Assembly (NCBI GenBank): GCA_018266735.1
Contig: JAFDZT010000001.1
Coordinates: 248,001 to 312,000, forward strand
Length of the DNA stretch: 64,000 nucleotides
Direction of reading: 5' to 3'
Source: Bacteroidota bacterium
Lineage (GTDB): Bacteria; Bacteroidota; Ignavibacteria; Kapaibacteriales; Kapaibacteriaceae
This document shows positions 1 to 64,000 of the stretch, piece by piece; positions within the stretch are counted from its first letter, which is position 1; the number at the start of each line of letters is the position of its first letter. A program made the position numbers and the translations under genes. Under the pieces are notes generated by a model. It was not told the origin of the DNA. It worked only from the letters and a program-made list of their open reading frames with translations, and did no database searches.

Positions 1-2382
1 ACGGCCGCTGATCGGCACATCGACGGTACCAAAGGAGCCGAGCGCACGTACGGATGCACTGATCGTTCCCGACTGCGTGGCACGCAACAGCACTCGGCCC
101 CTCACTTGTGCACGAGGAGGCAGTGTGGCCTGGACGTTCTGAAGGATGGCGTACCCAAGATCTCCCACAACATCTAGGTCCGTGATCGTGATCGTGTCGA
201 CGGTGCTCGCGTTCTCAAAGACTACATCGCGTTCCACAGAGTCGCCCGGACACAGATCACCGACGAAGATCGAGTCTGTTACCGACCGAACCGTTCGCGA
301 CCGCGGAACGATGCACAGATCTGCCCTTGCCGCCGTATCGCCATCATTGTCGAGATCGACCGTTACTCGTTCAACCGCCTCGCGTTGCATTGTGAAGAGG
401 ATCTCAAGTTGTTGCGATGCACCAGGTGCAATGGTGGTCGGTAGTGGAACCGAACCAGCGCTGAAGACACCGACAGTTCCACCGAGGAACCGAATGGACC
501 GGATCGTGACAGGACGGTCGGCTGGATTTGAAGCCGTGATATAGAGTGGGATCACTGATCCCTTGACCGCGACCACCGTATCGCAAACACCGGATGAGGT
601 TGCCAGAACCATTGTGCGAATGCCACGACCGGAGACAGCCACCGGAAGGCGTCGTGCACCAACAAAGGTCGTGAGCACGGCAGGAGCCACTCCACGCTGT
701 TGAGGCTCAAACTCAATGCATACCACCAACGAGTCACCTGGTGCGATGCGCGATCTACCGATCGGCGACACGATCCGATAGGCCGATGGTGGATCGATGA
801 TCAACGAGTCGACCGTTGCCGTGTCGGTGCCAGTGTTTCTCAGAAGCGTTGTGCAGACGCGCTGCGATGTGCGAACGGCCACATCACCGATCGAGATGGC
901 ATCGGTGAGGACCGATAGTGTGCTCGCCACCCCTTCGCCGCGCAAGTGCACCGTATCTGCGAATGCACCACATTCAAGCACAACGTCCGCCGTACGCGTC
1001 CCGGGTCTGATCGGACGGAACCATGTTCGGATCAGGCGTCGCTCACCGGATGGGATGATGATCACGGTCGTATCAACGCCCACTGAAAACTCAGCAGTGC
1101 CGCTGATAGCAACGCGTCGAACACTGATCGGTAGCAGCCAGGTGTTCTCGATGATGATGCTCATGCTATCACTCACCGCCCCCACTTCCGTCTGCTTGAA
1201 CTCAACATCGGCCGCACGGAGCGGTTCGTAGATCTCGATACCACTGAGCATTGTTCCCGAGTTATCTCCACCGGCTACAACGGGAACATTGCTTGATGTC
1301 ATCGCGATGCGACGCTCACGACCGGGTTCGATCATCGACGGCATTGGCGACCACGTGCCGTTCGGATCTGTGGTGCGAGGGAGGGAGAAGATCTCACAGG
1401 TCGCAAGATCACCGCTCTTTCCATTTCCACCTACGATCGCATATGCGCTCGCTGTGTCAACAGGTCCGGCCACAAGTGCGCCATCATGCTGTGCCCGTGC
1501 ATCACTCATGGTAGGCGCAGCGCGCCATCCACTCTTCACGTCATACCATTCACACGAACTCAACGCAATGCCGGCAGCATCTCGTCCACCGAACACGCGT
1601 GCGATCTCGGCGCGATCGCTCACACCTAAAGCCTGCGAACGATACATGCGTGGCGGGTTCGCACGGGCATCCCAGGTTGCGTTCACCAGTAGTTCCGTCG
1701 ATGTGGTCGGCCGAGTCGCCTCGCCGCCTGCAATGAGCACGAGTGGCTGGCCTGTCTGGTCAAGAGTTCGATACGCGCCATGTTCGGCGCGAGCCGTCAC
1801 GGCATCTCCGAGTCGGTCGATCCGACCTGTGGTGATAGTGATCCTTGTGCTGCCAGTCTGTTTCGCACCATTGCCCAATGCACCCGAAAGCTGAAGGACC
1901 CCTCCGGTGACAATGATCCCCCCTCTTCCATCGGCCACGGCTCTACAGTCTCCAACGGCCACGGGTAGGTCTCCGACATGTTCCCATTGCCAATTGTTCT
2001 GTCCTGCGACGTAGCGAAGAACGTCGACGCTGGCATTACTGACATAGTTGCCTCCGGTACCTGTGTATCCACCAATCGCATAGCATCGTGACGTTCCGTC
2101 CGTCGCGCGCACTTCCACAAGGGCAAAACGCGTACGTGGGGTCGGAAGGGTGTTCAATGCGGGCACGACCGAACCGGTCGCCCCCCGGATCACAACGGTC
2201 TGCCCTTGCGGGATGCCCGACGCGGCATGTCCGCCGACCACGACCACATCGCCTGTATGGACCATCACCGCACTGTGCCCGGTAACAGCGGTCGGTAGGG
2301 TGGCAAGGCGCATCCAACGGGGCTGTCCGGCGAACACCGTAATGGTGGTCCAGAGAAACATCAGAAGGAAACGCTTGACCAT
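1..2382 (-). CDS. Kelch-type / Hydin-like secreted surface protein, C-terminus cut by window edge
   Basis: An open minus-strand frame runs without a stop from an ATG at 2382 to the left edge (794 codons visible). It begins with a short basic segment and a hydrophobic stretch ending near FAG, a plausible signal peptide. Residues about 25-380 hold repeated Kelch-like blocks with paired glycines (for example VVVVGGHA, AIGGYTGTGG, VIVTGGV, AIVGGNGKSG). From about residue 390 onward there are several Ig-like blocks of the ASPM-SPD-2-Hydin / choice-of-anchor type (VEFKQTEVGAVSDSM, then blocks built on rules such as 'IAPGDSLVVCIEFEP'). Such proteins in this lineage are exported surface proteins; a T9SS tail would lie outside the window, so this is untested. 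It is transcribed divergently from the next gene across about 87 bases. The substrate or partner is unknown. Confidence 0.8.
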   Translation of the reverse strand, partial: MVKRFLLMFLWTTITVFAGQPRWMRLATLPTAVTGHSAVMVHTGDVVVVGGHAASGIPQGQTVVIRGATGSVVPALNTLPTPRTRFALVEVRATDGTSRCYAIGGYTGTGGNYVSNASVDVLRYVAGQNNWQWEHVGDLPVAVGDCRAVADGRGGIIVTGGVLQLSGALGNGAKQTGSTRITITTGRIDRLGDAVTARAEHGAYRTLDQTGQPLVLIAGGEATRPTTSTELLVNATWDARANPPRMYRSQALGVSDRAEIARVFGGRDAAGIALSSCEWYDVKSGWRAAPTMSDARAQHDGALVAGPVDTASAYAIVGGNGKSGDLATCEIFSLPRTTDPNGTWSPMPSMIEPGRERRIAMTSSNVPVVAGGDNSGTMLSGIEIYEPLRAADVEFKQTEVGAVSDSMSIIIENTWLLPISVRRVAISGTAEFSVGVDTTVIIIPSGERRLIRTWFRPIRPGTRTADVVLECGAFADTVHLRGEGVASTLSVLTDAISIGDVAVRTSQRVCTTLLRNTGTDTATVDSLIIDPPSAYRIVSPIGRSRIAPGDSLVVCIEFEPQQRGVAPAVLTTFVGARRLPVAVSGRGIRTMVLATSSGVCDTVVAVKGSVIPLYITASNPADRPVTIRSIRFLGGTVGVFSAGSVPLPTTIAPGASQQLEILFTMQREAVERVTVDLDNDGDTAARADLCIVPRSRTVRSVTDSIFVGDLCPGDSVERDVVFENASTVDTITITDLDVVGDLGYAILQNVQATLPPRAQVRGRVLLRATQSGTISASVRALGSFGTVDVPISGR

Positions 2383-2469
2383 GCAATACCCACTCAAATT
2401 GAACACTTCCTAACATCGCGGAATGAGATGTGGAATACAAGGAGGAATTCTTGCATTTTTAGCCGATCT

Positions 2470-3912
2470 ATGAACAATCCAAAGATCATCCAGCTCCTCC
2501 AAGGCTTTTCCGAAGTGCAGATCAAGCGCTTTGTCGATGCCGTGCGGTCTCCGTACTTCACCACGAATAGAACACTAGAGCCCCTTGCGGTTGCGATCGC
2601 CGCGGCGTATCCGTTTACAGATCCCGACTTGATCAACGATGAGCAACTACACGCCCGAGCACATCCGGACGAGGAATTCAAATACTTCACATTCAGGAAT
2701 CGGATCTCGGATCTCTATGCCATCGCCACACAAGTGTTGCAGTTCGAACGCCTGGACAAGAATCCGAGTATGGGCATGCTCCTGAAGGCGCAGGGTCTTC
2801 GAATGGTCAAGGCACACGGGCTGTTTGAGCGCTACATTGAGCAGACATCCAAGGAGCTCAGTGCCATTCCAGTACGTGATGAAGAGTATTGGCTCACGCG
2901 TGCGCGACTACTGGAAGAGGAGACGTTGTACTTGACGCTCGTTCGTCCACGCACCGATCGTCAGATCCTGCAGGATGAGCTCGATACCTTTTTGCGCTAT
3001 GCTGTGATGCGCCTTCTTCGCCAATACACGACCATGGCGCACGAGAAGCCCATGAACGATGTTGGCTTTGTGCTCCATGGCGAGCAGGAGATCCGAGCAC
3101 TGATCGAGGAACATGCTTTTCTGCGGGCGGAGCCGACGATCATGATGTATACGGCAGTGCTCGACATGATGCGTACCCAAACTGAGGGTTCGTATCAGGC
3201 GTTGAAGAGGATCTATGATGAGAGTGTTCACGAGCTCTCGTACATCGATGGCTACATGGCCAATCTGTTCTTGAGCAGCTACTGTACGGATATGGCCAAT
3301 GTTCATGGACGCGTAGAGTACTGGAACGATATCTATGATCTCATGCAGAGGAAGATCGACATCGGACATCTCGGTGCGCACAATCTTCTCTATCCGGATC
3401 TCATCTTCACCGTACGAGCCGCCGGATATACGGGACATGAGACGTGGGTGCGCGGCTTCATGACGGAGATGAGCCCTGCACTTCCTGCTGATGTTCGAGA
3501 AGACGTATTGCGCTTCTGCGATGCCTTTCTGGATCTGCAGGCGGGAAGACATGCATCAGCGCTTCGCACGTTCGCGCAAGTCGGATTGAACGACGACATC
3601 TGGAAGGCACAGGTTCGAACGTATACCGTGATGTGCCATGTTGCGCTTGGTCAGTATGAACAAGCACGATTCGCATGTGACGCATTCCGTCATTTCCTGG
3701 CGAAGGCGTCTACCTTGTCATCCTACTATGTGCCTACGCTCAAGCAATTCGTTCGCATTGTTCCGAAGCTTGTTGCCATCATGGAATCCGATGGCAGTTC
3801 GAGCACGACAAAACGCGAGAAGCTCATGGCAGAGATCGATGCCATGAGCTCCAACGTCTTCATGATCAAGCACTGGACGCGATCCGCTGCATCATCGATC
3901 GCTATCGACTAA
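2470..3912 (+). CDS. Conserved helical protein of unknown function
   Basis: 480 residues, almost entirely predicted helix with no signal peptide or membrane segment, so probably cytoplasmic. The composition (many Leu, Tyr, Arg, Glu, with repeats of roughly 35 residues in the C-terminal half) resembles TPR/alpha-solenoid scaffolds, but I recognise no named domain. I start it at the ATG at 2470 (MNNPKIIQLLQ). An in-frame ATG at 2428 exists, but a very good AAGGAGG at 2439-2445 lies between the two, about 24 bases before 2470 and unusually far from it. An ATT codon at 2455 sits at ideal spacing from this ribosome site, so a non-canonical start cannot be excluded. The gene ends convergently, overlapping the DUF1501 gene by 11 bases. 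Confidence 0.7.
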   Translation: MNNPKIIQLLQGFSEVQIKRFVDAVRSPYFTTNRTLEPLAVAIAAAYPFTDPDLINDEQLHARAHPDEEFKYFTFRNRISDLYAIATQVLQFERLDKNPSMGMLLKAQGLRMVKAHGLFERYIEQTSKELSAIPVRDEEYWLTRARLLEEETLYLTLVRPRTDRQILQDELDTFLRYAVMRLLRQYTTMAHEKPMNDVGFVLHGEQEIRALIEEHAFLRAEPTIMMYTAVLDMMRTQTEGSYQALKRIYDESVHELSYIDGYMANLFLSSYCTDMANVHGRVEYWNDIYDLMQRKIDIGHLGAHNLLYPDLIFTVRAAGYTGHETWVRGFMTEMSPALPADVREDVLRFCDAFLDLQAGRHASALRTFAQVGLNDDIWKAQVRTYTVMCHVALGQYEQARFACDAFRHFLAKASTLSSYYVPTLKQFVRIVPKLVAIMESDGSSSTTKREKLMAEIDAMSSNVFMIKHWTRSAASSIAID

Positions 3913-5473
3913 CAACCACCGTCTGCGTTCGTTGTTCACCACTGGCACGAAGCTGCACCGTATACGAACCACTTGGCAGACCGCTCGCAGAGAAGCGCGC
4001 TTGATGATCTCCCGGTACAAGCTCGTCGTCCACCAGTGTGGTCACGAGGAAGCCGAGCTGATCGAAGACCTGTACCTTGACACGACTTGTCGCACGTACA
4101 GTGAACGGGATCGTGGCAACATCGCGCACCGGATTCGGATGGGCGATGCCCAATGAATAGGCGGCGTCGGCACTCACCTCTTGCACGCTTGTGGGCTTGA
4201 CCTTGATGATGGGCACTGTCGAGAAGTCCTTGAAGAGCACATCACGCAGAACAGCCGGATCCGCATCGAACCATTGTTCGAGCACCGATGCATAGATCTG
4301 ACGAAAATCGTACTGCATCTTCAGATTGCCGTTATCAAGATCCGTCAAGCTCGGATTCACGCCGAGCACGCCATTGATCACCGGTGTGCCCACAAAGAAC
4401 ATCGGCGCCGCCGTGCCGTGGTCGGTGCCATCGGAGAGGTTTGACTGAACACGTCGACCGAACTCGCTGAACGTCATCGTTACCACGCGATCATCGACGT
4501 TGAGTTCTTCGAGATCTGTTTGGAACGCTGTGAGCGCCTCTGATACACGTTGGAGTAGGGTCGCATGATTCCCAGTCGTGGTGTCAGTGCTCACGACCTG
4601 CGCACTGTGCGTATCGAATCCTCCGAGTTGCACAACATAGACCTTGGTCTTGAGTCCACCTGCGATCAACCGCGCAACGATCTGTAATTGCGCAGCAAGC
4701 GTGTTGCCTGTTGGATACGTGGCGAAGTTCTTGGCCTTGTCGGCCGCCGTCTTGATCACTTGCGAATACTGCAACGATTGTGACTGCACTTCACGCACGT
4801 ACTGCACGTTGAGCTTGGCGTATCGTTCCGACGGAAGATCGGTGTCTCCAAGCACCGTGCCGTTCACAAGGTTGTAGAACGTGGTCGGGTCCTGCAGCGC
4901 AACGCCCATCGACGTGTTGTGGGAGTTCGTGAGTGCAAGGGCGACCACGGGCGCGATCTGGATGGCAATGGGATCGGGCATCGTTGCGTTCGGATATCCG
5001 TTCGGATAGTCCGGCCACGACTTCTCTAGGAACCTTCCAAGCCATCCGGTACTGTTCACGACGTTCGAGTCCGTACCCGTCATCCAGATATCCGTGGATC
5101 GGAAGTGCGACAGGTTCGGGTTGGGATACGTCACACCTTGTACAACACGCACCTTTCCGTCCTTGAACATCGTGTGCATTCCCGGCATGATCGGATGCAG
5201 ACCCGTAGCATCGGTGAGCTTCAGTGCCTTCGCCTCCGGAATAGCGATGTTCGCTCGCACACGCATGTAGTCAGAGTAGGCATCAAGCGGCAACACAGTG
5301 TTGATGCCATCGTTCCCGCCTGCCAACTGGACAAGGACGAGCACACGATCGGACTCGGTGCCGAAGAGTTGTTGCAACGTTGGGTCGGTATAGGCCTTCA
5401 CCGGCATCCCGTTGATGACGAGAGGCAGTGCAAGAGCGCCGGACGAGCGAAGGAGGAAGTCTCTGCGTTTCAT
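3902..5473 (-). CDS. DUF1501 family secreted protein with T9SS sorting-like tail
   Basis: 523 residues. The N-terminus MKRRDFLLRSSGALALPLVI has paired basic residues and a hydrophobic core like a Tat/Sec signal of the DUF1501 family. The body carries the family's sulfatase-like features (QLAGGNDGINTVLPL near residue 50, VQLGGFDTHS near 290, FSEFGRRV and GTDHGTAAPMF near 340-360). From about residue 438 comes a beta-rich tail starting AHPNPVRDVATIPF and ending in TQTVVVSR, typical of T9SS type A C-terminal sorting domains. It lies 15 bases downstream of the DUF1800 gene on the same strand; these two families usually occur as a pair, probably acting together outside the inner membrane. Biochemical function of the pair is not established. 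Confidence 0.88.
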   Translation of the reverse strand: MKRRDFLLRSSGALALPLVINGMPVKAYTDPTLQQLFGTESDRVLVLVQLAGGNDGINTVLPLDAYSDYMRVRANIAIPEAKALKLTDATGLHPIMPGMHTMFKDGKVRVVQGVTYPNPNLSHFRSTDIWMTGTDSNVVNSTGWLGRFLEKSWPDYPNGYPNATMPDPIAIQIAPVVALALTNSHNTSMGVALQDPTTFYNLVNGTVLGDTDLPSERYAKLNVQYVREVQSQSLQYSQVIKTAADKAKNFATYPTGNTLAAQLQIVARLIAGGLKTKVYVVQLGGFDTHSAQVVSTDTTTGNHATLLQRVSEALTAFQTDLEELNVDDRVVTMTFSEFGRRVQSNLSDGTDHGTAAPMFFVGTPVINGVLGVNPSLTDLDNGNLKMQYDFRQIYASVLEQWFDADPAVLRDVLFKDFSTVPIIKVKPTSVQEVSADAAYSLGIAHPNPVRDVATIPFTVRATSRVKVQVFDQLGFLVTTLVDDELVPGDHQARFSASGLPSGSYTVQLRASGEQRTQTVVVSR

Positions 5474-5488
5474 GGAGGTGCCTTTCGA

Positions 5489-7039
5489 TCACACGAGTTG
5501 GTATTCAGCCATACGGAAGAAGAACTTGAAGAAGCTATCGAGTCGAAGCTTCACGAGTGCACTGACGGTCTTGTCGGTTGGTGTGGCCATGTACGTCGTC
5601 CACAACGTTGTCCAATCATAGTCCTTGCCACCCGGCACAAGCACGTCTTCGATCAGACTAAGTCGCTTCTCTGTTGTAAGGTCCACGGTGAAGAACCGGT
5701 CGATACATTCATCCACCAGTGCATGTGCATCCGATGGGTTCTTGAACTGCTTCACGAGTTCGACCGTGTTGATCGCGCCCTGCTTCCCTCGCTGCCCCAA
5801 CACCAACGAATCCGTTGCTCCATTGCGGAGTGGAAGCGTCACCGTGGTCAGCCAAAGCTTGTAGTAGTCGGGGGTCTGATAGTAGGCCTCCCAACCGGCA
5901 ACATTCGGTGGCTCCCCAATGTCCATTTGCAAGGCCATCATGTAGTCGGTGATCGACTTGAAGAACGTTGCCCGTGTTGGCAGGTCGGTTGGGATCGCAT
6001 AGGTGTTCACCGAACGAAGCAGACCGATGAGGAAGTCGGCTGGACTTTTCAGCACGGCTCCATGCACATCGGCACTGTAGAAGTGCTCCGATGCAAGCAG
6101 TGTGCGAAGTACGGGACCGATCATCCAATTGTTGGAACGGAGCGTGGCGGCAAGGGGCACGATCACGCTTGTCTCTACTTCCGGGGTGATGTCGCTGTTA
6201 ACGAAGAAGCGATACAGCTTTCGAACGATGAAGAGGGACGTGGCGTTCTGCGCGAAGATCATGTCGAGTAGTTCGTTCAACTCTGTCAGCCCGGCATTCG
6301 CATCGGCGCGACCTTTGATGACGACGTTGCCATAGTTGGCAGAGAACTGCTTGTCCGTCTTGTCATGTCGACGTATGTCGAACGTACCCTTCCCCGTCTG
6401 CCGATTGTCCACCCATCCTGTGAGCACCTTTGCAGCCGCACGCACATCGTCTTCTGTGTAGGTGGTGTAGTTGCCCTTTGCGATCTCGGGTCCCTTCCCG
6501 ATCGTGAAGAGCTCTTGCAGCTCGCGTGCATAGTTCTCGTTGGCATTGCCCACGGTGTTCGTGTTGCCATTCAAGTATCGTAGCATGGCCGGTTCAATGG
6601 TCACCTGTCTGGCCATATCCTTGAAGCTCTTCTGGCCATTCATGCGCAGATAGTTCAAGAGGGCATACGAATACTGTGGCTGTTGTACCGTTGTGAACTC
6701 GGTGGCAAAATGATTCATCCAGAACAGCGTGAGCTTCTCGCGGATCGAGATCCCGTCCAGCAACAGTTGCTCGGCCCACCAGGCTTTCGTCCACTGATTG
6801 TACTGACCGGTGTTGATCGCTTGATCAAGCGTTCCTGTCACATATGTTGTTCCCGTATTGGGATTCACGGGAGGTGGCGGGGCGGCACGCTCCGCAAAGA
6901 GCGTATCCAGTGTCTTGGAAAGGCCATTCTGCACCACCACATCGATCTGGGTCGGCATGGCTCCAAAGCACGTGCGTCGGATGAGATGCCATGCCTCTCT
7001 ACGAGTCCATGGTCCTGAATACGGATCGATCGCTGCCAT
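5489..7039 (-). CDS. DUF1800 family protein
   Basis: 516 residues starting MAAIDPYSGPWTRREAWHLI, with the conserved DUF1800 opening (HLIRRTCFG) and core motifs such as MNHFATEFTTV, LNGNTNTVGNANENYARELQELFTIG (residues about 145-170) and KVLTGW (about 195). No obvious signal peptide is seen; this is common in family members whose DUF1501 partner is exported. It is the upstream gene of a two-gene operon with the DUF1501 gene (15-base gap). The family is frequent in Bacteroidota and Planctomycetota, but the reaction is unknown. Family assignment is firm; any role in polysaccharide or surface processing would be inference. Confidence 0.88.
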   Translation of the reverse strand: MAAIDPYSGPWTRREAWHLIRRTCFGAMPTQIDVVVQNGLSKTLDTLFAERAAPPPPVNPNTGTTYVTGTLDQAINTGQYNQWTKAWWAEQLLLDGISIREKLTLFWMNHFATEFTTVQQPQYSYALLNYLRMNGQKSFKDMARQVTIEPAMLRYLNGNTNTVGNANENYARELQELFTIGKGPEIAKGNYTTYTEDDVRAAAKVLTGWVDNRQTGKGTFDIRRHDKTDKQFSANYGNVVIKGRADANAGLTELNELLDMIFAQNATSLFIVRKLYRFFVNSDITPEVETSVIVPLAATLRSNNWMIGPVLRTLLASEHFYSADVHGAVLKSPADFLIGLLRSVNTYAIPTDLPTRATFFKSITDYMMALQMDIGEPPNVAGWEAYYQTPDYYKLWLTTVTLPLRNGATDSLVLGQRGKQGAINTVELVKQFKNPSDAHALVDECIDRFFTVDLTTEKRLSLIEDVLVPGGKDYDWTTLWTTYMATPTDKTVSALVKLRLDSFFKFFFRMAEYQLV

Positions 7040-7059
7040 ACGCTACCCTCTCTACAACA

Positions 7060-7074
7060 TGTTCTGCGAGAACA
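7060..7074. promoter_or_regulatory. Perfect inverted repeat TGTTCT-GCG-AGAACA in a divergent promoter region
   Basis: Six-base arms with a three-base spacer lie between the divergent DUF1800 and glycosyltransferase genes, 20 bases upstream of the DUF1800 start. The shape fits a dimeric repressor operator, but nothing nearby identifies the regulator. It could also be chance. Confidence 0.25.
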
Positions 7075-7171
7075 ACCCACTTGCGGCGGCCTTAGGATGA
7101 GTACCCTACGGTCAAGTTTAACCACGTGCCCAAAATACACCTGCTCATCGTTCCGTTACAGGCCCGCATCT

Positions 7172-8842
7172 ATGGACTATTTTCGCAGGATGCATCGACC
7201 TTCGTTTCCCGACCTGCGCCTTCAGCTCGGCATCTTCCTTGCCGCCCTCGTGCTCTTCGTACCCTTTCTGGGATCGGTGCACCTCTTCGATTGGGACGAA
7301 GTGAACTTTGCCGAGAACGCGCGCGAGATGATCGTTACGGGTGACTATCTGCACATGCAGATCGACTACGAACCATTCTATGAGAAGCCTCCTCTCTTCA
7401 TCTGGATGCAAGTGGTGAGCATGAAGATGTTCGGGGTGAATGAGTTCGCCGCACGGCTTCCCAATGCCATCATCGGTGCCATCACCTTGCTCGTGGTGTT
7501 CTCCGCCGGGAAGCGTTATCACGGACGTCGGTTCGGGCTACTGTGGACGCTGGTCTATGCCGGCACCTTGCTTCCGCACTTCTATGCGCGATCGGGCATC
7601 ATCGATCCGCTGTTCAATCTCTTCATCTTTCTCAGCGTTCTTGCCATGCTCCGTTCGTTGCAGGGCGAGCGCTCGGCCATGGTGTGGAGCGGGTTCTGGA
7701 GCGGATGTGCCGTGATGACGAAAGGTCCGGTGGGTGCAGCTCTCGTCGTTCTCACCACCGTCATCGCATGGGTCTTGCTTCGCAAGCGCATGCGTTTGCC
7801 ATGGAGAGAGCTACTGGTGCTTGGCGTGCTCACGTGTGCCGTCACAGCGCTATGGTATGGCGTGGACTATCTTCAGAACGGACCGCAGTTCATCATCGAG
7901 AACGTGAAGTATCAGATCCGATTGCTCACCACCGGCGACGCAGGGCACGAACAACCATGGTACTACCATCCGCTGGTGGTCATGATCGGATGCTACCCTG
8001 CCTCCTTGCTCATGCTTCGCGGCCTTACGTCGGATCCAACAGAGTCATCCGAACAGCGCGAACTCCGCATCTGGATGATCGTGCTCATGTGCGTAGTGCT
8101 CGTGGTGTTCTCGATCGTCAAGACCAAGATCGTGCACTACTCGTCGATGACCTATTTGCCACTGACGTTCTTGGCTTCTGTGATGCTTGATCGGTGGCTG
8201 GGTGGAAGGGTGGCATGGCCACGATGGATCACTCTTGGACTTGGCGTGCTGTGCATACTGATCACGTCCGTCCTTGCCGCCATTCCCCTTGCAGGGATGA
8301 ACGTACAAGCCCTTCTTGCGTTACCGACGTTTCGCGATGAGTTCATTCGATCTGCCGTGCAGCAACCCGTGCCTTGGACGTGGGTCGATGTGCTGATCCC
8401 TTGTGTGTTGCCCATCGGGTTGATCGCCTCCATGATCCTGCGACGGTATCATCGCACCATGACGTCGATCATCACGTTGTTCGGTTCTGTTGCTGTGATG
8501 ATCTGGTGTTTCTTGCCGGTGGTCGCGCCCAAGATCGAACGCTACACGCAAGGTGCGGCGATCGATCACTACACATCACTCATTGGGAAGGATGTGTACG
8601 TGGCACCGTTGACGATGAAGAGCTATGCCCACCTGTTCTACACGCAACGTCCCTATGCACTCAGCGCTGCAGCGCATGGCATCCCGCATCGCGAGTGGGA
8701 ACCGTGGCTACTGAATGGACCGGTGGACAAGCCCACGACGTTCGTGTGCAAGGTCAACGACGCAGCGCGATGGCGCACGGAGCCTACGCTGCGTGTGATC
8801 TCCGAACGTGGTGGATTCGTTGTCTTCGAGCGAATTCGATAG
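7172..8842 (+). CDS. ArnT/PMT-like membrane glycosyltransferase (GT-C fold)
   Basis: 556 residues with about eleven to twelve hydrophobic segments. The first extracytoplasmic loop has the acidic signature of the ArnT/PMT_2 superfamily (LFDWDEVNFAENAREM, residues about 30-45), followed by EPFYEKPPLFIW, the conserved 'KPPL' loop. These enzymes transfer a sugar from a polyprenyl-phosphate donor to lipid A, protein or another periplasmic acceptor. The acceptor here is not known. I take the start at the ATG at 7172 (MDYFRRMHRPSF); the frame is open further upstream to 7097 but that extension is hydrophilic and not family-like. It converges with the DUF1573 gene (one base between the stop codons). 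Confidence 0.85.
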   Translation: MDYFRRMHRPSFPDLRLQLGIFLAALVLFVPFLGSVHLFDWDEVNFAENAREMIVTGDYLHMQIDYEPFYEKPPLFIWMQVVSMKMFGVNEFAARLPNAIIGAITLLVVFSAGKRYHGRRFGLLWTLVYAGTLLPHFYARSGIIDPLFNLFIFLSVLAMLRSLQGERSAMVWSGFWSGCAVMTKGPVGAALVVLTTVIAWVLLRKRMRLPWRELLVLGVLTCAVTALWYGVDYLQNGPQFIIENVKYQIRLLTTGDAGHEQPWYYHPLVVMIGCYPASLLMLRGLTSDPTESSEQRELRIWMIVLMCVVLVVFSIVKTKIVHYSSMTYLPLTFLASVMLDRWLGGRVAWPRWITLGLGVLCILITSVLAAIPLAGMNVQALLALPTFRDEFIRSAVQQPVPWTWVDVLIPCVLPIGLIASMILRRYHRTMTSIITLFGSVAVMIWCFLPVVAPKIERYTQGAAIDHYTSLIGKDVYVAPLTMKSYAHLFYTQRPYALSAAAHGIPHREWEPWLLNGPVDKPTTFVCKVNDAARWRTEPTLRVISERGGFVVFERIR

Positions 8843-8843
8843 A

Positions 8844-9539
8844 CTACTTCTTGACCTCTGCCATACCATAGCCCTTGAGTTCGAGAAGGGCATTGTCCGC
8901 ATTCGACGTGGCGATGCGCACGTCGACGTTGAACGTACCGGCCTTGGTCGGTATGTATCGCACGCGCACTTCGAGAGACTCTTTGGACTTGATGGTGGCG
9001 GGGATCGGTGTGACCACCTGGAGGCCTTCCGAGCCGGTGACCGATGTGATGGTCAGCACTTCGTTGCTCATGTTCGTGACGGAGACAATGCCGTCCGTTT
9101 CAAGACCGACAGTGGCCTTGTTGAATCCGATGTAGGATGACGACAGCTGGACAGCCCGCTGGATGTCGGCCACGAGTGCCACGGACCGTGTGGACTTGTG
9201 CGGATCGGACGAGACGATGGTGAGATACTTCGTGAACGGACCGTTCATTGTCGGAAGGTTGATCGACACCGTCACTTCCGTTTGCACGCCCGGAGGCAAG
9301 ATGTTCTGCTTGAGGGGGGCACTTGTGCAGCCACACGACGGACGGACCTCTTTGACGTCGAGCGTGTCCGTCCCGATGTTCTTGAGCACGAGCGTGCCCG
9401 TGATCTTCGACGACTCGGAAAGTCCGCCCTTTGGAACGATGACGCCGAAATTCAGTGTGTCTTGAACTTGAAGCTGTGCCTGAGCCGCAACACTCACGGT
9501 GGCCACAGCAAGCAGGATGATACGCAGGAGAATCTTCAT
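8844..9539 (-). CDS. DUF1573 secreted protein (Hydin-like Ig fold)
   Basis: 231 residues. A clear signal peptide (MKILLRIILLAVATVSVAAQ) is followed by the DUF1573 core: LNFGVIVPKGG, then TLVLKNIGTDTLDVKEVRPSCGCTSAPL around residues 45-75, including the CGC pair that marks the family. A second Ig-like block fills residues 140-228. The start at 9539 is chosen because it gives the signal peptide; the frame stays open upstream into the divergent methyltransferase gene. Probably periplasmic or surface-exposed; the exact function of DUF1573 proteins is unknown. The divergent gap to the next gene is only 34 bases, so their promoters must overlap. Confidence 0.85.
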   Translation of the reverse strand: MKILLRIILLAVATVSVAAQAQLQVQDTLNFGVIVPKGGLSESSKITGTLVLKNIGTDTLDVKEVRPSCGCTSAPLKQNILPPGVQTEVTVSINLPTMNGPFTKYLTIVSSDPHKSTRSVALVADIQRAVQLSSSYIGFNKATVGLETDGIVSVTNMSNEVLTITSVTGSEGLQVVTPIPATIKSKESLEVRVRYIPTKAGTFNVDVRIATSNADNALLELKGYGMAEVKK

Positions 9540-9573
9540 ACCACAAATTATGTGAATTGTAAGTTCGCTGGAC

Positions 9574-10404
9574 ATGATCTGCCCCGTTTGCTCATCAGAC
9601 ACCCTTGTTGCGAACCACATCGGAACCACTCCGGTGTTGCGTTGTGGAACGTGCAGCGTGGTCGTCATCGCGCCATCGGCACGACGTATCAATGCCGACG
9701 CGTATTATAGCGATGAATACACCCTCACGCAGACGTCTCGAACGTCCACGGAGCGACATCGGTTGTTTCGACTTCCGGAGTACTACCGTCTCCTGCACGA
9801 GATCGGCTCGCTACGTCCGGCACCGGGAACATGGCTTGATGTGGGTTGCGACCATGGCTTCTTCCTTGATGAGGTTCGGCGGGCCGGCTACAAGGTCGAA
9901 GGTGTGGAGCTGGCCTCGAAGGCCAGGGCTTACGGTCAACAGATCGGACTCACCATCCATGCTTCGGTCGAGGAAGTACAGAACACGTTCGATGTGATCA
10001 CCATGTGGCATGTCTTGGAACACATCACGGAACCTCGTGTCATGATCGAGGATCTTGTCGGACGTCTGCGCCCGGGTGGCATTCTAACGATCCGCGTCCC
10101 CGATGCGGGATCGTTCTGGAGTCGACTGCTCGGACATCGATGGATCTGGTTCCAGCCGAGCGTCCATCCGATCCACTTCACCCAGAAGAGTATCAGCATC
10201 CTGTTGGAACAGGCCGGTCTCGACGTGGTCACCGTTCGATCGCAACACCCGAACTCGCTGCTGACCCGTAAGACCTATCACGTTGCCAATGCCGTGTTCG
10301 CACGAACCATGCACCTGCCCCGTCCTTCTCTCCGAGATCACGTGGCACGTTTGTATCAGGACATCACCGGCGTGGAGATCATGGCCATCGCTCGAAAGAA
10401 ATGA
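9574..10404 (+). CDS. Class I SAM-dependent methyltransferase with N-terminal zinc ribbon
   Basis: 276 residues. The N-terminus has two Cys pairs (CPVCSS and CGTC, residues 3-6 and 25-28) that look like a zinc ribbon. The Rossmann core follows: motif I LDVGCDHGFFLDE near residue 88, VEGVEL at about 110, and WHVLEHITEP near 148, the signature of Methyltransf_23/UbiE-like small-molecule enzymes. This architecture is common among methyltransferases in polysaccharide or glycolipid biosynthesis, but the substrate cannot be read from sequence. It overlaps the downstream transglycosylase gene by the four bases ATGA, indicating translational coupling and perhaps a cell-envelope role. Confidence 0.85.
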   Translation: MICPVCSSDTLVANHIGTTPVLRCGTCSVVVIAPSARRINADAYYSDEYTLTQTSRTSTERHRLFRLPEYYRLLHEIGSLRPAPGTWLDVGCDHGFFLDEVRRAGYKVEGVELASKARAYGQQIGLTIHASVEEVQNTFDVITMWHVLEHITEPRVMIEDLVGRLRPGGILTIRVPDAGSFWSRLLGHRWIWFQPSVHPIHFTQKSISILLEQAGLDVVTVRSQHPNSLLTRKTYHVANAVFARTMHLPRPSLRDHVARLYQDITGVEIMAIARKK

Positions 10405-11330
10405 AGATCTGGCTCACCATAGCAGCAGGTTGTATGATGACCATTGCCGGTATCGGTGTGGTCATGTACATGCCACAGGATGACATCAAGCCGGGTCCAA
10501 AGACCAACGTGATCGACACCACAGCGACCACATCGATGCAACGCGCGGCTGCCATTGCCGTGAGCAAAGGCGTAGACACGATGTTCATCCGTCGCATCCT
10601 CTCCGTTCCGCAGACGGGCTTCGATTCGCAGTGTGTGCGCATCAATGTGACCAACTATGCCAAGAAGACGGATTATTCGTTGAACGTCAACGAGATGTCG
10701 GTCAAGAGCGTGCGCACCTTCATCGCCGACCATGATTCGCTGCTGCTCGCTTGTGAGGAACGCTACAACGTCCCCAAAGAAGTGATCGCCAGCATTCTTT
10801 GGATCGAGACGAAGTTCGGTCGCGTTCTCGGCAAACACCACCTGCCCAGCGTCTATCTCAGCGTCATGCTCAGCGCCGAACCGGAATTCATCGAGAAGAA
10901 CCTCGAGGCCGTGCGTACAGGGGCCGATGTCGACTCGGCGCGCATCGATAGTGTACGTCGCCTGATCGCCACACGTGCGCATCGCAAGGTGAATTGGGCA
11001 GCCGAGCAGCTCAAGGCACTCGACAAGATCGATCGTAACGGAACGTTGGATGTGGCCGCACTCTATGGCTCGTGGGCCGGTGCCTTCGGGATGACGCAGT
11101 TCATCCCGTCGTCCTACCTGCAATGGGCCGCGGACGGCGACGGAGACGGATCGATCGACCTGTACACGTTGAGCGATGCTGTGTACAGCGTGGCCAACTA
11201 CTTGCGCACGAATGGATGGGGGCCTTCGTCCGAGCAACAGCGAAAAGCCATCTACCACTACAACAACAGCAACGACTACGTTGATGCTGTTCTCAAACTC
11301 GCCGATCGGGCCGAGCTACCGGGACGTTAG
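10401..11330 (+). CDS. MltB-like lytic murein transglycosylase
   Basis: 309 residues with an N-terminal hydrophobic segment (residues 1-25) acting as signal or membrane anchor. The SLT_2/MltB-type catalytic region includes ASILWIETKFGRVLG near residue 130, where the Glu of WIET is the expected catalytic acid, then GSWAGAFGMTQFIPSSYLQW near 220 and DGDGDGSIDLY, followed by SVANYLRTNGW. These enzymes cleave peptidoglycan between MurNAc and GlcNAc forming 1,6-anhydroMurNAc. The start overlaps the stop of the upstream methyltransferase (ATGA). The 3' end overlaps the pepF stop region by four bases in convergent orientation. No peptidoglycan-binding domain is visible. Confidence 0.87.
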   Translation: MKIWLTIAAGCMMTIAGIGVVMYMPQDDIKPGPKTNVIDTTATTSMQRAAAIAVSKGVDTMFIRRILSVPQTGFDSQCVRINVTNYAKKTDYSLNVNEMSVKSVRTFIADHDSLLLACEERYNVPKEVIASILWIETKFGRVLGKHHLPSVYLSVMLSAEPEFIEKNLEAVRTGADVDSARIDSVRRLIATRAHRKVNWAAEQLKALDKIDRNGTLDVAALYGSWAGAFGMTQFIPSSYLQWAADGDGDGSIDLYTLSDAVYSVANYLRTNGWGPSSEQQRKAIYHYNNSNDYVDAVLKLADRAELPGR

Positions 11331-13117
11331 GACGCGAGCGACTCCGCCTCGGCGAGCAACCGTTCGATGGCATTGAGACCGATATTCCAGAACGACGGAT
11401 CGTTGATATCGATGCCCAGCGGAGCAAGCAATTCTTCGGGACGCTTCGAGCCACCCGACGAAAGCAATGCGATGTACTTCTCCGGGAAGTCGGCTCCGTC
11501 TTGCAAGTAGATCTCGTACAGTGCCAGTACCAGCAACTCACCGAATGCATACGCATACACATATCCCGGTGTATGCATGAAGTGCGAGATGTAGGACCAC
11601 CAGTAGCGATACCCGTCGGTGAAGGTCACCGAACCACGGAAGGCAACAGCCTGAGTCTCCATCCAGATCTCGTTCAAGTGCTCGACACTTAGTTCACCAC
11701 GTGTGCGACGCGCCGTGTGCATAGCGTCTTCGAAGCGGTTGAGCGATACTTGACGGAAGACCGTCGATGTGATGTCGTCGATCTTCTCCATGATCAAGCT
11801 CAGTCGCTCTTCCTTCGTCGTGGTTTTCTCGAGCAACGAACGGAACACGAGCATTTCACCAAAGACCGATGCCGTCTCGGCGATCGTCAAAGGCGTGTCG
11901 GCGCCGAGCATGCCATGTGGACGGGAGAGATACTGATGGATGCCATGACCGAGTTCATGGGCCACGACCTGGACATCACGGTTCGTTCCGAGATAGTTCA
12001 GAAACACATAGGGGTGGGCTGAGGGCACCGTTCCGGCACTGTACGCCCCGCCATTCTTGCCCGGCTGTACGGGTGCATGGATCCATGGACGTTCGAAGAA
12101 CATCGAGGCGATCTCTCCGGCCTTCGGATGGAACGTGGTGTAGGCATTCACAACGATCTCTTTCGCCTCGTCCCACGAGACGAATGACGGCACCTTCGAT
12201 ACGGGTGCGTACCGATCGTAGTCGTACATCACGTCTACGCCAAGCAGCTTCTTCTTCAGTTTGTAGTAGCGCTCGACCAGGTCGAAGCGACCGACCACGC
12301 TGTCGATCAAGGTTTGCACGGTCGCATCACCGACCTCATTCGCAAGATTTCTCGATGAGATCCACGTCGGATACTTCCGAAGAGTATCGTTCATTAAGCA
12401 GTCTGCTATCACGGTGTTATAGATAAAGGCCTGCGTCTTCGCACCGGCCTTCAATCCTGCACTGAAGACCTCTGCGGCTTCTTTGCGAATGTTCCGATCG
12501 CCATCGTGCAACAGCTTGAGAATGGCCGCTTCGGTATACTCCGTGCCACGCAAGGTGAACACCTGTGCGTTCTGCAATTCATCGTGCAACCGCACCCATG
12601 CGAAACGAGATGTAAGCGATCGCTCACTCAAGACCTGCTCGATCTCTTCGGAGAGGATGTGCGGTTTGTAATCAGCCGTGGACTCGATCCAATGCTTGTA
12701 GCGTGCGAGCAGTGGTGAGGCAGCAAGGGCGGCAAGGCGATCGTCCGAGAGAGAGCACATCTCCACCGACACCCACACCAACCAATGCCATGCGCGCGAA
12801 CTCGTTTCGCGAATCAGCTGCAGCAGCGCGCCGTTCGTGGGTTCTTCCGTGTTCGTCGACCACTGCAGATGAGCGAACGAGCCCATCTTGTCGAGGATCT
12901 CGAGCAAGGTCTCGTATTCCGACATCATCGTAGCGAACTCTTCGACGTTCGTCGTAGCGAGCGTTCCCTTCCATGTGCTGCGGAATGCACTCGTCCGATC
13001 GACAATGGTATCAAGGTCGTGTTGAAGCGCTGTAGATGGGGCTGCCGGATAAAGATCTGAAAGGTCCCAAATGACGTTTTCAGCACCCGTGCGACGTGTT
13101 TCTGGTGTCGTTGACAT
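11327..13117 (-). CDS. pepF: Oligoendopeptidase F-like M3 zinc metallopeptidase
   Basis: 596 residues, the usual size for M3B oligoendopeptidase F. The zinc motif HELGH sits in VVAHELGHGIHQYLSRP near residue 375-390, with the third ligand expected in TIAETASVFGEM about 25 residues later. The N-terminal helical domain and the C-terminal GELLVLALYEIY region fit the family. No signal peptide, so a cytoplasmic peptidase that cleaves short peptides, probably in peptide turnover. Start taken at MSTTPETRRTG. Symbol given for the family; precise substrate range is not deducible. Confidence 0.9.
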   Translation of the reverse strand: MSTTPETRRTGAENVIWDLSDLYPAAPSTALQHDLDTIVDRTSAFRSTWKGTLATTNVEEFATMMSEYETLLEILDKMGSFAHLQWSTNTEEPTNGALLQLIRETSSRAWHWLVWVSVEMCSLSDDRLAALAASPLLARYKHWIESTADYKPHILSEEIEQVLSERSLTSRFAWVRLHDELQNAQVFTLRGTEYTEAAILKLLHDGDRNIRKEAAEVFSAGLKAGAKTQAFIYNTVIADCLMNDTLRKYPTWISSRNLANEVGDATVQTLIDSVVGRFDLVERYYKLKKKLLGVDVMYDYDRYAPVSKVPSFVSWDEAKEIVVNAYTTFHPKAGEIASMFFERPWIHAPVQPGKNGGAYSAGTVPSAHPYVFLNYLGTNRDVQVVAHELGHGIHQYLSRPHGMLGADTPLTIAETASVFGEMLVFRSLLEKTTTKEERLSLIMEKIDDITSTVFRQVSLNRFEDAMHTARRTRGELSVEHLNEIWMETQAVAFRGSVTFTDGYRYWWSYISHFMHTPGYVYAYAFGELLVLALYEIYLQDGADFPEKYIALLSSGGSKRPEELLAPLGIDINDPSFWNIGLNAIERLLAEAESLAS

Positions 13118-13165
13118 GTCTGTAGCTCATAGCTCGTAAATTGCCGCATACCACATGGGATCGGC

Positions 13166-14470
13166 ATGCAAGAACTGCGAAAGTACAGAAGAAATGTTCT
13201 CCAGCATCGGGACGTGCTGTGGAATCTCTTGATCGTTGGTTCAACGCTGTACGCTGCCCTTCGCATTCCCGCCGACATCGTGATCGGCGTCACGAACACC
13301 AATTGGTTGTTCGCCGCACACATCGGTCTTACCATCATCTTCGTCCTGGACCCGGTCTTTCACTATCTCGCTGCTCGTAAGAACGGAAATGGAGAGGTGC
13401 GCCAATACGTTCGTACGTGGTTGGCGGTCGACATCCTTGCCGCCCTTCCGCTGATCATCCCCTTGCCCGCATCGTCGTTGTTCCGACTGCTGACGTTGTT
13501 GAAGATCACACGAGTGACGGCATTCATCAATCAATGGCGTCGACAATTGCTGCGCGCCTCGAATTGGTTGCGTCTCGCCTATTTCGCCTACGGACTGATC
13601 GTGATCGTCCATATCACGGCATGCGGCTGGGTGTGGATCCGCGACGTGCCAAAGGGCATCGATCCGCGTGATGCCTATTTGAAGGCTGTGTATTGGAGCG
13701 TGACAACGTTGGCGACCGTTGGCTATGGTGATATCACGCCCGAGACCAACAACGAGATGATCTACGCCATCGTTGCCATGATGATGGGCTTCGTGCTCTA
13801 TGGATACTTGATCGGCAACATCGCCGGTCTGCTCAACAACTTCGACCCGATCAAACAAGAGCACGTGTCGAATCTTGATAAGCTGATGGCCTTCATGCGG
13901 TATCGACGACTCCCTTCGACCATGCAGCATCGTGTGTTGGATTACTACACCTACATGTGGCAGCAGGGCGTTGGACTTGACGAGACGGCCATGTTGAGCA
14001 GACTACCATCGGGCCTTCGCACTGAGGTGTCCCTCTACCTGAAACGCGATGTGATCGAACAGGTGCCCATCTTTCGCAATGCAAGTGAGGCGTTGAAGCG
14101 AGAGCTGGCCACTGCGTTGCATCCGATCGTCGTCACTCCCGGCGAGAACGTGTTCAGGATCGGCGACAGCGCTCGCAACATGTATTTCATCAGCAAAGGA
14201 AGGCTCGAAGTACTCGATGAGAACGAGCGAACCATCGGATACCTTCAAGAAGGGGAGTTCTTTGGCGAAATGGCGCTCCTCGCCAAACGTCGACGCATGG
14301 GAACGGTCAGAGCTGTTGACTACTGCGACCTCTACATCCTGGACTCCGCAATGTTCGATCATATCAACGAACACTACAAGGAGTTCAGCATTGAGCTACA
14401 AGTGATCGTCGAACAACGGCTGGCCGATCTCAAGAAGAACGATTTCAGTCGAACACTGCACGCCTCCTAG
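13166..14470 (+). CDS. Cyclic-nucleotide-binding-domain potassium channel
   Basis: 434 residues. The first 220 form an ion-channel domain with several membrane segments and the potassium selectivity filter TLATVGYGD in a pore loop at about residue 185-200. After a helical C-linker, residues about 290-415 form a cyclic nucleotide-binding domain (PGENVFRIGDSARNMYFISK, then FFGEMALLAKRRRMGTVRA). The phosphate-binding cassette GEMAL...RRRMGTVRA resembles classical cAMP/cGMP sites. It fits bacterial HCN/CNG-like channels gated by cyclic nucleotide. A canonical Arg-rich S4 is only weakly visible (region LLKITRVTAFINQWRRQLLR), so voltage gating is uncertain. It ends three bases before the convergent asnS stop. 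Confidence 0.88.
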   Translation: MQELRKYRRNVLQHRDVLWNLLIVGSTLYAALRIPADIVIGVTNTNWLFAAHIGLTIIFVLDPVFHYLAARKNGNGEVRQYVRTWLAVDILAALPLIIPLPASSLFRLLTLLKITRVTAFINQWRRQLLRASNWLRLAYFAYGLIVIVHITACGWVWIRDVPKGIDPRDAYLKAVYWSVTTLATVGYGDITPETNNEMIYAIVAMMMGFVLYGYLIGNIAGLLNNFDPIKQEHVSNLDKLMAFMRYRRLPSTMQHRVLDYYTYMWQQGVGLDETAMLSRLPSGLRTEVSLYLKRDVIEQVPIFRNASEALKRELATALHPIVVTPGENVFRIGDSARNMYFISKGRLEVLDENERTIGYLQEGEFFGEMALLAKRRRMGTVRAVDYCDLYILDSAMFDHINEHYKEFSIELQVIVEQRLADLKKNDFSRTLHAS

Positions 14471-14473
14471 ACC

Positions 14474-15826
14474 TTACGGCACGATGCGATAGATCATCCG
14501 TGGGAAGGGGATCACTTCGCGGATGTGCTCTGCACCGGTGATCCACTTCACGGTACGCTCCACACCAAGTCCGAAGCCGCTGTGGGGGACAGAACCGAAC
14601 TTGCGCAGGTCGAGATACCATTGAAACGCTTCTTGCGGCAGGTTCTCGTGAAGGATGCGCTCGAGAAGCTGATCGTGATCGTCTTCACGCTGTGATCCGC
14701 CGATGATCTCGCCGGCACCTTCGGGTGCAAGCATGTCCATGGCCAGCACCGTCTTCACGTTCTCGGGATCGCGCTTCATGTAGAAGGCCTTCACTTCGGT
14801 CGGATAGCGATGGATGATGCAGGGCTTGTCGAACTGTTGCATGATGGCCTCTTCCTGCGGCGCGCCAAAGTCTTCGCCCCATGGGAAGTCGATCTGGATC
14901 TCGGAACCATCTGCCTGCTTACGGTTGAGTTTGATCTCGTTCTTGTTCAACCACTCGACGGCTTCGGTGTACGACATGCGATAGAATGGTCTGCGTACGG
15001 CCTCGAGCTTCGAGATATCCCGTCCGAGTGTGGCGAGCTCACGCTGACAGGTCTTCAGCACGTACTGCACGATGTATTCCACGAGGTCTTCGGCCAGGTC
15101 CATGTCGTCGTTCAGATCGAAGTAGGCCATTTCGGGCTCCACCATCCAGAACTCCGTCAGGTGGCGTCGGGTCTTCGACTTCTCGGCACGGAATGTTGGC
15201 CCAAACGTATACACCTTGCCAAGCGCCATGGCACTTGCTTCGGCGTAGAGCTGACCTGATTGCGTAAGGTATGCCTTACCCAAGTCGAAGTACTCGGTTT
15301 CGAACAACGTCGACGTGCCCTCGCAGGCGTTCGGCGTGAAGATCGGAGAGTCCATCAGGCGGAATCCATTGCCATCGAAGAAGTCGCGAATGGCCTTGAC
15401 CACTGCGCTCCGAACACGCATGATGGCATGCTGACGTGCGCTGCGAAGCCACAGATGGCGGTGCTCCATGAGGAACTCCACACCATGTTCCTTTGGCGTG
15501 ATCGGATAGTCCTTCGACACCTGCCACACACGAACATCCGTTACATCAAGCTCTACACCTGTTGGCGAGCGCTGTTCGGAACGAACGGTGCCGGTAATGG
15601 ACACGGAAGATTCCTGTGACAACGAGCCGGCGGCCGCGGCGATCTCTTCCGACACGTTGGGCTTGAACAGCACACATTGCACGGTTCCGCTACCGTCGCG
15701 AAGCTTGATGAAGATCAGCTTGCCCTTTTCGGTCTTATCGTACACCCAACCATTGAGTGTTACGGTCTCGCCAATGTGTGATTCGAGGTCTTCGATGGCC
15801 ACGTAGCTCTTATAGCGCGATGTCAT
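14474..15826 (-). CDS. asnS: Asparaginyl-tRNA synthetase
   Basis: 450 residues, close to the family length. An N-terminal OB-fold anticodon-binding domain (residues about 10-110, [20 protein letters not shown]) precedes the class II catalytic core. Motif 2 is seen as [20 protein letters not shown] near residue 215-235 and motif 3 as [16 protein letters not shown] near 410-425. It charges tRNA-Asn with asparagine in the cytoplasm. The start at 15826 ([15 protein letters not shown]) fits homologues better than an upstream in-frame Met at 15871. Confidence 0.95.
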
Positions 15827-15895
15827 GAGGGGTCGTTCGGTGTTGAATGGAAGGTGACAATTTACGGACAAAGGGCGGAAGGGCTCTACAAGGAG

Positions 15896-16621
15896 CTATA
15901 GGAGCACCACGCCCACACAGAAGCTCATGAAGAGATTCTGGACCGGATACTGGATCGTTCGAAACGAAGGGTCGAACACAGAAGTGAGTCCATAGGTGCA
16001 TCGACCGTCCACGAAGACGTCGCGCCAGAGTGACCATTGCACACCGGCTTGCAGACCAACATCCCACTTCTGCATCTTCTCGGTGAAGGTCATGTCCTTC
16101 TGCACCACTTCCGGTCGGATGCCCACCGTGCCAACACCCGTGGCATACGTCCCCGTCGACACGAGATACCCCACATACGGACCGCCCACCACGGACAGGT
16201 CTGAGGCTGCCGTCCAGTGCACCATGCACGGGATCTGCAGATAGCTGTTGCTGAACTGTCCTGTTGACAAGCCATTGAAGATGGTCTCGACCTCGAGGAT
16301 CGACTGCGAACCATCGGCTCCGGTGACCACGACGCGATCGATGTAGGGCTGATCGACAAGCGGCGCCGAGAACGTGGACGAATACTTCGTGTAGACGAGC
16401 TCCAGTGCAAGTCCCCACCGTTCCGACAGCGAATTACGCAACCACGCACCACCCACGAAGCCTGGAACCGGTAACCCCGAAGAGCCTTCGGGAATATGAC
16501 CGATGGGGATCGGAGAGCCAAGGGCCGCACCAACGCGCATTCCTGCCGTGAGTGACTGTGCACCGGCGCGCACGGTCAACAACAGGACAGCGATGACAAA
16601 GATCGTTGTCGCCGTCCTCAC
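15896..16621 (-). CDS. Outer-membrane beta-barrel protein (PorT-like)
   Basis: 241 residues starting with GTG: a signal peptide (ending at VRAGAQS near residue 23) is followed by alternating hydrophobic/hydrophilic strands, with GMRVGAALGSPIP, LRNSLSERWGLALELVYTKY and SYLQIPCMVHW. The order and spacing match the outer membrane beta-barrel / PorT-like family that is abundant in Bacteroidota, some members of which serve T9SS or gliding. No enzymatic motif. The GTG start overlaps the TGA of the upstream PCMD gene (GTGA), so the two genes are translationally coupled on the minus strand. Confidence 0.8.
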   Translation of the reverse strand: MRTATTIFVIAVLLLTVRAGAQSLTAGMRVGAALGSPIPIGHIPEGSSGLPVPGFVGGAWLRNSLSERWGLALELVYTKYSSTFSAPLVDQPYIDRVVVTGADGSQSILEVETIFNGLSTGQFSNSYLQIPCMVHWTAASDLSVVGGPYVGYLVSTGTYATGVGTVGIRPEVVQKDMTFTEKMQKWDVGLQAGVQWSLWRDVFVDGRCTYGLTSVFDPSFRTIQYPVQNLFMSFCVGVVLL

Positions 16622-17571
16622 GGATGAACGATCCGGATCTGCGTCTGTCGACGTGGCATACCTCGATCATCAACGCCGGTCACCGTGAAGACGAAGGCAC
16701 CGGTTGACATGTTCGCAACCGTTGCCTCTGCAGTCTGTGCGTACGAACGATCGAAGACAGTGCAACCGCGAAGATCGCTCACCACAACGCGTTCAATGGT
16801 TCCCGATGTAGTGGCAAGCTGCATGTCGTGTGCATTCGACACGATCGAACACCATGCCTCCTTGCCGCCTTCCCATCCATCGTGTACCGAAACGGCATCG
16901 TAGGAGAGCGAGACATCATCGATGAAGAGTATGGAGCCTTCGTCACCTTTGAAGCTACCGCCACCGGCACTCGATGAGAAGACCATGGCCATGGTGTCGG
17001 GCACACTGCCTTGTTCGAACACGGCGAAGGGGACGTTGAATTCCGTCCACGTGGCAACAGGCCCGTACAGCGTACGATACGCTTCCGCAATCAGCACGCG
17101 TTGTTTCGTAGTGTCGTTCCAGCGCCAGAGCCGCACGTAGAGCGATGCAGAGTCGTTCCCTGCCGGAGCATACTTGCACCAACCGCGAAACGAAGTGGGC
17201 ATGGCGGTAAACGGTACACCAAGTCGTGCGCTCTCCACCGGCTTTGCAAGATTCAGTTTGAATGTGCCGGTGAACAATGAACCCGAGGCGATCTGTCCGA
17301 AGACCTTGCGCGTGGTGAGCTTTGCGGCATACGTACCTCGGTGTGCATCGGTGGTCTTCTCGAGGACGGGATCGGCACCGGCTGCTACGTGGATCACGCC
17401 ATTGCCGGACGACCACACGCCGCCCGACGGTTCTTCGTAGTCCTTATAGGTGCCCGAGCCCTTGACCAACGTCCACTCCTCGAAATCGGCATTCGGCACT
17501 TGTTGTGCTCGAAGGCCCACAGAGAACACGATGGCAATGCCAACAATGAACAGACGATCGATGATTTGCAT
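16618..17571 (-). CDS. PCMD-domain secreted protein with T9SS-like tail
   Basis: 317 residues. A signal peptide (MQIIDRLFIVGIAIVFSVGL, cleaved near RAQ) precedes QVPNADFEEWT, the standard opening of the 'putative carbohydrate metabolism domain' (PCMD). Family features follow: GGVWSSGNG, TTRKVFGQIASGSLFTG, GVPFTAMPTSFRGWCKYAPA and FIDDVSLSYD up to about residue 235. The last 75 residues (QLATTSGTIERVVVSDLRG and onwards) resemble a T9SS sorting-like beta sandwich. PCMD proteins are surface or periplasmic carbohydrate-related proteins of uncertain role. Start at 17571 gives the signal peptide. It is the first gene of a coupled pair with the barrel protein. Confidence 0.75.
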   Translation of the reverse strand: MQIIDRLFIVGIAIVFSVGLRAQQVPNADFEEWTLVKGSGTYKDYEEPSGGVWSSGNGVIHVAAGADPVLEKTTDAHRGTYAAKLTTRKVFGQIASGSLFTGTFKLNLAKPVESARLGVPFTAMPTSFRGWCKYAPAGNDSASLYVRLWRWNDTTKQRVLIAEAYRTLYGPVATWTEFNVPFAVFEQGSVPDTMAMVFSSSAGGGSFKGDEGSILFIDDVSLSYDAVSVHDGWEGGKEAWCSIVSNAHDMQLATTSGTIERVVVSDLRGCTVFDRSYAQTAEATVANMSTGAFVFTVTGVDDRGMPRRQTQIRIVHP

Positions 17572-17590
17572 GAGACTTCCTGCAGTGAGT

Positions 17591-17615
17591 TCGCAAAAAA
17601 TCGGGAATTTTGCGA
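17591..17615. promoter_or_regulatory. Inverted repeat TCGCAAAA-N9-TTTTGCGA between divergent genes
   Basis: Perfect eight-base arms separated by nine bases lie between the divergent PCMD and DUF971 genes, ending one base before the DUF971 ATG. It occupies the place where a ribosome-binding site would be. It may be an operator or an RNA hairpin acting on translation. No regulator gene adjoins it. Confidence 0.35.
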
Positions 17616-17616
17616 C

Positions 17617-17988
17617 ATGCACAGACCTACACAGCTCCTTCGTCGAAACATGGCCGTTCTGACATCCACATGGTCGGATGGATTTGCGTCGTCGATCCTC
17701 TTGCGCGATCTGCGCGACGCCTGTCCCTGCGCCTATTGCACGGGCGAGGAGATCCTTGGTCAGAAGGTCTTCGCCGGCATGAAGACCTTTGCTCCCGGCA
17801 TGAATGAATTGGTGAAGCTCACGCCCGTTGGCAACTATGGTGTGCAGGCGGCGTGGAAGGACGGACACGATTCCGGCATCTACACATGGGAGATGTTGCG
17901 AACGGTGTTCGAAGAGAAACAGCTTTCCGCCGAGCAGCTGACCCAGATCGACGCCGAACTCGCTTCGGCCAATGGAACCTCCCACTAA
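17617..17988 (+). CDS. DUF971 (GBBH-like N-terminal) protein
   Basis: 123 residues. The region [24 protein letters not shown] (residues about 18-42, quoted here in parts: [17 protein letters not shown]) is the DUF971 signature, with the DACPCAxC cluster that in related gamma-butyrobetaine hydroxylase N-terminal domains binds zinc. The C-terminus includes [20 protein letters not shown], the family's second conserved block. DUF971 is often a stand-alone domain or linked to Mrp/ApbC Fe-S proteins; the role here is unknown. The start is taken at 17617; a second Met at 17650 is possible and neither has a clear ribosome site. It is 20 bases upstream of hutU. Confidence 0.85.
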
Positions 17989-18008
17989 CGCATTTCGTTC
18001 TCGACCTC

Positions 18009-19679
18009 ATGGCTACAAGAATCGACCACCGTATCGTGCGTGCTCCGCGAGGCACCACACTTACCTGTAAGACCTGGCAGATCGAGGCCGCGTATCGGAT
18101 GATCCAGAACAATCTGGATCCCGAGAACGCCGAGAAACCGGAACAGCTCATCGTCTACGGAGGGCTTGGAAAGGCGGCAAGGAACTGGGAATCGTTCGAC
18201 GGCATTTTGCGCTGTCTGCGCGAGATGGATGCCGACGATACGCTCCTCGTTCAAAGCGGTAAGCCCGTGGGCGTTGTCAAGACGCACGACATGGCTCCTC
18301 GCGTCATCATCGCCAACTCCAACCTCGTGCCCAAGTGGGCAACGTGGGACGAGTTCCGCCGACTGGATGAGCTTGGGTTGATGATGTACGGACAGATGAC
18401 GGCCGGTTCCTGGATCTACATCGGAACGCAAGGCATCGTCCAGGGAACCTATGAGACCTTTGCCGAATGTGCACGTCAACACTTCGGCGGCACGCTCCAT
18501 GGTCGCTTCCTGCTCACGGCCGGACTCGGTGGGATGGGCGGCGCACAGCCACTTGCCGCCACCATTGCCGGTGCTGCTGCCTTGTGCATCGAGATCGATG
18601 AATCGCGCATCGACAAGCGCATCCATGATGGGTACTGCGATCGCAAGATGTCCGATCTGGACGAAGCGCTTGCCGTGATCCGCGAACATCAAGAACGGAA
18701 CGAGGCCATCTCGATCGGTCTTGTCGGCAATGCCGCCGAGATCTTGCCCGAACTGGTGCGACGGGGCATCACGCCCGATGTGGTCACCGACCAGACCTCG
18801 GCCCACGACCCGCTGAACGGCTACTATCCGGCGGGCTATTCGAAAGAAGCGGCCGACGTGTTGCGCCTTGCCGACCCTGCCACCTACCTTGAGCATGCGT
18901 ACGCCAGCATTGGTGCGCATGTGCAGGCGATGCTGGAGTTTCAACGCCGTGGTGCCGTCACCTTCGACTACGGCAACAACATTCGTGGCGTCGCACGTGA
19001 TCAGGCAGGCGTGGCCAACGCCTTCGATTTCCCCGGATTCGTGCCCGCCTTCGTACGAGAGCTGTTTTGTGACGGGAAGGGTCCGTTCCGCTGGGTGGCC
19101 TTGTCAGGCGATCCGGACGATATCCGCGTCACCGACGATGCCATCATGGAGCTCTTCCCCAATAACGACCACCTGCATATGTGGATCCGTGAAGCCCAGG
19201 CCCATATTGGCTATCAGGGACTTCCGGCACGCATCTGCTGGCTCGGTTATGGAGAACGTGCACTGGCCGGGAAACTATTTAACGACCTCGTACGTTCGGG
19301 GAAAGTACAGGCGCCCATCGTGATCGGACGGGATCATTTGGACTGTGGAAGCGTTGCTTCTCCCCATCGTGAAACCGAATCGATGAAAGATGGTTCTGAT
19401 GCAATTGCCGACTGGGTGTATTTGAATTTCGCCCTCAATGCCATCGGCGGTGCCACGTGGGTATCGCTCCATCATGGCGGCGGGGTGGGCATGGGACTCA
19501 GTTTGCACGCCGGTATGGTGGTCGTTGCCGACGGAACCGACCTTGCAGAACAGAAACTGGCACGCGTGTTGACTTACGATCCACTCATGGGTATCTTGCG
19601 TCACGCTGATGCCGGGTACGACAGGGCTATTCACAACTCGAGGAAATTTGGCATAGAAATACCACTACCTTCTTTGTAA
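18009..19679 (+). CDS. hutU: Urocanate hydratase (urocanase)
   Basis: 556 residues, the standard length. Hallmarks include the NAD+-binding [12 protein letters not shown] near residue 175-185, [10 protein letters not shown]-type loop (here [13 protein letters not shown]), and the catalytic region [19 protein letters not shown] near 440, whose Cys is the conserved active-site residue. It hydrates urocanate to 4-imidazolone-5-propionate, step two of histidine degradation, in the cytoplasm. Neither hutH nor hutI is in the window; a hutG-like gene lies 8 kb downstream on the other strand. DUF971 sits just upstream with a 20-base gap, so the two may share a promoter. Confidence 0.96.
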
Positions 19680-19883
19680 GTCGATCTCGAACAAACATCG
19701 GACAACATGGCATAACTGCTACGACATTCTAACATACACACTGTCAAAAGTCGTGTGTTTCTGTCAACATTTCGTAGCAGGAGCCTCATGCGAACCGATC
19801 AATTTCGTCGGCGTACTGGTCTGAACCCAGTCGCAGGAGTATATCGACAACAGCGTTTTTCACAGACAGAAGGTAGAGATTCT
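19680..19883. other. Longest intergenic stretch: hutU 3' end to sigma-factor start
   Basis: About 204 bases with no gene. It contains an imperfect inverted repeat around ACACAC...GTGTGT (near 19736-19760) and is more AT-rich than its surroundings, fitting a terminator for hutU and a promoter for the sigma-factor gene. I cannot name specific promoter boxes with confidence. An in-frame upstream Met (19755) extends the sigma reading frame into this stretch but the extension is not family-like. Confidence 0.4.
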
Positions 19884-20441
19884 ATGGACCTCGCCCTGCA
19901 GATCGAAGAACTTTTCCGGAACGATCGGAAGAAGTACCTCGGATTCATCCGTCAGCGCGTCCGCAGCCAAGAGGAAGCGGAAGACATCCTCCAAGACGTA
20001 TTCACGAACGTCCTCGCCGCCTCCCAAGACGTACAGAAGCCTATCGAGAACATCGCATCATGGGTGTTCACGTCTGTACGGAACCGTATCATTGACTCGT
20101 ACCGCAAAAAGCGCACCGACAGCTTCTCCGACATCGGCTCGAACAACGAGAAGGACGAAGGCCTGGAGAACGTGGAGCGTTTCCTCGGCGACTTCTCCTA
20201 CAATCCGGAGAGCGACCTCGTCCGCAAGACAATTTGGGAAGCCGTATTGGCCGGGCTCGAAGAGCTGCCGATCGAACAAAAAGAGGTCTTCATCAAAAAT
20301 GAATTCGAAGGTGTATCGTTTAGAGAGATGTCCGAAGAGTCCGGTGTGAACATCAACACACTGTTGGCTCGCAAACGGTACGCCGTGCTACACCTCCGCA
20401 AGCGATTGCAGGATCTGTACGACACGGTCAACGAGAACTAG
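19884..20441 (+). CDS. ECF-like sigma-70 family RNA polymerase sigma factor
   Basis: 185 residues starting MDLALQIEELFRND. Region 2 spans about residues 15-85 with QEEAEDILQDVFTNV (2.1/2.2) and ASWVFTSVRNRIIDSYRKKR (2.3/2.4). An acidic linker of about 35 residues follows (SFSDIGSNNEKDEGLENVER). Region 4 is about 115-180 with LEELPIEQKEVFIKNEFEG and the helix-turn-helix MSEESGVNINTLLARKRYAV. This is an ECF-type sigma factor. No classical anti-sigma gene adjoins it, but a small two-segment membrane protein follows 12 bases downstream and might modulate it; that is inference only. Confidence 0.9.
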   Translation: MDLALQIEELFRNDRKKYLGFIRQRVRSQEEAEDILQDVFTNVLAASQDVQKPIENIASWVFTSVRNRIIDSYRKKRTDSFSDIGSNNEKDEGLENVERFLGDFSYNPESDLVRKTIWEAVLAGLEELPIEQKEVFIKNEFEGVSFREMSEESGVNINTLLARKRYAVLHLRKRLQDLYDTVNEN

Positions 20442-20453
20442 CCTCTCCCCCAC

Positions 20454-20876
20454 ATGTCCCTGCTGAATACAAGAACAGCCCGCTCGATGATCTACCTGGT
20501 ATGCATCGGCGGGCTGTTGGTTTGTAATGCATGGATCGTGATGGTGTTATGGAACACCGTGCTGTGGCCGATGACGCCAAGCAACGAACAACTGAACTTC
20601 CTGGAAGGCGCCGGACTCACGGCATTCGCCTACGTTATCGTTTTCACCGTCCGGTATGGCAGGAAGGCCGCAAAAACTCCCGCCGCCACAGCCGATGCGC
20701 ATCAGCGCACACATGCTCCCTCTCACCATACAGGGATGCCTCAACACTCGGAGTTAAGTGCCCTTTGCTCGTCCATGACGGCGGAGGAAAAGGCCCGACT
20801 CAAGCATGAGTTGGCGGCAAGAGCGGGGTGTAGGGAAGAGATCGGAAGAGAATACAAGATCAAGAATACAGAATGA
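20454..20876 (+). CDS. Small membrane protein whose C-terminus is supplied by a repeat
   Basis: 140 residues. Two hydrophobic segments (about 13-35 and 48-66, IYLVCIGGLLVCNAWIVMVL and LTAFAYVIVFTVRYG) suggest an inner-membrane protein with a cytoplasmic, His/Ala-rich tail. Near residue 100 there is a short conserved-looking stretch MTAEEKARLKHELAAR. No named domain is recognised. The final 14 codons and the stop lie inside the left arm of the inverted repeat at 20833-20969, so the tail EEIGREYKIKNTE appears to be repeat-derived and the ancestral stop may have been lost. It follows the sigma factor by 12 bases, so an operon is likely. Confidence 0.6.
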   Translation: MSLLNTRTARSMIYLVCIGGLLVCNAWIVMVLWNTVLWPMTPSNEQLNFLEGAGLTAFAYVIVFTVRYGRKAAKTPAATADAHQRTHAPSHHTGMPQHSELSALCSSMTAEEKARLKHELAARAGCREEIGREYKIKNTE

Positions 20877-20969
20877 AGGATCGATCCTTCTCGTCGTGAT
20901 TCTTGATCACCTGATTTCTGCTTTGAATTCTGTATTCTTGACCCCGTATTCTTCTTCCGATCTCTTCCC
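20833..20969. repeat. Large imperfect inverted repeat, dispersed-repeat copy A
   Basis: The left arm 20833-20874 is the near-perfect reverse complement of the right arm 20927-20969 (about 42 bases, few mismatches; both contain ATTCTGTATTCTTGA and CTTCCGATCTCTTCCC in the right-arm sense). The 52-base loop holds a perfect 16-base palindrome GAAGGATCGATCCTTC at 20875-20890 and a small GTGAT...ATCAC hairpin. The left arm covers the end of the upstream small membrane-protein gene and the right arm stops about 10 bases before the mscL start. The arm sequence recurs at 21807-21831 and, more loosely, at 51188-51247. It would fold into a strong hairpin when transcribed. Confidence 0.85.
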
Positions 20970-20978
20970 GGAGTTCCC

Positions 20979-21374
20979 ATGGGTGTGGTTTCTGAATTCA
21001 AAGAATTCGTTTCGCGCGGCAACGTCCTCGATCTGGCCGTTGGTGTGGTGATCGGTGGCGCATTTGGGGCCATCGTCACATCATTGGTCACGGATATCAT
21101 CATGCCCCCTATCGGGATGATGTTGAGCGGCGTCGACTTCTCGTCGATCGTCACCACGTTGAAAGCAGCGGGTCCTGACGGCAAAGGCGCCGTCACCATC
21201 AATTGGGGCAAGTTCCTCGATGCCGTTGTTCGCTTCCTGATCGTTGCAGCCGCCATCTTCATGGTGGTACGTCTCGTGAACAAGATGCGCAAACCTGCAG
21301 AGGCTCCAGCTCCCGCCGGACCATCGGCGCAAGAGGTCCTTCTTGGCGAGATCCGCGACCTCTTGAAGAAATAG
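20979..21374 (+). CDS. mscL: Large-conductance mechanosensitive channel
   Basis: 131 residues, family length. The N-terminal helix and TM1 are typical: [38 protein letters not shown], then a periplasmic loop (residues about 48-75) and TM2 [18 protein letters not shown], followed by a Pro/Ala linker and the C-terminal bundle helix [12 protein letters not shown]. MscL is a homopentameric emergency valve opened by membrane tension on hypo-osmotic shock. Its leader contains the right arm of the large inverted repeat, which could affect translation or decouple it from the upstream gene. The stop is directly adjacent to the convergent methyltransferase stop. Confidence 0.95.
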
Positions 21375-22658
21375 TCAGTCCATGCGTTGCGCATAGTACG
21401 TGCGATGTCCGTCGCCCACACGTACGATGAACACCACTCCGTGATGATCGCTTGCGGGGAAGGAGAGCGCATGTCGTAGCTCTTCCGGATCGCGCGGCCA
21501 GCCTCGCTTCTTGAATTCCGTATGCTTGTTCCATTCGAGCTCTCGAATGCGAACCTGCATGCGCTTTTCGCTCACACCCTCATCAACAGCAACGACTCGG
21601 AAACGCGTCCACCACACCGATGGCCCGGGATCGATCGACGCAAGACCATAGGCGATCTGCGGATCGATAGGACGTATGCCATGGTCGCGATATACAGCAG
21701 TGAGTAACCCCGAGGCGATAAGGGTGGCGTGGGGCTCGAAGAGCACTTCGTGGGACACGGAGTGAGACACGTTGTGCGATTCTGTATTGACAGATCCTTT
21801 CATTGCATTCTGTATTCTTGATCCTGTATTCGCATCTCCCATTATCCTCCTCACCTCCTTCCCCTCCACCAGCGTCGCAGACACGTCGTACGATGTGCGG
21901 GTTCGAAGAACGAGCTCTTTGCATTCGTTGCCGCTGCCAATGTAGTCGCGACAAAGTCCGCGCATAAGTGACGCGGGCACATCATCGGCCGGACCGAGCT
22001 TGATGCCCACGGCGCGCAGGAATGGTATGCGTGGATGCGTTGTGAGCAAGGCAAGGGGTGGATCGTGATGCGCGATCGAGCGGGTGCGCTTGCCCGATGG
22101 TGTCCGTCGCGACGGGTCGGCCCAGAGTCCATCCGCCTGCTCCATGGCCTGTTCCCATGCATCGCACGGAACGGCGGCGTTGATCACGTCGACGTTGTGG
22201 ATCCCGGCACGACGGAGATTCCCTTGCGCCAAGGCAGCAACGATCGGATCTGCTTCAAAGCTCACCACACGCCCAACACGCGCTGCGATGGCTTGTGTGT
22301 CGAGACCAGACCCCGTGCAGACCTCCACCACCATGGTGCAGCCATCAAAGAGTTCGGCATGCACGCGTGCGATGTCGGGATGCGTTGCCTGTTCGGCACC
22401 CACCGACGTGAACAGCCATGCCCCTTGAGCCTTCCCAAGCCGTTCAGCCTTTTGCGCACCAACACAGAGATCGATGAGCGTTGCCGCATAAGCTCTGTGA
22501 TCTTCCGGCAACACGGCCCGCACGGCCTCAACGCCCTTGGGTGTGACCAGCGCATCGGAGCGTGTGGCATGGGTGCGCAGGAGCGACGTCAGCGTCGACA
22601 CCAATCCTGCAAGTTCTTGAGTTCGAAGGAGTTCTAGAAGGTGCGGCATTGTTTCCAT
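21375..22658 (-). CDS. SAM-dependent methyltransferase with THUMP-like C-terminal domain and inserted repeat peptide
   Basis: 427 residues. An N-terminal helical domain (1-90) precedes a Rossmann core with motif I VVEVCTGSGLDTQAIAARV near residue 110-130, SFEADPIVAALAQGNL near 135, and GLWADPSRRTPSGKR near 180, the pattern of the class I methyltransferase / THUMP-like family found in Bacteroidota. The C-terminal domain shows GKEVRRI near 265 and LFEPHATLIASGLL near 305. Between these lie about 30 residues (including NTGSRIQN and SHNVSHSVSHEV) encoded by dispersed-repeat copy B, so the domain seems to carry an in-frame insertion. Function on RNA or another substrate is not proven. An alternative start is ATG at 22649. 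Confidence 0.82.
   Translation of the reverse strand: METMPHLLELLRTQELAGLVSTLTSLLRTHATRSDALVTPKGVEAVRAVLPEDHRAYAATLIDLCVGAQKAERLGKAQGAWLFTSVGAEQATHPDIARVHAELFDGCTMVVEVCTGSGLDTQAIAARVGRVVSFEADPIVAALAQGNLRRAGIHNVDVINAAVPCDAWEQAMEQADGLWADPSRRTPSGKRTRSIAHHDPPLALLTTHPRIPFLRAVGIKLGPADDVPASLMRGLCRDYIGSGNECKELVLRTRTSYDVSATLVEGKEVRRIMGDANTGSRIQNAMKGSVNTESHNVSHSVSHEVLFEPHATLIASGLLTAVYRDHGIRPIDPQIAYGLASIDPGPSVWWTRFRVVAVDEGVSEKRMQVRIRELEWNKHTEFKKRGWPRDPEELRHALSFPASDHHGVVFIVRVGDGHRTYYAQRMD
21746..21840. repeat. Dispersed-repeat copy B, inside the methyltransferase gene
   Basis: The core ATTCTGTATTCTTGATCCTG (beginning 21807) and the nearby GATCCTTTCATT and CATCTCCC blocks match the arms of copy A. The left part has 12-base tandem units of the type GTGGGACACGGA/GTGAGACACGTT (from about 21750), also seen in copy C. 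The whole element is in frame with the methyltransferase on the minus strand and contains no stop in that frame. Confidence 0.75.
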
Positions 22659-22688
22659 GACTGTTTTCTAATTGGGGACGTGGTCGGA

Positions 22689-22707
22689 AAGCGCGATATT
22701 CGCGCTT
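22689..22707. promoter_or_regulatory. Palindrome AAGCGCGA-TAT-TCGCGCTT upstream of pckA
   Basis: Perfect eight-base arms with a three-base centre lie between the divergent methyltransferase and pckA genes, 28 bases before the likely pckA ATG. The size and symmetry fit an operator for a helix-turn-helix dimer controlling pckA, or a leader hairpin. The regulator is not identifiable here. Confidence 0.4.
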
Positions 22708-22735
22708 CACATTGTCACATTATGAGACCGTTACA

Positions 22736-24292
22736 ATGAACGCCCACGAAGAACACGCACGTCTTCAGTTAGCTCAACAAGGGCTCGCCAACATGGGAGA
22801 GATCTTCTACAATCTCTCCACGGCCGAGCTGTACGAACACGCTTTGTTCAATGACGAGGGCATGCTCACGGAGCACGGTGCGCTCAATGTGAACTCCGCG
22901 CCATACACGGGACGTCGACCGAACGACAAGTTCGTGGTTGACGAGGCATCAAGCAAGGACGATGTATGGTGGGGCAAGGTGAACAAGCCGTTCTCCGAAG
23001 AAAAATTCAATGCGCTGAAACGACGCGTCTATGCCTACCTGCAGAACCGCGACGTCTACGTTCACGACGTCGTGGCCGGTTCCGATGAAAAGTACAAGCT
23101 CAACGTTCGCTTTGTACAAGAGCAGGCCTATCACTCGCTGTTCGTCAAGAACATGTTCATCGAGGCAACGCCGTCGGAACTTGACGGATTCCTTCCCGGA
23201 TTCACGGTGATCACCGTGCCGGACTTCAAGGCCATCCCCGAGATCGACGGCACGCTTTCGGAAGTGGCCGTGATCCTGAGCTTCGAACAAAAACTCGTCC
23301 TGATCTGCGGCACAAAGTATGCCGGCGAGAACAAGAAGGCCATCTTCACCGTGTTGAACTATCTCTTGCCAAAGGTTGGCGTAATGAGCATGCACTGCTC
23401 GGCGAACATTGGAAAGAATGGCGACACGGCTCTCTTCTTCGGATTGTCCGGTACCGGAAAGACCACACTCTCGTCCGACCCTGAGCGTGCGCTCATCGGC
23501 GACGACGAACATGGTTGGAGCGACGATGGCGTCTTCAATTTCGAAGGCGGCTGCTATGCAAAGGTGATCAATCTGTCGGCAGAAGCAGAGCCAACGATCT
23601 TCGCGCTCACACGCACATTCGGAACGATCCTTGAGAATGTGGTGATGGACGAGGACACCCGCGTGCTCGACCTTACATCGCAAGACATCACCGAGAACAC
23701 GCGTGCTTCCTACACGCGCGATGTGATCCCGAACCTCGCACCAGGCAACAAGGGTGGTCATCCAAAGAACATCGTCTTCTTGACCGCCGACGCATTCGGT
23801 GTGATGCCGCCGATCTCGCGCCTGACTCCAGAGCAGGCCATGTTCCACTTCTTGAGCGGTTACACAGCAAAGGTGGCCGGGACGGAGGCAGGGGTCAAGG
23901 AACCAAGCGCAACATTCTCAACATGCTTCGGTGCACCGTTCATGGTCCATCATCCGAAGGTGTATGCGAACCTGCTTCGTGAAAAGATCAATACCCACGG
24001 CGCCACAGTATGGCTCGTGAACACTGGTTGGAGCGGTGGAGCGTATGGCGTTGGACATCGCATGAAGATCCAGCATACGCGCGCCATGTTGCGTGCTGCA
24101 CTGAATGGCGATCTCAACAATGTGGAGTATGTGAAAGACGCATTCTTCGGACTCGACATTCCAACATCGTGTCCCGATGTTCCGGCCGAAGTATTGAACC
24201 CACGCAACACGTGGGCAGACAAGGCCGCCTACGATAAGCAGGCACAGCATCTTGTCGAGTTGTTCAACGACAACTATAAGCAGTTCGAATAA
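22736..24292 (+). CDS. pckA: Phosphoenolpyruvate carboxykinase (ATP-type)
   Basis: 518 residues from the ATG at 22736 (MNAHEEHARLQL); a TTG at 22712 would add eight residues. The kinase-1a loop reads FGLSGTGKTTLSSDP near residue 240 with MHCSANIGKNGD before it and GDDEHGWSDDGVFNFEGGCY after, the metal-binding and kinase-2 region. RYT-type adenine site residues (ENTRASYTRDVIPN) follow near 330. It converts oxaloacetate plus ATP to PEP, ADP and CO2, the entry of gluconeogenesis. An upstream palindrome may be its operator. It is convergent with the DUF2007 gene. Confidence 0.95.
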   Translation: MNAHEEHARLQLAQQGLANMGEIFYNLSTAELYEHALFNDEGMLTEHGALNVNSAPYTGRRPNDKFVVDEASSKDDVWWGKVNKPFSEEKFNALKRRVYAYLQNRDVYVHDVVAGSDEKYKLNVRFVQEQAYHSLFVKNMFIEATPSELDGFLPGFTVITVPDFKAIPEIDGTLSEVAVILSFEQKLVLICGTKYAGENKKAIFTVLNYLLPKVGVMSMHCSANIGKNGDTALFFGLSGTGKTTLSSDPERALIGDDEHGWSDDGVFNFEGGCYAKVINLSAEAEPTIFALTRTFGTILENVVMDEDTRVLDLTSQDITENTRASYTRDVIPNLAPGNKGGHPKNIVFLTADAFGVMPPISRLTPEQAMFHFLSGYTAKVAGTEAGVKEPSATFSTCFGAPFMVHHPKVYANLLREKINTHGATVWLVNTGWSGGAYGVGHRMKIQHTRAMLRAALNGDLNNVEYVKDAFFGLDIPTSCPDVPAEVLNPRNTWADKAAYDKQAQHLVELFNDNYKQFE

Positions 24293-24330
24293 GATCGGTC
24301 GACGACAACGTTAGAAATCGTCGTCGTCGT
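24293..24330. terminator. Possible bidirectional terminator between pckA and DUF2007 gene
   Basis: TCGACGAC near 24299-24306 can pair with the GTCGTCG repeats at 24318-24329, which also encode the Asp-rich tail of the DUF2007 protein. The spacer contains GTTAGAAAT. There is no long T-run, so this is a weak call based on position between convergent genes. Confidence 0.3.
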
Positions 24331-24592
24331 CGATCACATCAAGATTTGCATTCAAGATATCTGGAGGTATCGGGTCATCATCCATGGCCCGTGCCTCCAG
24401 GATCTCGCGAGCTTCCTCGAGATCATCCTCAAAGACCATCACCTTCACGCCGTTCGATGCCGTGAGTGAGGGTAGTGCACCACCGGCATCATCGTGGATC
24501 ACACGATAGTCGATGCCGGCGTCACGCAGCTGTGATTCAACGAGTTGCGCTTCGATCTCTGAATCGAACTGAGCAAGCAACATCAAAGCCAT
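24311..24592 (-). CDS. DUF2007 small putative signal-transducing protein
   Basis: 93 residues. The family pattern is clear: LLAQFDSEIEAQLVESQLRD at the N-terminus (an alpha-beta ferredoxin-like half), then GIDYRVIHDDAGG and VKVMVFEDDLEEAREIL. The tail ends in a run of Asp (DVIDDDDDF). DUF2007 proteins resemble PII-like signalling folds but their ligands are unknown. It is the last gene of a minus-strand run ettA - unknown secreted protein - DUF2007, with a 15-base gap upstream. Confidence 0.85.
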   Translation of the reverse strand: MALMLLAQFDSEIEAQLVESQLRDAGIDYRVIHDDAGGALPSLTASNGVKVMVFEDDLEEAREILEARAMDDDPIPPDILNANLDVIDDDDDF

Positions 24593-24607
24593 TGTCGTTC
24601 TCCACGT

Positions 24608-25219
24608 TTACTTCTTGTTCTTCTGCATCTCGGTGGCAACACGCGAAATGAGTTCGAATGTTTGTCGTTGGTGTGCCATCTTCACCTTCGCATCCGGATT
24701 GCGGAAGCACCACATGATCACCGTGTGGTCGTTCACCAGGAACTCTTCCGTTTTGTCGATGTTCTCGGGCTTCTCGTTCGCTTTGTAGATGAACTTACAG
24801 ATCCGAACGCGAGCGTCTGCCGGGAGGACCTTGTCCCATTCCATGTACAAGATAACGCCGTCGGACGTGCCTCCCTTGAATGTCTGGAATGCCGTGCGAG
24901 TTGGCGTTCCGATCGCTGCGTCCACCTTGGCCGTTTCCTTAAAGAACTTCTCGGCCACCGTGGAAGGACATGCGAAGGTACTCACAAGTTTGATCCCATC
25001 GGGTACCTTCGAAGCCGGCATCTGGAGCTCGTTCCAAGGCAGCGGGATCGTCCGCGTAAGCTTGGTGAAGTTGTAGCGTTGCGTTTCCGACAGAACCTTC
25101 ACGGTTTGTCCCTGTGGGGTCTTCGTCGGGATCTGTGGACTCAACGACGGTGGCATCTGCTGTGCGATGGCAACCGAACCAATGGCCAGAACGAGAACTG
25201 CTCGCATCATGGTATGCAT
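24608..25219 (-). CDS. Secreted protein of unknown function
   Basis: 203 residues. The start at 25219 gives a signal peptide (MHTMMRAVLVLAIGSVAIAQQ). The mature part has no domain I recognise. It contains a Pro/Thr-rich stretch (SLSPQIPTKTPQGQTV), a central beta-rich region (GVILYMEWDKVLPADARVRI, KFIYKANEKPENIDKTEE) and a charged C-terminal helix. It sits 25 bases after the ettA stop on the same strand and 15 bases before DUF2007, so it is probably co-transcribed with both. Likely periplasmic. Confidence 0.7.
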   Translation of the reverse strand: MHTMMRAVLVLAIGSVAIAQQMPPSLSPQIPTKTPQGQTVKVLSETQRYNFTKLTRTIPLPWNELQMPASKVPDGIKLVSTFACPSTVAEKFFKETAKVDAAIGTPTRTAFQTFKGGTSDGVILYMEWDKVLPADARVRICKFIYKANEKPENIDKTEEFLVNDHTVIMWCFRNPDAKVKMAHQRQTFELISRVATEMQKNKK

Positions 25220-25244
25220 GGATCCTTCTCCGTAGTTCAAACGG

Positions 25245-26924
25245 TTAACGAGTAAGTTTTCTGTAGGTAAGCCGATGTGGGCGCTCGGCATCGATGCCCA
25301 ATCGACGTTTTCTGTCCTCTTCGTATTGCGAATAGTTCCCATCGAACCACACCACATTCGAGTCGCCTTCAAAGGCCAGAATGTTCGTTGCGATACGGTC
25401 CAGGAACCAACGATCGTGACTGATCACCACGGCGCATCCGGCGAACTCTTGCAACGCCTCTTCCAACGCACGAAGCGTGTTCACGTCGAGATCGTTCGTT
25501 GGTTCATCCAACAGCAAGACGTTTGCGCCCTCCTTGAGCATCTTGGCCAAGTGCACACGATTGCGCTCTCCGCCCGAGAGTTGCGACACGAGCTTCTGCT
25601 GATCGCTGCCGTTGAAGTTGAACCGCGCCACGTAGGCTCTCGATTGCATTTCGCGATTGCCAAGCGTGATCACATCATTACCGTCAGAGATCTCTTGCCA
25701 AATGCTCTTCGTTGCATCGAGTGGACGGTTCTGATCGATGTAGCCAAGCTTCACCGTGTCGCCGACGATGAACTCGCCGGCATCAGGCTCCAGTTCTCCG
25801 GTGATCATCTTGAACAGCGTGGTCTTCCCGGCACCATTCGGTCCGATGATCCCAATGATACCCCCCGGGGGCAAGGAGAAGGAGAGGTCCTCATAGAGGA
25901 TCTTATCGCCGAACGCCTTGCTGATGTGCTTCGCATCGATGACCACATCGCCAAGGCGTGGACCTGCAGGGATGAAGATCTCCATCTCTTCGTTCCGCTT
26001 GACGGTATCTTCGGTGAGGAGCTTCTCATAGGCACTGATACGTGCCTTGCTCTTCGCATGGCGACCCTTCGGATCCTTGCGAACCCACTCCAGCTCTTCC
26101 TTCAAGGCCTTCTGGCGCTTGCTCTCTGTCTTCTCTTCTTGCGCCATGCGCGCAGACTTCAGTTCCAGCCACTTTGTGTAGTTCCCTTCGAACGGGATAC
26201 CGGCGCCATTGTCCAACTCAAGGATCCAACCCGCCACATTGTCGAGGAAGTATCGATCGTGTGTCACGGCGATCACGGTTCCTTCATACTTCGCAAGGTG
26301 CTGTTCCAGCCACGACACGCTCTCAGCATCAAGGTGGTTCGTTGGCTCATCCAACAACAGCACGTCGGGCTTTTGCAACAGGAGTCGACAGAGTGCAACG
26401 CGACGCTTTTCACCACCGGAGATCACGCCAACAAGCGTGTCCGATGGTGGACAGCGAAGTGCATCCATGGCGAACTCCAGCTTACTGTCGATGTCCCATG
26501 CACCGAGATGCTCGATCTTGTCCTGCAGCTTCGCTTGCTTTTCGAGCAAGGCATCGAAGTCTGCATCGGGATCGGCGAACTGTTCGCTGATGGCATTGTA
26601 TTCCTTGAGAAGGTTCACCGATTCCGTGGCGCCTTCTTCAACGATCTCCTTTACGGTCTTGTTAGGATCGAGCAACGGCTCTTGCGGCAAGTAGCCAAAG
26701 GTCACATCCTTGTTCTTCGTGATCTGACCGATGTACTCTTCGTCGAGTCCGGCGATGATCTTCAACAGCGAGGATTTTCCGGCGCCGTTCAATCCCAAGA
26801 CACCGATCTTCGCACCGTAGAAGAAGGACAGATAGATGTCCTTCAAGACGGTCTTGTTCGGCTTGTAGACCTTGCTGACGCCGACCATTGAGAAAATGAT
26901 CTTATTCGGTTCTGCGATTGCCAT
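25245..26924 (-). CDS. ettA: ABC-F translational throttle ATPase
   Basis: 559 residues with two ABC cassettes and no membrane segment. Walker A motifs are GLNGAGKSSL near residue 45 and GPNGAGKTTL near 355; signatures SGGEKRRVAL and SGGERNRVHL; Walker B LLLDEPTNHLD and LLLDEPTNDLD. The linker AKYEG...EWVRKDPKGRHAKSKAR contains the EttA-type P-site tRNA interaction motif. EttA binds the ribosomal E site and gates the first elongation steps according to energy charge. Start chosen at 26924 (MAIAEPNKIIF) by comparison with the usual EttA N-terminus; an ATG nine bases upstream is possible. Head of a run with two small downstream genes. Confidence 0.93.
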   Translation of the reverse strand: MAIAEPNKIIFSMVGVSKVYKPNKTVLKDIYLSFFYGAKIGVLGLNGAGKSSLLKIIAGLDEEYIGQITKNKDVTFGYLPQEPLLDPNKTVKEIVEEGATESVNLLKEYNAISEQFADPDADFDALLEKQAKLQDKIEHLGAWDIDSKLEFAMDALRCPPSDTLVGVISGGEKRRVALCRLLLQKPDVLLLDEPTNHLDAESVSWLEQHLAKYEGTVIAVTHDRYFLDNVAGWILELDNGAGIPFEGNYTKWLELKSARMAQEEKTESKRQKALKEELEWVRKDPKGRHAKSKARISAYEKLLTEDTVKRNEEMEIFIPAGPRLGDVVIDAKHISKAFGDKILYEDLSFSLPPGGIIGIIGPNGAGKTTLFKMITGELEPDAGEFIVGDTVKLGYIDQNRPLDATKSIWQEISDGNDVITLGNREMQSRAYVARFNFNGSDQQKLVSQLSGGERNRVHLAKMLKEGANVLLLDEPTNDLDVNTLRALEEALQEFAGCAVVISHDRWFLDRIATNILAFEGDSNVVWFDGNYSQYEEDRKRRLGIDAERPHRLTYRKLTR

Positions 26925-27000
26925 TGAGTTCATCCAGGGGTTACGGTGAGCGACAAAATTACGAACTTGAGTGATGCCACTGATCGGAAGGGATGAACAT

Positions 27001-27624
27001 ATGGCCACGTGGAGAGAGGTTCTTGGAGAGCGCTCCGGCGTTCGTGCTCTCGGTGCAACTTCCATTGCCCTCGCACTCACACTCTACGTATACGCGACCT
27101 TCCTTACCGTCGTCGAACAACGAACCGGTGTGGTGCTGACGGATCCGGTCCTTGCCGCCGTTCCCGCCCTCGACCTTACCTGGCCGATCTTCGTGATCCT
27201 GTATGGTGCGCTGGTGGTGGCCATCGTCGCACTCCTACGCGATCCGCTTCGCCTGATGCTCGCCGTGCGAGCGTATGCTACGCTCGTGGTGATCCGCATG
27301 GCATGCATGTGGGTGATCCCGCTGGAACCGCCGGCGGGAATGATCCCGCTGATCGACCCCATCGTGCAATCGGCAACGGGCGCGAGCGAGGCGCTTTCGA
27401 GAGATCTCTTCTTCAGCGGACATACCTCGATCCTCACGCTCATGGCCTGTGTGATGCCACGTCGTGGAATGCGGATGTTCTTTGCTGTTCTTGCCGTGCT
27501 CATGGGATGCTTTGTGATCCTGCAGCATGTGCACTATACGATCGACGTGCTGGTGGCTCCGATGGCCGCCTTCACGGCCTACACGCTCATGAAGGGCCGA
27601 GGCGATCTGCCAGACCGGCAATGA
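27001..27624 (+). CDS. PAP2_C / sphingomyelin synthase-like membrane phosphatase or phosphotransferase
   Basis: 207 residues with about five to six hydrophobic segments. The catalytic triad region looks like the sphingomyelin-synthase branch of the PAP2 family: RDLFFSGHTSILTLMA near residue 130-145 (first His) and HVHYTIDVLVAP near 178-190 (second His and Asp). Eukaryotic relatives transfer phosphocholine from phosphatidylcholine to ceramide; bacterial members may make other sphingolipid headgroups. The ATG at 27001 is preferred because of GGAAGGG eight bases upstream, rather than the GTG or ATG at 26971-26974. Its 3' end overlaps the hutG-like gene by 38 bases, convergently. A sphingolipid link is supported by the nearby spt-like gene but unproven. 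Confidence 0.75.
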   Translation: MATWREVLGERSGVRALGATSIALALTLYVYATFLTVVEQRTGVVLTDPVLAAVPALDLTWPIFVILYGALVVAIVALLRDPLRLMLAVRAYATLVVIRMACMWVIPLEPPAGMIPLIDPIVQSATGASEALSRDLFFSGHTSILTLMACVMPRRGMRMFFAVLAVLMGCFVILQHVHYTIDVLVAPMAAFTAYTLMKGRGDLPDRQ

Positions 27625-28594
27625 CCTCTGCGAGCACCAGTCCTGCAAGCTTCGCCGTCCGTCCATCCACATCGTATCGCGGATTCACTTCTACGATGTC
27701 GAAGGCGCACAGTGCGCGATGTGTGGCCGCTGCACGGACGCAGTGCAGCACTTCTTCGGGTGTGAAGCCGGCAGCTGCCGGTGCGCTCACACCGGGAGCA
27801 TAGGCCGAGGAAACAGCATCCATATCCAGCGATACGTAGAGCTTTGATGCCGTCTGCGTTGCCATCATCAATGCATCGTCCCATGCCGTTCGAACTCCAC
27901 GCTCTCTGATGTGATCGAGCATGATGGCATGCATACCGTAGTGCGCAATGAGATCGAGATGACTGCGCGAAACACTTGTCTGCTGCAGACCAAATTCAAG
28001 GAAGGAGGCAGGGGCAAGGGCGGAAGAGGGTTCCGTGAGCATTTGACGGAACGGGGATCCGCTGTGGGAGCGCACATCGTCGATGAGCGGTCGCACGTCG
28101 GCATGCGCATCGATGTTGATCACACCGAACGGTTCACCCACATAGTTCATCGCACGGATGGTAGGCCACGCTGTATCGTGTCCACCACCAAGCAAGATCG
28201 GAATGCATCCCGCATGAAGAAGACTCGATACTACATCGTGCTGCTCGTCGTGGATCTGCTCAAGGGTCTTGCCATTGGTGTCGATATCACCGGCATCGCA
28301 TACGACCAATCGCTCGCTCTTGATCGCACGTTCGACGGCCGATGTTGCGAGTTTCGTGAAGGCCATGCGGATCGCACGCGGAGCCTCTTCGGCACCGGGT
28401 CTGCCACCGTTCCGCTCGACGCCGATGTGTTGCGGAATACCAACGATGACGGCAACGATCGATGCCGATGCGGGGATCTCGTCGATAGGCGTCAGAAGAT
28501 CGCCGAATCTCGGGTCTTCGGGATCGGTCCCATGAAAGATCGCCTCCTCCGGTACAGACCGAAGAAGGCGTCTTGTTTTGTCGGGGATCGTCAT
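27587..28594 (-). CDS. hutG: Arginase-family ureohydrolase, probably formimidoylglutamase
   Basis: 335 residues. The binuclear manganese motifs of the arginase/agmatinase/formiminoglutamase family are all present: GGGHDTAW near residue 135, NIDAHADVRP near 160, and SLDMDAVSSAYAPG near 255, followed by EVNPRYDVDGRTAKLA. With hutU 8 kb away, hydrolysis of N-formimino-glutamate to glutamate and formamide (last step of histidine use) is the best guess; an agmatinase or another ureohydrolase cannot be excluded. It lies four bases downstream of the large PNGase F-like gene, so it ends a five-gene minus-strand run, and overlaps the PAP2-like gene by 38 bases. Confidence 0.78.
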   Translation of the reverse strand: MTIPDKTRRLLRSVPEEAIFHGTDPEDPRFGDLLTPIDEIPASASIVAVIVGIPQHIGVERNGGRPGAEEAPRAIRMAFTKLATSAVERAIKSERLVVCDAGDIDTNGKTLEQIHDEQHDVVSSLLHAGCIPILLGGGHDTAWPTIRAMNYVGEPFGVINIDAHADVRPLIDDVRSHSGSPFRQMLTEPSSALAPASFLEFGLQQTSVSRSHLDLIAHYGMHAIMLDHIRERGVRTAWDDALMMATQTASKLYVSLDMDAVSSAYAPGVSAPAAAGFTPEEVLHCVRAAATHRALCAFDIVEVNPRYDVDGRTAKLAGLVLAEVIAGLADRLGPS

Positions 28595-28598
28595 TGCG

Positions 28599-31500
28599 TT
28601 ACTGTACCACGGTGAACGGTACCGATGTGCGACGTTGATCGGATTCCAATGAGAGGAAGTACATTCCGGGCGTGAGCGTCGATGGGATCACATAGCGCTG
28701 CTCACCTTCGACGATGATACCATCGAAGAGCGTGGCAACGATACGACCGAGCACGTCGCGAACGATAACGCTTGTGTTCGCCAACGAACCGGCATGCACA
28801 ACGACAACGGCCTCACTCACATTCACCACAGGATTGGGCAGCACGCCAAGATCCACCTGATCTGCGAACGACGTCTCCGTTGTTGCCACACTACTCGTGG
28901 TAGATGCAACACCGATCAGACGCACGATCACATTCGCGGAGCGTTCGTCATTCGTCTCGATGCGAAGCGTGCCGCTACTGGAACCCTCATCGGAACGCAA
29001 GAACTTCACCGTCACGTACATCGTGTCGCCCGGCTGCAATACAACACCACCGGCCGTGTCCGGCACGATGCGGGATGTGGTGAAATGTCCCTTGAGTTGG
29101 AAGCAGGTGATCGACTTCACACGAAGCGGCACACTGCCCTTGGGATAGACCTTCACGATGCGTTCTTGGAATTCTCCCGGTTTCACCGGACCGAAGCGGA
29201 CCGTATCGGCACTCACACCAACGGTTGGCTTCGGTGCAACACGGAACTGGATCCAGGCGCGATGTCCGAAGTCCGGCTCGAACGACTTCGCATTAGTACC
29301 GTTCTTGATCACCAGCGATCCTGTTCCCAACTGATCGCGAAGGAACCAGAAGTCCAACCCGTAATCCAGCTTGTTCACCAGCTCATACTCATAGCAACCA
29401 TCGGGAAGCGTGTACTTATTCTCGAAGGTCTTGTTGCTTTCGAGATTCTCGCCGGAACCGATCACCGAATCGTTGTCAAGGCGACGGAGTTTCCACACGT
29501 ATTGCTCGGGTGCGAAGTTGTTCGTCTTGAGCGTGATGGTAACATCAGGGAACCACACCGGCGGCAGAACAATGTTCGTGGTGATGGTGTTGTTCTGCTC
29601 GTATCCGTCGGTGCCGCCATTCGGTGCGCTGATCTGCACCTGGAACTTCTTGTTGCCGTCTTCGCTGCCCCAGTTCGGCGGCGGAAGGGCCACGGTGTCT
29701 TGATCCATGAAGGCAAGGTTGCCGTTCCACGTATACGTGCTCTGTGCGCCGCCGGTAAGGCCATAGGTGAACGTCACGGAGCGGAGTGCTGTGGATCCGG
29801 TGTTGCGCAACACCACAATGGGTTGTCCGCAGATCGGATTCATGCGTGAGTAGAACTCCCAGTTGTTCGGGGCGATCACGTCGACCAAACCTGCATCGAG
29901 TGCGAAGTTGGCCGGACCATAGGCTATGAACTGCGAGCTCACAACCCAATTTCCATACGCGCCATTGGCGGAGTCGGAGTCGATACCGTGGTCGATGCTC
30001 ACGCGCTGACCCGGAGTGACGGATGTTGTGATGTCGTGATCATAGATGTCGACGGGTGCTCCCGGACACCATCCTGTACGATCGATCAACCATGTTCCTC
30101 CCTGAGGAAACACAGGATTCATCGCGCATTCCTTCCACAGCAACCAGCGATCTGTCTCGGTGCCGTTCACCTTGATCCAGTGGAAGCGCGGACAGAATTC
30201 TGCGCAGTTGGTCGGATTGCTAAAGGCATGTCCACTGGTCGTGGTCTTCACGCGGAAGCTACGTGCATCCGGGTGTGCAAGCACATCAACGGCGGGAAGC
30301 GCCGTGCCCTTGACCACATCGGAATAGTTCACACTGTTGAGGTCGATGATCTGATCCAACTGCTTCACGGTACGTGGTGGTGTACCCTTGATGAAGACGA
30401 AGGTGAGGTCGATCAGTTCTTGCTGATTGCCCGCGCTCAGTGTGACGTTGTTGCGAAGGATCGGTGCGAAGTCCGTGACGTCGTAGATCCAGCGGAATCC
30501 GTTCGGACCGAGGTCGAGATTGATCCCATACGGAGTGATGTATCGACCGATCTCCCACACGACGAGCGGAGAGAAGTACTCGCGATCCTGACGTGTGAGC
30601 GTTGTCTGCGCCGGGATCATCACGCTGTCGACCTTCTTACCGTACTGATCCACCGTATACGAATAGATGCCGGCTTCCCACACGAGCAGCGTATCCGTGG
30701 GAGTGGAAGGGTGCTTCGGTGCATCAAATCGATAGATGCGGCGCTCACAGGGATTCTCGTACAGCACCACGGACAATTGCTTTGCAGGAATCGTGGTGGT
30801 GACGGCTGTTGAATCGTTCTTCTGCACGAACGTCCCTTGCTCGAAGGCGAGGTTCAAGCGTCCTTCATCACTGGCCATCGGATCGAGTCGCATATCCATT
30901 GCCGGCACGGTCGTCCGCAAGGGCAGTCCAAAGATCGTGGCATGATGATTCTTTCCGGATGCATCTTCGGCAACAAGACCATTGGTCTCCGAGCAACGAT
31001 AGTATGCCTGCAGATTGGCGATGTTCGGATGCGCAGCGTCGATCGACTTGAACAGATATGCTTGGATCGTTGTGGAGTCGAGTGCCTTGTTCCACACTTG
31101 GATCTCGTCGAGCATCCCCTCATACGAACCAGATCCACCACTTCCCATCACGAACTTCGTGATGCCCCGCATCGACTTCGTCTTTCCATTCCCACTGAAG
31201 AACAAGGAACCATTCAGGTACATCTGCATGACGCCTGTCTTGGCGTTCTTCACAAAGGCCCAATGATTCCATTGGCCCTTGTATTGTGAAGCCTGCGCGT
31301 CCTGTTCGATGCGATCGAACGACCCGCTTGTTGGATCGATCCCGCAATCCCAGTACACTCTGCCTTGATCCCATGGGAGGTGTGCGTTGATCACCCGTCG
31401 ACCTTGGTCGTCGTAGGCCTCAAATGCATTGATCGCGCGAGGCAGTCGGTTCGGGTCTCCATACGTCCAGAATGCGACCGTCACTTCATCCGTGATCGAC

Positions 31501-32399
31501 GTGCCCACTTCTGTTGGAAGCGTCATCACATCACCGGCGGTGAATGCATACGCGCGTTCCGATCCGATGATCTGAAGGCTGCTATAAGCAAGGTTCGCCG
31601 TGGTCTCGAGTTTGCCGGCAGGCGTTCCGCCCTCACAACTCACATCGAGGATGATGTTCGAGGTCCCATCCCAATCGAATTGCGTGGTGAGCAACAGGTC
31701 GTTGTTCCCGACAGCGATCGTCGTGGCTTTTGAATAGACGGTGGTGAAACCATCCATGTCCATGCGACCATTGCGAAGATCGGCACGTGAAGTTTGCTTC
31801 ATGCGGAATGTGAGCCGAGCCATCGAACCCGATGCTTGCTTACCGAAGAGACGAATGCCGGTGAGTTTCCCGGGCTTCACACCTGCGGTCACAAGATCGG
31901 CGGCGGGATAGATATACTGCGTGCGTTGCGACGTTGTATTCAACAGCGTTGTGTTGGTGCCCACACGGTTGCGGAACACCGTATCCCATGTGACGTTCGT
32001 GGACTGCGTGCGTGTGACGTACTTCTCGTAGCGACGGAGGTTCGAGGTGACCGGAACCGACGTGTAGCCGAACGTGGCCGGCGTTGCATTGCGCACTCGG
32101 AAGTTCGGTGCGATCTGCAACGTCGAGTCGTATTCACCCGTTGAATCAGTGACGGTGGTGTACGTTAGATAGTCCCATTCACCGCACGGATACTTGTCCT
32201 GCGTGGTGCGCGGGTCGCATTTCAGCGTGTAGTACATCAACACCTTCTCGTACGACTGCTTCGGCGGGAACAAGTACGTTCCGCTTCGCTTCGTGATGTC
32301 GTCGAAGGTGAGCGTCTTCACCACCACCGTATCGCCTGCATAGGCGAGGGTCAACGAGGTGACGGAGAGGATGAGAAGGAGGAAGGAACGAAGGTACAT
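28599..32399 (-). CDS. Large secreted T9SS cargo with PNGase F-like and LamG domains
   Basis: 1266 residues. Signal peptide MYLRSFLLLILSVTSLTLAY. Residues about 25-270 contain KCDPRTTQDKYPCGEWDYLT, the Cys-rich opening of the peptide:N-glycosidase F-type fold. A LamG/concanavalin-like domain fills about 290-455 (VAFWTYGDPNRLPRAI, GQWNHWAFVKNAKTG, DEIQVWNKALDS). A second PNGase-like beta region follows (about 530-780), then a Hydin-like block near 1080-1170 (DTVRFGPVKPGEFQERIVKV) and a T9SS sorting tail (GVLPNPVVNVSEAV to the end). Likely an outer-membrane-anchored glycan-active or binding protein. It lies 18 bases downstream of the SDR gene in the same run. Confidence 0.8.
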   Translation of the reverse strand: MYLRSFLLLILSVTSLTLAYAGDTVVVKTLTFDDITKRSGTYLFPPKQSYEKVLMYYTLKCDPRTTQDKYPCGEWDYLTYTTVTDSTGEYDSTLQIAPNFRVRNATPATFGYTSVPVTSNLRRYEKYVTRTQSTNVTWDTVFRNRVGTNTTLLNTTSQRTQYIYPAADLVTAGVKPGKLTGIRLFGKQASGSMARLTFRMKQTSRADLRNGRMDMDGFTTVYSKATTIAVGNNDLLLTTQFDWDGTSNIILDVSCEGGTPAGKLETTANLAYSSLQIIGSERAYAFTAGDVMTLPTEVGTSITDEVTVAFWTYGDPNRLPRAINAFEAYDDQGRRVINAHLPWDQGRVYWDCGIDPTSGSFDRIEQDAQASQYKGQWNHWAFVKNAKTGVMQMYLNGSLFFSGNGKTKSMRGITKFVMGSGGSGSYEGMLDEIQVWNKALDSTTIQAYLFKSIDAAHPNIANLQAYYRCSETNGLVAEDASGKNHHATIFGLPLRTTVPAMDMRLDPMASDEGRLNLAFEQGTFVQKNDSTAVTTTIPAKQLSVVLYENPCERRIYRFDAPKHPSTPTDTLLVWEAGIYSYTVDQYGKKVDSVMIPAQTTLTRQDREYFSPLVVWEIGRYITPYGINLDLGPNGFRWIYDVTDFAPILRNNVTLSAGNQQELIDLTFVFIKGTPPRTVKQLDQIIDLNSVNYSDVVKGTALPAVDVLAHPDARSFRVKTTTSGHAFSNPTNCAEFCPRFHWIKVNGTETDRWLLWKECAMNPVFPQGGTWLIDRTGWCPGAPVDIYDHDITTSVTPGQRVSIDHGIDSDSANGAYGNWVVSSQFIAYGPANFALDAGLVDVIAPNNWEFYSRMNPICGQPIVVLRNTGSTALRSVTFTYGLTGGAQSTYTWNGNLAFMDQDTVALPPPNWGSEDGNKKFQVQISAPNGGTDGYEQNNTITTNIVLPPVWFPDVTITLKTNNFAPEQYVWKLRRLDNDSVIGSGENLESNKTFENKYTLPDGCYEYELVNKLDYGLDFWFLRDQLGTGSLVIKNGTNAKSFEPDFGHRAWIQFRVAPKPTVGVSADTVRFGPVKPGEFQERIVKVYPKGSVPLRVKSITCFQLKGHFTTSRIVPDTAGGVVLQPGDTMYVTVKFLRSDEGSSSGTLRIETNDERSANVIVRLIGVASTTSSVATTETSFADQVDLGVLPNPVVNVSEAVVVVHAGSLANTSVIVRDVLGRIVATLFDGIIVEGEQRYVIPSTLTPGMYFLSLESDQRRTSVPFTVVQ

Positions 32400-32417
32400 G
32401 GTCGACTCCTATGAGGA

Positions 32418-33182
32418 TCAATGTCGAGCAACTCCACCATCAACATTGATGGTCTGTCCGGTGATGATACCGGATGCCGGCAAAGCAAGAAAGGCCACAA
32501 CATTCGCAATGTCCTCGGGCTCGTCTGCCCGATGCACGGCTTGTGTTGGGAGAATGTGTTCGAGGATCGAAGAGACGCTGCCTCCCGCATTCGTGCGTTG
32601 CGTTGCGGTAAGACCAACGGTGATGGTATTGATGGTGATGTTGTATCGACCTACTTCGCTGGCCAAGGAACGCGTGAGACCGATCACACCCATCTTGGCC
32701 GTCACATAGTGCGTGAGGTACGGCGTACCAAGCCACACGGTGTCGGACGAGAACGTGATGATGCGACCGAAGCCCGCCTTCTTCATGTGTGGCAACACAC
32801 CGCGAATGGTCAGGAACAGAGAATTCAACGTCAGGTCGAGCGTATGTTTCCACTCTTCGAACGTCAGCAGTTCGAAGGGCTCTTCGGAGTAATGTCCAAC
32901 GTTGTGCACGAGGATGTCGATCCGACCGAACCGTTCCATGGCGGCTGCGATCAATCGCTCCACGTCATCCGGCTTGGTCACATCCGCCTGGATGCTAAGC
33001 ACGTCTCCACCGATCGCACGCACGGCCTCTTCGGTCTCACGTGCTTCGATCAGATCGGCGATCACCAAGCGTGCGCCTTCTTCGGCAAGACGCTCACAAA
33101 AGGCACGTCCATTGCCGATAGCGGCTCCCGTCACGATGGCCACGCGATCCCGCAGGCCCCGTTCAAATGCATTGATCTGCAT
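32418..33182 (-). CDS. Short-chain dehydrogenase/reductase (FabG-like; possible 3-ketosphinganine reductase)
   Basis: 254 residues. NAD(P)-binding TGAAIGNGRAF near residue 20, the NAG-type motif as VHNVGHY near 93, and the catalytic Ser/Tyr/Lys set in ITFSSDTVW and HYVTAK (Tyr about 162, Lys about 166). The C-terminus GIITGQTINVDGG is typical of FabG-like SDRs. The gene lies 11 bases downstream of the serine palmitoyltransferase-like gene, making reduction of 3-ketosphinganine, or another beta-keto product of that enzyme, a natural hypothesis. An ordinary 3-oxoacyl-ACP reductase remains possible from sequence alone. Confidence 0.85.
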   Translation of the reverse strand: MQINAFERGLRDRVAIVTGAAIGNGRAFCERLAEEGARLVIADLIEARETEEAVRAIGGDVLSIQADVTKPDDVERLIAAAMERFGRIDILVHNVGHYSEEPFELLTFEEWKHTLDLTLNSLFLTIRGVLPHMKKAGFGRIITFSSDTVWLGTPYLTHYVTAKMGVIGLTRSLASEVGRYNITINTITVGLTATQRTNAGGSVSSILEHILPTQAVHRADEPEDIANVVAFLALPASGIITGQTINVDGGVARH

Positions 33183-33193
33183 GTGTTCCTAGA

Positions 33194-34417
33194 TCAGGCC
33201 TTGATCAGGCCGAGTTCTACACCAACACTCTTGAAAATGGCGAGGATGGCATCAAGATGCTCGTCTTCATGAGAAGACATATAGCTCGTGCGCAACATCG
33301 AAAGCGTCGGAGGAACTCCCGGCGGTACAAAGGCATTCACGAATACGCCTGCATCATACAGCTTTCGCCACATGATCATGGTCTTCTCGACATCACCCAA
33401 TACAACGGGAACAATGCCCGTGTTGCTGTCGATCACTTCATACCCCATGTCGTGGAAGCCTCGGCGCATCTTATCGGCATTGCGCAGCAGCTTATCGATC
33501 CGCTGTGGTTCTTCTTCCAGGATCTCAAGGGCCTTCAACGCTGCGGCCACACTGGCCGGCGTTGGAGAGGCACTGAAGATCAGCGCAGGTGAGTGGTGCT
33601 TCAAGTAGTTGATCACGCGCTCCGGACCTGCCACGAAGCCGCCCAGCGAGCCGAACGTCTTCGAGAACGTTCCCATCGTGAGGTCCACGTCGCCGACAAG
33701 ACCGAAGTGTGCGGCCGTACCGCGGCCGCCCGGACCTACGACTCCCGTTGAGTGCGCATCGTCCACCAGGATCCGTGCACCATACTTCTTCGCAACGCGG
33801 GTCATGTTCGGCAGATCGGCCAGTTCACCGCTCACACTGAACACACCATCGGTCACAATGAACTTCCCTGCATCGGCCGGAATGCGCGAGAGCACACGGT
33901 CGAGATCTTCCATGTCGTTGTGCTTGTATCGCACGAACTCTGCGAATCCACCCTTGGCGAGCATGCAGCCATTGATGATACAGGCATGATTCTCCTTATC
34001 GGAGATCACATAGTCGCCTTTGGAGACCAAGCCGCTGATCACACCGAGTGCCGTTTGGTAGCCTGTGGAGAACAGCAGACAGTCTTCGTAGCCAAGGAAG
34101 GCGGCAAGGCGCTTTTCGAGTTCGATGTGCAGACTGATCGTGCCCGTCAGATAGCGCGATCCGGAACAACCGGTGCCGTAGAGGGCAATGGCGTCCACAG
34201 AGGCCTGACGTACGCGCGGATCGGCTGTCATGCCGAGGTAGTTGTTGGAGCCGGCCATGATCACGTCACGACCTTCCATGCGGACGATCGGACCTTCGTT
34301 CTCTTCGATCGGGCGGAAGTATGGATAGAGGCCCGACGCCTTTACTTCGTCAGCGCGGGTGAATTCGATACACTTCTGAAAAATGTCCACGTAGTCTCCG
34401 GAGTTGATCGTTACCAA
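33194..34417 (-). CDS. spt: Serine palmitoyltransferase-like alpha-oxoamine synthase
   Basis: 407 residues, a PLP-dependent alpha-oxoamine synthase. The PLP lysine sits in [19 protein letters not shown] near residue 240. Features resembling bacterial serine palmitoyltransferases more than biotin or glycine C-acetyltransferase paralogues are [10 protein letters not shown] near residue 30, [13 protein letters not shown] near 82-95, [11 protein letters not shown] near 165 and [14 protein letters not shown] near 360. It would condense serine with palmitoyl-CoA or ACP to 3-ketosphinganine, first step of sphingolipid synthesis. The distinction rests on recalled family patterns. It lies between yajQ (9 bases) and the SDR (11 bases). 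Confidence 0.8.
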
Positions 34418-34426
34418 GAGGCAAAA

Positions 34427-34924
34427 CTAACGGAAATTCTCGGTCTGGACCGGGAAGTCCAGCTCTGCACCCTTCACAAGGGTGATCACGTGCTGGAGAT
34501 CGTCCTTGCTCTTGCCCGTCACACGTACTTTCTCGTCCATGATCTGCGTGGTGACCTTGATCTTGGAGTCTTTGATGAGCGACGTGATCTTCTTGGCTTG
34601 CTCCTTCTCGATCCCGCTTCGGAGTTTGATGTACTGCCGAACGTGGACACCGCCGAGCATCTCCGGCTTGTCTTCGTCCAAGGCCTGCACAGAGATGCCA
34701 CGCTTGATCATCTTCTGAATGAGGATGTCGCGGGCAGCGTTCACAAAATGCTCGCCATCGGCCTTGATGGTGATGCGTTGCTGATTGCGCTCGAACTCCA
34801 TGTCGCAGTTCGAGCCACGAAGGTCGTAACGGTGGTCGATCTCCTTCTTGGCCTGATTCACTGCGTTGTCAGCCTCTTGGAGATCGATCTCGCTCACGAA
34901 GTCGAAGGAAAAGGTAGATGCCAT
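34427..34924 (-). CDS. yajQ: YajQ-family cyclic-di-GMP-binding protein
   Basis: 165 residues from ATG at 34924. Recognised by MASTFSFDFVSEIDLQEADN at the start, then AVNQAKKEIDHRYDLRGSNC, and a second half with AKKITSLIKDSKIKVTTQIM and VRVTGKSKDDLQHVI. These are the duplicated beta-alpha-beta folds of YajQ/DUF520. Family members bind cyclic-di-GMP (shown for a Xanthomonas homologue) and nucleic acids. The function here is inferred by homology. It heads a closely spaced five-gene minus-strand run and is divergent from the DUF2341 surface gene, with only 31 bases between. Confidence 0.93.
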   Translation of the reverse strand: MASTFSFDFVSEIDLQEADNAVNQAKKEIDHRYDLRGSNCDMEFERNQQRITIKADGEHFVNAARDILIQKMIKRGISVQALDEDKPEMLGGVHVRQYIKLRSGIEKEQAKKITSLIKDSKIKVTTQIMDEKVRVTGKSKDDLQHVITLVKGAELDFPVQTENFR

Positions 34925-34955
34925 AGTCTGTAAGATACTCGGTATTTTTCCATTC

Positions 34956-37900
34956 ATGAAGAAGGTTCTTGCCGCCCTACCCCTTGCCATAGCCCTGATC
35001 TTCTGCGTTCCTAGCGCCGAAGCTCAGCTGGCCGGCTATGCCAATGTTCAGTATTTCCAGGTGGTCAATCTGCGAAACAATGTGCCGCTCACAGGCTATC
35101 AGGTGAAGGTGCAGGTGGATCATAAGGCCCTTGTAACAAAGGGACTTGCAAAGGCCGACGGGTCAGATGTGCGATTCACGGACTGTACGTTCGGCACGCA
35201 GTATCCGCTGTACATCGAGAGCGGACAGAACACGTCCGCCATGGTGGTGTGGGTGAAGGTGCTTTCCACAATGCCGGCGCGCGACTCCATTGTCATGGCC
35301 ATGCATACCGGGAACCCGGCGGCAACGTCCGTCTCCGATCCGCAACGCGTCTTCGATTTTTTTGACGATTTCTCCGATGCCTCCCTCGCGAAATGGGAGC
35401 GCACAGCAGGGTCGACGGTCACGAGCGGCTGGTTGAACCCCTCGGCCGAAGACGTGCCCTATGGTGGCAACACCTACATCCAGACCAAGACCGACCTCTC
35501 GTCGTTGAACAACCGCGGCGTGGTCGAATGTGTCGTCCGTTCCAATGCGATCGAGCGTGGCGGTACGATCATGTTCTTTGCGGACAATGCAGGCCCAACG
35601 CGACACTACGGCGTGCAACATGATACCCGCAGAACCTTCCCTGGTGGAACTCCGGATGGAGACCTTATCCGTCGGTTCGGTACAGGGTCTGCACAGTCGA
35701 CCTTCCTCTCGAACTTCAACTATCAGTGGAATGGCAACGAGAGCGTGTTGTATACGATGTCCATCAACGGCAACGACAACATCCAGCTCGTTCGCACCTC
35801 GCTGTCGGATGCCTCGCGCACGAACAGCATGAATGCAGGTCCAACAGACAAGTGGACGTGGCGCAAGGTGGGCTTCTCGAAGTTCGGGCAAGGTGGCGGG
35901 GATATGACGGTGGACTGGGTGCGCATTCGACAGTTCGCCTCGCAACCGGTGGACGTGCGCGCCATCGATAACACCATTGCCGTGAGCGGACCGACAACGT
36001 TCTGCGATGGAAGCACCGTGATCCTAACAGCACCACCCGGTTTCACATCGTATCTGTGGAGCGATGGGAAGAGGACGCGTATCGACACGGTCTCCAAGGC
36101 CGGGTCTGTGAGCGTGAAACTGTTCCAAGGTACCGGCTGTGAACTGGCCACGCGACCCGTTGCGATCTCCGTGCTCCCACGTCCAACGGCAAGTGCCGAA
36201 GACGGAAAGGCCGTTGCCCTGTGCGATCCAACGCAGAGCGCAACCTTCACTGCCGACGCAGGCTTTGTATCGTACAACTGGTACTCCACATCGAATGCAA
36301 CCGGGCCATCGTTCAGCAGTGCACGACAGGTTGTTGTGAACACGGCCGGACCGTATAGCGTGGTGGTACGAAGTGCGAACGGATGCACCGACACGGCAGA
36401 GTTCTTTGTGCACGTGATCACCGATGTACATGCGAAGATCACCACGTCCACCGGACTCCAAGCATTCTGTGTTGGCGACTCACTGGTCCTACGTGCAACA
36501 CCTCCAGGTGCAACGTATGCCTGGAAGAAAGACGGTGTACCCGTTGGCGGTACGGCGGATAGTTTGGTGGTACGCAGTGGTGGCGAGTACAACGTGACCA
36601 CGACCATTGGTGAAGGCATCACGGCATGTGTTTCGGATACATCGATCACGATCACGCAAAGCGGTCCACCTGCTATCACATTGCCTTCAACGGTGAGCAT
36701 GTGCGATGGCGATACCACAACGCTCGATGCAGGTCCGGGCTATGCGTCGTACCTGTGGTCAACGGGCGACACCACACAGTCCATCAAGGTCGTCACCGGC
36801 GGCACGTTCACACTCCGTGTGGGGAACGAAGCACGCTGTTATGATTCCGCACGCGTGGTGGTCACCATCAGTCAGAACCCCACCATCACCGTGATCAGCG
36901 AAAGCGGAGCAACGGTGATGTGCGAGAACGATACACTCACGCTTGCCGTCACGGGAACCGTGTCGGGTCTGCGATACAAATGGAACACAGGCGACACAAC
37001 ACGTCGCATTGTCATCACCGGACCCGGCACGTATAGCGTCGAGGCGTCAGGATCGAGTGGCTGTGCGGCCATCGGCAGCATCACCATTGCACCCGGTAGC
37101 GTGGCACCACCGACCATCTCGTACACTGGTCCACAACAACTGTGTCCCGGTCAGTCCGCTACCCTCACCATCCCTGCAGACTACGATGGCATCCTCTGGA
37201 GCACCGGCGACACAACGAACTCCATCACAGTGTCGACGGCCGGCACCTACACCGTAACCGTGCGCAAGAGCTCGTGCACAGGGAAGAACAGCATCACGGT
37301 CGAGCAGGCGCCATCGCCTTCCTACATCATGAGTGCCGTGAGCGACACAACGGTATGCGGCGACACGATCCCTGATGTGGTGACACTGATCTCGTTGCGC
37401 AACAACCTTGCACTCGATCGTGCGATCTCCGTTTCGGTGAGCGGACAAGGCTTCACGGCAGATCCTCCACAATTCGGTCTGAATGCCGGCGCACAGGACG
37501 TGCGCATCACCTGTGCCGTTGGATCGCAACGCGGACGGTTGACGGGCATGGTGGTCTTCACCGACCAATGCGGATGGCAAGACAGTGTGGCCGTTGTGAT
37601 CGACGTCACCACGAAGAGTGTTGTCGTGAGCACCGATCCCGCACCTGCGCAGCCCGTACGCACCGGAGAGAAGGTCACCATCGACCTTCATGCCGATGCC
37701 ACGGGATCGCTCTCGCAACTCCTTCGCTCCGACACGCTCATCGTTCAACTGCAGCACGAATTCACGGCTCTGGATCTCTCAACGGTCACATCATCCTGTG
37801 GCACTGTGGTGGTACAGCCGGAGAACGGACCAGGAAACTACAAGCTCATCATCACTGACTGCCGCGAGGCAACGTCCGATGTGCTTGGCTCTCTCACCTT

Positions 37901-38309
37901 CACCACACTCATCGGCACAACACTGCGACCAACTGTTCATGTTCGTTCCATCTCGAGCACATCTGTGTGTGTGATCCCCACGATCGACACCACGACGCGC
38001 GAGATCGAGCTGTTGCGGTATGGATGCGAGCTCAGTACCGTGAACGTGAGTGGCATGGCCGATGGTATTCGCATGCTCTCTCCGCAGCCCGTGCTCGATG
38101 ATGCCGTGCTCGAGTTCGGCTGTGCCGCTCCTGCGAATGTTCGCATCGAGTTGGTGGATGTGGTCGGTAGGTCTGAAGATCTCTTCAACGGTCCCCTTGA
38201 CGAAGGTCTGCATCGCATGGTCATTCGTCCGTCCACCAGTGGCTCCCATGTTGTTCGACTCTGGCTGCGCAACGCCGTGTACATGCAATCGTTCTCGGTG
38301 GTCAAGTGA
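34956..38309 (+). CDS. Giant surface protein: DUF2341, LamG-like, six Ig-like repeats, T9SS-like tail
   Basis: 1117 residues. Signal peptide MKKVLAALPLAIALIFCVPS. Residues about 20-125 match DUF2341 (YQVKVQVDHKALV, DVRFTDC), and 125-300 look like a concanavalin-like lectin domain (FDDFSDASLAKWERTAGS). About 345-790 hold six repeats of a gliding/SprB-like Ig module with the pattern W-x-x-GDTT...GTYTV...C (for example YLWSTGDTTQSIKV, ILWSTGDTTNSITV). The C-terminus (about 1030-1117, RMLSPQPVLDDAVLEF) is a T9SS sorting-like domain. Likely a surface adhesin or gliding-type protein. It overlaps the OmpA-like gene by GTGA. Confidence 0.82.
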   Translation: MKKVLAALPLAIALIFCVPSAEAQLAGYANVQYFQVVNLRNNVPLTGYQVKVQVDHKALVTKGLAKADGSDVRFTDCTFGTQYPLYIESGQNTSAMVVWVKVLSTMPARDSIVMAMHTGNPAATSVSDPQRVFDFFDDFSDASLAKWERTAGSTVTSGWLNPSAEDVPYGGNTYIQTKTDLSSLNNRGVVECVVRSNAIERGGTIMFFADNAGPTRHYGVQHDTRRTFPGGTPDGDLIRRFGTGSAQSTFLSNFNYQWNGNESVLYTMSINGNDNIQLVRTSLSDASRTNSMNAGPTDKWTWRKVGFSKFGQGGGDMTVDWVRIRQFASQPVDVRAIDNTIAVSGPTTFCDGSTVILTAPPGFTSYLWSDGKRTRIDTVSKAGSVSVKLFQGTGCELATRPVAISVLPRPTASAEDGKAVALCDPTQSATFTADAGFVSYNWYSTSNATGPSFSSARQVVVNTAGPYSVVVRSANGCTDTAEFFVHVITDVHAKITTSTGLQAFCVGDSLVLRATPPGATYAWKKDGVPVGGTADSLVVRSGGEYNVTTTIGEGITACVSDTSITITQSGPPAITLPSTVSMCDGDTTTLDAGPGYASYLWSTGDTTQSIKVVTGGTFTLRVGNEARCYDSARVVVTISQNPTITVISESGATVMCENDTLTLAVTGTVSGLRYKWNTGDTTRRIVITGPGTYSVEASGSSGCAAIGSITIAPGSVAPPTISYTGPQQLCPGQSATLTIPADYDGILWSTGDTTNSITVSTAGTYTVTVRKSSCTGKNSITVEQAPSPSYIMSAVSDTTVCGDTIPDVVTLISLRNNLALDRAISVSVSGQGFTADPPQFGLNAGAQDVRITCAVGSQRGRLTGMVVFTDQCGWQDSVAVVIDVTTKSVVVSTDPAPAQPVRTGEKVTIDLHADATGSLSQLLRSDTLIVQLQHEFTALDLSTVTSSCGTVVVQPENGPGNYKLIITDCREATSDVLGSLTFTTLIGTTLRPTVHVRSISSTSVCVIPTIDTTTREIELLRYGCELSTVNVSGMADGIRMLSPQPVLDDAVLEFGCAAPANVRIELVDVVGRSEDLFNGPLDEGLHRMVIRPSTSGSHVVRLWLRNAVYMQSFSVVK

Positions 38310-40318
38310 AGTATTCCCTCCTTGCCGCCTTCCTTGTCCTTTCGTTTGCACCTGTCCATGCACAGGACCATCCACCGTTGCTCTTTGGTGTTGCAGGTGG
38401 GTATGCACAGACCATTCATACAGCATCGAACCTCACATGCTTGAGTGATCCGGCCTGTCCGCCCTATGATGGCGGAAGTGGTGGAGGGTGGTATGGTGCT
38501 GCAACCATGTCGTGGCGCGCCTCTGAGCATCTTGGTCTTGCCGTTGCGCTTCGCATGTTGCCCGTGAACGTGACGATGACGGAGACCGTTGCCGGTCCGC
38601 CCGTGCGAAACGAGTCGGGCGATGTTGTCACCCTGCAACGCGAGCATACGCTCACGTACAAGGCAACGCAGTTCGCCCTCGACATCGGTCCGGAATACAC
38701 CCTTGGTGTGTTGCGATTCTCACTTGGTGCAAGCGCAGCATTGCAACGCTCTGCAACGTGGTCGAGTGCAGCACGCATCGTGTCGCCCAACAACATCACC
38801 TTCGGCGACTTTGCACGCGACACTACGTTCTATCCTGAGCAAGCTGTACCGAATGCATCGTCGTTCCTCATCGGTGCCAATGCCATGATCGGCTTGGATC
38901 TTCCGATCTCGCATGCTTTGCGATTGTCGCCCGAGGTTCGTTACATCTACACCTTCACGCCGTTGCAGACCGGTGCAACATGGCATCAGCAGAACATCGT
39001 TGCCGGCATTGGTATTCGCGTTGCCTTGGATAGACCTTCCAACGAGCCCGAGCCGGAACCGGAGATCGTTGTGCCACCGCCACCACCTCCGGTGGTCGTT
39101 GCAGAAGTGGTTGTACCTCCACCGCCACCGCCACCTCCACCGCCACCACCGCCGCCGCCACCTCCGCCGCCACCTCCACCACCCGTGGTTGTCACTCCGC
39201 ACATTCAGATCATCGATCCGGTGACGGAGAAGCCATTGCGTTCGATCATGATCGCCACGACGGAGCAGGACGAAACGTTCCCGCTGTTGCCGGTGGTGTT
39301 CTTCGATCTCAATGCAAGTCGCATTCCGGCGAGATACAAGCAGTATGCGAGCACGGAGCAGTTCAGTGCCGACAGCATCGTGCCGAGCGCGCTTCCGATG
39401 CACTATGAGGTGTTGAATGTGATCGGTTCGCGGATGGCCACGTCGACGGGGACGCTTCGTCTTCGTGGATTTGCCGACGTGGGCACGGAGGGTGGATCGT
39501 GTGCACTCGCCATGGAGCGTGCAAAGGCCGTTCGAACATTCTTGACAGCGGCATGGAAGGTTGCACCACAACGCATCGTGATCGACTCACCGAGTTGCAC
39601 ACAGGCAATGCAAACCGTGGCGACAACCGATCAAGGTCATGCAGAGAACAGTCGTGTCGAGATCGCCTGTTCCGATCCTGCCGTGATGTCGCCCACTCTT
39701 CGCACACGATTCACATCGCGTGTGGGTACCACGCCTCTCGATCCGCAGGTAAAGCTCGACAGTATTCCGGCCACGTCCACATGGCAATTGCGTGTGACGA
39801 ATGGTGGAGAGCTTCTGCATCAGGAACGTGGCACCGGTCCGGCCACGGTGAAGTGGCATATCGACGAAGCAACACGTCAACGCATCGCACTAGGCAAGCC
39901 CATCGAGATCGAAGCAACGGTCGACACGATCTCCGTCAAGGCAACGGTTCCTGTTGGGGCCGACGTGACGAACACGTGGGCGAATCGCCTCTCGCTCTCG
40001 CTCTTCAGCATCAGCAGTGCAGAGATCAGTCCACGCGACAACGAGGCCATCAAAGTGTTCGCCGCAAAGCTCAAGAAGAATGAGAGTCTTGTTGTACGAG
40101 GCTTCACCGATAACCTCGGTGGTTCGGACTTCAACAAGTCGCTCAGCAAGCGTCGTGCACAGAACGTTGCAACGGCCATTCGGGCCGTCCGTCCCGATGT
40201 CCGCATCGACGTGGTGGAAGGTCTCGGCAACACCACACAGCCGTTCGGACTCACGTCGTATACCTTACCCGAAGAACGCTTCCTCAGTCGTACTGTACAA
40301 GTGGAGATCAAACGGTAA
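38306..40318 (+). CDS. Outer-membrane barrel with polyproline linker and OmpA-like domain(s)
   Basis: 670 residues, GTG start overlapping the upstream stop. Signal peptide MKYSLLAAFLVLSFAPVHAQ, then a predicted beta barrel to about residue 245. Residues 256-292 are a near-pure proline run broken by VVVAEVVV and ending PPVVVTPHIQI. Then come two OmpA-type modules: about 320-455 (RLRGFADVGTEGG, then NSRVEIACSD) and about 560-670 (GFTDNLGGSDFNKSLSKRRA, RTVQVEIKR). The C-terminal module keeps the Asp/Arg peptidoglycan-binding pattern. It probably anchors or exports the giant Ig-repeat protein encoded just before it, as a barrel partner; this role is inference. Confidence 0.8.
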   Translation: MKYSLLAAFLVLSFAPVHAQDHPPLLFGVAGGYAQTIHTASNLTCLSDPACPPYDGGSGGGWYGAATMSWRASEHLGLAVALRMLPVNVTMTETVAGPPVRNESGDVVTLQREHTLTYKATQFALDIGPEYTLGVLRFSLGASAALQRSATWSSAARIVSPNNITFGDFARDTTFYPEQAVPNASSFLIGANAMIGLDLPISHALRLSPEVRYIYTFTPLQTGATWHQQNIVAGIGIRVALDRPSNEPEPEPEIVVPPPPPPVVVAEVVVPPPPPPPPPPPPPPPPPPPPPPPVVVTPHIQIIDPVTEKPLRSIMIATTEQDETFPLLPVVFFDLNASRIPARYKQYASTEQFSADSIVPSALPMHYEVLNVIGSRMATSTGTLRLRGFADVGTEGGSCALAMERAKAVRTFLTAAWKVAPQRIVIDSPSCTQAMQTVATTDQGHAENSRVEIACSDPAVMSPTLRTRFTSRVGTTPLDPQVKLDSIPATSTWQLRVTNGGELLHQERGTGPATVKWHIDEATRQRIALGKPIEIEATVDTISVKATVPVGADVTNTWANRLSLSLFSISSAEISPRDNEAIKVFAAKLKKNESLVVRGFTDNLGGSDFNKSLSKRRAQNVATAIRAVRPDVRIDVVEGLGNTTQPFGLTSYTLPEERFLSRTVQVEIKR

Positions 40319-40323
40319 GGTTC

Positions 40324-41847
40324 GTGATCGCTGTGCTAACGGTGATGTCGATCATCGTTCCCGCGTATGGTCAATCGAATTCGACCATTGCCCAGCTACT
40401 GCAATGGATCAAGCCTTCTCAAGCGCCATTTGCGAGGTTGGCTAATAGGCCCGTTGCGTTCTGTGTGATGTCGGACGACGGAAATTCTCAGCAGGTACTG
40501 CGTGCACTGCAAGAGTTCAGAAAGACACCTGCTTCGCAGGGAATAGAGGTAGTTGCCGTATGGTATGCCGTGGGGCCGCGCATGCTTGACTCGCTCACGG
40601 CACGGGCGGCGTTTCTCGATCTGATCGCATATGACCATCGCCGAGACGTTTACGGTTATTCAACGAGATCCAAGACGCTACCGTATCTGCTTCTTGCAGA
40701 TACTTCGCATGCGGTCGTGTGGGAGGGCACCGCAGATGCAACCATCGACGGGGTCCTCCAAGCGTTCGCACTGTTCGGTCAACTGCCACCCGACCCTTCA
40801 CGTCCACTGTCTACCGAAGCTGTGAGCGGACTCTCGCTCCGCATTCAACCTGCATCAACTGTCCCATCGCGACCACTCAACGGCACCACTTCGGATCACA
40901 GCCGGCGATGGGTTCGTGGTGCCAATGCACCCGACGCCGTTGGTGCGATCGTTTCGTACATGTATCCAGATGCTGATGTTCATGTGCATTATGCTCACAG
41001 TGGCACTGGTAGGTTCGATATCGACCTCACCTCGACGAGCGAGGAGCTTTGTTATCGAAAACGTGATTCCATCGTGCGTCTTCTCGACAGTGCACTTGGT
41101 ACGATCACCGACGTTTCGATCCATTCCTACATTCGTCATGCACTCATGCTCATGAATCCACTCGAGCTCGACCGCTATCGCTCTGACAGTGGCATCACGA
41201 TCCGAGAGTTCTCCGAACACTATCGCGATAGGTTCTTCGAGACGATTGTGGTCGATCCTTCTGTTCCGTTCGATGTTCGCTATGACATTCCGAGATCGTT
41301 CGATTGGCGGGATACCGTCGTTGCGAATCTCAAGTCAATGGGATTGGAGTTCCACATGCAAGCCGGTAAGGCAACTTCGATCGTTGTGCGAAACGCGACC
41401 ACGCCTGAGTCCGAAGTGATCTACCTCTTGAAACGAACGCACGTTATCCCAACGTTCAGTGCAACAGCGTATGCTGCTTCCGACAAGGCTTGGTATGGCG
41501 GCGAGGCAGGAGTCAACGTTGGCCTCCTTTCGAGCGGACATGGATTCCATGGTTTCTATGCGTGGCGAGGATGCGTCGAAGTCCTTTCTGATGGGAGCTC
41601 CGTCATTGGTGGCATCAATGCCGGCGTCGACCTCAGCTCGATCTTCGTCATGCGTCTGCGCGGCGGCATCTACTCAGACTTCCATACTGCAACAACACTT
41701 ATGGTCATGCCGGAGCTCGGATTCTCCTTCTGGGGCAGATATGCCTTCACAGTTGGTGGTATGATCCCCATCTTGGGAGCGCAAGTTCTCCCTCCAAGCA
41801 TACGATGCAGCTTAACGTGGAATGTGTTGCCAATAGGTGCGCATTAG
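40324..41847 (+). CDS. Secreted protein of unknown function, third gene of the surface operon
   Basis: 507 residues beginning with GTG (MIAVLTVMSIIVPAYGQ as signal peptide); an ATG at 40345 is an alternative. The N-terminal part (residues about 20-160) recalls a thioredoxin-like fold (RPVAFCVMSDDGNSQQV, SKTLPYLLLADTSHAVVWEG), but only one Cys is near the expected site, so redox activity is doubtful. Residues about 380-505 alternate like beta strands (SATAYAASDKAWYGGEAGVN, FWGRYAFTVGGM) and could form a small barrel. No firm family. It is five bases downstream of the OmpA-like gene. Confidence 0.6.
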   Translation: MIAVLTVMSIIVPAYGQSNSTIAQLLQWIKPSQAPFARLANRPVAFCVMSDDGNSQQVLRALQEFRKTPASQGIEVVAVWYAVGPRMLDSLTARAAFLDLIAYDHRRDVYGYSTRSKTLPYLLLADTSHAVVWEGTADATIDGVLQAFALFGQLPPDPSRPLSTEAVSGLSLRIQPASTVPSRPLNGTTSDHSRRWVRGANAPDAVGAIVSYMYPDADVHVHYAHSGTGRFDIDLTSTSEELCYRKRDSIVRLLDSALGTITDVSIHSYIRHALMLMNPLELDRYRSDSGITIREFSEHYRDRFFETIVVDPSVPFDVRYDIPRSFDWRDTVVANLKSMGLEFHMQAGKATSIVVRNATTPESEVIYLLKRTHVIPTFSATAYAASDKAWYGGEAGVNVGLLSSGHGFHGFYAWRGCVEVLSDGSSVIGGINAGVDLSSIFVMRLRGGIYSDFHTATTLMVMPELGFSFWGRYAFTVGGMIPILGAQVLPPSIRCSLTWNVLPIGAH

Positions 41848-41979
41848 TAGCGTCAGTGCCTCATTCGATTCGCGTTTCCCGCTGCAACAGATTCAGCGCA
41901 CATGTTGCAGTTGATATACGAGTATCCCGCAATCGAGAGTTGGACACGCTCCGACGTCATTTGAAGTGGGCGACGATCT

Positions 41980-44271
41980 CTAGCAGTCTTCAACAAGTAG
42001 CATTTGCGTATTGCTTCGAGAACCAGTTGAAACCTTTAGAATGTAGACTCCCGGTGAAAGCCACTCCTCGAATGTCAAACTTCCATCGAACGCCGCTTGG
42101 GCTGAATGTGTCAACCTTAGTCGAACTTTGCCAACGATGTCATACACCTCAATCTCGAATGGAGATGTAGACGGCTGTTTTACATTTACATGCAACAAAC
42201 GTTGCGAGCACTCATACCATGAAGCTCTCAGCCGGAGCTCGCCGTGCTCGTCTGGCGCCGATGATGCAAGAGTATCAACCGGATACAACATCAATCCGTC
42301 ACGCAATGTTGCAACTGCTATGTTGTGATTCAACGTCGCTATTGCAGAGGGGACGCCTGCGAGGATATGCGTTGTCGTCATGTTTCGCAGATCGACAACA
42401 GCGACAGTATCATGCACATTGCTATACATAGCAACATGGTCTTCATCTATGACGGTAGTGAAATTGTACGTGGAGATCCCGTCAGAACCACCGCTGAGGC
42501 GGACGACCTTGCTTCTTTTACCATAGTAGGCAAATTGATCAGGCTGAACTAGACTGGACGCTGGATATCTATCGTAGCCGAACATGAGCGCCACATTGTC
42601 GTAGCACTCTCCGGACGCAGACAATCTACGATGTTCTCCAAGCTCAGAATCATCCAAATGTACCCATTTGCTGTCGGCAATCTGAAACACGCCACCGTTC
42701 ATTGAAACTCCGTTCCCGATCGACCTATCTACACCGCTCGCCAAGCAGATCAACGAACCATTCACAAATCCAAGTGGGTACCCCTCAAGTAGCGCTGTTG
42801 CGGGCGTTCTGTCAAAGGTGGGAAGGCCATCCTGAACGAGGTACTTGTTGTTGGTATCTCGTAGCTGTCGAACCTCAATACCGTTTTGAGATGCGCCTGA
42901 GTATACTTCGGTTTCTGTAATGAACTGCGGATCTCTCCAATAGTCGGATCTTCGATTAACGATAACAGTATCTCGAATGTTCTCATTGAACCATACGTGG
43001 TATCGGTTTGTGTTTGTTACAAGGACGCTTCCGTTGGGTGAGGCGATCAAATTTGTTATCCGTTTCGAAGAATATGTCACGAATGTATCGAGACGGGCCC
43101 GGCCAAAGACGTCGATTCGGTACAGACCCTGCTGCTCCACGTATGCGGCCAGACCACGGTCGTATCTGCTCAACCGTCTCGCCAAATATGTTTCGGGGGT
43201 CATGACGATGTTGAAGACCCTTCCGGAATGCGGCTCGATCAATTGGTTCACACCGTTGCCGCTCACCAGTACTCTTGACTCGTTTGCGTTTGCCACTGTG
43301 CCGACATATGGGATGATGTGCCTGTGCGGTACGTCGGACGTGAGATTTCGTACCACGGTCGTATCGTTGACAAGAATGAGTTTGGTCGCACGTCGCGCAG
43401 TATCTACATCGATGATGACGGCACTGTCGCCTGCCCAGATGTCTACAGTGATCTTGTGCAGACTGTCCATCAGTATCTGACGAAACGTTCGGCCGCTGTC
43501 TCGCGAACTCCAGGCTCCCGTTTGGCTCCATGTATACAGCACGTTGCCGCACTGCCTGACGGACGTCAGTCCTTCATACCTCAACCCCTTGATCCAGACG
43601 TCCGAACCGATTTGTAGTCGACGTATACCGCGGGGCTCAACGGCGACGATACTTCCGTCGTCCAACACCACAACGGCCGATATCACCGGATTCGTTTTGG
43701 GTTGGGTGGGGGTCGGGATCGGATCCATGTCAGCTACCGGGATCCACGTGTCGCCGTCATCCAACGTGCGCAGAAGTTGATACACGTCGCCGGTCTTGTC
43801 GCTCCATGCAGACGTGATCACAACGGTCGAGTGCCGACTGCTCGAAACTCCAGTGCAGTGGTAAGAACTATAGAGTGGTGAGCTCAACACCAAGGGACTC
43901 GACCATCGGCCGCTGGTCAGATCGAGCTTTCGCAGCTGCAATCCCTTTACCGACTCGACCCACAGCTGATTCCTGACGGAGTCAATATAAGCCGTCCTCT
44001 TGCCTGCACCTCCCCAACGCCGGTTGTCGATCAACGGCTCCGTCAATTCATCCGACGTATCGATCGCCACGAATGAACCACCGCCATCGCGTGACAGATA
44101 GAGTCGGTTCGCCGCCGTACGCGCAAACACAAATCCTTTGCCACTCGAAACGGTAGATGTCACCGCCGAAGGTATTCCCTTGACTGCCGTCTGACCGTAT
44201 CCGCAGACAATGCTGACTGCCGAAAAGATCAGACAGACGGCTCCCAATTTGACGGCGTGGTTCATCGACAT
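41980..44271 (-). CDS. T9SS cargo with BNR/photosystem-type beta-propeller
   Basis: 763 residues. Signal peptide near MNHAVKLGAVCLIFSAVSIV. Many short repeats with aspartate-box-like units (YLSRDGGGSFVAID, RTLDDGDTWIPVAD, WSSRDSGRTFRQIL) suggest a beta-propeller of the BNR/YCF48 kind between residues 40 and 650. The last 85 residues (VNVKQPSTSPFEIEVYDIVG, then SPGVYILKVSTGSRSN) form a T9SS sorting-like tail. The DNA is noticeably richer in A/T than neighbours. No catalytic residues recognised. The neighbouring stretch 41848-41979 holds nothing I can identify. Confidence 0.72.
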   Translation of the reverse strand: MSMNHAVKLGAVCLIFSAVSIVCGYGQTAVKGIPSAVTSTVSSGKGFVFARTAANRLYLSRDGGGSFVAIDTSDELTEPLIDNRRWGGAGKRTAYIDSVRNQLWVESVKGLQLRKLDLTSGRWSSPLVLSSPLYSSYHCTGVSSSRHSTVVITSAWSDKTGDVYQLLRTLDDGDTWIPVADMDPIPTPTQPKTNPVISAVVVLDDGSIVAVEPRGIRRLQIGSDVWIKGLRYEGLTSVRQCGNVLYTWSQTGAWSSRDSGRTFRQILMDSLHKITVDIWAGDSAVIIDVDTARRATKLILVNDTTVVRNLTSDVPHRHIIPYVGTVANANESRVLVSGNGVNQLIEPHSGRVFNIVMTPETYLARRLSRYDRGLAAYVEQQGLYRIDVFGRARLDTFVTYSSKRITNLIASPNGSVLVTNTNRYHVWFNENIRDTVIVNRRSDYWRDPQFITETEVYSGASQNGIEVRQLRDTNNKYLVQDGLPTFDRTPATALLEGYPLGFVNGSLICLASGVDRSIGNGVSMNGGVFQIADSKWVHLDDSELGEHRRLSASGECYDNVALMFGYDRYPASSLVQPDQFAYYGKRSKVVRLSGGSDGISTYNFTTVIDEDHVAMYSNVHDTVAVVDLRNMTTTHILAGVPSAIATLNHNIAVATLRDGLMLYPVDTLASSAPDEHGELRLRASWYECSQRLLHVNVKQPSTSPFEIEVYDIVGKVRLRLTHSAQAAFDGSLTFEEWLSPGVYILKVSTGSRSNTQMLLVEDC

Positions 44272-44351
44272 TCACGCTTTGTGGACATTTGGTAAACGAA
44301 GATAGCGCACTCTCTTGTTCTTGATTCTCAGTTATTGGCTCGCATACACCA

Positions 44352-44365
44352 CTTTTTGTAGGTTG
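44352..44365 (+). promoter_or_regulatory. Conserved box CTTTTTGTAGGTTG upstream of DUF899 copy 1
   Basis: The 14-base block is identical at 44352-44365 and 46435-46448, about 33 and 34 bases before the starts of the two DUF899 genes. It probably holds a promoter element (the TTTTTGTAGGTTG part resembles the TAnnTTTG-type -7 box of Bacteroidota). Conservation between copies, while flanking bases have diverged, supports selection or recent duplication. Confidence 0.45.
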
Positions 44366-44397
44366 TCATTCGATTTCATTCGTAACCGGAGATGCCA

Positions 44398-44976
44398 ATG
44401 TCGTTTTCCTCTGACGCAGACCTCGCAGCTCTCTACAGAGAGTCCATGGATGTTCGCAAACGACTCGTTGCGGCATTGAAGTCACGTGCGATCACGCTCG
44501 ACCGAACGTACGTGTTCACCGAGGGCGAGAGTACGCCCGTGTCGTTAAGCGAGCTGTTCGGCGCCAAGGACGACCTGATCGTGATCCATAACATGGGTCG
44601 GTCGTGCAACTACTGCTCGTTATGGGCTGATGGTTTGAATGGAGTGCTCGATCACATACGTACGCGGACGAGCGTTGTGCTGATGAATGCAGACTCTGCC
44701 ACGGCCCAGCGCGAGATCGCACAAGAGCGCGGATGGAAGTTCCGCATGATCCGTGATACGGAAGGTGCATTCACCGATGACATGGGCTTCCGCACGGAGC
44801 ATGAAGGGAAGAAGTACCTGCAACCCGGATACTCGGTGTTCCATCGCAACGACGATGGGACGATCACACGCACAGGCTACGATGCCTTTGGTCCGGGTGA
44901 CGTGTACATGGGCGTCTTCCACATGTTCGACATGCTCGCTGATGGCGGCGAGGGATGGCAGCCGAGGACGTCATAA
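44398..44976 (+). CDS. DUF899-type thioredoxin-fold protein, copy 1
   Basis: 192 residues. The thioredoxin-like DUF899 pattern is LDRTYVFTEGES, then DDLIVIHNMGRSCNYCSLWA near residue 65 with the two Cys of CNYC, and AQERGWKFRMIRDTEGAF further on; the C-terminus ends FHMFDMLADGGEGWQPR. Family function is unknown, sometimes called dithiol-disulfide isomerase-like. The start at 44398 matches the length and RBS position of copy 2 (46483); an ATG at 44392 is two codons longer. Nearly identical to copy 2 over its whole length. The stop is TAA, whereas copy 2 ends ATGA into a DUF2461 gene. Confidence 0.88.
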   Translation: MSFSSDADLAALYRESMDVRKRLVAALKSRAITLDRTYVFTEGESTPVSLSELFGAKDDLIVIHNMGRSCNYCSLWADGLNGVLDHIRTRTSVVLMNADSATAQREIAQERGWKFRMIRDTEGAFTDDMGFRTEHEGKKYLQPGYSVFHRNDDGTITRTGYDAFGPGDVYMGVFHMFDMLADGGEGWQPRTS

Positions 44977-45040
44977 GTGCACTCCCAAAAGAGTTCTGGT
45001 TCCCTGAGCACAAGGCATAGTACAGATCATTCGTGATATG
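44973..45040 (+). pseudogene. Remnant of a DUF2461 gene after DUF899 copy 1
   Basis: The sequence after the DUF899 stop matches the start of the intact DUF2461 gene (47058 onward): AGTGCACTCCCAAAAGAGTT is followed at once by TTCCTGAGCACAAGGC, with 42 bases of the intact gene missing between them (47085-47126). The start codon reads ATA where the intact copy has ATG, and an in-frame stop (TAG) appears in AAGGCATAG. Similarity fades after about 45040. It is a decayed duplicate. Confidence 0.8.
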
Positions 45041-45111
45041 GATCCAATGATACGTCGCTCAGTACGCACTGAGTACCGCAGCGTTTGATGTAGACATGCG
45101 TGATGTTTCGT

Positions 45112-46323
45112 TCACGGACGCAGGACGACAGAAGTCCGATCTCCTACTCGAACCATGTAGAGGCCGGGAGCAAAGCCTTCTGTTGCGATCTGCGTTGTGC
45201 CCTGGATCTGTGCAGTCCATACCGCCACGCCGTGCACGTTATAGATCGCTATTGGGGAAGGGGTTGTACTGTGTAGCGTGAGCACATCTCCAACAGTGTA
45301 CATCGTTCGGAGATCATCACTCGATGTATGCTCTGCTACGGATGTTGTTTGTTGGGCGCGATACCACAGCTGTGCCAATGGATCTGTTGAGAAGAATGCA
45401 TGGATCCGTGCACCGGACTTCTCTTCACCAAGTGGCGAGAGGTGAAGTCCATCACCAGAGAAATCGTCACAATGCCAGAACAGACCATCTAGCTTCGGTG
45501 TTGTACCATCGGCCCAATTGTCTGTGCACCACATGAGAGCAGGCAGACTTGCGGCTTCGCCTGTGAAGCCATACCCCGGAGTGCCAACGATCTGTCGCTC
45601 GATGAGGAACTTGATCGCCCAACCATTGAGATGATCGCGTGGAGAGAGCAGTCCTCTTCCCGCAAGTGCAGTGGCCGGATCGATGTATCCCGCATATGAA
45701 CGCGAAGAAAAGTAGATCACCCGAAGGTTGGGATACAACGTGTGCATCGTTGTGCACAGTGTGAACAGGTCATCGGCAAGAGCCTGTGCGGCGCCCGGGA
45801 ACGTCGTATCCGCTGTCTGCGTGTTATCTGTTTCGATCCACGCCAATTGAACCTGAGCTGCGTTGCATCCAATGGAGTCGAGAACGTGTGTGGCATTCTT
45901 CCAGTAGTTGTCCGATGGTTGATTCATCTTCTGCACACCTTGCCCGCCAACACATGTATTCGCAAACGTCAACGTTGCGTTCCGCGCTGGATCAGCTGTT
46001 GCAAGAGCAACGAATGCATTGAACTCCGTGCGTGGATTCGATGCGCCAACACCGATCATCACGATCTTGCCGTTGGTGAGATCTACTGAACCATCGAGTG
46101 ATCGCGGCACAATGGCATCAATGACGTTCTCATAGTGTGACATCATATCCGAAGGCGGCAGGGATCGTCCTTCAGGATAGAGTCCTCCACGTATTCCCTT
46201 CCACGTGGAGTTCGACATGTCAGATACCGGCAGCCGCCCGAGTGGTGGCCGCGAACAGTCCTTTTGGGCGATCACGATATGCGTGCATGCCAGGACAGCG
46301 AGGAGTGGGATGTAGGTTCTCAT
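45112..46323 (-). CDS. SGNH-hydrolase-like secreted protein with T9SS tail
   Basis: 403 residues from ATG at 46323 (MRTYIPLLAVLACTHIVIAQ, signal peptide). Central segments resemble the SGNH/GDSL esterase fold: KIVMIGVGASNPRTEFN near residue 70-90, QVQLAWIETDNTQ near 145, and GDGLHLSPLGEEKSG near 285, whose Asp-x-x-His spacing fits the catalytic Asp and His. The nucleophile block GDS is not evident (GVGAS replaces it), so activity is uncertain. A T9SS-type tail (YNVHGVAVWTAQI to RTSVVLRP) ends the protein. The gene lies on the opposite strand between the two DUF899 copies. Confidence 0.7.
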   Translation of the reverse strand: MRTYIPLLAVLACTHIVIAQKDCSRPPLGRLPVSDMSNSTWKGIRGGLYPEGRSLPPSDMMSHYENVIDAIVPRSLDGSVDLTNGKIVMIGVGASNPRTEFNAFVALATADPARNATLTFANTCVGGQGVQKMNQPSDNYWKNATHVLDSIGCNAAQVQLAWIETDNTQTADTTFPGAAQALADDLFTLCTTMHTLYPNLRVIYFSSRSYAGYIDPATALAGRGLLSPRDHLNGWAIKFLIERQIVGTPGYGFTGEAASLPALMWCTDNWADGTTPKLDGLFWHCDDFSGDGLHLSPLGEEKSGARIHAFFSTDPLAQLWYRAQQTTSVAEHTSSDDLRTMYTVGDVLTLHSTTPSPIAIYNVHGVAVWTAQIQGTTQIATEGFAPGLYMVRVGDRTSVVLRP

Positions 46324-46434
46324 GATGCGCCAAGAACTCAGCATACTGACCTATCGTTACAGTCTGTCTCACACGTATTCCTGACCAGCTCGAACTGGTA
46401 TAGATGCCTGATAGGTGTACATACACGTGCATGT

Positions 46435-46448
46435 CTTTTTGTAGGTTG
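46435..46448 (+). promoter_or_regulatory. Conserved box CTTTTTGTAGGTTG upstream of DUF899 copy 2
   Basis: Identical to 44352-44365 and at nearly the same distance from the gene start. Preceding bases also share ATACAC. Likely promoter element included in the duplicated unit. Confidence 0.45.
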
Positions 46449-46482
46449 CGCTGTTGATTTATTTCTCCTTGGAGAGACAGAT

Positions 46483-47061
46483 ATGTCGATGATGCAGGAC
46501 ACAGAGCTGAACGCCCTCTACCGAGAGGCAATGGACGTACGCAACCGGCTCGTCGCCCTCTTGAAGTCGCGTGCGGTCACGCTCGACAGAACGTATGTGT
46601 TCACCGAGGGCGAGAGTACGCCTGTTTCACTAAGTGCGTTGTTCGGCGACAAGGATGATCTGATCGTGATCCACAACATGGGACGTTCATGCAACTACTG
46701 CTCGTTGTGGGCCGATGGTTTGAATGGCGTACTCGACCATTTGCTCACGCGAACGAGCGTCGTGTTGATGAATGCAGACTCGGCCGTGTCGCAGCGCGAG
46801 ATCGCACAAGAGCGCGGATGGAAGTTCCGCATGATCCGTGATACGGAAGGTGCCTTCACCGATGACATGGGCTTCCGCACGGAGCACGAAGGGAAGAAGT
46901 ATCTGCAGCCGGGATACTCGGTGTTCCATCGCAACGACGATGGGACGATCACACGCACGGGCTACGATGCATTTGGTCCGGGAGATGTGTACATGGGCGT
47001 CTTCCACATGTTCGACATGCTCGCCGATGGCGGCGAGGGATGGCAGCCGAGGAAGTCATGA
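46483..47061 (+). CDS. DUF899-type thioredoxin-fold protein, copy 2
   Basis: 192 residues, almost the same sequence as copy 1, including NMGRSCNYCSLWADGLNG and the C-terminal FDMLADGGEGWQPRKS. The ATG at 46483 has GGAGAG 13 bases upstream; frame extensions further upstream are not family-like. The last codons overlap the start of the DUF2461 gene by ATGA, so translation of the two is coupled here, unlike in copy 1. Function unknown; the association DUF899-DUF2461 in this lineage may be functional. Confidence 0.9.
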   Translation: MSMMQDTELNALYREAMDVRNRLVALLKSRAVTLDRTYVFTEGESTPVSLSALFGDKDDLIVIHNMGRSCNYCSLWADGLNGVLDHLLTRTSVVLMNADSAVSQREIAQERGWKFRMIRDTEGAFTDDMGFRTEHEGKKYLQPGYSVFHRNDDGTITRTGYDAFGPGDVYMGVFHMFDMLADGGEGWQPRKS

Positions 47062-47720
47062 GTGCACTCCCGAAAGAGTTCTGGACGTTCTTCCGTCAGC
47101 TTGCCAAGAACAACAACCGCGAGTGGTTCCATGAGCACAAGGCACAGTACGAATCGTTTGTGAAGAAGCCCTTTGCGGAGCTCACCGACGCGCTCATCGA
47201 TGCCATTCGCGATGTCGATCCTCAGATCCAGATCACGTCCAAAGAAGCACTGTTCCGCATCTATCGCGATGTGCGGTTCTCCAAGGACAAGACGCCATAC
47301 ACGCTCCATGCCTCTGCCATCATCTCTCCGTTCGGTCGGAAGAGCGAGGGCTATCCCGGCTTCTACATCCACGCTTCACCGGGAAAGAGCATGATCGGTG
47401 GTGGCGCTTACATGCCCGACAAAGAGCAGCTTGCAACGTTGCGATCGTTGATCGCCGATGACCCTGCCGCCCTTCACTCCCTTCTCAAGGCAAAGCCGTT
47501 CAAGAAGTTCTACGGCGAATTGCAAGGCGAGAAGAACAAGGTGTTGCCGGCGGAGTTCAAGGATGCGGCGAAGACAGAGCCCTTGATCGCCAACAAACAG
47601 TTCTACTACATGACGGACGTGCCGGACGATGTGTTCTCATCGCCCGACACGATCAAACGTCTGATGCAGTATTATATGGCGGCACGACCGCTCAACGTTT
47701 ATCTTCAGCAAGCCTTCTGA
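47058..47720 (+). CDS. DUF2461 (TIGR02453-type) protein
   Basis: 220 residues from the ATG at 47058 overlapping the DUF899 stop. The DUF2461 signature is visible: FWTFFRQLAKNNNREWFHEH at the N-terminus, RIYRDVRFSKDKTPYTLHAS near residue 75 and PGFYIHASPGKSMIGGGAYM near 105. An ATG further upstream (47040) is less likely. Conserved protein of unknown function, cytoplasmic, with no known ligand. It is the intact version of the remnant at 44973-45040. Confidence 0.92.
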   Translation: MSALPKEFWTFFRQLAKNNNREWFHEHKAQYESFVKKPFAELTDALIDAIRDVDPQIQITSKEALFRIYRDVRFSKDKTPYTLHASAIISPFGRKSEGYPGFYIHASPGKSMIGGGAYMPDKEQLATLRSLIADDPAALHSLLKAKPFKKFYGELQGEKNKVLPAEFKDAAKTEPLIANKQFYYMTDVPDDVFSSPDTIKRLMQYYMAARPLNVYLQQAF

Positions 47721-47726
47721 ACGAAG

Positions 47727-50204
47727 TTAGAAGTTCACCGTTGCCGTGAGCGAGGCTTGCCGACGAAGGATGTTCCCACCGAAGATCTCGTAGTGAGCGC
47801 GATCAAGCGCGTTGAACACATTGCCGCTCACACGGATCGCATCCGTAACGTACACACCGGCCGAGATGTTGAGCACAGCATAGGCGGGTACGTACCCATC
47901 AAACAGACCAGCGATCCATCGGAAGCCTTCAACATAGCGCAGCGAAACGTTGGCATCCCACGAGTTCGGCTTGATGTATTCCAGTCCAACGTTCACGCGA
48001 TGTGGTGATGTGTTCGGAAGGATCTTCTGTGCGGTAACGGCATTTTCTTTCACATCCACACTGATGTAGGCGTAGTTCGCCCACACCTTGAGTTCGTTCG
48101 TGAGGAAGTAGTCCACGCTCAACTCTGCGCCATACTCGTTCACAATGGCGATGTCGGTCGGTGCGATCACAAGCGACGACTTGCCCTCATACGTGGTGAT
48201 CTGTGATGGATAGGCAGCGTTGATCTTCGCAAGCTCGGCCATCATCACACTGTCGCCGATGCGGTCGAGGTTCGCATCGCCCGTATTGCTCTTCAACGTC
48301 GGGTAGATGTTCTGTGCGATCCCACCCAGCGGTGAGGCGATCAGGTTGGCACGCTGATTCCAGTAAGCATTTGCCGTGACGAACAGATTCTTGAGTATCT
48401 GGCCTGTGTAGCCAAGCTCATACGACAAGGCCGTCTCGGGTGTGAGCGTGTAATTCCCGGTGTTCCATCTTCCGGTTGCGGCCGTGAGATTCAAGTTGGC
48501 CGAGGTGGGCGTGCCGGCAACGGCAGAGACCACGGAGTCGACGGTGCGGTTCACACCTGCGAGGTTGGCAGGCGGACCTGCCGGAGATCTGCGATAGAGA
48601 TCGGCATAGCTCGGACGCAAGAAGGCACGGTTGAAGGTGGCACGGAGGGAATGTCCTTTCTCGATCTCCCACACAAGTGCTGCCTTTGGAGAGAGCTGCG
48701 TGTTGAACATCGTACTGCGATCCACGCGCAGCGCACCAACGAGGCGTAGTGCGGGTGTAATGCTGTACTCACCTTGACCGTAGATACCTGTGAAGTTGTT
48801 CGAGAGATCGTCGGGCTTGATGAGCGGATTGATGGCGGGATCGTACGTGGTGTTCACCAGTTGCAATTCTTGAATGACGCCGGCGACCACGCGAAGCTTG
48901 TCGTCGAAGAACTTGTCATTCCATTGTGCATCAATACTGTACACATTCGACTGTTCGCCCGAGTTCGCAAGTGCGTTGAACACGAGTTGTGGCTTTGGTG
49001 CGAAACGATTGCTCCACAAGGCTTGCACGTTGATGCGCTCGGAGTTGTAGGCAAGTCGCACAAAAGGCTTGCGAATGTCCTGCACAACAAGGCGACCCGT
49101 TTGATTCACATAGAACTCATTCCCCGAATACGTATAGCCACCTTCAAGAACGAATCGCTTCACGGCATCGATGTTGTAGTCCACACGCGCTGTTCCCGAA
49201 TAGGCGAACGGATGGAGGATGTTGCTTCCCATCGTATCGATCTTTCGCACGTCCGGTGCTAGTCCAGCATACTCAAGGCCGTTCAATGGCTTCGTCGTGT
49301 CCTTGAATCGCGAGTTGAACGAGTAGTTGTATTGATAGTCGGCACCGATGGAGATCTTGTAGGCCCAGTGTTCATCGATGGCACCGGCATGTCGTACCGA
49401 GGCACGATAGAGATTCCATTCACCGGCCGTGAGACTTACGCGTGTACCGATCACATCGCGAGGATTCGTTGTCGTCACGTTGATCACACCGTTGTAGGCA
49501 TTCTGTCCGTACAGTGCCGATCCCGGACCACGCACCACTTCGATCTGTTGCACATCACCAAGCACGCTCGAGAAGGAGTTCCATTCGTTCAAGTTGATCA
49601 GCGGTGTTGACGGATCACGTCCGTCGATCAACACCAGCGTGCGACGATTGATCGAGTTGTTGAAGCCGCGTGTGTTCACATTGAAGTCGTTCGCACCGCT
49701 CCACACCACATCAACACCGGGAAGATGTTCCATGGTCTTGGCGATCTGTCCATGCGAGCCTGCCAACTCGATCTGCAAGGGAGTGATCACCGAGATCGCC
49801 GCCGGTGCCTCGGTGAGTTTCTGTGCTTGACGGGCCGCACCGTAGACCACGATCTCTCCGGTGTTCTTTGCATCGGAACGAACAACGATGTTCACATTGG
49901 TCGTGTCGCCCTCTGTTGCAACGATGCCGCTGCGATCTTCGGCCAACCAACCAAGTCCGCGTACTTCGAGCGTATACGTGCCGGCCGGGATACCCTTGAT
50001 CACAAAAGCCCCGCCGTTGCGCGAATACACGGAGAAGCGCTTACCTGCCACGGTGATCCGTATGCCATCCAGACGTTCGCCTGTTGCAGAATCGGACACC
50101 GTACCGGTGATCACGGCCCCGCCTTGCGCAGCCAGTGACGCGGAGGAAAACGTGACAATTGCCAGAATACTGAGAACGAACACCAACACGGAGGAGCGTT
50201 TCAT
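47727..50204 (-). CDS. TonB-dependent receptor with carboxypeptidase-regulatory-like N-domain
   Basis: 825 residues. Signal peptide MKRSSVLVFVLSILAIVTFS; a CarboxypepD_reg-like beta sandwich at about 28-110 (GAVITGTVSDSATGERLDGI); a plug domain at about 120-250 (PAAISVITPLQIELAGS, RTLVLIDGRDPSTPL, VEVVRGPGSALYGQNAYNGV) and a long outer-membrane barrel to the end (ALDRAHYEIFGGNILRRQAS). It imports a siderophore, vitamin or glycan using TonB energy; the substrate is not deducible. The 5' region has a strong inverted repeat (50229-50246) and the divergent neighbour is a LytTR regulator, so regulated uptake is likely. Confidence 0.92.
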   Translation of the reverse strand: MKRSSVLVFVLSILAIVTFSSASLAAQGGAVITGTVSDSATGERLDGIRITVAGKRFSVYSRNGGAFVIKGIPAGTYTLEVRGLGWLAEDRSGIVATEGDTTNVNIVVRSDAKNTGEIVVYGAARQAQKLTEAPAAISVITPLQIELAGSHGQIAKTMEHLPGVDVVWSGANDFNVNTRGFNNSINRRTLVLIDGRDPSTPLINLNEWNSFSSVLGDVQQIEVVRGPGSALYGQNAYNGVINVTTTNPRDVIGTRVSLTAGEWNLYRASVRHAGAIDEHWAYKISIGADYQYNYSFNSRFKDTTKPLNGLEYAGLAPDVRKIDTMGSNILHPFAYSGTARVDYNIDAVKRFVLEGGYTYSGNEFYVNQTGRLVVQDIRKPFVRLAYNSERINVQALWSNRFAPKPQLVFNALANSGEQSNVYSIDAQWNDKFFDDKLRVVAGVIQELQLVNTTYDPAINPLIKPDDLSNNFTGIYGQGEYSITPALRLVGALRVDRSTMFNTQLSPKAALVWEIEKGHSLRATFNRAFLRPSYADLYRRSPAGPPANLAGVNRTVDSVVSAVAGTPTSANLNLTAATGRWNTGNYTLTPETALSYELGYTGQILKNLFVTANAYWNQRANLIASPLGGIAQNIYPTLKSNTGDANLDRIGDSVMMAELAKINAAYPSQITTYEGKSSLVIAPTDIAIVNEYGAELSVDYFLTNELKVWANYAYISVDVKENAVTAQKILPNTSPHRVNVGLEYIKPNSWDANVSLRYVEGFRWIAGLFDGYVPAYAVLNISAGVYVTDAIRVSGNVFNALDRAHYEIFGGNILRRQASLTATVNF

Positions 50205-50228
50205 GGGACTCTCGCTTGTTTTAGTAAA

Positions 50229-50246
50229 ACCGACCAGTCGGTCGGT
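50229..50246. promoter_or_regulatory. TetR-operator-like palindrome ACCGACC-AGTC-GGTCGGT
   Basis: Seven-base perfect arms with a four-base centre, 25 bases upstream of the TonB receptor ATG and 42 bases upstream of the LytTR gene. Palindromes of the ACCGACC/GGTCGGT type are typical operators of TetR-family repressors; no tetR gene is in the window. Confidence 0.5.
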
Positions 50247-50287
50247 CACAAAACTACGAAAGTGAACACTTCTGTAACTTCACCGCC

Positions 50288-51157
50288 ATGTCCTTCCGTC
50301 TCGATGCCCTCTCCATCCTCCGCAGGCCCTTCCCGCGCGCCGAGTCGTCGTCGAGACGGTGGCTCAACGTGCTCGGCGTCAGCACCTTCGTCGCCCTCTT
50401 CCTCCTGGTCTTCGGTCCGTTCGGACTCAGCTCCACCTTCCCCAACCGCACGCTCATCATCGCCGGCTACGGTATCGTGACGGCCATCTGCATGGCCTTC
50501 CTCATCATCGTGCCGCCCTTCCTCCTTCCCAAGGCCTTTGCAGAGGAGCGGTGGACGGTTGGCAAGGAGATCTTGATGATGATGCTGACGATCTCGCTGA
50601 TCGGTGTGGGCAACACGGTGTATTCGTGGTGGGTGTTCGACTACGACCTTGGCCTGGAGCTCTTCCTCGTGTTCCAGGGTGTGACGTTGTTGGTGGGGAG
50701 CATTCCGGCATCGTTCATCGTCATCCTGCAGTATCAGCGGTATCAGTTGCTCTTCACGCGTGGTGCACGCGAGATCGAGTCGCACTTGCACATGCCCGTC
50801 GTACACGTGTCCGACGCCATCGTTCGTATCGAGGATGATGAAGGAAAGAACGGCATCGACATCGGCGTCGACGACCTCATTGTGATGTCGGCCGCGGACA
50901 ACTACGTGAATGTGATATGGCGGCAAGGAGGCAAGCGCACACAGCAGCTCTTGCGCACGAGTCTCAAGAGCATCGAGTCACGTCACACACTTCCGCCATC
51001 GTGGTTCCGCTGTCATCGAAGTCATATCGTCAACCTCAATGCCGTGGAGCATGTGCGCGGCAATGCACAAGGGTATCGGTTGCAGTGCGCGGAAGGTGTG
51101 GAGGTGGCTGTGGCGAGGAGTAAGAGCACGCAGCTAAGAAGCTTCGTGCGACACTAG
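50288..51157 (+). CDS. Membrane-bound LytTR-family transcription regulator
   Basis: 289 residues with four predicted membrane segments in the first 170 (for example VSTFVALFLLVFGPFGL, GIVTAICMAFLIIV, LFLVFQGVTLLVGSIPASF). The C-terminal 110 residues are a LytTR DNA-binding domain (IVMSAADNYVNVIW, LLRTSLKSIESRH, FRCHRSHIVNL, NAQGYRLQ). No receiver domain; membrane sensing directly coupled to DNA binding is common in Bacteroidota. It is divergent from the TonB receptor and may regulate it. The last codons (SFVRH) lie at the start of dispersed-repeat copy C, so the end of the protein may be repeat-derived. Confidence 0.87.
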   Translation: MSFRLDALSILRRPFPRAESSSRRWLNVLGVSTFVALFLLVFGPFGLSSTFPNRTLIIAGYGIVTAICMAFLIIVPPFLLPKAFAEERWTVGKEILMMMLTISLIGVGNTVYSWWVFDYDLGLELFLVFQGVTLLVGSIPASFIVILQYQRYQLLFTRGAREIESHLHMPVVHVSDAIVRIEDDEGKNGIDIGVDDLIVMSAADNYVNVIWRQGGKRTQQLLRTSLKSIESRHTLPPSWFRCHRSHIVNLNAVEHVRGNAQGYRLQCAEGVEVAVARSKSTQLRSFVRH

Positions 51158-51250
51158 TGTGCGACACGGAGTGCGAAACTGCGTGGTATTCTTGATTCCT
51201 TGATTCATAGATCGAATTCTGTATTCTGTATTCTGTATTCTGTATTCCTC
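51142..51250. repeat. Dispersed-repeat copy C with 12-mer and 7-mer tandem arrays
   Basis: It starts with CTTCGTGCGACAC, matching copy B (CTTCGTGGGACAC), followed by 12-13-base units GTGCGACACTAGT, GTGCGACACGGA and GTGCGAAACTGC (51146-51182), then TATTCTTGATTC and finally four exact tandem ATTCTGT heptamers plus a partial fifth (51216-51247). It lies between the convergent LytTR and GNAT genes and covers the LytTR stop codon. Confidence 0.75.
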
Positions 51251-51256
51251 TTCACA

Positions 51257-51808
51257 TTACAACCATATCCTATACCTCAACCCATTCTTCACCCCATAAT
51301 GCGGGTCCTTCGTGAATTCTCCTTGGAGGATCCCTCCATTTGCGAGGATGGTGCGTTGCGAAGCGATGTTGTCGAGATCGGTGGTGAGGTCAACGTACCG
51401 AAGTCCTTCCGCCTTTGCATACGGAAGGATCTCTGCAAGGGCACGCGTGGCATAGCCCCGGTTGCGCATGGATGGGATCACCGAATAGCCGATGTGACCA
51501 AGCACGTACGAGGGCAGCTCTTCTGTGCCTGGTTGCCAGCGCAAGCCGATGCTACCGCAGAACGTGTTGTCCCACATCCAGAGGCGCATGCCCGGTAGAC
51601 GTGGCTTGAGTGTCCCATCCGGCATTGTGATCGGTCCGCCCCTTGCCTCCCTATCCACCATGCTCGCAACGAACGATGCAGGGTCAGCATCGATGCGTGC
51701 GAGTTCCTGAGCAATGGCCGCATCGCTCAAGGTGTTGGGTGACCAACCGCTTTCCAAGGCGGCACGGTAGGAAGGGAGATGATCGAGTGAAGGGATCACT
51801 AGCAGCAT
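51257..51808 (-). CDS. GNAT-family N-acetyltransferase
   Basis: 183 residues from ATG at 51808 (MLLVIPSLDHLPSYRAAL). The acetyl-CoA motif A region reads IGYSVIPSMRNRGYATRALA near residue 115-135, with the R-x-x-G-x-A/G loop, preceded by the beta strand MRLWMWDNTFCGSIGL. The C-terminal IASQRTILANGGILQGEF closes the fold. It transfers an acetyl group from acetyl-CoA to an amine; substrate unknown. Last gene of a five-gene minus-strand run (54060 to 51257); 10 bases separate it from the RibD-like gene. The dispersed repeat lies just beyond its stop. Confidence 0.87.
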   Translation of the reverse strand: MLLVIPSLDHLPSYRAALESGWSPNTLSDAAIAQELARIDADPASFVASMVDREARGGPITMPDGTLKPRLPGMRLWMWDNTFCGSIGLRWQPGTEELPSYVLGHIGYSVIPSMRNRGYATRALAEILPYAKAEGLRYVDLTTDLDNIASQRTILANGGILQGEFTKDPHYGVKNGLRYRIWL

Positions 51809-51818
51809 ATGGCGCACC

Positions 51819-52361
51819 TTACACGACGTGATATGTGTTCTGGACGAAGCCGAAGGGAAAGGCCGTTGTGGACACGTGACGGAGCGCAACGTCGCGGTCG
51901 AGTGGACCGAAGAGCGGGAGTCCGCTGCCAAGGACAACGGGGATGAGCGTGATCGTGAGATCGGTGATCAGACCATCAGCAAGAAAGCTCTGAATGGTCT
52001 TGCCACCATCGACATAGACACGGTCGACGCCTTCCGATGCAAGCTGAGCGACAAGATCGCGCGGCGATGCGTTGAAGAGACGCACCGTTTCGGGAACGCC
52101 GACAGGGAGTGCATGCAATGTGCGACTCAGCACAACAATGGGCATCGACCCGAATGGCCATTCGGGAAAACTGAGCACTTGTTCGAACGTGGCGCGACCC
52201 ATGACGATGGTGTTGATGGTCGACATGAATGCTGCATACCCGCAGTCTTCACCGGAAGGGACCCCGGCATTGGCCTGCATCAGCCAGTCGATCGATCCGT
52301 CCGTCCGTGCAATGAATCCGTCGAGACTTGTTGCGATGTACACGGAACATCGTAGTGACAT
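51819..52361 (-). CDS. Dihydrofolate reductase / RibD C-terminal-like reductase
   Basis: 180 residues. The N-terminus CSVYIATSLDGFIARTDGSI and the stretches NTIVMGRATFEQVL (near residue 55) and GVDRVYVDGGKTIQSFLADG (near 115) are characteristic of the RibD_C/DHFR-like family, NADPH-dependent reductases related to riboflavin reductase. Many small members (YyaP/YwjB type) have unknown substrates. It is separated from the preceding secreted protein gene by three bases and from the GNAT gene by 10 bases. Confidence 0.9.
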   Translation of the reverse strand: MSLRCSVYIATSLDGFIARTDGSIDWLMQANAGVPSGEDCGYAAFMSTINTIVMGRATFEQVLSFPEWPFGSMPIVVLSRTLHALPVGVPETVRLFNASPRDLVAQLASEGVDRVYVDGGKTIQSFLADGLITDLTITLIPVVLGSGLPLFGPLDRDVALRHVSTTAFPFGFVQNTYHVV

Positions 52362-52364
52362 GTT

Positions 52365-52913
52365 CTATTCCTCTGTTTCATTGAAAACGACCGATCGCAG
52401 AAAGACCAGAAAATCCTCCTTGACCTTTGGAAGAAGCTCTTTCGTGGAGTCGCAAATGATCTCGATCCCGAGGTTCTTGTAGATCATGTGTCCAACGTAG
52501 ATGGAGTGTGCAACTCCCTCCGACGTATACGTTGCCTCATAGCCGACCGACTTCTTGTACGAAAAGGTGTGCGTTTCAGAGGTCAAGACCTTGGTGACCT
52601 TGTATGGGAAGGCAGTGCGTTTTGCGACCGAATACATGACGAGATCAGATGGATCAGGAACCTTCTCGATGATGATGGCGATCACGGGTGACACCATCTG
52701 CCCCTTCTTGTCCTTGATGGGCGTATGTGTGAACATCAGAAATCGCTTCTGGATGGTCGTATCGAATTCGTCTCGTTCGGCACTCCACCTGGTCGTGTCG
52801 GGAACGTCGAAGTAGACGTTCGTTTGAAACGCCGAGATGTAGGCAGCCTCTTGCGCAGAGGCAACAGATGCCAAGGCGGCAAGGATCACCGCAAGGACAA
52901 GTATGAAACGCAT
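52365..52913 (-). CDS. Secreted protein of unknown function
   Basis: 182 residues from ATG at 52913. Signal peptide MRFILVLAVILAALASVASA. The mature protein alternates beta-strands (FDVPDTTRW, RFLMFTHTPIK, VSPVIAIIIEKVPD) and ends in a helical tail (LLPKVKEDFLVFLRSVVF). The pattern recalls PsbP/DUF1795-type small periplasmic folds, but I cannot assign a family. It is 26 bases after the DUF1801 gene and three bases before the RibD-like gene on the same strand. Confidence 0.7.
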   Translation of the reverse strand: MRFILVLAVILAALASVASAQEAAYISAFQTNVYFDVPDTTRWSAERDEFDTTIQKRFLMFTHTPIKDKKGQMVSPVIAIIIEKVPDPSDLVMYSVAKRTAFPYKVTKVLTSETHTFSYKKSVGYEATYTSEGVAHSIYVGHMIYKNLGIEIICDSTKELLPKVKEDFLVFLRSVVFNETEE

Positions 52914-52939
52914 TCGCACTCCTTCATTACTATGGATCG

Positions 52940-53326
52940 TCACTTCTTCTTTGCCGTTGCTTTTGCTTTTGCCTTTTCCTTCTGTTGCTTCACGCGGAAC
53001 CTCACGATCTTTTTGATCAGACCTGTGGGCAATGCCTTGGTATGCGGAAACTGGATCGATCCCTTCGCGTGCACGTAGTTGTCGAGCTGATCTTCAAATG
53101 CCGCCACTCCGGCGGAGCCGGGATAGAGTCCGATGTGATTCTTGAATGCGGCGAAATGCACTAGGTTACCATGCAGGTAGAATGTGGGCATGGAGTAGCT
53201 GATCTTCTCTGTGGCCTCGGGAGCTGCGGCCGCAATGGTGGCACGCATCGCTTGCAGTCGTTCCTGGATGGAGGGTGGAAAGGTGGCGATGTAGTCGTCG
53301 ACCGATCCGGTATGTGATGTTCTCAT
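52940..53326 (-). CDS. DUF1801 / YdhG-like iron-chaperone family protein
   Basis: 128 residues. Core SVDDYIATFPPSIQERLQAM, EKISYSMPTFYLHGNLVHFA and HIGLYPGSAGVAAFEDQL are typical of DUF1801 (frataxin-like fold, YdhG/YjhG iron-chaperone type). The C-terminal tail is extremely basic and repetitive (KEKAKAKATAKKK), unusual for the family and possibly nucleic-acid binding or just low complexity. Its start overlaps the methyltransferase stop by four bases. Function in this organism is not known. Confidence 0.85.
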   Translation of the reverse strand: MRTSHTGSVDDYIATFPPSIQERLQAMRATIAAAAPEATEKISYSMPTFYLHGNLVHFAAFKNHIGLYPGSAGVAAFEDQLDNYVHAKGSIQFPHTKALPTGLIKKIVRFRVKQQKEKAKAKATAKKK

Positions 53327-54060
53327 ACGGCTACGGGATGTTTGGTGGCAACGAAGCGGACCATTCCGTTTGATGTGGTTTCGATGCGAACGTCAAAGCC
53401 GGCACCTTCCAGCATCCGTTCAACATCATCAGTTGAGATCTTGAGCTTCCGGTATGTGCTCTGTTGCATGTGCCACTGGCCATCGATGCGGGTATGGACA
53501 ATGTCGTGCACATCCACATGATCTGCGGCGTTGACCAGAACGCAGGTCAGGATCCGATCTGCGTCACTTCGCACGGGAACGATCCGCACGGCTTCGGTGT
53601 GTGTGGTCAGATCACGGTAGGTGATCACGAACATTCCACCATGTGCGATGGTCGAGGCCACGTGCTGCACGAGTGTGCGCACGTCATGCACAGTACCAAG
53701 ATGCGAGATCGTATCGCCCATGCACAAGACCACTGCCGGAGGTGCATGGACAAGGTCTCGGACGTCGCAGATGTCCGCCCGAACACACGTCACCGCCCAC
53801 CCACCCTTATTCGCCTCGAGTTCATCGAGGAGTACTTCGCTCTCGTCGATGGCAGTGACGTTGAATCCACGGCGCGCCAATGGAATGGCATGCATGCCGA
53901 ATCCGGCTCCGAGGTCCACTGCATGTCGACCCTCTCCACGCACAAGTCCGAGATCGTCGAGCTCCCGTGCACCGCGTTCGAGACCCTCGTCGAGGCCACC
54001 GACCATCCACGAGTAGATGGAAGCCAGAAGCGATCGATAATGGTCGGCTGATGTTGACAT
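53323..54060 (-). CDS. Class I SAM-dependent methyltransferase
   Basis: 245 residues from ATG at 54060 (MSTSADHYRSLLASIYSWMV). Motif I AVDLGAGFGMHAIPLARRGF near residue 48, NVTAIDESEVLLDELE after it, VVLCMGDTISHL near 115. These are typical of Methyltransf_25/11 small-molecule enzymes. The substrate is not readable. It is the first gene of the five-gene minus-strand run, with four-base overlap to the DUF1801 gene. The 162-base gap to the divergent fusion gene (54061-54222) contains nothing else that I can name. Confidence 0.87.
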   Translation of the reverse strand: MSTSADHYRSLLASIYSWMVGGLDEGLERGARELDDLGLVRGEGRHAVDLGAGFGMHAIPLARRGFNVTAIDESEVLLDELEANKGGWAVTCVRADICDVRDLVHAPPAVVLCMGDTISHLGTVHDVRTLVQHVASTIAHGGMFVITYRDLTTHTEAVRIVPVRSDADRILTCVLVNAADHVDVHDIVHTRIDGQWHMQQSTYRKLKISTDDVERMLEGAGFDVRIETTSNGMVRFVATKHPVAV

Positions 54061-54222
54061 GGCGACACAAATATGGGAATTGACGTGCAGACCGACCTCA
54101 CACAGCGTGCCATCCACCCCTCGACGTTGCCATTCGGTCCCAACACGTGCAACTCGGCCCACAACAGTGGAACCGGACGTGATGGACGCCGTAGGTTTGC
54201 GCCGTTCATTCCCGGAGGACCT

Positions 54223-55551
54223 ATGGAACAACTACGGATCGTGATCCTGATCGTGCATATCGCGGCCGGTTTCGGCGCACTTGTGTTGGGTGCGATCAAC
54301 GCCGTGCGGACGAAGGGCAACAGCTCGCACCGGTCGATCGGACGGTATTACATTGGATGCATGGTGGCCGTTGGAATGTCCGCCCTTCTCCTTGCCGCCC
54401 TTCGCCCCAACCTCTTCCTTGCCATGGTCGGACTGTTCAGTCTGCATTTGGCATGGGGCGGCTATCGGGCCACCAAGATCAAAACGGCTGCAGACATTCA
54501 CTGGTCGGACAATGCCACGACGGCGGCCGCGCTGTTGGCCGGCATCGTGCTGATCTCGCTCGGCCTTCTGCACGGGAATGTGGTGATGCTCGTCTTTGGC
54601 ACGGGCTCGGTCATGAATGCCCTTTCCGACCTGAACGTGGCGCGCAAGCTTCGCGCCGGCACCCTTTCGCGCGGTGCGTGGTTGCGACGTCATATTGGTT
54701 TGGTGAGTGGTTCCTACATTGCCGTGTGGACGGCCTTCCTGGTGGTGAACATTCCGTTCGATCCCGCCTACGTCGGTTGGCTCTTGCCCACAGCCATTGG
54801 TACACCGATCATTGCATATGCTACGAGAAAACACATGATGCGCTACGCGTTGATCCTCTGCCTTGCCGTTACGAGCATGCAGGCAGCCGTTGACAATTCC
54901 CTGTTCACTGCCGTCTTGCAACAACATGTGAAGGGCGGCGTGGTGTCGTATGCAACGTTGAAGACGGATGCACGACTCGACAAATACCTGAAGCAGCTCC
55001 GCGCGGAAGATGCCTCGGAGCTCACGGGCAATGAGCTCAAGGCATTCTGGATCAACGTCTACAATGCCTTCACCCTGAAGAAGGTCTGCGAGCACTATCC
55101 CGTGAAGTCCATTCAGGACATTCCGAACGTGTGGACGGAGAAGTTCATCACCATCGATGGTGAATCCTATTCGTTGAATGACGTCGAGAACAATCGCGTC
55201 CGTCCGCTTGCCGACCTGCGCACACACTTCGCTCTGGTCTGTGCCGCGCAAAGCTGTCCGCCCCTACGAAGCGAAGCCTATACCGCGGGGAAGCTCAATG
55301 CACAGCTCGACGACCAGGCGCGCACCTTCATGCGTTCTCCACGATGGAACACCTTCGACGTTCGCATGAGTTCATGCACGCTGTCGAAGATCATCGATTG
55401 GTACATCGGTGATTTTGGCGGAATGTATGCGAAGGTGCTCAAGGCGCTGAGTGCGTATACGACCGATGACGTCACACGAGCGCTCAAGGGAAGCGGATAT
55501 GCCTTTACCGTGTCGTTCAATGAGTACGACTGGGCGTTGAACGATCACTGA
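54223..55551 (+). CDS. Membrane domain (DUF2306-like) fused to DUF547
   Basis: 442 residues, with CGGAGG 5-10 bases before the ATG at 54223. Residues 1-200 have about six membrane segments (for example VILIVHIAAGFGALVLGAIN) like small DUF2306-type membrane proteins. At 206 the sequence MRYALILCLAVTSMQAAVDN looks like a stand-alone signal peptide, and residues about 220-440 are a DUF547 domain (FWINVYNAFTLKKVCEHYP near 290, NRVRPLADLRTHFALVCAAQ near 335, CTLSKIIDWYIGDFG near 400). Either a genuine fusion or two genes joined by loss of a stop; internal starts at 54835 and 54838 are possible. The 3' end overlaps the next gene by seven bases. Confidence 0.8.
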   Translation: MEQLRIVILIVHIAAGFGALVLGAINAVRTKGNSSHRSIGRYYIGCMVAVGMSALLLAALRPNLFLAMVGLFSLHLAWGGYRATKIKTAADIHWSDNATTAAALLAGIVLISLGLLHGNVVMLVFGTGSVMNALSDLNVARKLRAGTLSRGAWLRRHIGLVSGSYIAVWTAFLVVNIPFDPAYVGWLLPTAIGTPIIAYATRKHMMRYALILCLAVTSMQAAVDNSLFTAVLQQHVKGGVVSYATLKTDARLDKYLKQLRAEDASELTGNELKAFWINVYNAFTLKKVCEHYPVKSIQDIPNVWTEKFITIDGESYSLNDVENNRVRPLADLRTHFALVCAAQSCPPLRSEAYTAGKLNAQLDDQARTFMRSPRWNTFDVRMSSCTLSKIIDWYIGDFGGMYAKVLKALSAYTTDDVTRALKGSGYAFTVSFNEYDWALNDH

Positions 55552-56144
55552 TCCTCGGTGATCACGATCGTTCCGTCGGTCTTGATGACGACCACGGAGC
55601 CCGGCAGTTTCTCGGTTCGCACGAACTCTTCCGTGGCACACGAGAACACATGTCGTACCTGTTGCAGACGCAACGTCCCGTCCGCCTGCACAACACATCC
55701 GCGGAGCAGCGTATTGTCGCAGTCGGTCTGCAGAAAGGCGATCAAAGCCTTGCTCTGCACCATCTCACCTCGGAGAGTGGCAAGGTAGATGTTCTCGTCG
55801 CGATCGGTGCGTTGTGCCACCACGTTCCGAACGTAGTACTCTGCTACGATGAATCCATTGTCGGTGGCGGAATCGTAGACCGTGCACTCCGCAATACGGA
55901 AGAGAAGAATGTCGGCGGACACAACGCCATTCGAATCGGCATAGCCGAACTCTTTCAGGAGTGGCGTTCGCACCGAGTCCACCGTGATGGCCTCTGCCGT
56001 CGGAAACGCCTCCTGCACGTTGAGCAGAATGGACTGTCCGATCGTCAGACATGAACACGTTTCGTTGCACGAACGCAGGTCGACCTGCTGCGCAGTGGCA
56101 TACGGTGAAAACGCGAGTGCAAGCAAGAGAATGATCAAACGCAT
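55545..56144 (-). CDS. Secreted Cys-containing protein of unknown function
   Basis: 199 residues. Signal peptide MRLIILLLALAFSPYATAQQ. The mature N-terminus has LRSCNETCSCLTIG, a Cys-rich knot that might bind metal or form disulfides, and a second pair further on (LQTDCDNTLLRGCVV). The rest is beta-rich (AEYYVRNVVAQRT, GSVVVIKTDGTIVITED). No family recognised. It converges with the DUF547 gene (seven-base overlap) and is divergent from the DUF1254 gene. Confidence 0.65.
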   Translation of the reverse strand: MRLIILLLALAFSPYATAQQVDLRSCNETCSCLTIGQSILLNVQEAFPTAEAITVDSVRTPLLKEFGYADSNGVVSADILLFRIAECTVYDSATDNGFIVAEYYVRNVVAQRTDRDENIYLATLRGEMVQSKALIAFLQTDCDNTLLRGCVVQADGTLRLQQVRHVFSCATEEFVRTEKLPGSVVVIKTDGTIVITEDQ

Positions 56145-56171
56145 AGAACAAACATCGCATATTTGCCCATT

Positions 56172-57404
56172 ATGAATCGACTCATCCTTTCGCTCGCATT
56201 TGTTCTCTCATTCCATGGGGCCGTCCAGGCCCAGTCGCTCACCGGCAAGGTCGCTGCCGTCTACACGTGGGCCTTCCCCATCCTCGAGAACTATCGCATG
56301 ATGGTGGAGCAGGCCGTACACACGGAAGGCGCCCTGTATCTGGGTCCGTTCAACACCGTCCACCACGAACCACAGAACATGGCGGGCTGCGTGACCACAG
56401 CGTGGCTCGATCTTCGGCAGGAGCCGATCATGATCACCATCCCGCCCATGCCGGACGACCTCTATTCGGTGATGCGTTTCTCGGACATGCAGACGTATAC
56501 GATCGCAGAGTTCGTTGCGCGTCCGGGCACGTACGTTTTCGTGCGCAAGGGAAAGCATACGGTGACCGGCAAGGCGGACTCCATCATCGTCTGCGACTGT
56601 GATTACATCTCGCTGCATGGGTGGACGCAAGTGCGGGGCGGCGATACGTCGAAGACCTTGAACGCCCTTCGCAACATCCAATGTGGTCCGGCGAGTGGAT
56701 CGCTCACCGTCACGGCCCTTTCGAACATCTATCCTGTCTCGCCAAACTTTCCGCCCTATTCCCTTCGCACCTTTACCTCTGCCGACGTGCTTCCGATCCT
56801 TGCGCAGATCGTTTCCTTCATGGACATGCATCCGGATGATCGCAGCATGGCTTTGTCGATGATGCAACTGCGTGCCATCCCGACGGACAGCATCAACATC
56901 GGCATAGCGGGGGCTATGGCAAAGATCGCCGGACACATGAAGGAGATGGGACGTCCATCGAACGGGTGGACCATCACCGAGGGGTTGTATGGGTCGCGCT
57001 CCATGTTCAAAGGCGACCATTTGCGGCGAGCTGCCGCCTGCATGGACGGGCTCTTCGGTCCATCCGATCACGAGACCCTTGTAGCCTTCACCTTCCTACC
57101 AACACCGACGTTCACGATCTCGTTTGACAAGGCCTCGATCCCCTCAGTGAAGCGATATTGGTCGATCTCTATCGACGGAATGCCGTCGAGTGTGCTCACC
57201 GATGCTGAGCTTCGTCGAAACAAGAAGGGTGGGATCGACATCGTGGTCTCGCCAACGGAGCCACCTGCCATGGCCACGACGAATTGGCTGAAGAGCGCAC
57301 CAACGGGAACGGTGGGAGTGACGATGCTGATGCATGCCCCCAACGATGTGATGTTCACCAAGAAGTGGAATGCACCAACAGTGCAAGTGCAGAAAGCACG
57401 TTAA
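56172..57404 (+). CDS. DUF1254/DUF1214 secreted protein
   Basis: 410 residues. Signal peptide MNRLILSLAFVLSFHGAVQA, then the DUF1254 pattern AAVYTWAFPILENYRMMVEQ and PPMPDDLYSVMRFSDMQTYT. The C-terminal part (about 240-405) matches DUF1214 (RYWSISIDGMPSSVL, PTGTVGVTMLMHAP). Such two-domain proteins are exported and often sit next to lipid or aromatic-compound genes, but no reaction is established. A TTG at 56163 could add three residues but the ATG is preferred. Convergent with the YceI gene (four-base overlap). Confidence 0.87.
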   Translation: MNRLILSLAFVLSFHGAVQAQSLTGKVAAVYTWAFPILENYRMMVEQAVHTEGALYLGPFNTVHHEPQNMAGCVTTAWLDLRQEPIMITIPPMPDDLYSVMRFSDMQTYTIAEFVARPGTYVFVRKGKHTVTGKADSIIVCDCDYISLHGWTQVRGGDTSKTLNALRNIQCGPASGSLTVTALSNIYPVSPNFPPYSLRTFTSADVLPILAQIVSFMDMHPDDRSMALSMMQLRAIPTDSINIGIAGAMAKIAGHMKEMGRPSNGWTITEGLYGSRSMFKGDHLRRAAACMDGLFGPSDHETLVAFTFLPTPTFTISFDKASIPSVKRYWSISIDGMPSSVLTDAELRRNKKGGIDIVVSPTEPPAMATTNWLKSAPTGTVGVTMLMHAPNDVMFTKKWNAPTVQVQKAR

Positions 57405-58030
57405 TCGCTGATACGTGCCGTGATATCGATGTTCACGGTGATCTCATCTCGCACTCTGATCAGGCCGAAGAGCGCTGTTGGCGGATCGATATTGAAGTCC
57501 GTCATCTTGAGCTTCTTTGCACACACGAACTTATACCGTCCGGGTCCCAGCTTCTTTGCCGAGACATCGAGCGTGACCTTCTTCGTCACGTCCGTGATGA
57601 TCATCGAAGCCTGCATACGGAGTTCAGCGCCCGACACGGCATCGTCCAGTGAACCGCGAACGATCAAGGCATCGTGAAACTGGATGATGATGTTCGGATA
57701 GTCGTCGGCTTTCAGCGCATCGCACAGATCGCTGTTCATCTTGTTGTTATCGCAATCGAGTGCCTTGGTGCGCAGGGAGAGCGAGGCATTCTGGAATCTG
57801 ATCGTGGTCGGATTGACGATCTGCAACTTGGCCGTCTTCGGCGGGATATTGTCCTTACAAAAGCACTCGAACGAATTGATGTTGCTCGTGCCTTCGATGG
57901 AAAGCTTGCTGCCGCTTTCGATGGTATACGAGTAATCCAGAAAGACCTGGTCAGCTCCGAACCGGAAACCGCTGAGCACGGAAAGGAGTGCGAGGGCGGC
58001 AAGGAATTGATATGCGGTACGTGAGATCAT
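57401..58030 (-). CDS. YceI-like lipocalin-fold secreted protein, first paralogue
   Basis: 209 residues from ATG at 58030. Signal sequence MISRTAYQFLAALALLSVLS. YceI features: SKLSIEGTSNINSFECFCKD near residue 40, LCDALKADDYPNIIIQFHDA near 105, and AKKLKMTDFNIDPPTALFGL near the end. It has two neighbouring Cys (CFC) that the second paralogue lacks. YceI proteins bind long isoprenoid-like lipids in a barrel. It follows the porin gene after 84 bases that contain a strong hairpin. A partner role with the porin and the second YceI paralogue is plausible. Confidence 0.87.
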   Translation of the reverse strand: MISRTAYQFLAALALLSVLSGFRFGADQVFLDYSYTIESGSKLSIEGTSNINSFECFCKDNIPPKTAKLQIVNPTTIRFQNASLSLRTKALDCDNNKMNSDLCDALKADDYPNIIIQFHDALIVRGSLDDAVSGAELRMQASMIITDVTKKVTLDVSAKKLGPGRYKFVCAKKLKMTDFNIDPPTALFGLIRVRDEITVNIDITARISD

Positions 58031-58060
58031 GAACTCTAATATCGGTATAAAACGAGGATC

Positions 58061-58093
58061 GACCTGCAAGGCGCTTGAAACGCCCTGCAGGTC
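58061..58093 (-). terminator. Strong hairpin after the porin gene (terminator or attenuator)
   Basis: GACCTGCAAGGCG pairs with CGCCCTGCAGGTC across a CTTGAAA loop (one mismatch). On the minus strand it follows the porin stop and precedes GTTTTATA, so it could be a terminator with a short T-run, or partly attenuate transcription into the first YceI gene. Confidence 0.6.
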
Positions 58094-58114
58094 GAACTCG
58101 ACGCGGGGCTCCTG

Positions 58115-59554
58115 TTAGAAGCCAACAACAGCTTGGATCACGACACCACTGATCTTACCGGCATTGCGAAGATCTGTGGTTGGGAAGTCTTTGTAGTTCT
58201 GGATCATGTACTCACCCTTGAGCTCGATGTTCTTGGTGAGATACCAGCCGGCTGCGATCGCAATGCGGTCGACCGTTTGCTTTGTCTGGTTATTGGATGC
58301 GTCTTTGAAGCCTGCCAATTGTACACCGACCGTGTTGTAGCGTCCGGCGATGTAGATATTGTCTGTGCTACCAAAGCGGAAGATGAGGTCGGCGGCGATC
58401 TGCGTCATCGTACGATCTGCTGTCTCGGCAGCTGAACGACCACTTGCTGTTTCGAATGTTCCGAAGAACTCGAGTCCGCCAAGTTGGAATGTACCGTTGA
58501 ACATGAACGATGTGACCTTGTCGTTGAAGCCAGGATTGACACGACCCGACCATGCTTGTGCCGTGGATGTTGGCTTCATTGCACTTGCAGACGTTGCCGT
58601 TGCACTGTAGTTCGCTGCTTGGCTTTCCATGGTCAGCCAGTAGTTCGATCCCGTGCGATCACCCCAGAACAGTGTGTTGCTGGCCGAGCTTGGGTCCATG
58701 TATCCGGAACCTGTGATGCGAATGCGACCGTTGTCACCGAACTTCGTGTCGTAGCCGGCCTTGAAGTAGATGGCTGGGGAGCGGCTTGTATCCTTATCGG
58801 CTGCTGTTGGTGCGATCGGATCGATGGCACCCTTGATCTCACCGTTCGTCACACCAACAAGGGCAAGAATACCATTGTGTTGGAACGTCACGTCGGCACC
58901 GATCTCCGTGGTGAAGGCGTCGACAAGGTAGTTCTCGATGAATGGATTGTAGATCGTTGCGCCACCGTCGGACCGACGGAAGTGAGCATCACCGTAGTTG
59001 ATCTCCATGTGACCGGCGCGGATCGTGAGATACTTCATCACGTCGTCGATGAACTCACTACCAAGGAAGGCCAGCTTGTCGAATTGAATGTAGCCACCCT
59101 TTACCCATGTTTCCTGGTGGTGACGGGACGAGAGATAGAGGGTCAAGTTCAGCCGCACACCGTCTGCGAGTTGAGCGTCGAGCATCAAGTTCGCCGATGC
59201 GTTGTTGAAGCCACCGGTGGTACCGTATGGTACGTTGGCATCGATCGAGTCCTTGCCACTATTGTACTTCTTCCAGTTCGGAAGTGTCGTGCGATCGGCA
59301 CCGGTCAGAACGGCCGTGCCGTCATAAGCGCCATTCTTCGTCGTCAGGACTTGGAAGCCCTGCGTGAAGCCGGCACCAAAGCGAAGTTTCATTCCGTCGT
59401 ACTTGACCGTGTCCGTCTTGCTCGTTTCGTACACGTTCAATCCGTCCTTATCGTAGGAACGGTAGTACTGCATCGCAGGGAATTGTGCGAACGATCCCAT
59501 CGATGTGGCGCCCATGAGAATGGCGATCACCAAAAGTCGAAGCGTTGCTTTCAT
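58115..59554 (-). CDS. Outer-membrane porin-like beta-barrel protein
   Basis: 479 residues. Signal peptide MKATLRLLVIAILMGATSMG, cleaved near SFAQ. The body consists of alternating amphipathic strands (MKLRFGAGFTQGFQV, DGVRLNLTLYLSSRHHQETW, LTIRAGHMEINYGDAHF) and ends with a barrel strand ISGVVIQAVVGF whose last residue is the aromatic Phe expected of outer-membrane proteins. It resembles phosphate-selective or general porins of Bacteroidota; the transported solute is unknown. It lies between two yceI genes on the same strand with gaps of 68 and 84 bases. Confidence 0.85.
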   Translation of the reverse strand: MKATLRLLVIAILMGATSMGSFAQFPAMQYYRSYDKDGLNVYETSKTDTVKYDGMKLRFGAGFTQGFQVLTTKNGAYDGTAVLTGADRTTLPNWKKYNSGKDSIDANVPYGTTGGFNNASANLMLDAQLADGVRLNLTLYLSSRHHQETWVKGGYIQFDKLAFLGSEFIDDVMKYLTIRAGHMEINYGDAHFRRSDGGATIYNPFIENYLVDAFTTEIGADVTFQHNGILALVGVTNGEIKGAIDPIAPTAADKDTSRSPAIYFKAGYDTKFGDNGRIRITGSGYMDPSSASNTLFWGDRTGSNYWLTMESQAANYSATATSASAMKPTSTAQAWSGRVNPGFNDKVTSFMFNGTFQLGGLEFFGTFETASGRSAAETADRTMTQIAADLIFRFGSTDNIYIAGRYNTVGVQLAGFKDASNNQTKQTVDRIAIAAGWYLTKNIELKGEYMIQNYKDFPTTDLRNAGKISGVVIQAVVGF

Positions 59555-59622
59555 GATCTAATCTTTTCTGTTGTGAAACAAAAACCCCGTGTGTTGTCTG
59601 CTTGATCGTCAACCGACCGTCG

Positions 59623-60201
59623 TCAGATCTTCTTCATCGTTACGTCGAACGATACCGTCACGTCGTCGCCGGCCTTGATCACACCAAGCATGGCGGAAGG
59701 ACGGTCCATATCGAATTGCGACATCTTGAGCTTCTTTTCTGCGGAGAACATCACTTCGCCATTGGCATTTACCTTGGCGGTCACCGTCATATCGATCGTG
59801 ACCGTCTTCCCTGCCACCTTCAAGGTCCCTACTGTTTCGAGCACAAAGTCCGATCCCTTCTTGGTGAGGGATTTCACTTGGGAGAGGTTGTACACGATCT
59901 TCGGGTTGTCTTCAGACTTGAGGGCCTCGTAGATCTTCTCGTCCATGGATTCGCCTTTTTCGGACTTGATCGACGTGACGTCGCATTCCACCCAGAACGA
60001 GGTCAGACCGGTGAGTTCTGTTCCCACCACCGAGAAGTCAGCCCGTGCCTTCATGTTGTTGAGGGGAGCTTCCCAGTCGTGTAGCGTGGATGTACCGTTG
60101 ATGACCATCTTATGGGACTTATCACCGTACTTGTCGGCAAAGACTTGCGTAGTGCCGACAACGAGAATGGCCAGGGCGAGAAGGGAGATGGAGCGTTTCA
60201 T
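59623..60201 (-). CDS. YceI-like lipocalin-fold secreted protein, second paralogue
   Basis: 192 residues from ATG at 60201 (MKRSISLLALAILVVGTTQV, signal). YceI core: MVINGTSTLHDWEAPLNNMK near residue 35, YEALKSEDNPKIVYNLSQVK near 90 and EKKLKMSQFDMDRPSAMLGV near 155. Without the Cys residues of the first paralogue, and with a different loop, the two are not interchangeable copies. It is the most upstream of the YceI-porin-YceI set, 68 bases before the porin gene. Likely periplasmic lipid-binding protein. Confidence 0.9.
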   Translation of the reverse strand: MKRSISLLALAILVVGTTQVFADKYGDKSHKMVINGTSTLHDWEAPLNNMKARADFSVVGTELTGLTSFWVECDVTSIKSEKGESMDEKIYEALKSEDNPKIVYNLSQVKSLTKKGSDFVLETVGTLKVAGKTVTIDMTVTAKVNANGEVMFSAEKKLKMSQFDMDRPSAMLGVIKAGDDVTVSFDVTMKKI

Positions 60202-60352
60202 GTGTAGATCCTGCAGTGTTCGTGGTTCTGGGTACAAACATCAGGGTGCCTCTCACCCCGAAAAATGATTTTTATCATCTGTTGTGTAAATAATGCCGTA
60301 GCTCCGTTGCATTTTAGCCGTGTTGGTTTGGGGTTCATTCATAGGAGGGGTC

Positions 60353-62446
60353 ATGAGTACCGTTCAGAAGGCGCGAGATGGATACTTTCATCCATCCTCG
60401 GTCGAAGAGATCCAGGCATTAGTGCTCGATGCAAAGGCACGCAAACGAACGATCCGCGTGCGAGGGGCCGGACATTCCGTCAACCAGGCAGTCTACACCG
60501 ATTCGTTCCCGTACGAGACGGCGGAGTATTATGCTCCTTCGGAGATCGCCGACAACTATGCGTTGAACTTCCAGCCCGTGGAGGTTCCGGACAACGAGAT
60601 CAACATCTTGCTCGACCGGTTCATCGACGTGCACTTCTACGAAGAGCACGGCAAGCACTACGTAAAGGCCTGTGCCGGATGTCACCTCGGACGTGATCCG
60701 TACGATCCGACAGAGACGTCGACGTACTTCAACAGCCTGTTCTATCAAATGGACCAGCGCGGCTTCGCCGTGCCCGACATGGGAGGCATCACGCACCAGA
60801 CGGTGGGTGGATTCCTTTCGACGGGATCGAGCGGTGGTTCGCTGAAATACAGCATCGAAGATGCCATCGTTGCCTTCTCCTTTGTGGATGGGAACGGAGA
60901 GCATCACCATTGTTCGAAGTTCGATGAGAACACAGACCTCTTCTATGCCATTGGCGTGTCGATGGGTCTCCTTGGTATCATCACCCACGTCACCTTCGAG
61001 TGCATGCCTCGCTATAGCATCAGCGGAAGCGAGACCACAACGTACGAGAGCGATTGCGAAGTGGACCTGTTCGGCAACGGGAGCAAGGGCAAGCCGTCGC
61101 TCGAGAAGTTCTTGCGCGACACCGAGTACACGCGCTTGATGTGGTGGCCACAGAAGAAGGTCGAGAAGATGGTGGTGTGGAAGGCGGCAAGGGTTCCCGG
61201 TCCTGTCCCCACACCCTATATCCCGCAGCCCTACATCGAGACACCAGAGATCTTCGGCTCGCCAACGCCTCTCCAGTACGTTGGTGCTCTTTTCTACAAC
61301 GCCGTCGTCACTTGGCCGGCATCGTTGTACCAAGTGATCAAGAACGCCACCTTGGCCAAGATCCTGAAGCCCATCATCGAGCTCATCTATGAGCCCTTCC
61401 TGTTGCCCTTCGTGATCAACATCTTCGTGCAGAACGACGATACCAAGCCCGGCGGAAAACCGCAGGAGTTTCACGATCTGTGGTGGCGCGGCTTGCCGAT
61501 GGACAATCAGGTGGACGACCGTTTGCTGCACGTGATCTTCACCGAGCTATGGATGCCCATTGAGCAAACGCAAGCGGCCATGGTGGCCTTGAACAACTTC
61601 TACGACAAGGGCGGCTATAAGGCCACCGGATATTTCTCGAACGAGATCTATGGCACCAAGGCATCGAAGTTCTGGATGAGTCCGGCCTTCGAGCGCGACG
61701 TTGTGCGATTCGACATCTTCGTGTACAGCGACGGAGAGAACGAGCCGTACGATTTCTACACGCAATACTGGGATCTGCTCAAGCCGTTCAACTTCCGTGC
61801 ACACTGGGCCAAGTACTTGCCGGGACAACCCTATAGTCCGGTGCAGCTCAAGGAATGGTACGAGTACTTCCGTCAACAGAATCCTCGGTGGGACGATTGG
61901 ATGGCCCTGCGTGCGAAGCACGACCCGGATCAGATCTTCGTGAATGCCTACTGGCGGACGCGCCTGCAGATCGGTCCGCTCCAACCATCGGACTATCCGC
62001 CGGCACCGTCTCCACGACCGAAGCCACAACCAGGACCGGATCCAGATCCCACACCGATCTCCTACTACATTGCATCGATCTTCTACACGCTGTTGATCTC
62101 CACGGCCGTAGAGATGCTCGGGTCCAATGTGCTCGACATCTTCCGTTGGACATCACCAACCGTCGAGATCACCATCATTGCCATCATGACCCTCGGGATC
62201 GGTGTTGGTAACGTGCTCTTCCGTCGGAGCAGTGGTGTTTGGATGTTGCTACTGACCTTTGCCGCCGTTCTTGTGCTGAATGTAGCGAACGGACTCCTCG
62301 ACGAACGTTGGTGGACATGGCATGCAGAGCTCGGTTTACCACCATGGCTCGTTGGTGTGGTGTTCGAGTCCTTCGTTGCCGTGGCTGTCTGTTATGTATC
62401 ACGAAAACTCGGTGAGAAGTTCTTCCGACAGCACACTGCCAAATGA
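60353..62446 (+). CDS. FAD-binding lactone-oxidase-like protein with C-terminal membrane domain
   Basis: 697 residues, preceded by AGGAGGGG at 60343-60350 and starting MSTVQKARDGYFHP. The VAO-type FAD domain is in the first 240 residues: RTIRVRGAGHSVNQAVY near 38 (His likely flavin-linked), DMGGITHQTVGGFLSTGSSG near 142-160. The middle part resembles the aldono-lactone oxidase (ALO) C-terminal domain. Near 545 a Pro-rich linker (PPAPSPRPKPQPGPDPDPTP) precedes about four membrane segments (residues about 565-690, for example ITIIAIMTLGIGVGNVLF). This fusion is unusual: lactone oxidases are normally soluble or singly anchored. It overlaps the kinase gene by ATGA. Confidence 0.82.
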   Translation: MSTVQKARDGYFHPSSVEEIQALVLDAKARKRTIRVRGAGHSVNQAVYTDSFPYETAEYYAPSEIADNYALNFQPVEVPDNEINILLDRFIDVHFYEEHGKHYVKACAGCHLGRDPYDPTETSTYFNSLFYQMDQRGFAVPDMGGITHQTVGGFLSTGSSGGSLKYSIEDAIVAFSFVDGNGEHHHCSKFDENTDLFYAIGVSMGLLGIITHVTFECMPRYSISGSETTTYESDCEVDLFGNGSKGKPSLEKFLRDTEYTRLMWWPQKKVEKMVVWKAARVPGPVPTPYIPQPYIETPEIFGSPTPLQYVGALFYNAVVTWPASLYQVIKNATLAKILKPIIELIYEPFLLPFVINIFVQNDDTKPGGKPQEFHDLWWRGLPMDNQVDDRLLHVIFTELWMPIEQTQAAMVALNNFYDKGGYKATGYFSNEIYGTKASKFWMSPAFERDVVRFDIFVYSDGENEPYDFYTQYWDLLKPFNFRAHWAKYLPGQPYSPVQLKEWYEYFRQQNPRWDDWMALRAKHDPDQIFVNAYWRTRLQIGPLQPSDYPPAPSPRPKPQPGPDPDPTPISYYIASIFYTLLISTAVEMLGSNVLDIFRWTSPTVEITIIAIMTLGIGVGNVLFRRSSGVWMLLLTFAAVLVLNVANGLLDERWWTWHAELGLPPWLVGVVFESFVAVAVCYVSRKLGEKFFRQHTAK

Positions 62447-64000
62447 TCGACCTACCAGGATATCGTGTTCGTGGGATCCTCTATGAGAGCGCGGCTCACG
62501 TGCTCTATTACGCGGAAACTGAGAACACCGGGGAAGACGTCATTCTCAAGACCATGCATGCGGGATCTGCCACCCCGCATCGGTGTAGTCGACTACGACT
62601 CGAATACCTCTTGACGTCGCGCGTTGCACCGACCTCTGTGATCGGTGCACGCGCGCTCGTTGAGCATCGCAACATTCCCGTCTTTGTCAAGACCGACGTC
62701 CACGGTGTCCCCCTTGATCAGTTGATCCGCGCCGGAGGTATGGACATCTCCGATGTGTTGAGCATTGGCGTACAGTTGGCGAACGCACTGGACGCCGTAC
62801 ATTCTGCAGGTATCATGCATAAGGACGTGAAGCCTGAGAATGTGATCGTCGTTCCGGAAACACTGCAGACCTTTCTCACCGATCTCGACATTGCCTCGGA
62901 ACTGAAGCAGGAGCACGCTGAAGCAGCGGAGGTCGGAGAACTGAGTGGCTCCCTGCCGTACATCGCTCCTGAGCAGACCGGACGAATGAACCGTGCTGTG
63001 GATTACCGTGCCGACTTCTATTCGCTTGGTGCTCTGTTGTATGAGATCACCACCGGTCGGCGACCATTCCACGCGAACGATGCAATGGAGATGATCCATT
63101 GTCACATCGCACGTCAGCCCGAACCGATCTCAGTGCTTCGCCCCGATGCGCCGGAGGCACTACGATCCATCATACATCGCTTGATGGCAAAGACTGCCGA
63201 GGATCGGTATCAAAGTGCCTTTGGATTGGCGGAGGACCTTCGGCGTTGCCAACAGGAATGGTCGGCGTCCGGGACCATCCAGCCTTTCCTCCTTGCCACG
63301 CACGATGCTTCGGATCGACTGTTGATCCCGCAAACTTTGTATGGTCGCGAAGCGGACATTCAAGCCATCGTCGACACCTTCGAGCGATCTGCGAACGGCA
63401 CAACACAGTTCATGACCGTGTGCGGATACTCGGGCATTGGCAAGACATCGTTGATCAATGAGGTACAACGTTCGATCGCTGTTCGGCGCGGACATTTTGT
63501 TTCTGGGAAGCACGACCAATATCAACGGAATCTCCCCTACAGCGCCTTGGTGCAAGCATTGGAACGCCTCATCCGGCAGATCCTCTCTGAACCCGATGCG
63601 ATGCTCGAAGAGATCCGTGCATCCATCATCGACGCCTTGCGGGACCAAGGGAGTGTGATCACGGAAGTGCTACCGGTCCTTTCGATCCTCATTGGTCCAC
63701 AGCCTGACATTGTCGAGACTGGTGGTCTTGATGCGCAACGTCGATTCAATGAGACGCTGACCGCATTTCTCGGTGCCGTTGCATCACCGAAACATCCGTT
63801 GGTACTGTTCCTTGATGACATGCAATGGGCCGATTCGGCCACGCTTTCCTTTATCGAGCATCTGACAACAAGCACGGAATTGTCGCTGATGTTCGTGCTC
63901 TCGTATCGAGATAACGAAGTACCTCCAACGCATCCGCTCATGGGATGTATCTCTGTTCTCGAACGTGGTCCCTCGGCATACCGGCAACTGCGCCTGCACC
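62443..64000 (+). CDS. Ser/Thr protein kinase - AAA/STAND-type multisensor protein, cut by window edge
   Basis: 519 codons are visible and the frame is open at the right edge. It begins at an ATG overlapping the FAD-protein stop (ATGA). Residues about 5-270 form a eukaryotic-like protein kinase: HKDVKPENVIV (catalytic loop near 127), then TDLDIASEL where DFG is expected, and YIAPEQTGRMNRAVDYRADF. From about 300 a STAND-type ATPase starts: GYSGIGKTSLINEV (Walker A, near 328) and LVLFLDDMQWADSA (Walker B, near 451). Such kinase-AAA proteins usually continue with GAF and histidine-kinase modules, which lie off-window. Activity may be altered by the missing Gly of DFG. Confidence 0.85.
   Translation, partial: MIDLPGYRVRGILYESAAHVLYYAETENTGEDVILKTMHAGSATPHRCSRLRLEYLLTSRVAPTSVIGARALVEHRNIPVFVKTDVHGVPLDQLIRAGGMDISDVLSIGVQLANALDAVHSAGIMHKDVKPENVIVVPETLQTFLTDLDIASELKQEHAEAAEVGELSGSLPYIAPEQTGRMNRAVDYRADFYSLGALLYEITTGRRPFHANDAMEMIHCHIARQPEPISVLRPDAPEALRSIIHRLMAKTAEDRYQSAFGLAEDLRRCQQEWSASGTIQPFLLATHDASDRLLIPQTLYGREADIQAIVDTFERSANGTTQFMTVCGYSGIGKTSLINEVQRSIAVRRGHFVSGKHDQYQRNLPYSALVQALERLIRQILSEPDAMLEEIRASIIDALRDQGSVITEVLPVLSILIGPQPDIVETGGLDAQRRFNETLTAFLGAVASPKHPLVLFLDDMQWADSATLSFIEHLTTSTELSLMFVLSYRDNEVPPTHPLMGCISVLERGPSAYRQLRLH

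Follow-up and report, generated by a model that had tools for sequence, protein, structure and literature searches.

Within the reading frame of a gene for a SAM-dependent methyltransferase lies a stretch of short repeats, raising the question of what this DNA is and how a conserved protein gene comes to hold it. The initial annotation of the window, by which we mean the whole 64,000-nucleotide stretch of DNA analysed here, had described it as repeat DNA that inserts about 30 codons without loss of frame, much as Rickettsia palindromic elements (RPEs) do. The repeat proved real. In the window, ATTCTGTATTCT with at most one mismatch occurs 7 times against 0.12 expected, and across the whole 3.35 Mb genome the 7-mer pattern ATTCTGTATTCTTGAT with up to three mismatches has 147 matches against 3 for its reversed control, while a 12-mer pattern has 138 against 1. 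The frame is likewise kept, as the open reading frame (21375–22658, minus strand) runs unbroken across the whole repeat, and the limits first proposed (21746–21840) lie near those that we measured (Table 1). The reading that we favour, with a probability of roughly 0.78, is that this is dispersed composite short-tandem-repeat (satellite) DNA, which grew by slippage and survives in genes only where it is in frame and falls in a tolerant loop.

Table 1. Coordinates of the methyltransferase gene, its repeat modules and the other two repeat copies in the window.
Feature	Positions	Strand	Details
SAM-dependent methyltransferase, C-terminal THUMP-like domain	21375..22658	-	427 aa, intact ORF with the repeat inside
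In-frame composite repeat, methyltransferase	about 21745..21831	-	~residues 276-304, ~29 codons
12-mer block, methyltransferase copy	21745..21778	-	+ strand GTGGGACACGGA GTGAGACACGTT GTGCGA; encodes SHNVSHSVSHEV
7-mer block and spacer, methyltransferase copy	21779..21831	-	ATTCTGT/ATTCTTG types; encodes 18 residues
Second copy, palindromic	20833..20969	.	two facing 7-mer blocks, GGGAAGAGATCGGAAGA arms, strong hairpin, z -6.7
Third copy	51146..51250	+	outside called genes, directly 3′ of a gene end

Along the methyltransferase gene the modules run from a 7-mer block through a spacer to a 12-mer block. The 7-base block reads ATTCTGTATTG... and ATTCTGTATTCTTGATCCTGTATTC, and the 12-mer block comprises three 12-base units (GTGGGACACGGA, GTGAGACACGTT and GTGCGA...). 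The peptides NTGSRIQN and SHNVSHSVSH, which the initial annotation had assigned to one repeat, are indeed repeat-encoded and come from two different unit types, the 7-mer and the 12-mer, respectively. The C-terminal domain of the protein matches the THUMP-like profile PF18096 at a score slightly below the curated cut-off, and a solved structure of a homologue is available (3ll7).

We aligned 22 orthologues of the methyltransferase, drawn from its own family and order, and the sequence of the repeat segment is absent from all 22 of them, so the objection that it might be conserved ancestral sequence fails. The spacing between two invariant residues, E248 and H310, is 43–72 residues in the orthologues (median 46) and 61 in this methyltransferase, a net gain of 15 residues over the median. 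Because the repeat accounts for ~29 residues and the net gain is only 15, roughly half of it is added length and half stands in place of native linker, which corrects the reading as a plain 30-codon insertion. The repeat site is the stretch with the greatest length variation in the alignment, and the majority residue reaches a mean of 16% in the columns under the repeat compared with 54% elsewhere. On this alignment, the repeat is read as lengthening and replacing a hypervariable linker ahead of the conserved EPH motif and the C-terminal domain. The family-invariant residues are all retained, among them the DPxRR motif and, in the C-terminal domain, the KKR motif, so by this evidence the gene is not a pseudogene. 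The repeat is most likely a tolerated disordered loop with no function of its own; a single-sequence structure model of the protein (mean pLDDT 34.5) was too poor to show whether it is exposed.

Beyond this gene, the genome holds the composite at dozens of loci, with its module order conserved: optional AAGTGAC heptamers, then GTGNGACACNNN 12-mers, an ATTCTTG-type spacer, ATTCTGT heptamers and a CTCTTCCGATT end. The 12-mer unit combines a conserved 9-base core with a variable triplet, and the encoded peptides have periods of 7 and 4 residues. The composite measures about 50–380 bp (repeat islands overall range from about 20 to 380 bp), and copies differ in length by whole 7- and 12-base units. 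A search of the window against Rfam returned no match. Among 59 relatives, the 7-mer pattern at up to one mismatch was absent or had one or two matches each; the composite was not found in the congener G001, where that pattern has 0 matches, and the 12-mer was found seven times in one other genus, represented by G002. Relatives do carry many tandem arrays with a constant 7-base period and differing sequence, consistent with an alternative in which every array grew by local slippage within its gene, starting from a short seed present by chance, with no dispersal between loci, and the cyclase loop motifs YRIG and LVTIDRG resemble repeat peptides and could have served as such seeds. This account is nevertheless very unlikely, because two unrelated unit types and a spacer recur in one order in unrelated genes and intergenically, and independent slippage would not yield a recurrent composite order.

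The other two copies in the window differ in their symmetry. The second ends 9 bases ahead of mscL, whose product was identified as MscL, and also forms the final codons and the stop of the upstream 140-aa ORF (20454–20876). The third consists of a 12-mer block with one 13-base unit, a spacer and four to five ATTCTGT units. The palindromic structure of the second copy, the facing 7-mer blocks that also occur in copies at C13:24834 and C6:736294, the constancy of module order over dozens of loci and two Y1 transposase-like (Y1_Tnp) matches in the genome (C8:159603 and C5:39607) would all suit a genuine mobile element, palindromic and RPE- or MITE-like, that was moved by a transposase and later degraded to tandem repeats. 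However, inverted arms are present in some copies only and palindromy is sporadic: both the methyltransferase copy (folding z +0.52) and the copy at 51146–51250 are non-palindromic and carry no inverted repeats. Length variation by whole 7- and 12-base units also speaks against such an element, no target duplication was seen by eye at the one palindromic copy inspected (20833–20969), no empty site flanked by such a duplication turned up, and a search limited to the Y1 type identified no mobilising enzyme, the two Y1 transposase-like genes being at most candidates, also for a REP/BIME system with RAYT. We regard a degraded mobile element as possible but unlikely.

The palindromic copy also holds AGATCGGAAGAG, which equals the start of an Illumina adapter, in both arms (judged by eye), as might be seen if the repeat were a sequencing or assembly artefact. 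We rejected this explanation as almost certainly wrong, because the adapter-like motif varies at other loci: CTCTTCCGATT and CCTCTTCGGATC variants follow the heptamers at many sites, in places as tandem units of ~11 bases, and their flanks are not adapter. Adapter trimming at elements with AGATCGGAAGAG could cut reads and break assemblies there. Elsewhere in the window, positions 39115–39183 carry a low-complexity CCACCG-rich array with a 6- to 27-base period.

We surveyed about 428 kb around repeats (~13% of the genome), calling genes with a home-made hexamer-score ORF scorer. Many called genes fully enclose repeat islands, and module order is constant across unrelated genes. The peptides encoded by the methyltransferase repeat were looked for in this survey and are present in other proteins of the genome; in-frame hosts include class III cyclases, a DprE1-like oxidase, a GAF-GGDEF protein, a DUF2339 protein and two anti-sigma-like proteins. 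In the DprE1-like oxidase the repeat aligns to a DprE1 segment of about equal length, in the GAF-GGDEF protein it sits in the linker following a membrane segment, and the two anti-sigma-like proteins read the same DNA strand in another frame, yielding PQSV and not SHxV. In predicted lipoproteins at L110:6887-7642 (-), L110:8571-9386 (-) and L121:9250-10140 (-), the signal-peptide region is encoded by an AAGTGAC-type heptamer, read from its other strand as LSLVTCHLSLVT...FSGC, and here the repeat DNA apparently acts as a signal peptide.

About a dozen signalling cyclases hold the repeat, and in the class III cyclases conserved catalytic motifs flank it on both sides. It occupies two sites, loop 1 before the FRIGMHCGPV strand and loop 2 linking the ASELK helix to the RGxIDIKGKG strand. 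Across the paralogues, loop 1 is native, 12-mer-filled or 7-mer-filled, and loop 2 is native, holds the AAGTGAC-type module alone or holds the full composite with 0 to ~13 SHxV units. The paralogues thus present empty and filled sites side by side in one genome, and some 30 of them, ranging from native through half-filled to filled at the two fixed loops, offer a large natural test set. A dense cluster of TPR and class III cyclase genes lies on contig C7 at ~90–120 kb and 146–156 kb (G000; L111, L112 and L113). Class III cyclase matches number 32 in this genome compared with 0 in the congener G001 and two in G006, and many of the 32 have differing array lengths at the two catalytic-domain loops. 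Such a pattern could point to adaptive variable linkers, in which unit number tunes loop length or activity, or in which 7-base units, whose gain or loss shifts the frame, turn the C-terminal domain on or off. Yet non-coding DNA and unrelated proteins carry the same repeats, and perfect intragenic 7-mer runs, at two to three units, are short for phase variation; we consider this explanation quite improbable.

The strand on which coding copies are read is strongly biased. Six-frame stop analysis showed that one strand of the 7-mer encodes TEYRIQN in all three frames, and that the composite's opposite strand has a stop in every frame of the ATTCTTG and AAGTGAC types. When a heptamer has one stop-free strand and gives the same peptide in three frames, the phase in which it enters a gene does not matter. 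The stop-free strand is the sense strand in 28 of 29 intragenic islands, most of the 28 being in related cyclases, so that the independent gene families number ~7. Since the orientation of islands near gene 3′ ends is unbiased (20:16, p = 0.62), the strand bias is not an insertion bias, and on the same ratio we rejected a one-orientation placement of non-coding copies behind genes. An apparent exception to the open-strand rule is a coiled-coil gene, L124:5478-6548 (+), in which an AAGTGAC array runs in the stop-bearing direction and GTGAC is varied to GTTAC at units that otherwise read TGA.

Unit length differs between coding and non-coding arrays as well. The spacing of 12-mer cores is exactly 12 bases at 119 of 119 spacings in coding arrays and at 35 of 53 in non-coding ones, and a 13-base spacing occurs at none of the 119 and at 18 of the 53 (Fisher p = 6e-11), in a comparison that is partly circular because 13-base units tend to break an ORF and so place the array in the non-coding class. 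The gene calls, moreover, come from stretches picked for holding repeats, and the cyclase arrays are mutually related. The circularity is weaker for genes that are defined by homology on both sides of the repeat. Counted per array, a 13-base step appears in no coding array and in most non-coding or partial ones. The strand bias and these spacings are evidence for selection that would act on the reading frame.

If the repeat is dispersed satellite DNA, copies would reach new sites at short matches, either by recombination or by template switching. Junctions in unrelated genes have the short motifs GAAGAG, CACTTCG and CTTGTCAC in common (judged by eye), and in two cyclases a repeat-derived YRI occupies a conserved strand position where most paralogues show FRI. 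Invasion through short similarity fits this substitution and could explain the replacement of native loops. Arrays would then lengthen or shorten by slippage, and selection would purge copies that introduce a stop or a frameshift or that interfere with folding, such that the survivors would resemble loop insertions or loop replacements, with the repeat segment presumably translated and retained in the protein.

In another genus, different repeats fill the same methyltransferase and cyclase loops. The methyltransferase of G002 has IPIPIPI-TNTSTNASTNAST in the corresponding linker, and a cyclase of the same genome holds a related 12-mer, read in another frame, in loop 1 and a GDTTSDPL duplication in loop 2. 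In a further genome, G016, the CoaBC protein carries a TDGT array with a 12-base period between its Flavoprotein and DFP domains. Permissive loops have thus been filled repeatedly and apparently independently, the phenomenon being the family's and the sequences the lineage's. Because different repeats occupy the loops of orthologues across genera, it can be tested directly whether repeats give rise to new protein segments. That an active, family-wide process writes lineage-specific tandem repeats of tunable length into protein loops, and that these are used to diversify cyclases, is in our view rather improbable. Several further arrays were seen in these relatives: two G002 loci (L168 and L169) have very dense 7-base repeats (AATTCTG, AATTCTT, AATTCGC and TTCGTAA) whose period is fixed and whose sequence varies; in G006, a 28-base unit repeated ~14 times (L172:5522-5908) lies directly 3′ of the orthologous methyltransferase gene; and G001 has a CRISPR-like array with a 61-base period and a CACCCGCACACGCGGGGATGAACCG repeat (L166:8040-9169).

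In a limited literature search, made mostly without subscription papers, we found no report of a 7+12-base composite in the loops of conserved enzymes, although several known systems share some of its features. Cyanobacterial STRR heptamers and bacterial long simple sequence repeats have a 7-base period and are dispersed, and some form hairpins (PMC2670836, PMC4679880). The repeat described here resembles them in its constant 7-base period, its dispersal and its occasional hairpin-capable copies, and its 7-mer part falls within their definition (tandem 5–11-base units, mainly of 7, at many loci), whereas its 12-mer part falls outside. Those repeats are also mainly intergenic, in contrast to the composite of 7- and 12-base units that occupies loops here. 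The TAACTGA heptamers of Beggiatoaceae have stops in three frames on one strand, are open on the other and occur within ORFs in the reverse orientation only (PMC4679880), and thus share with our repeat a tandem 7-base unit with one open and one stopping strand. They lie mostly in intergenic DNA before start codons, and those within ORFs mostly encode the ends of proteins or belong to small hypothetical proteins (PMC4679880), unlike the repeat in this genome, which lies inside conserved enzyme domains and is joined to a 12-base unit.

PARCEL repeats are tandem coding repeats that have spread in genomes and been co-opted into proteins (PMC2996958), a likeness that extends to the spread within this genome and the uptake into proteins. 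They encode 25-residue amphipathic units that show dyad symmetry and lie in functionally unassigned ORFs, whereas TEYRIQN-like and SHxV-like peptides are found here in conserved enzymes, and we rejected membership because the peptide periods are 7 and 4 residues and not 25. RPEs and the Wolbachia palindromic elements are dispersed, lie in frame within unrelated genes and add an extra peptide in exposed parts of proteins (PMC3767692, PMC10969869). The present repeat is like them in that its dispersed in-frame copies reside within unrelated conserved genes without disrupting them, and to this extent the resemblance first proposed for the methyltransferase stands; its sites are, on the alignments, loops or linkers that in relatives are short and of variable length, and that may be exposed. 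The RPE label itself we rejected, because the methyltransferase copy is non-palindromic and the family has no fixed unit of ~100–150 bp with a conserved peptide: RPEs are palindromic units of that size grouped in families, whereas this composite is variable and non-palindromic, is built of tandem 7- and 12-base units and often replaces a native loop. In behaviour, RPEs are the closest known system, and the repeat family described here is apparently an independent case of repeat DNA residing in conserved protein genes.
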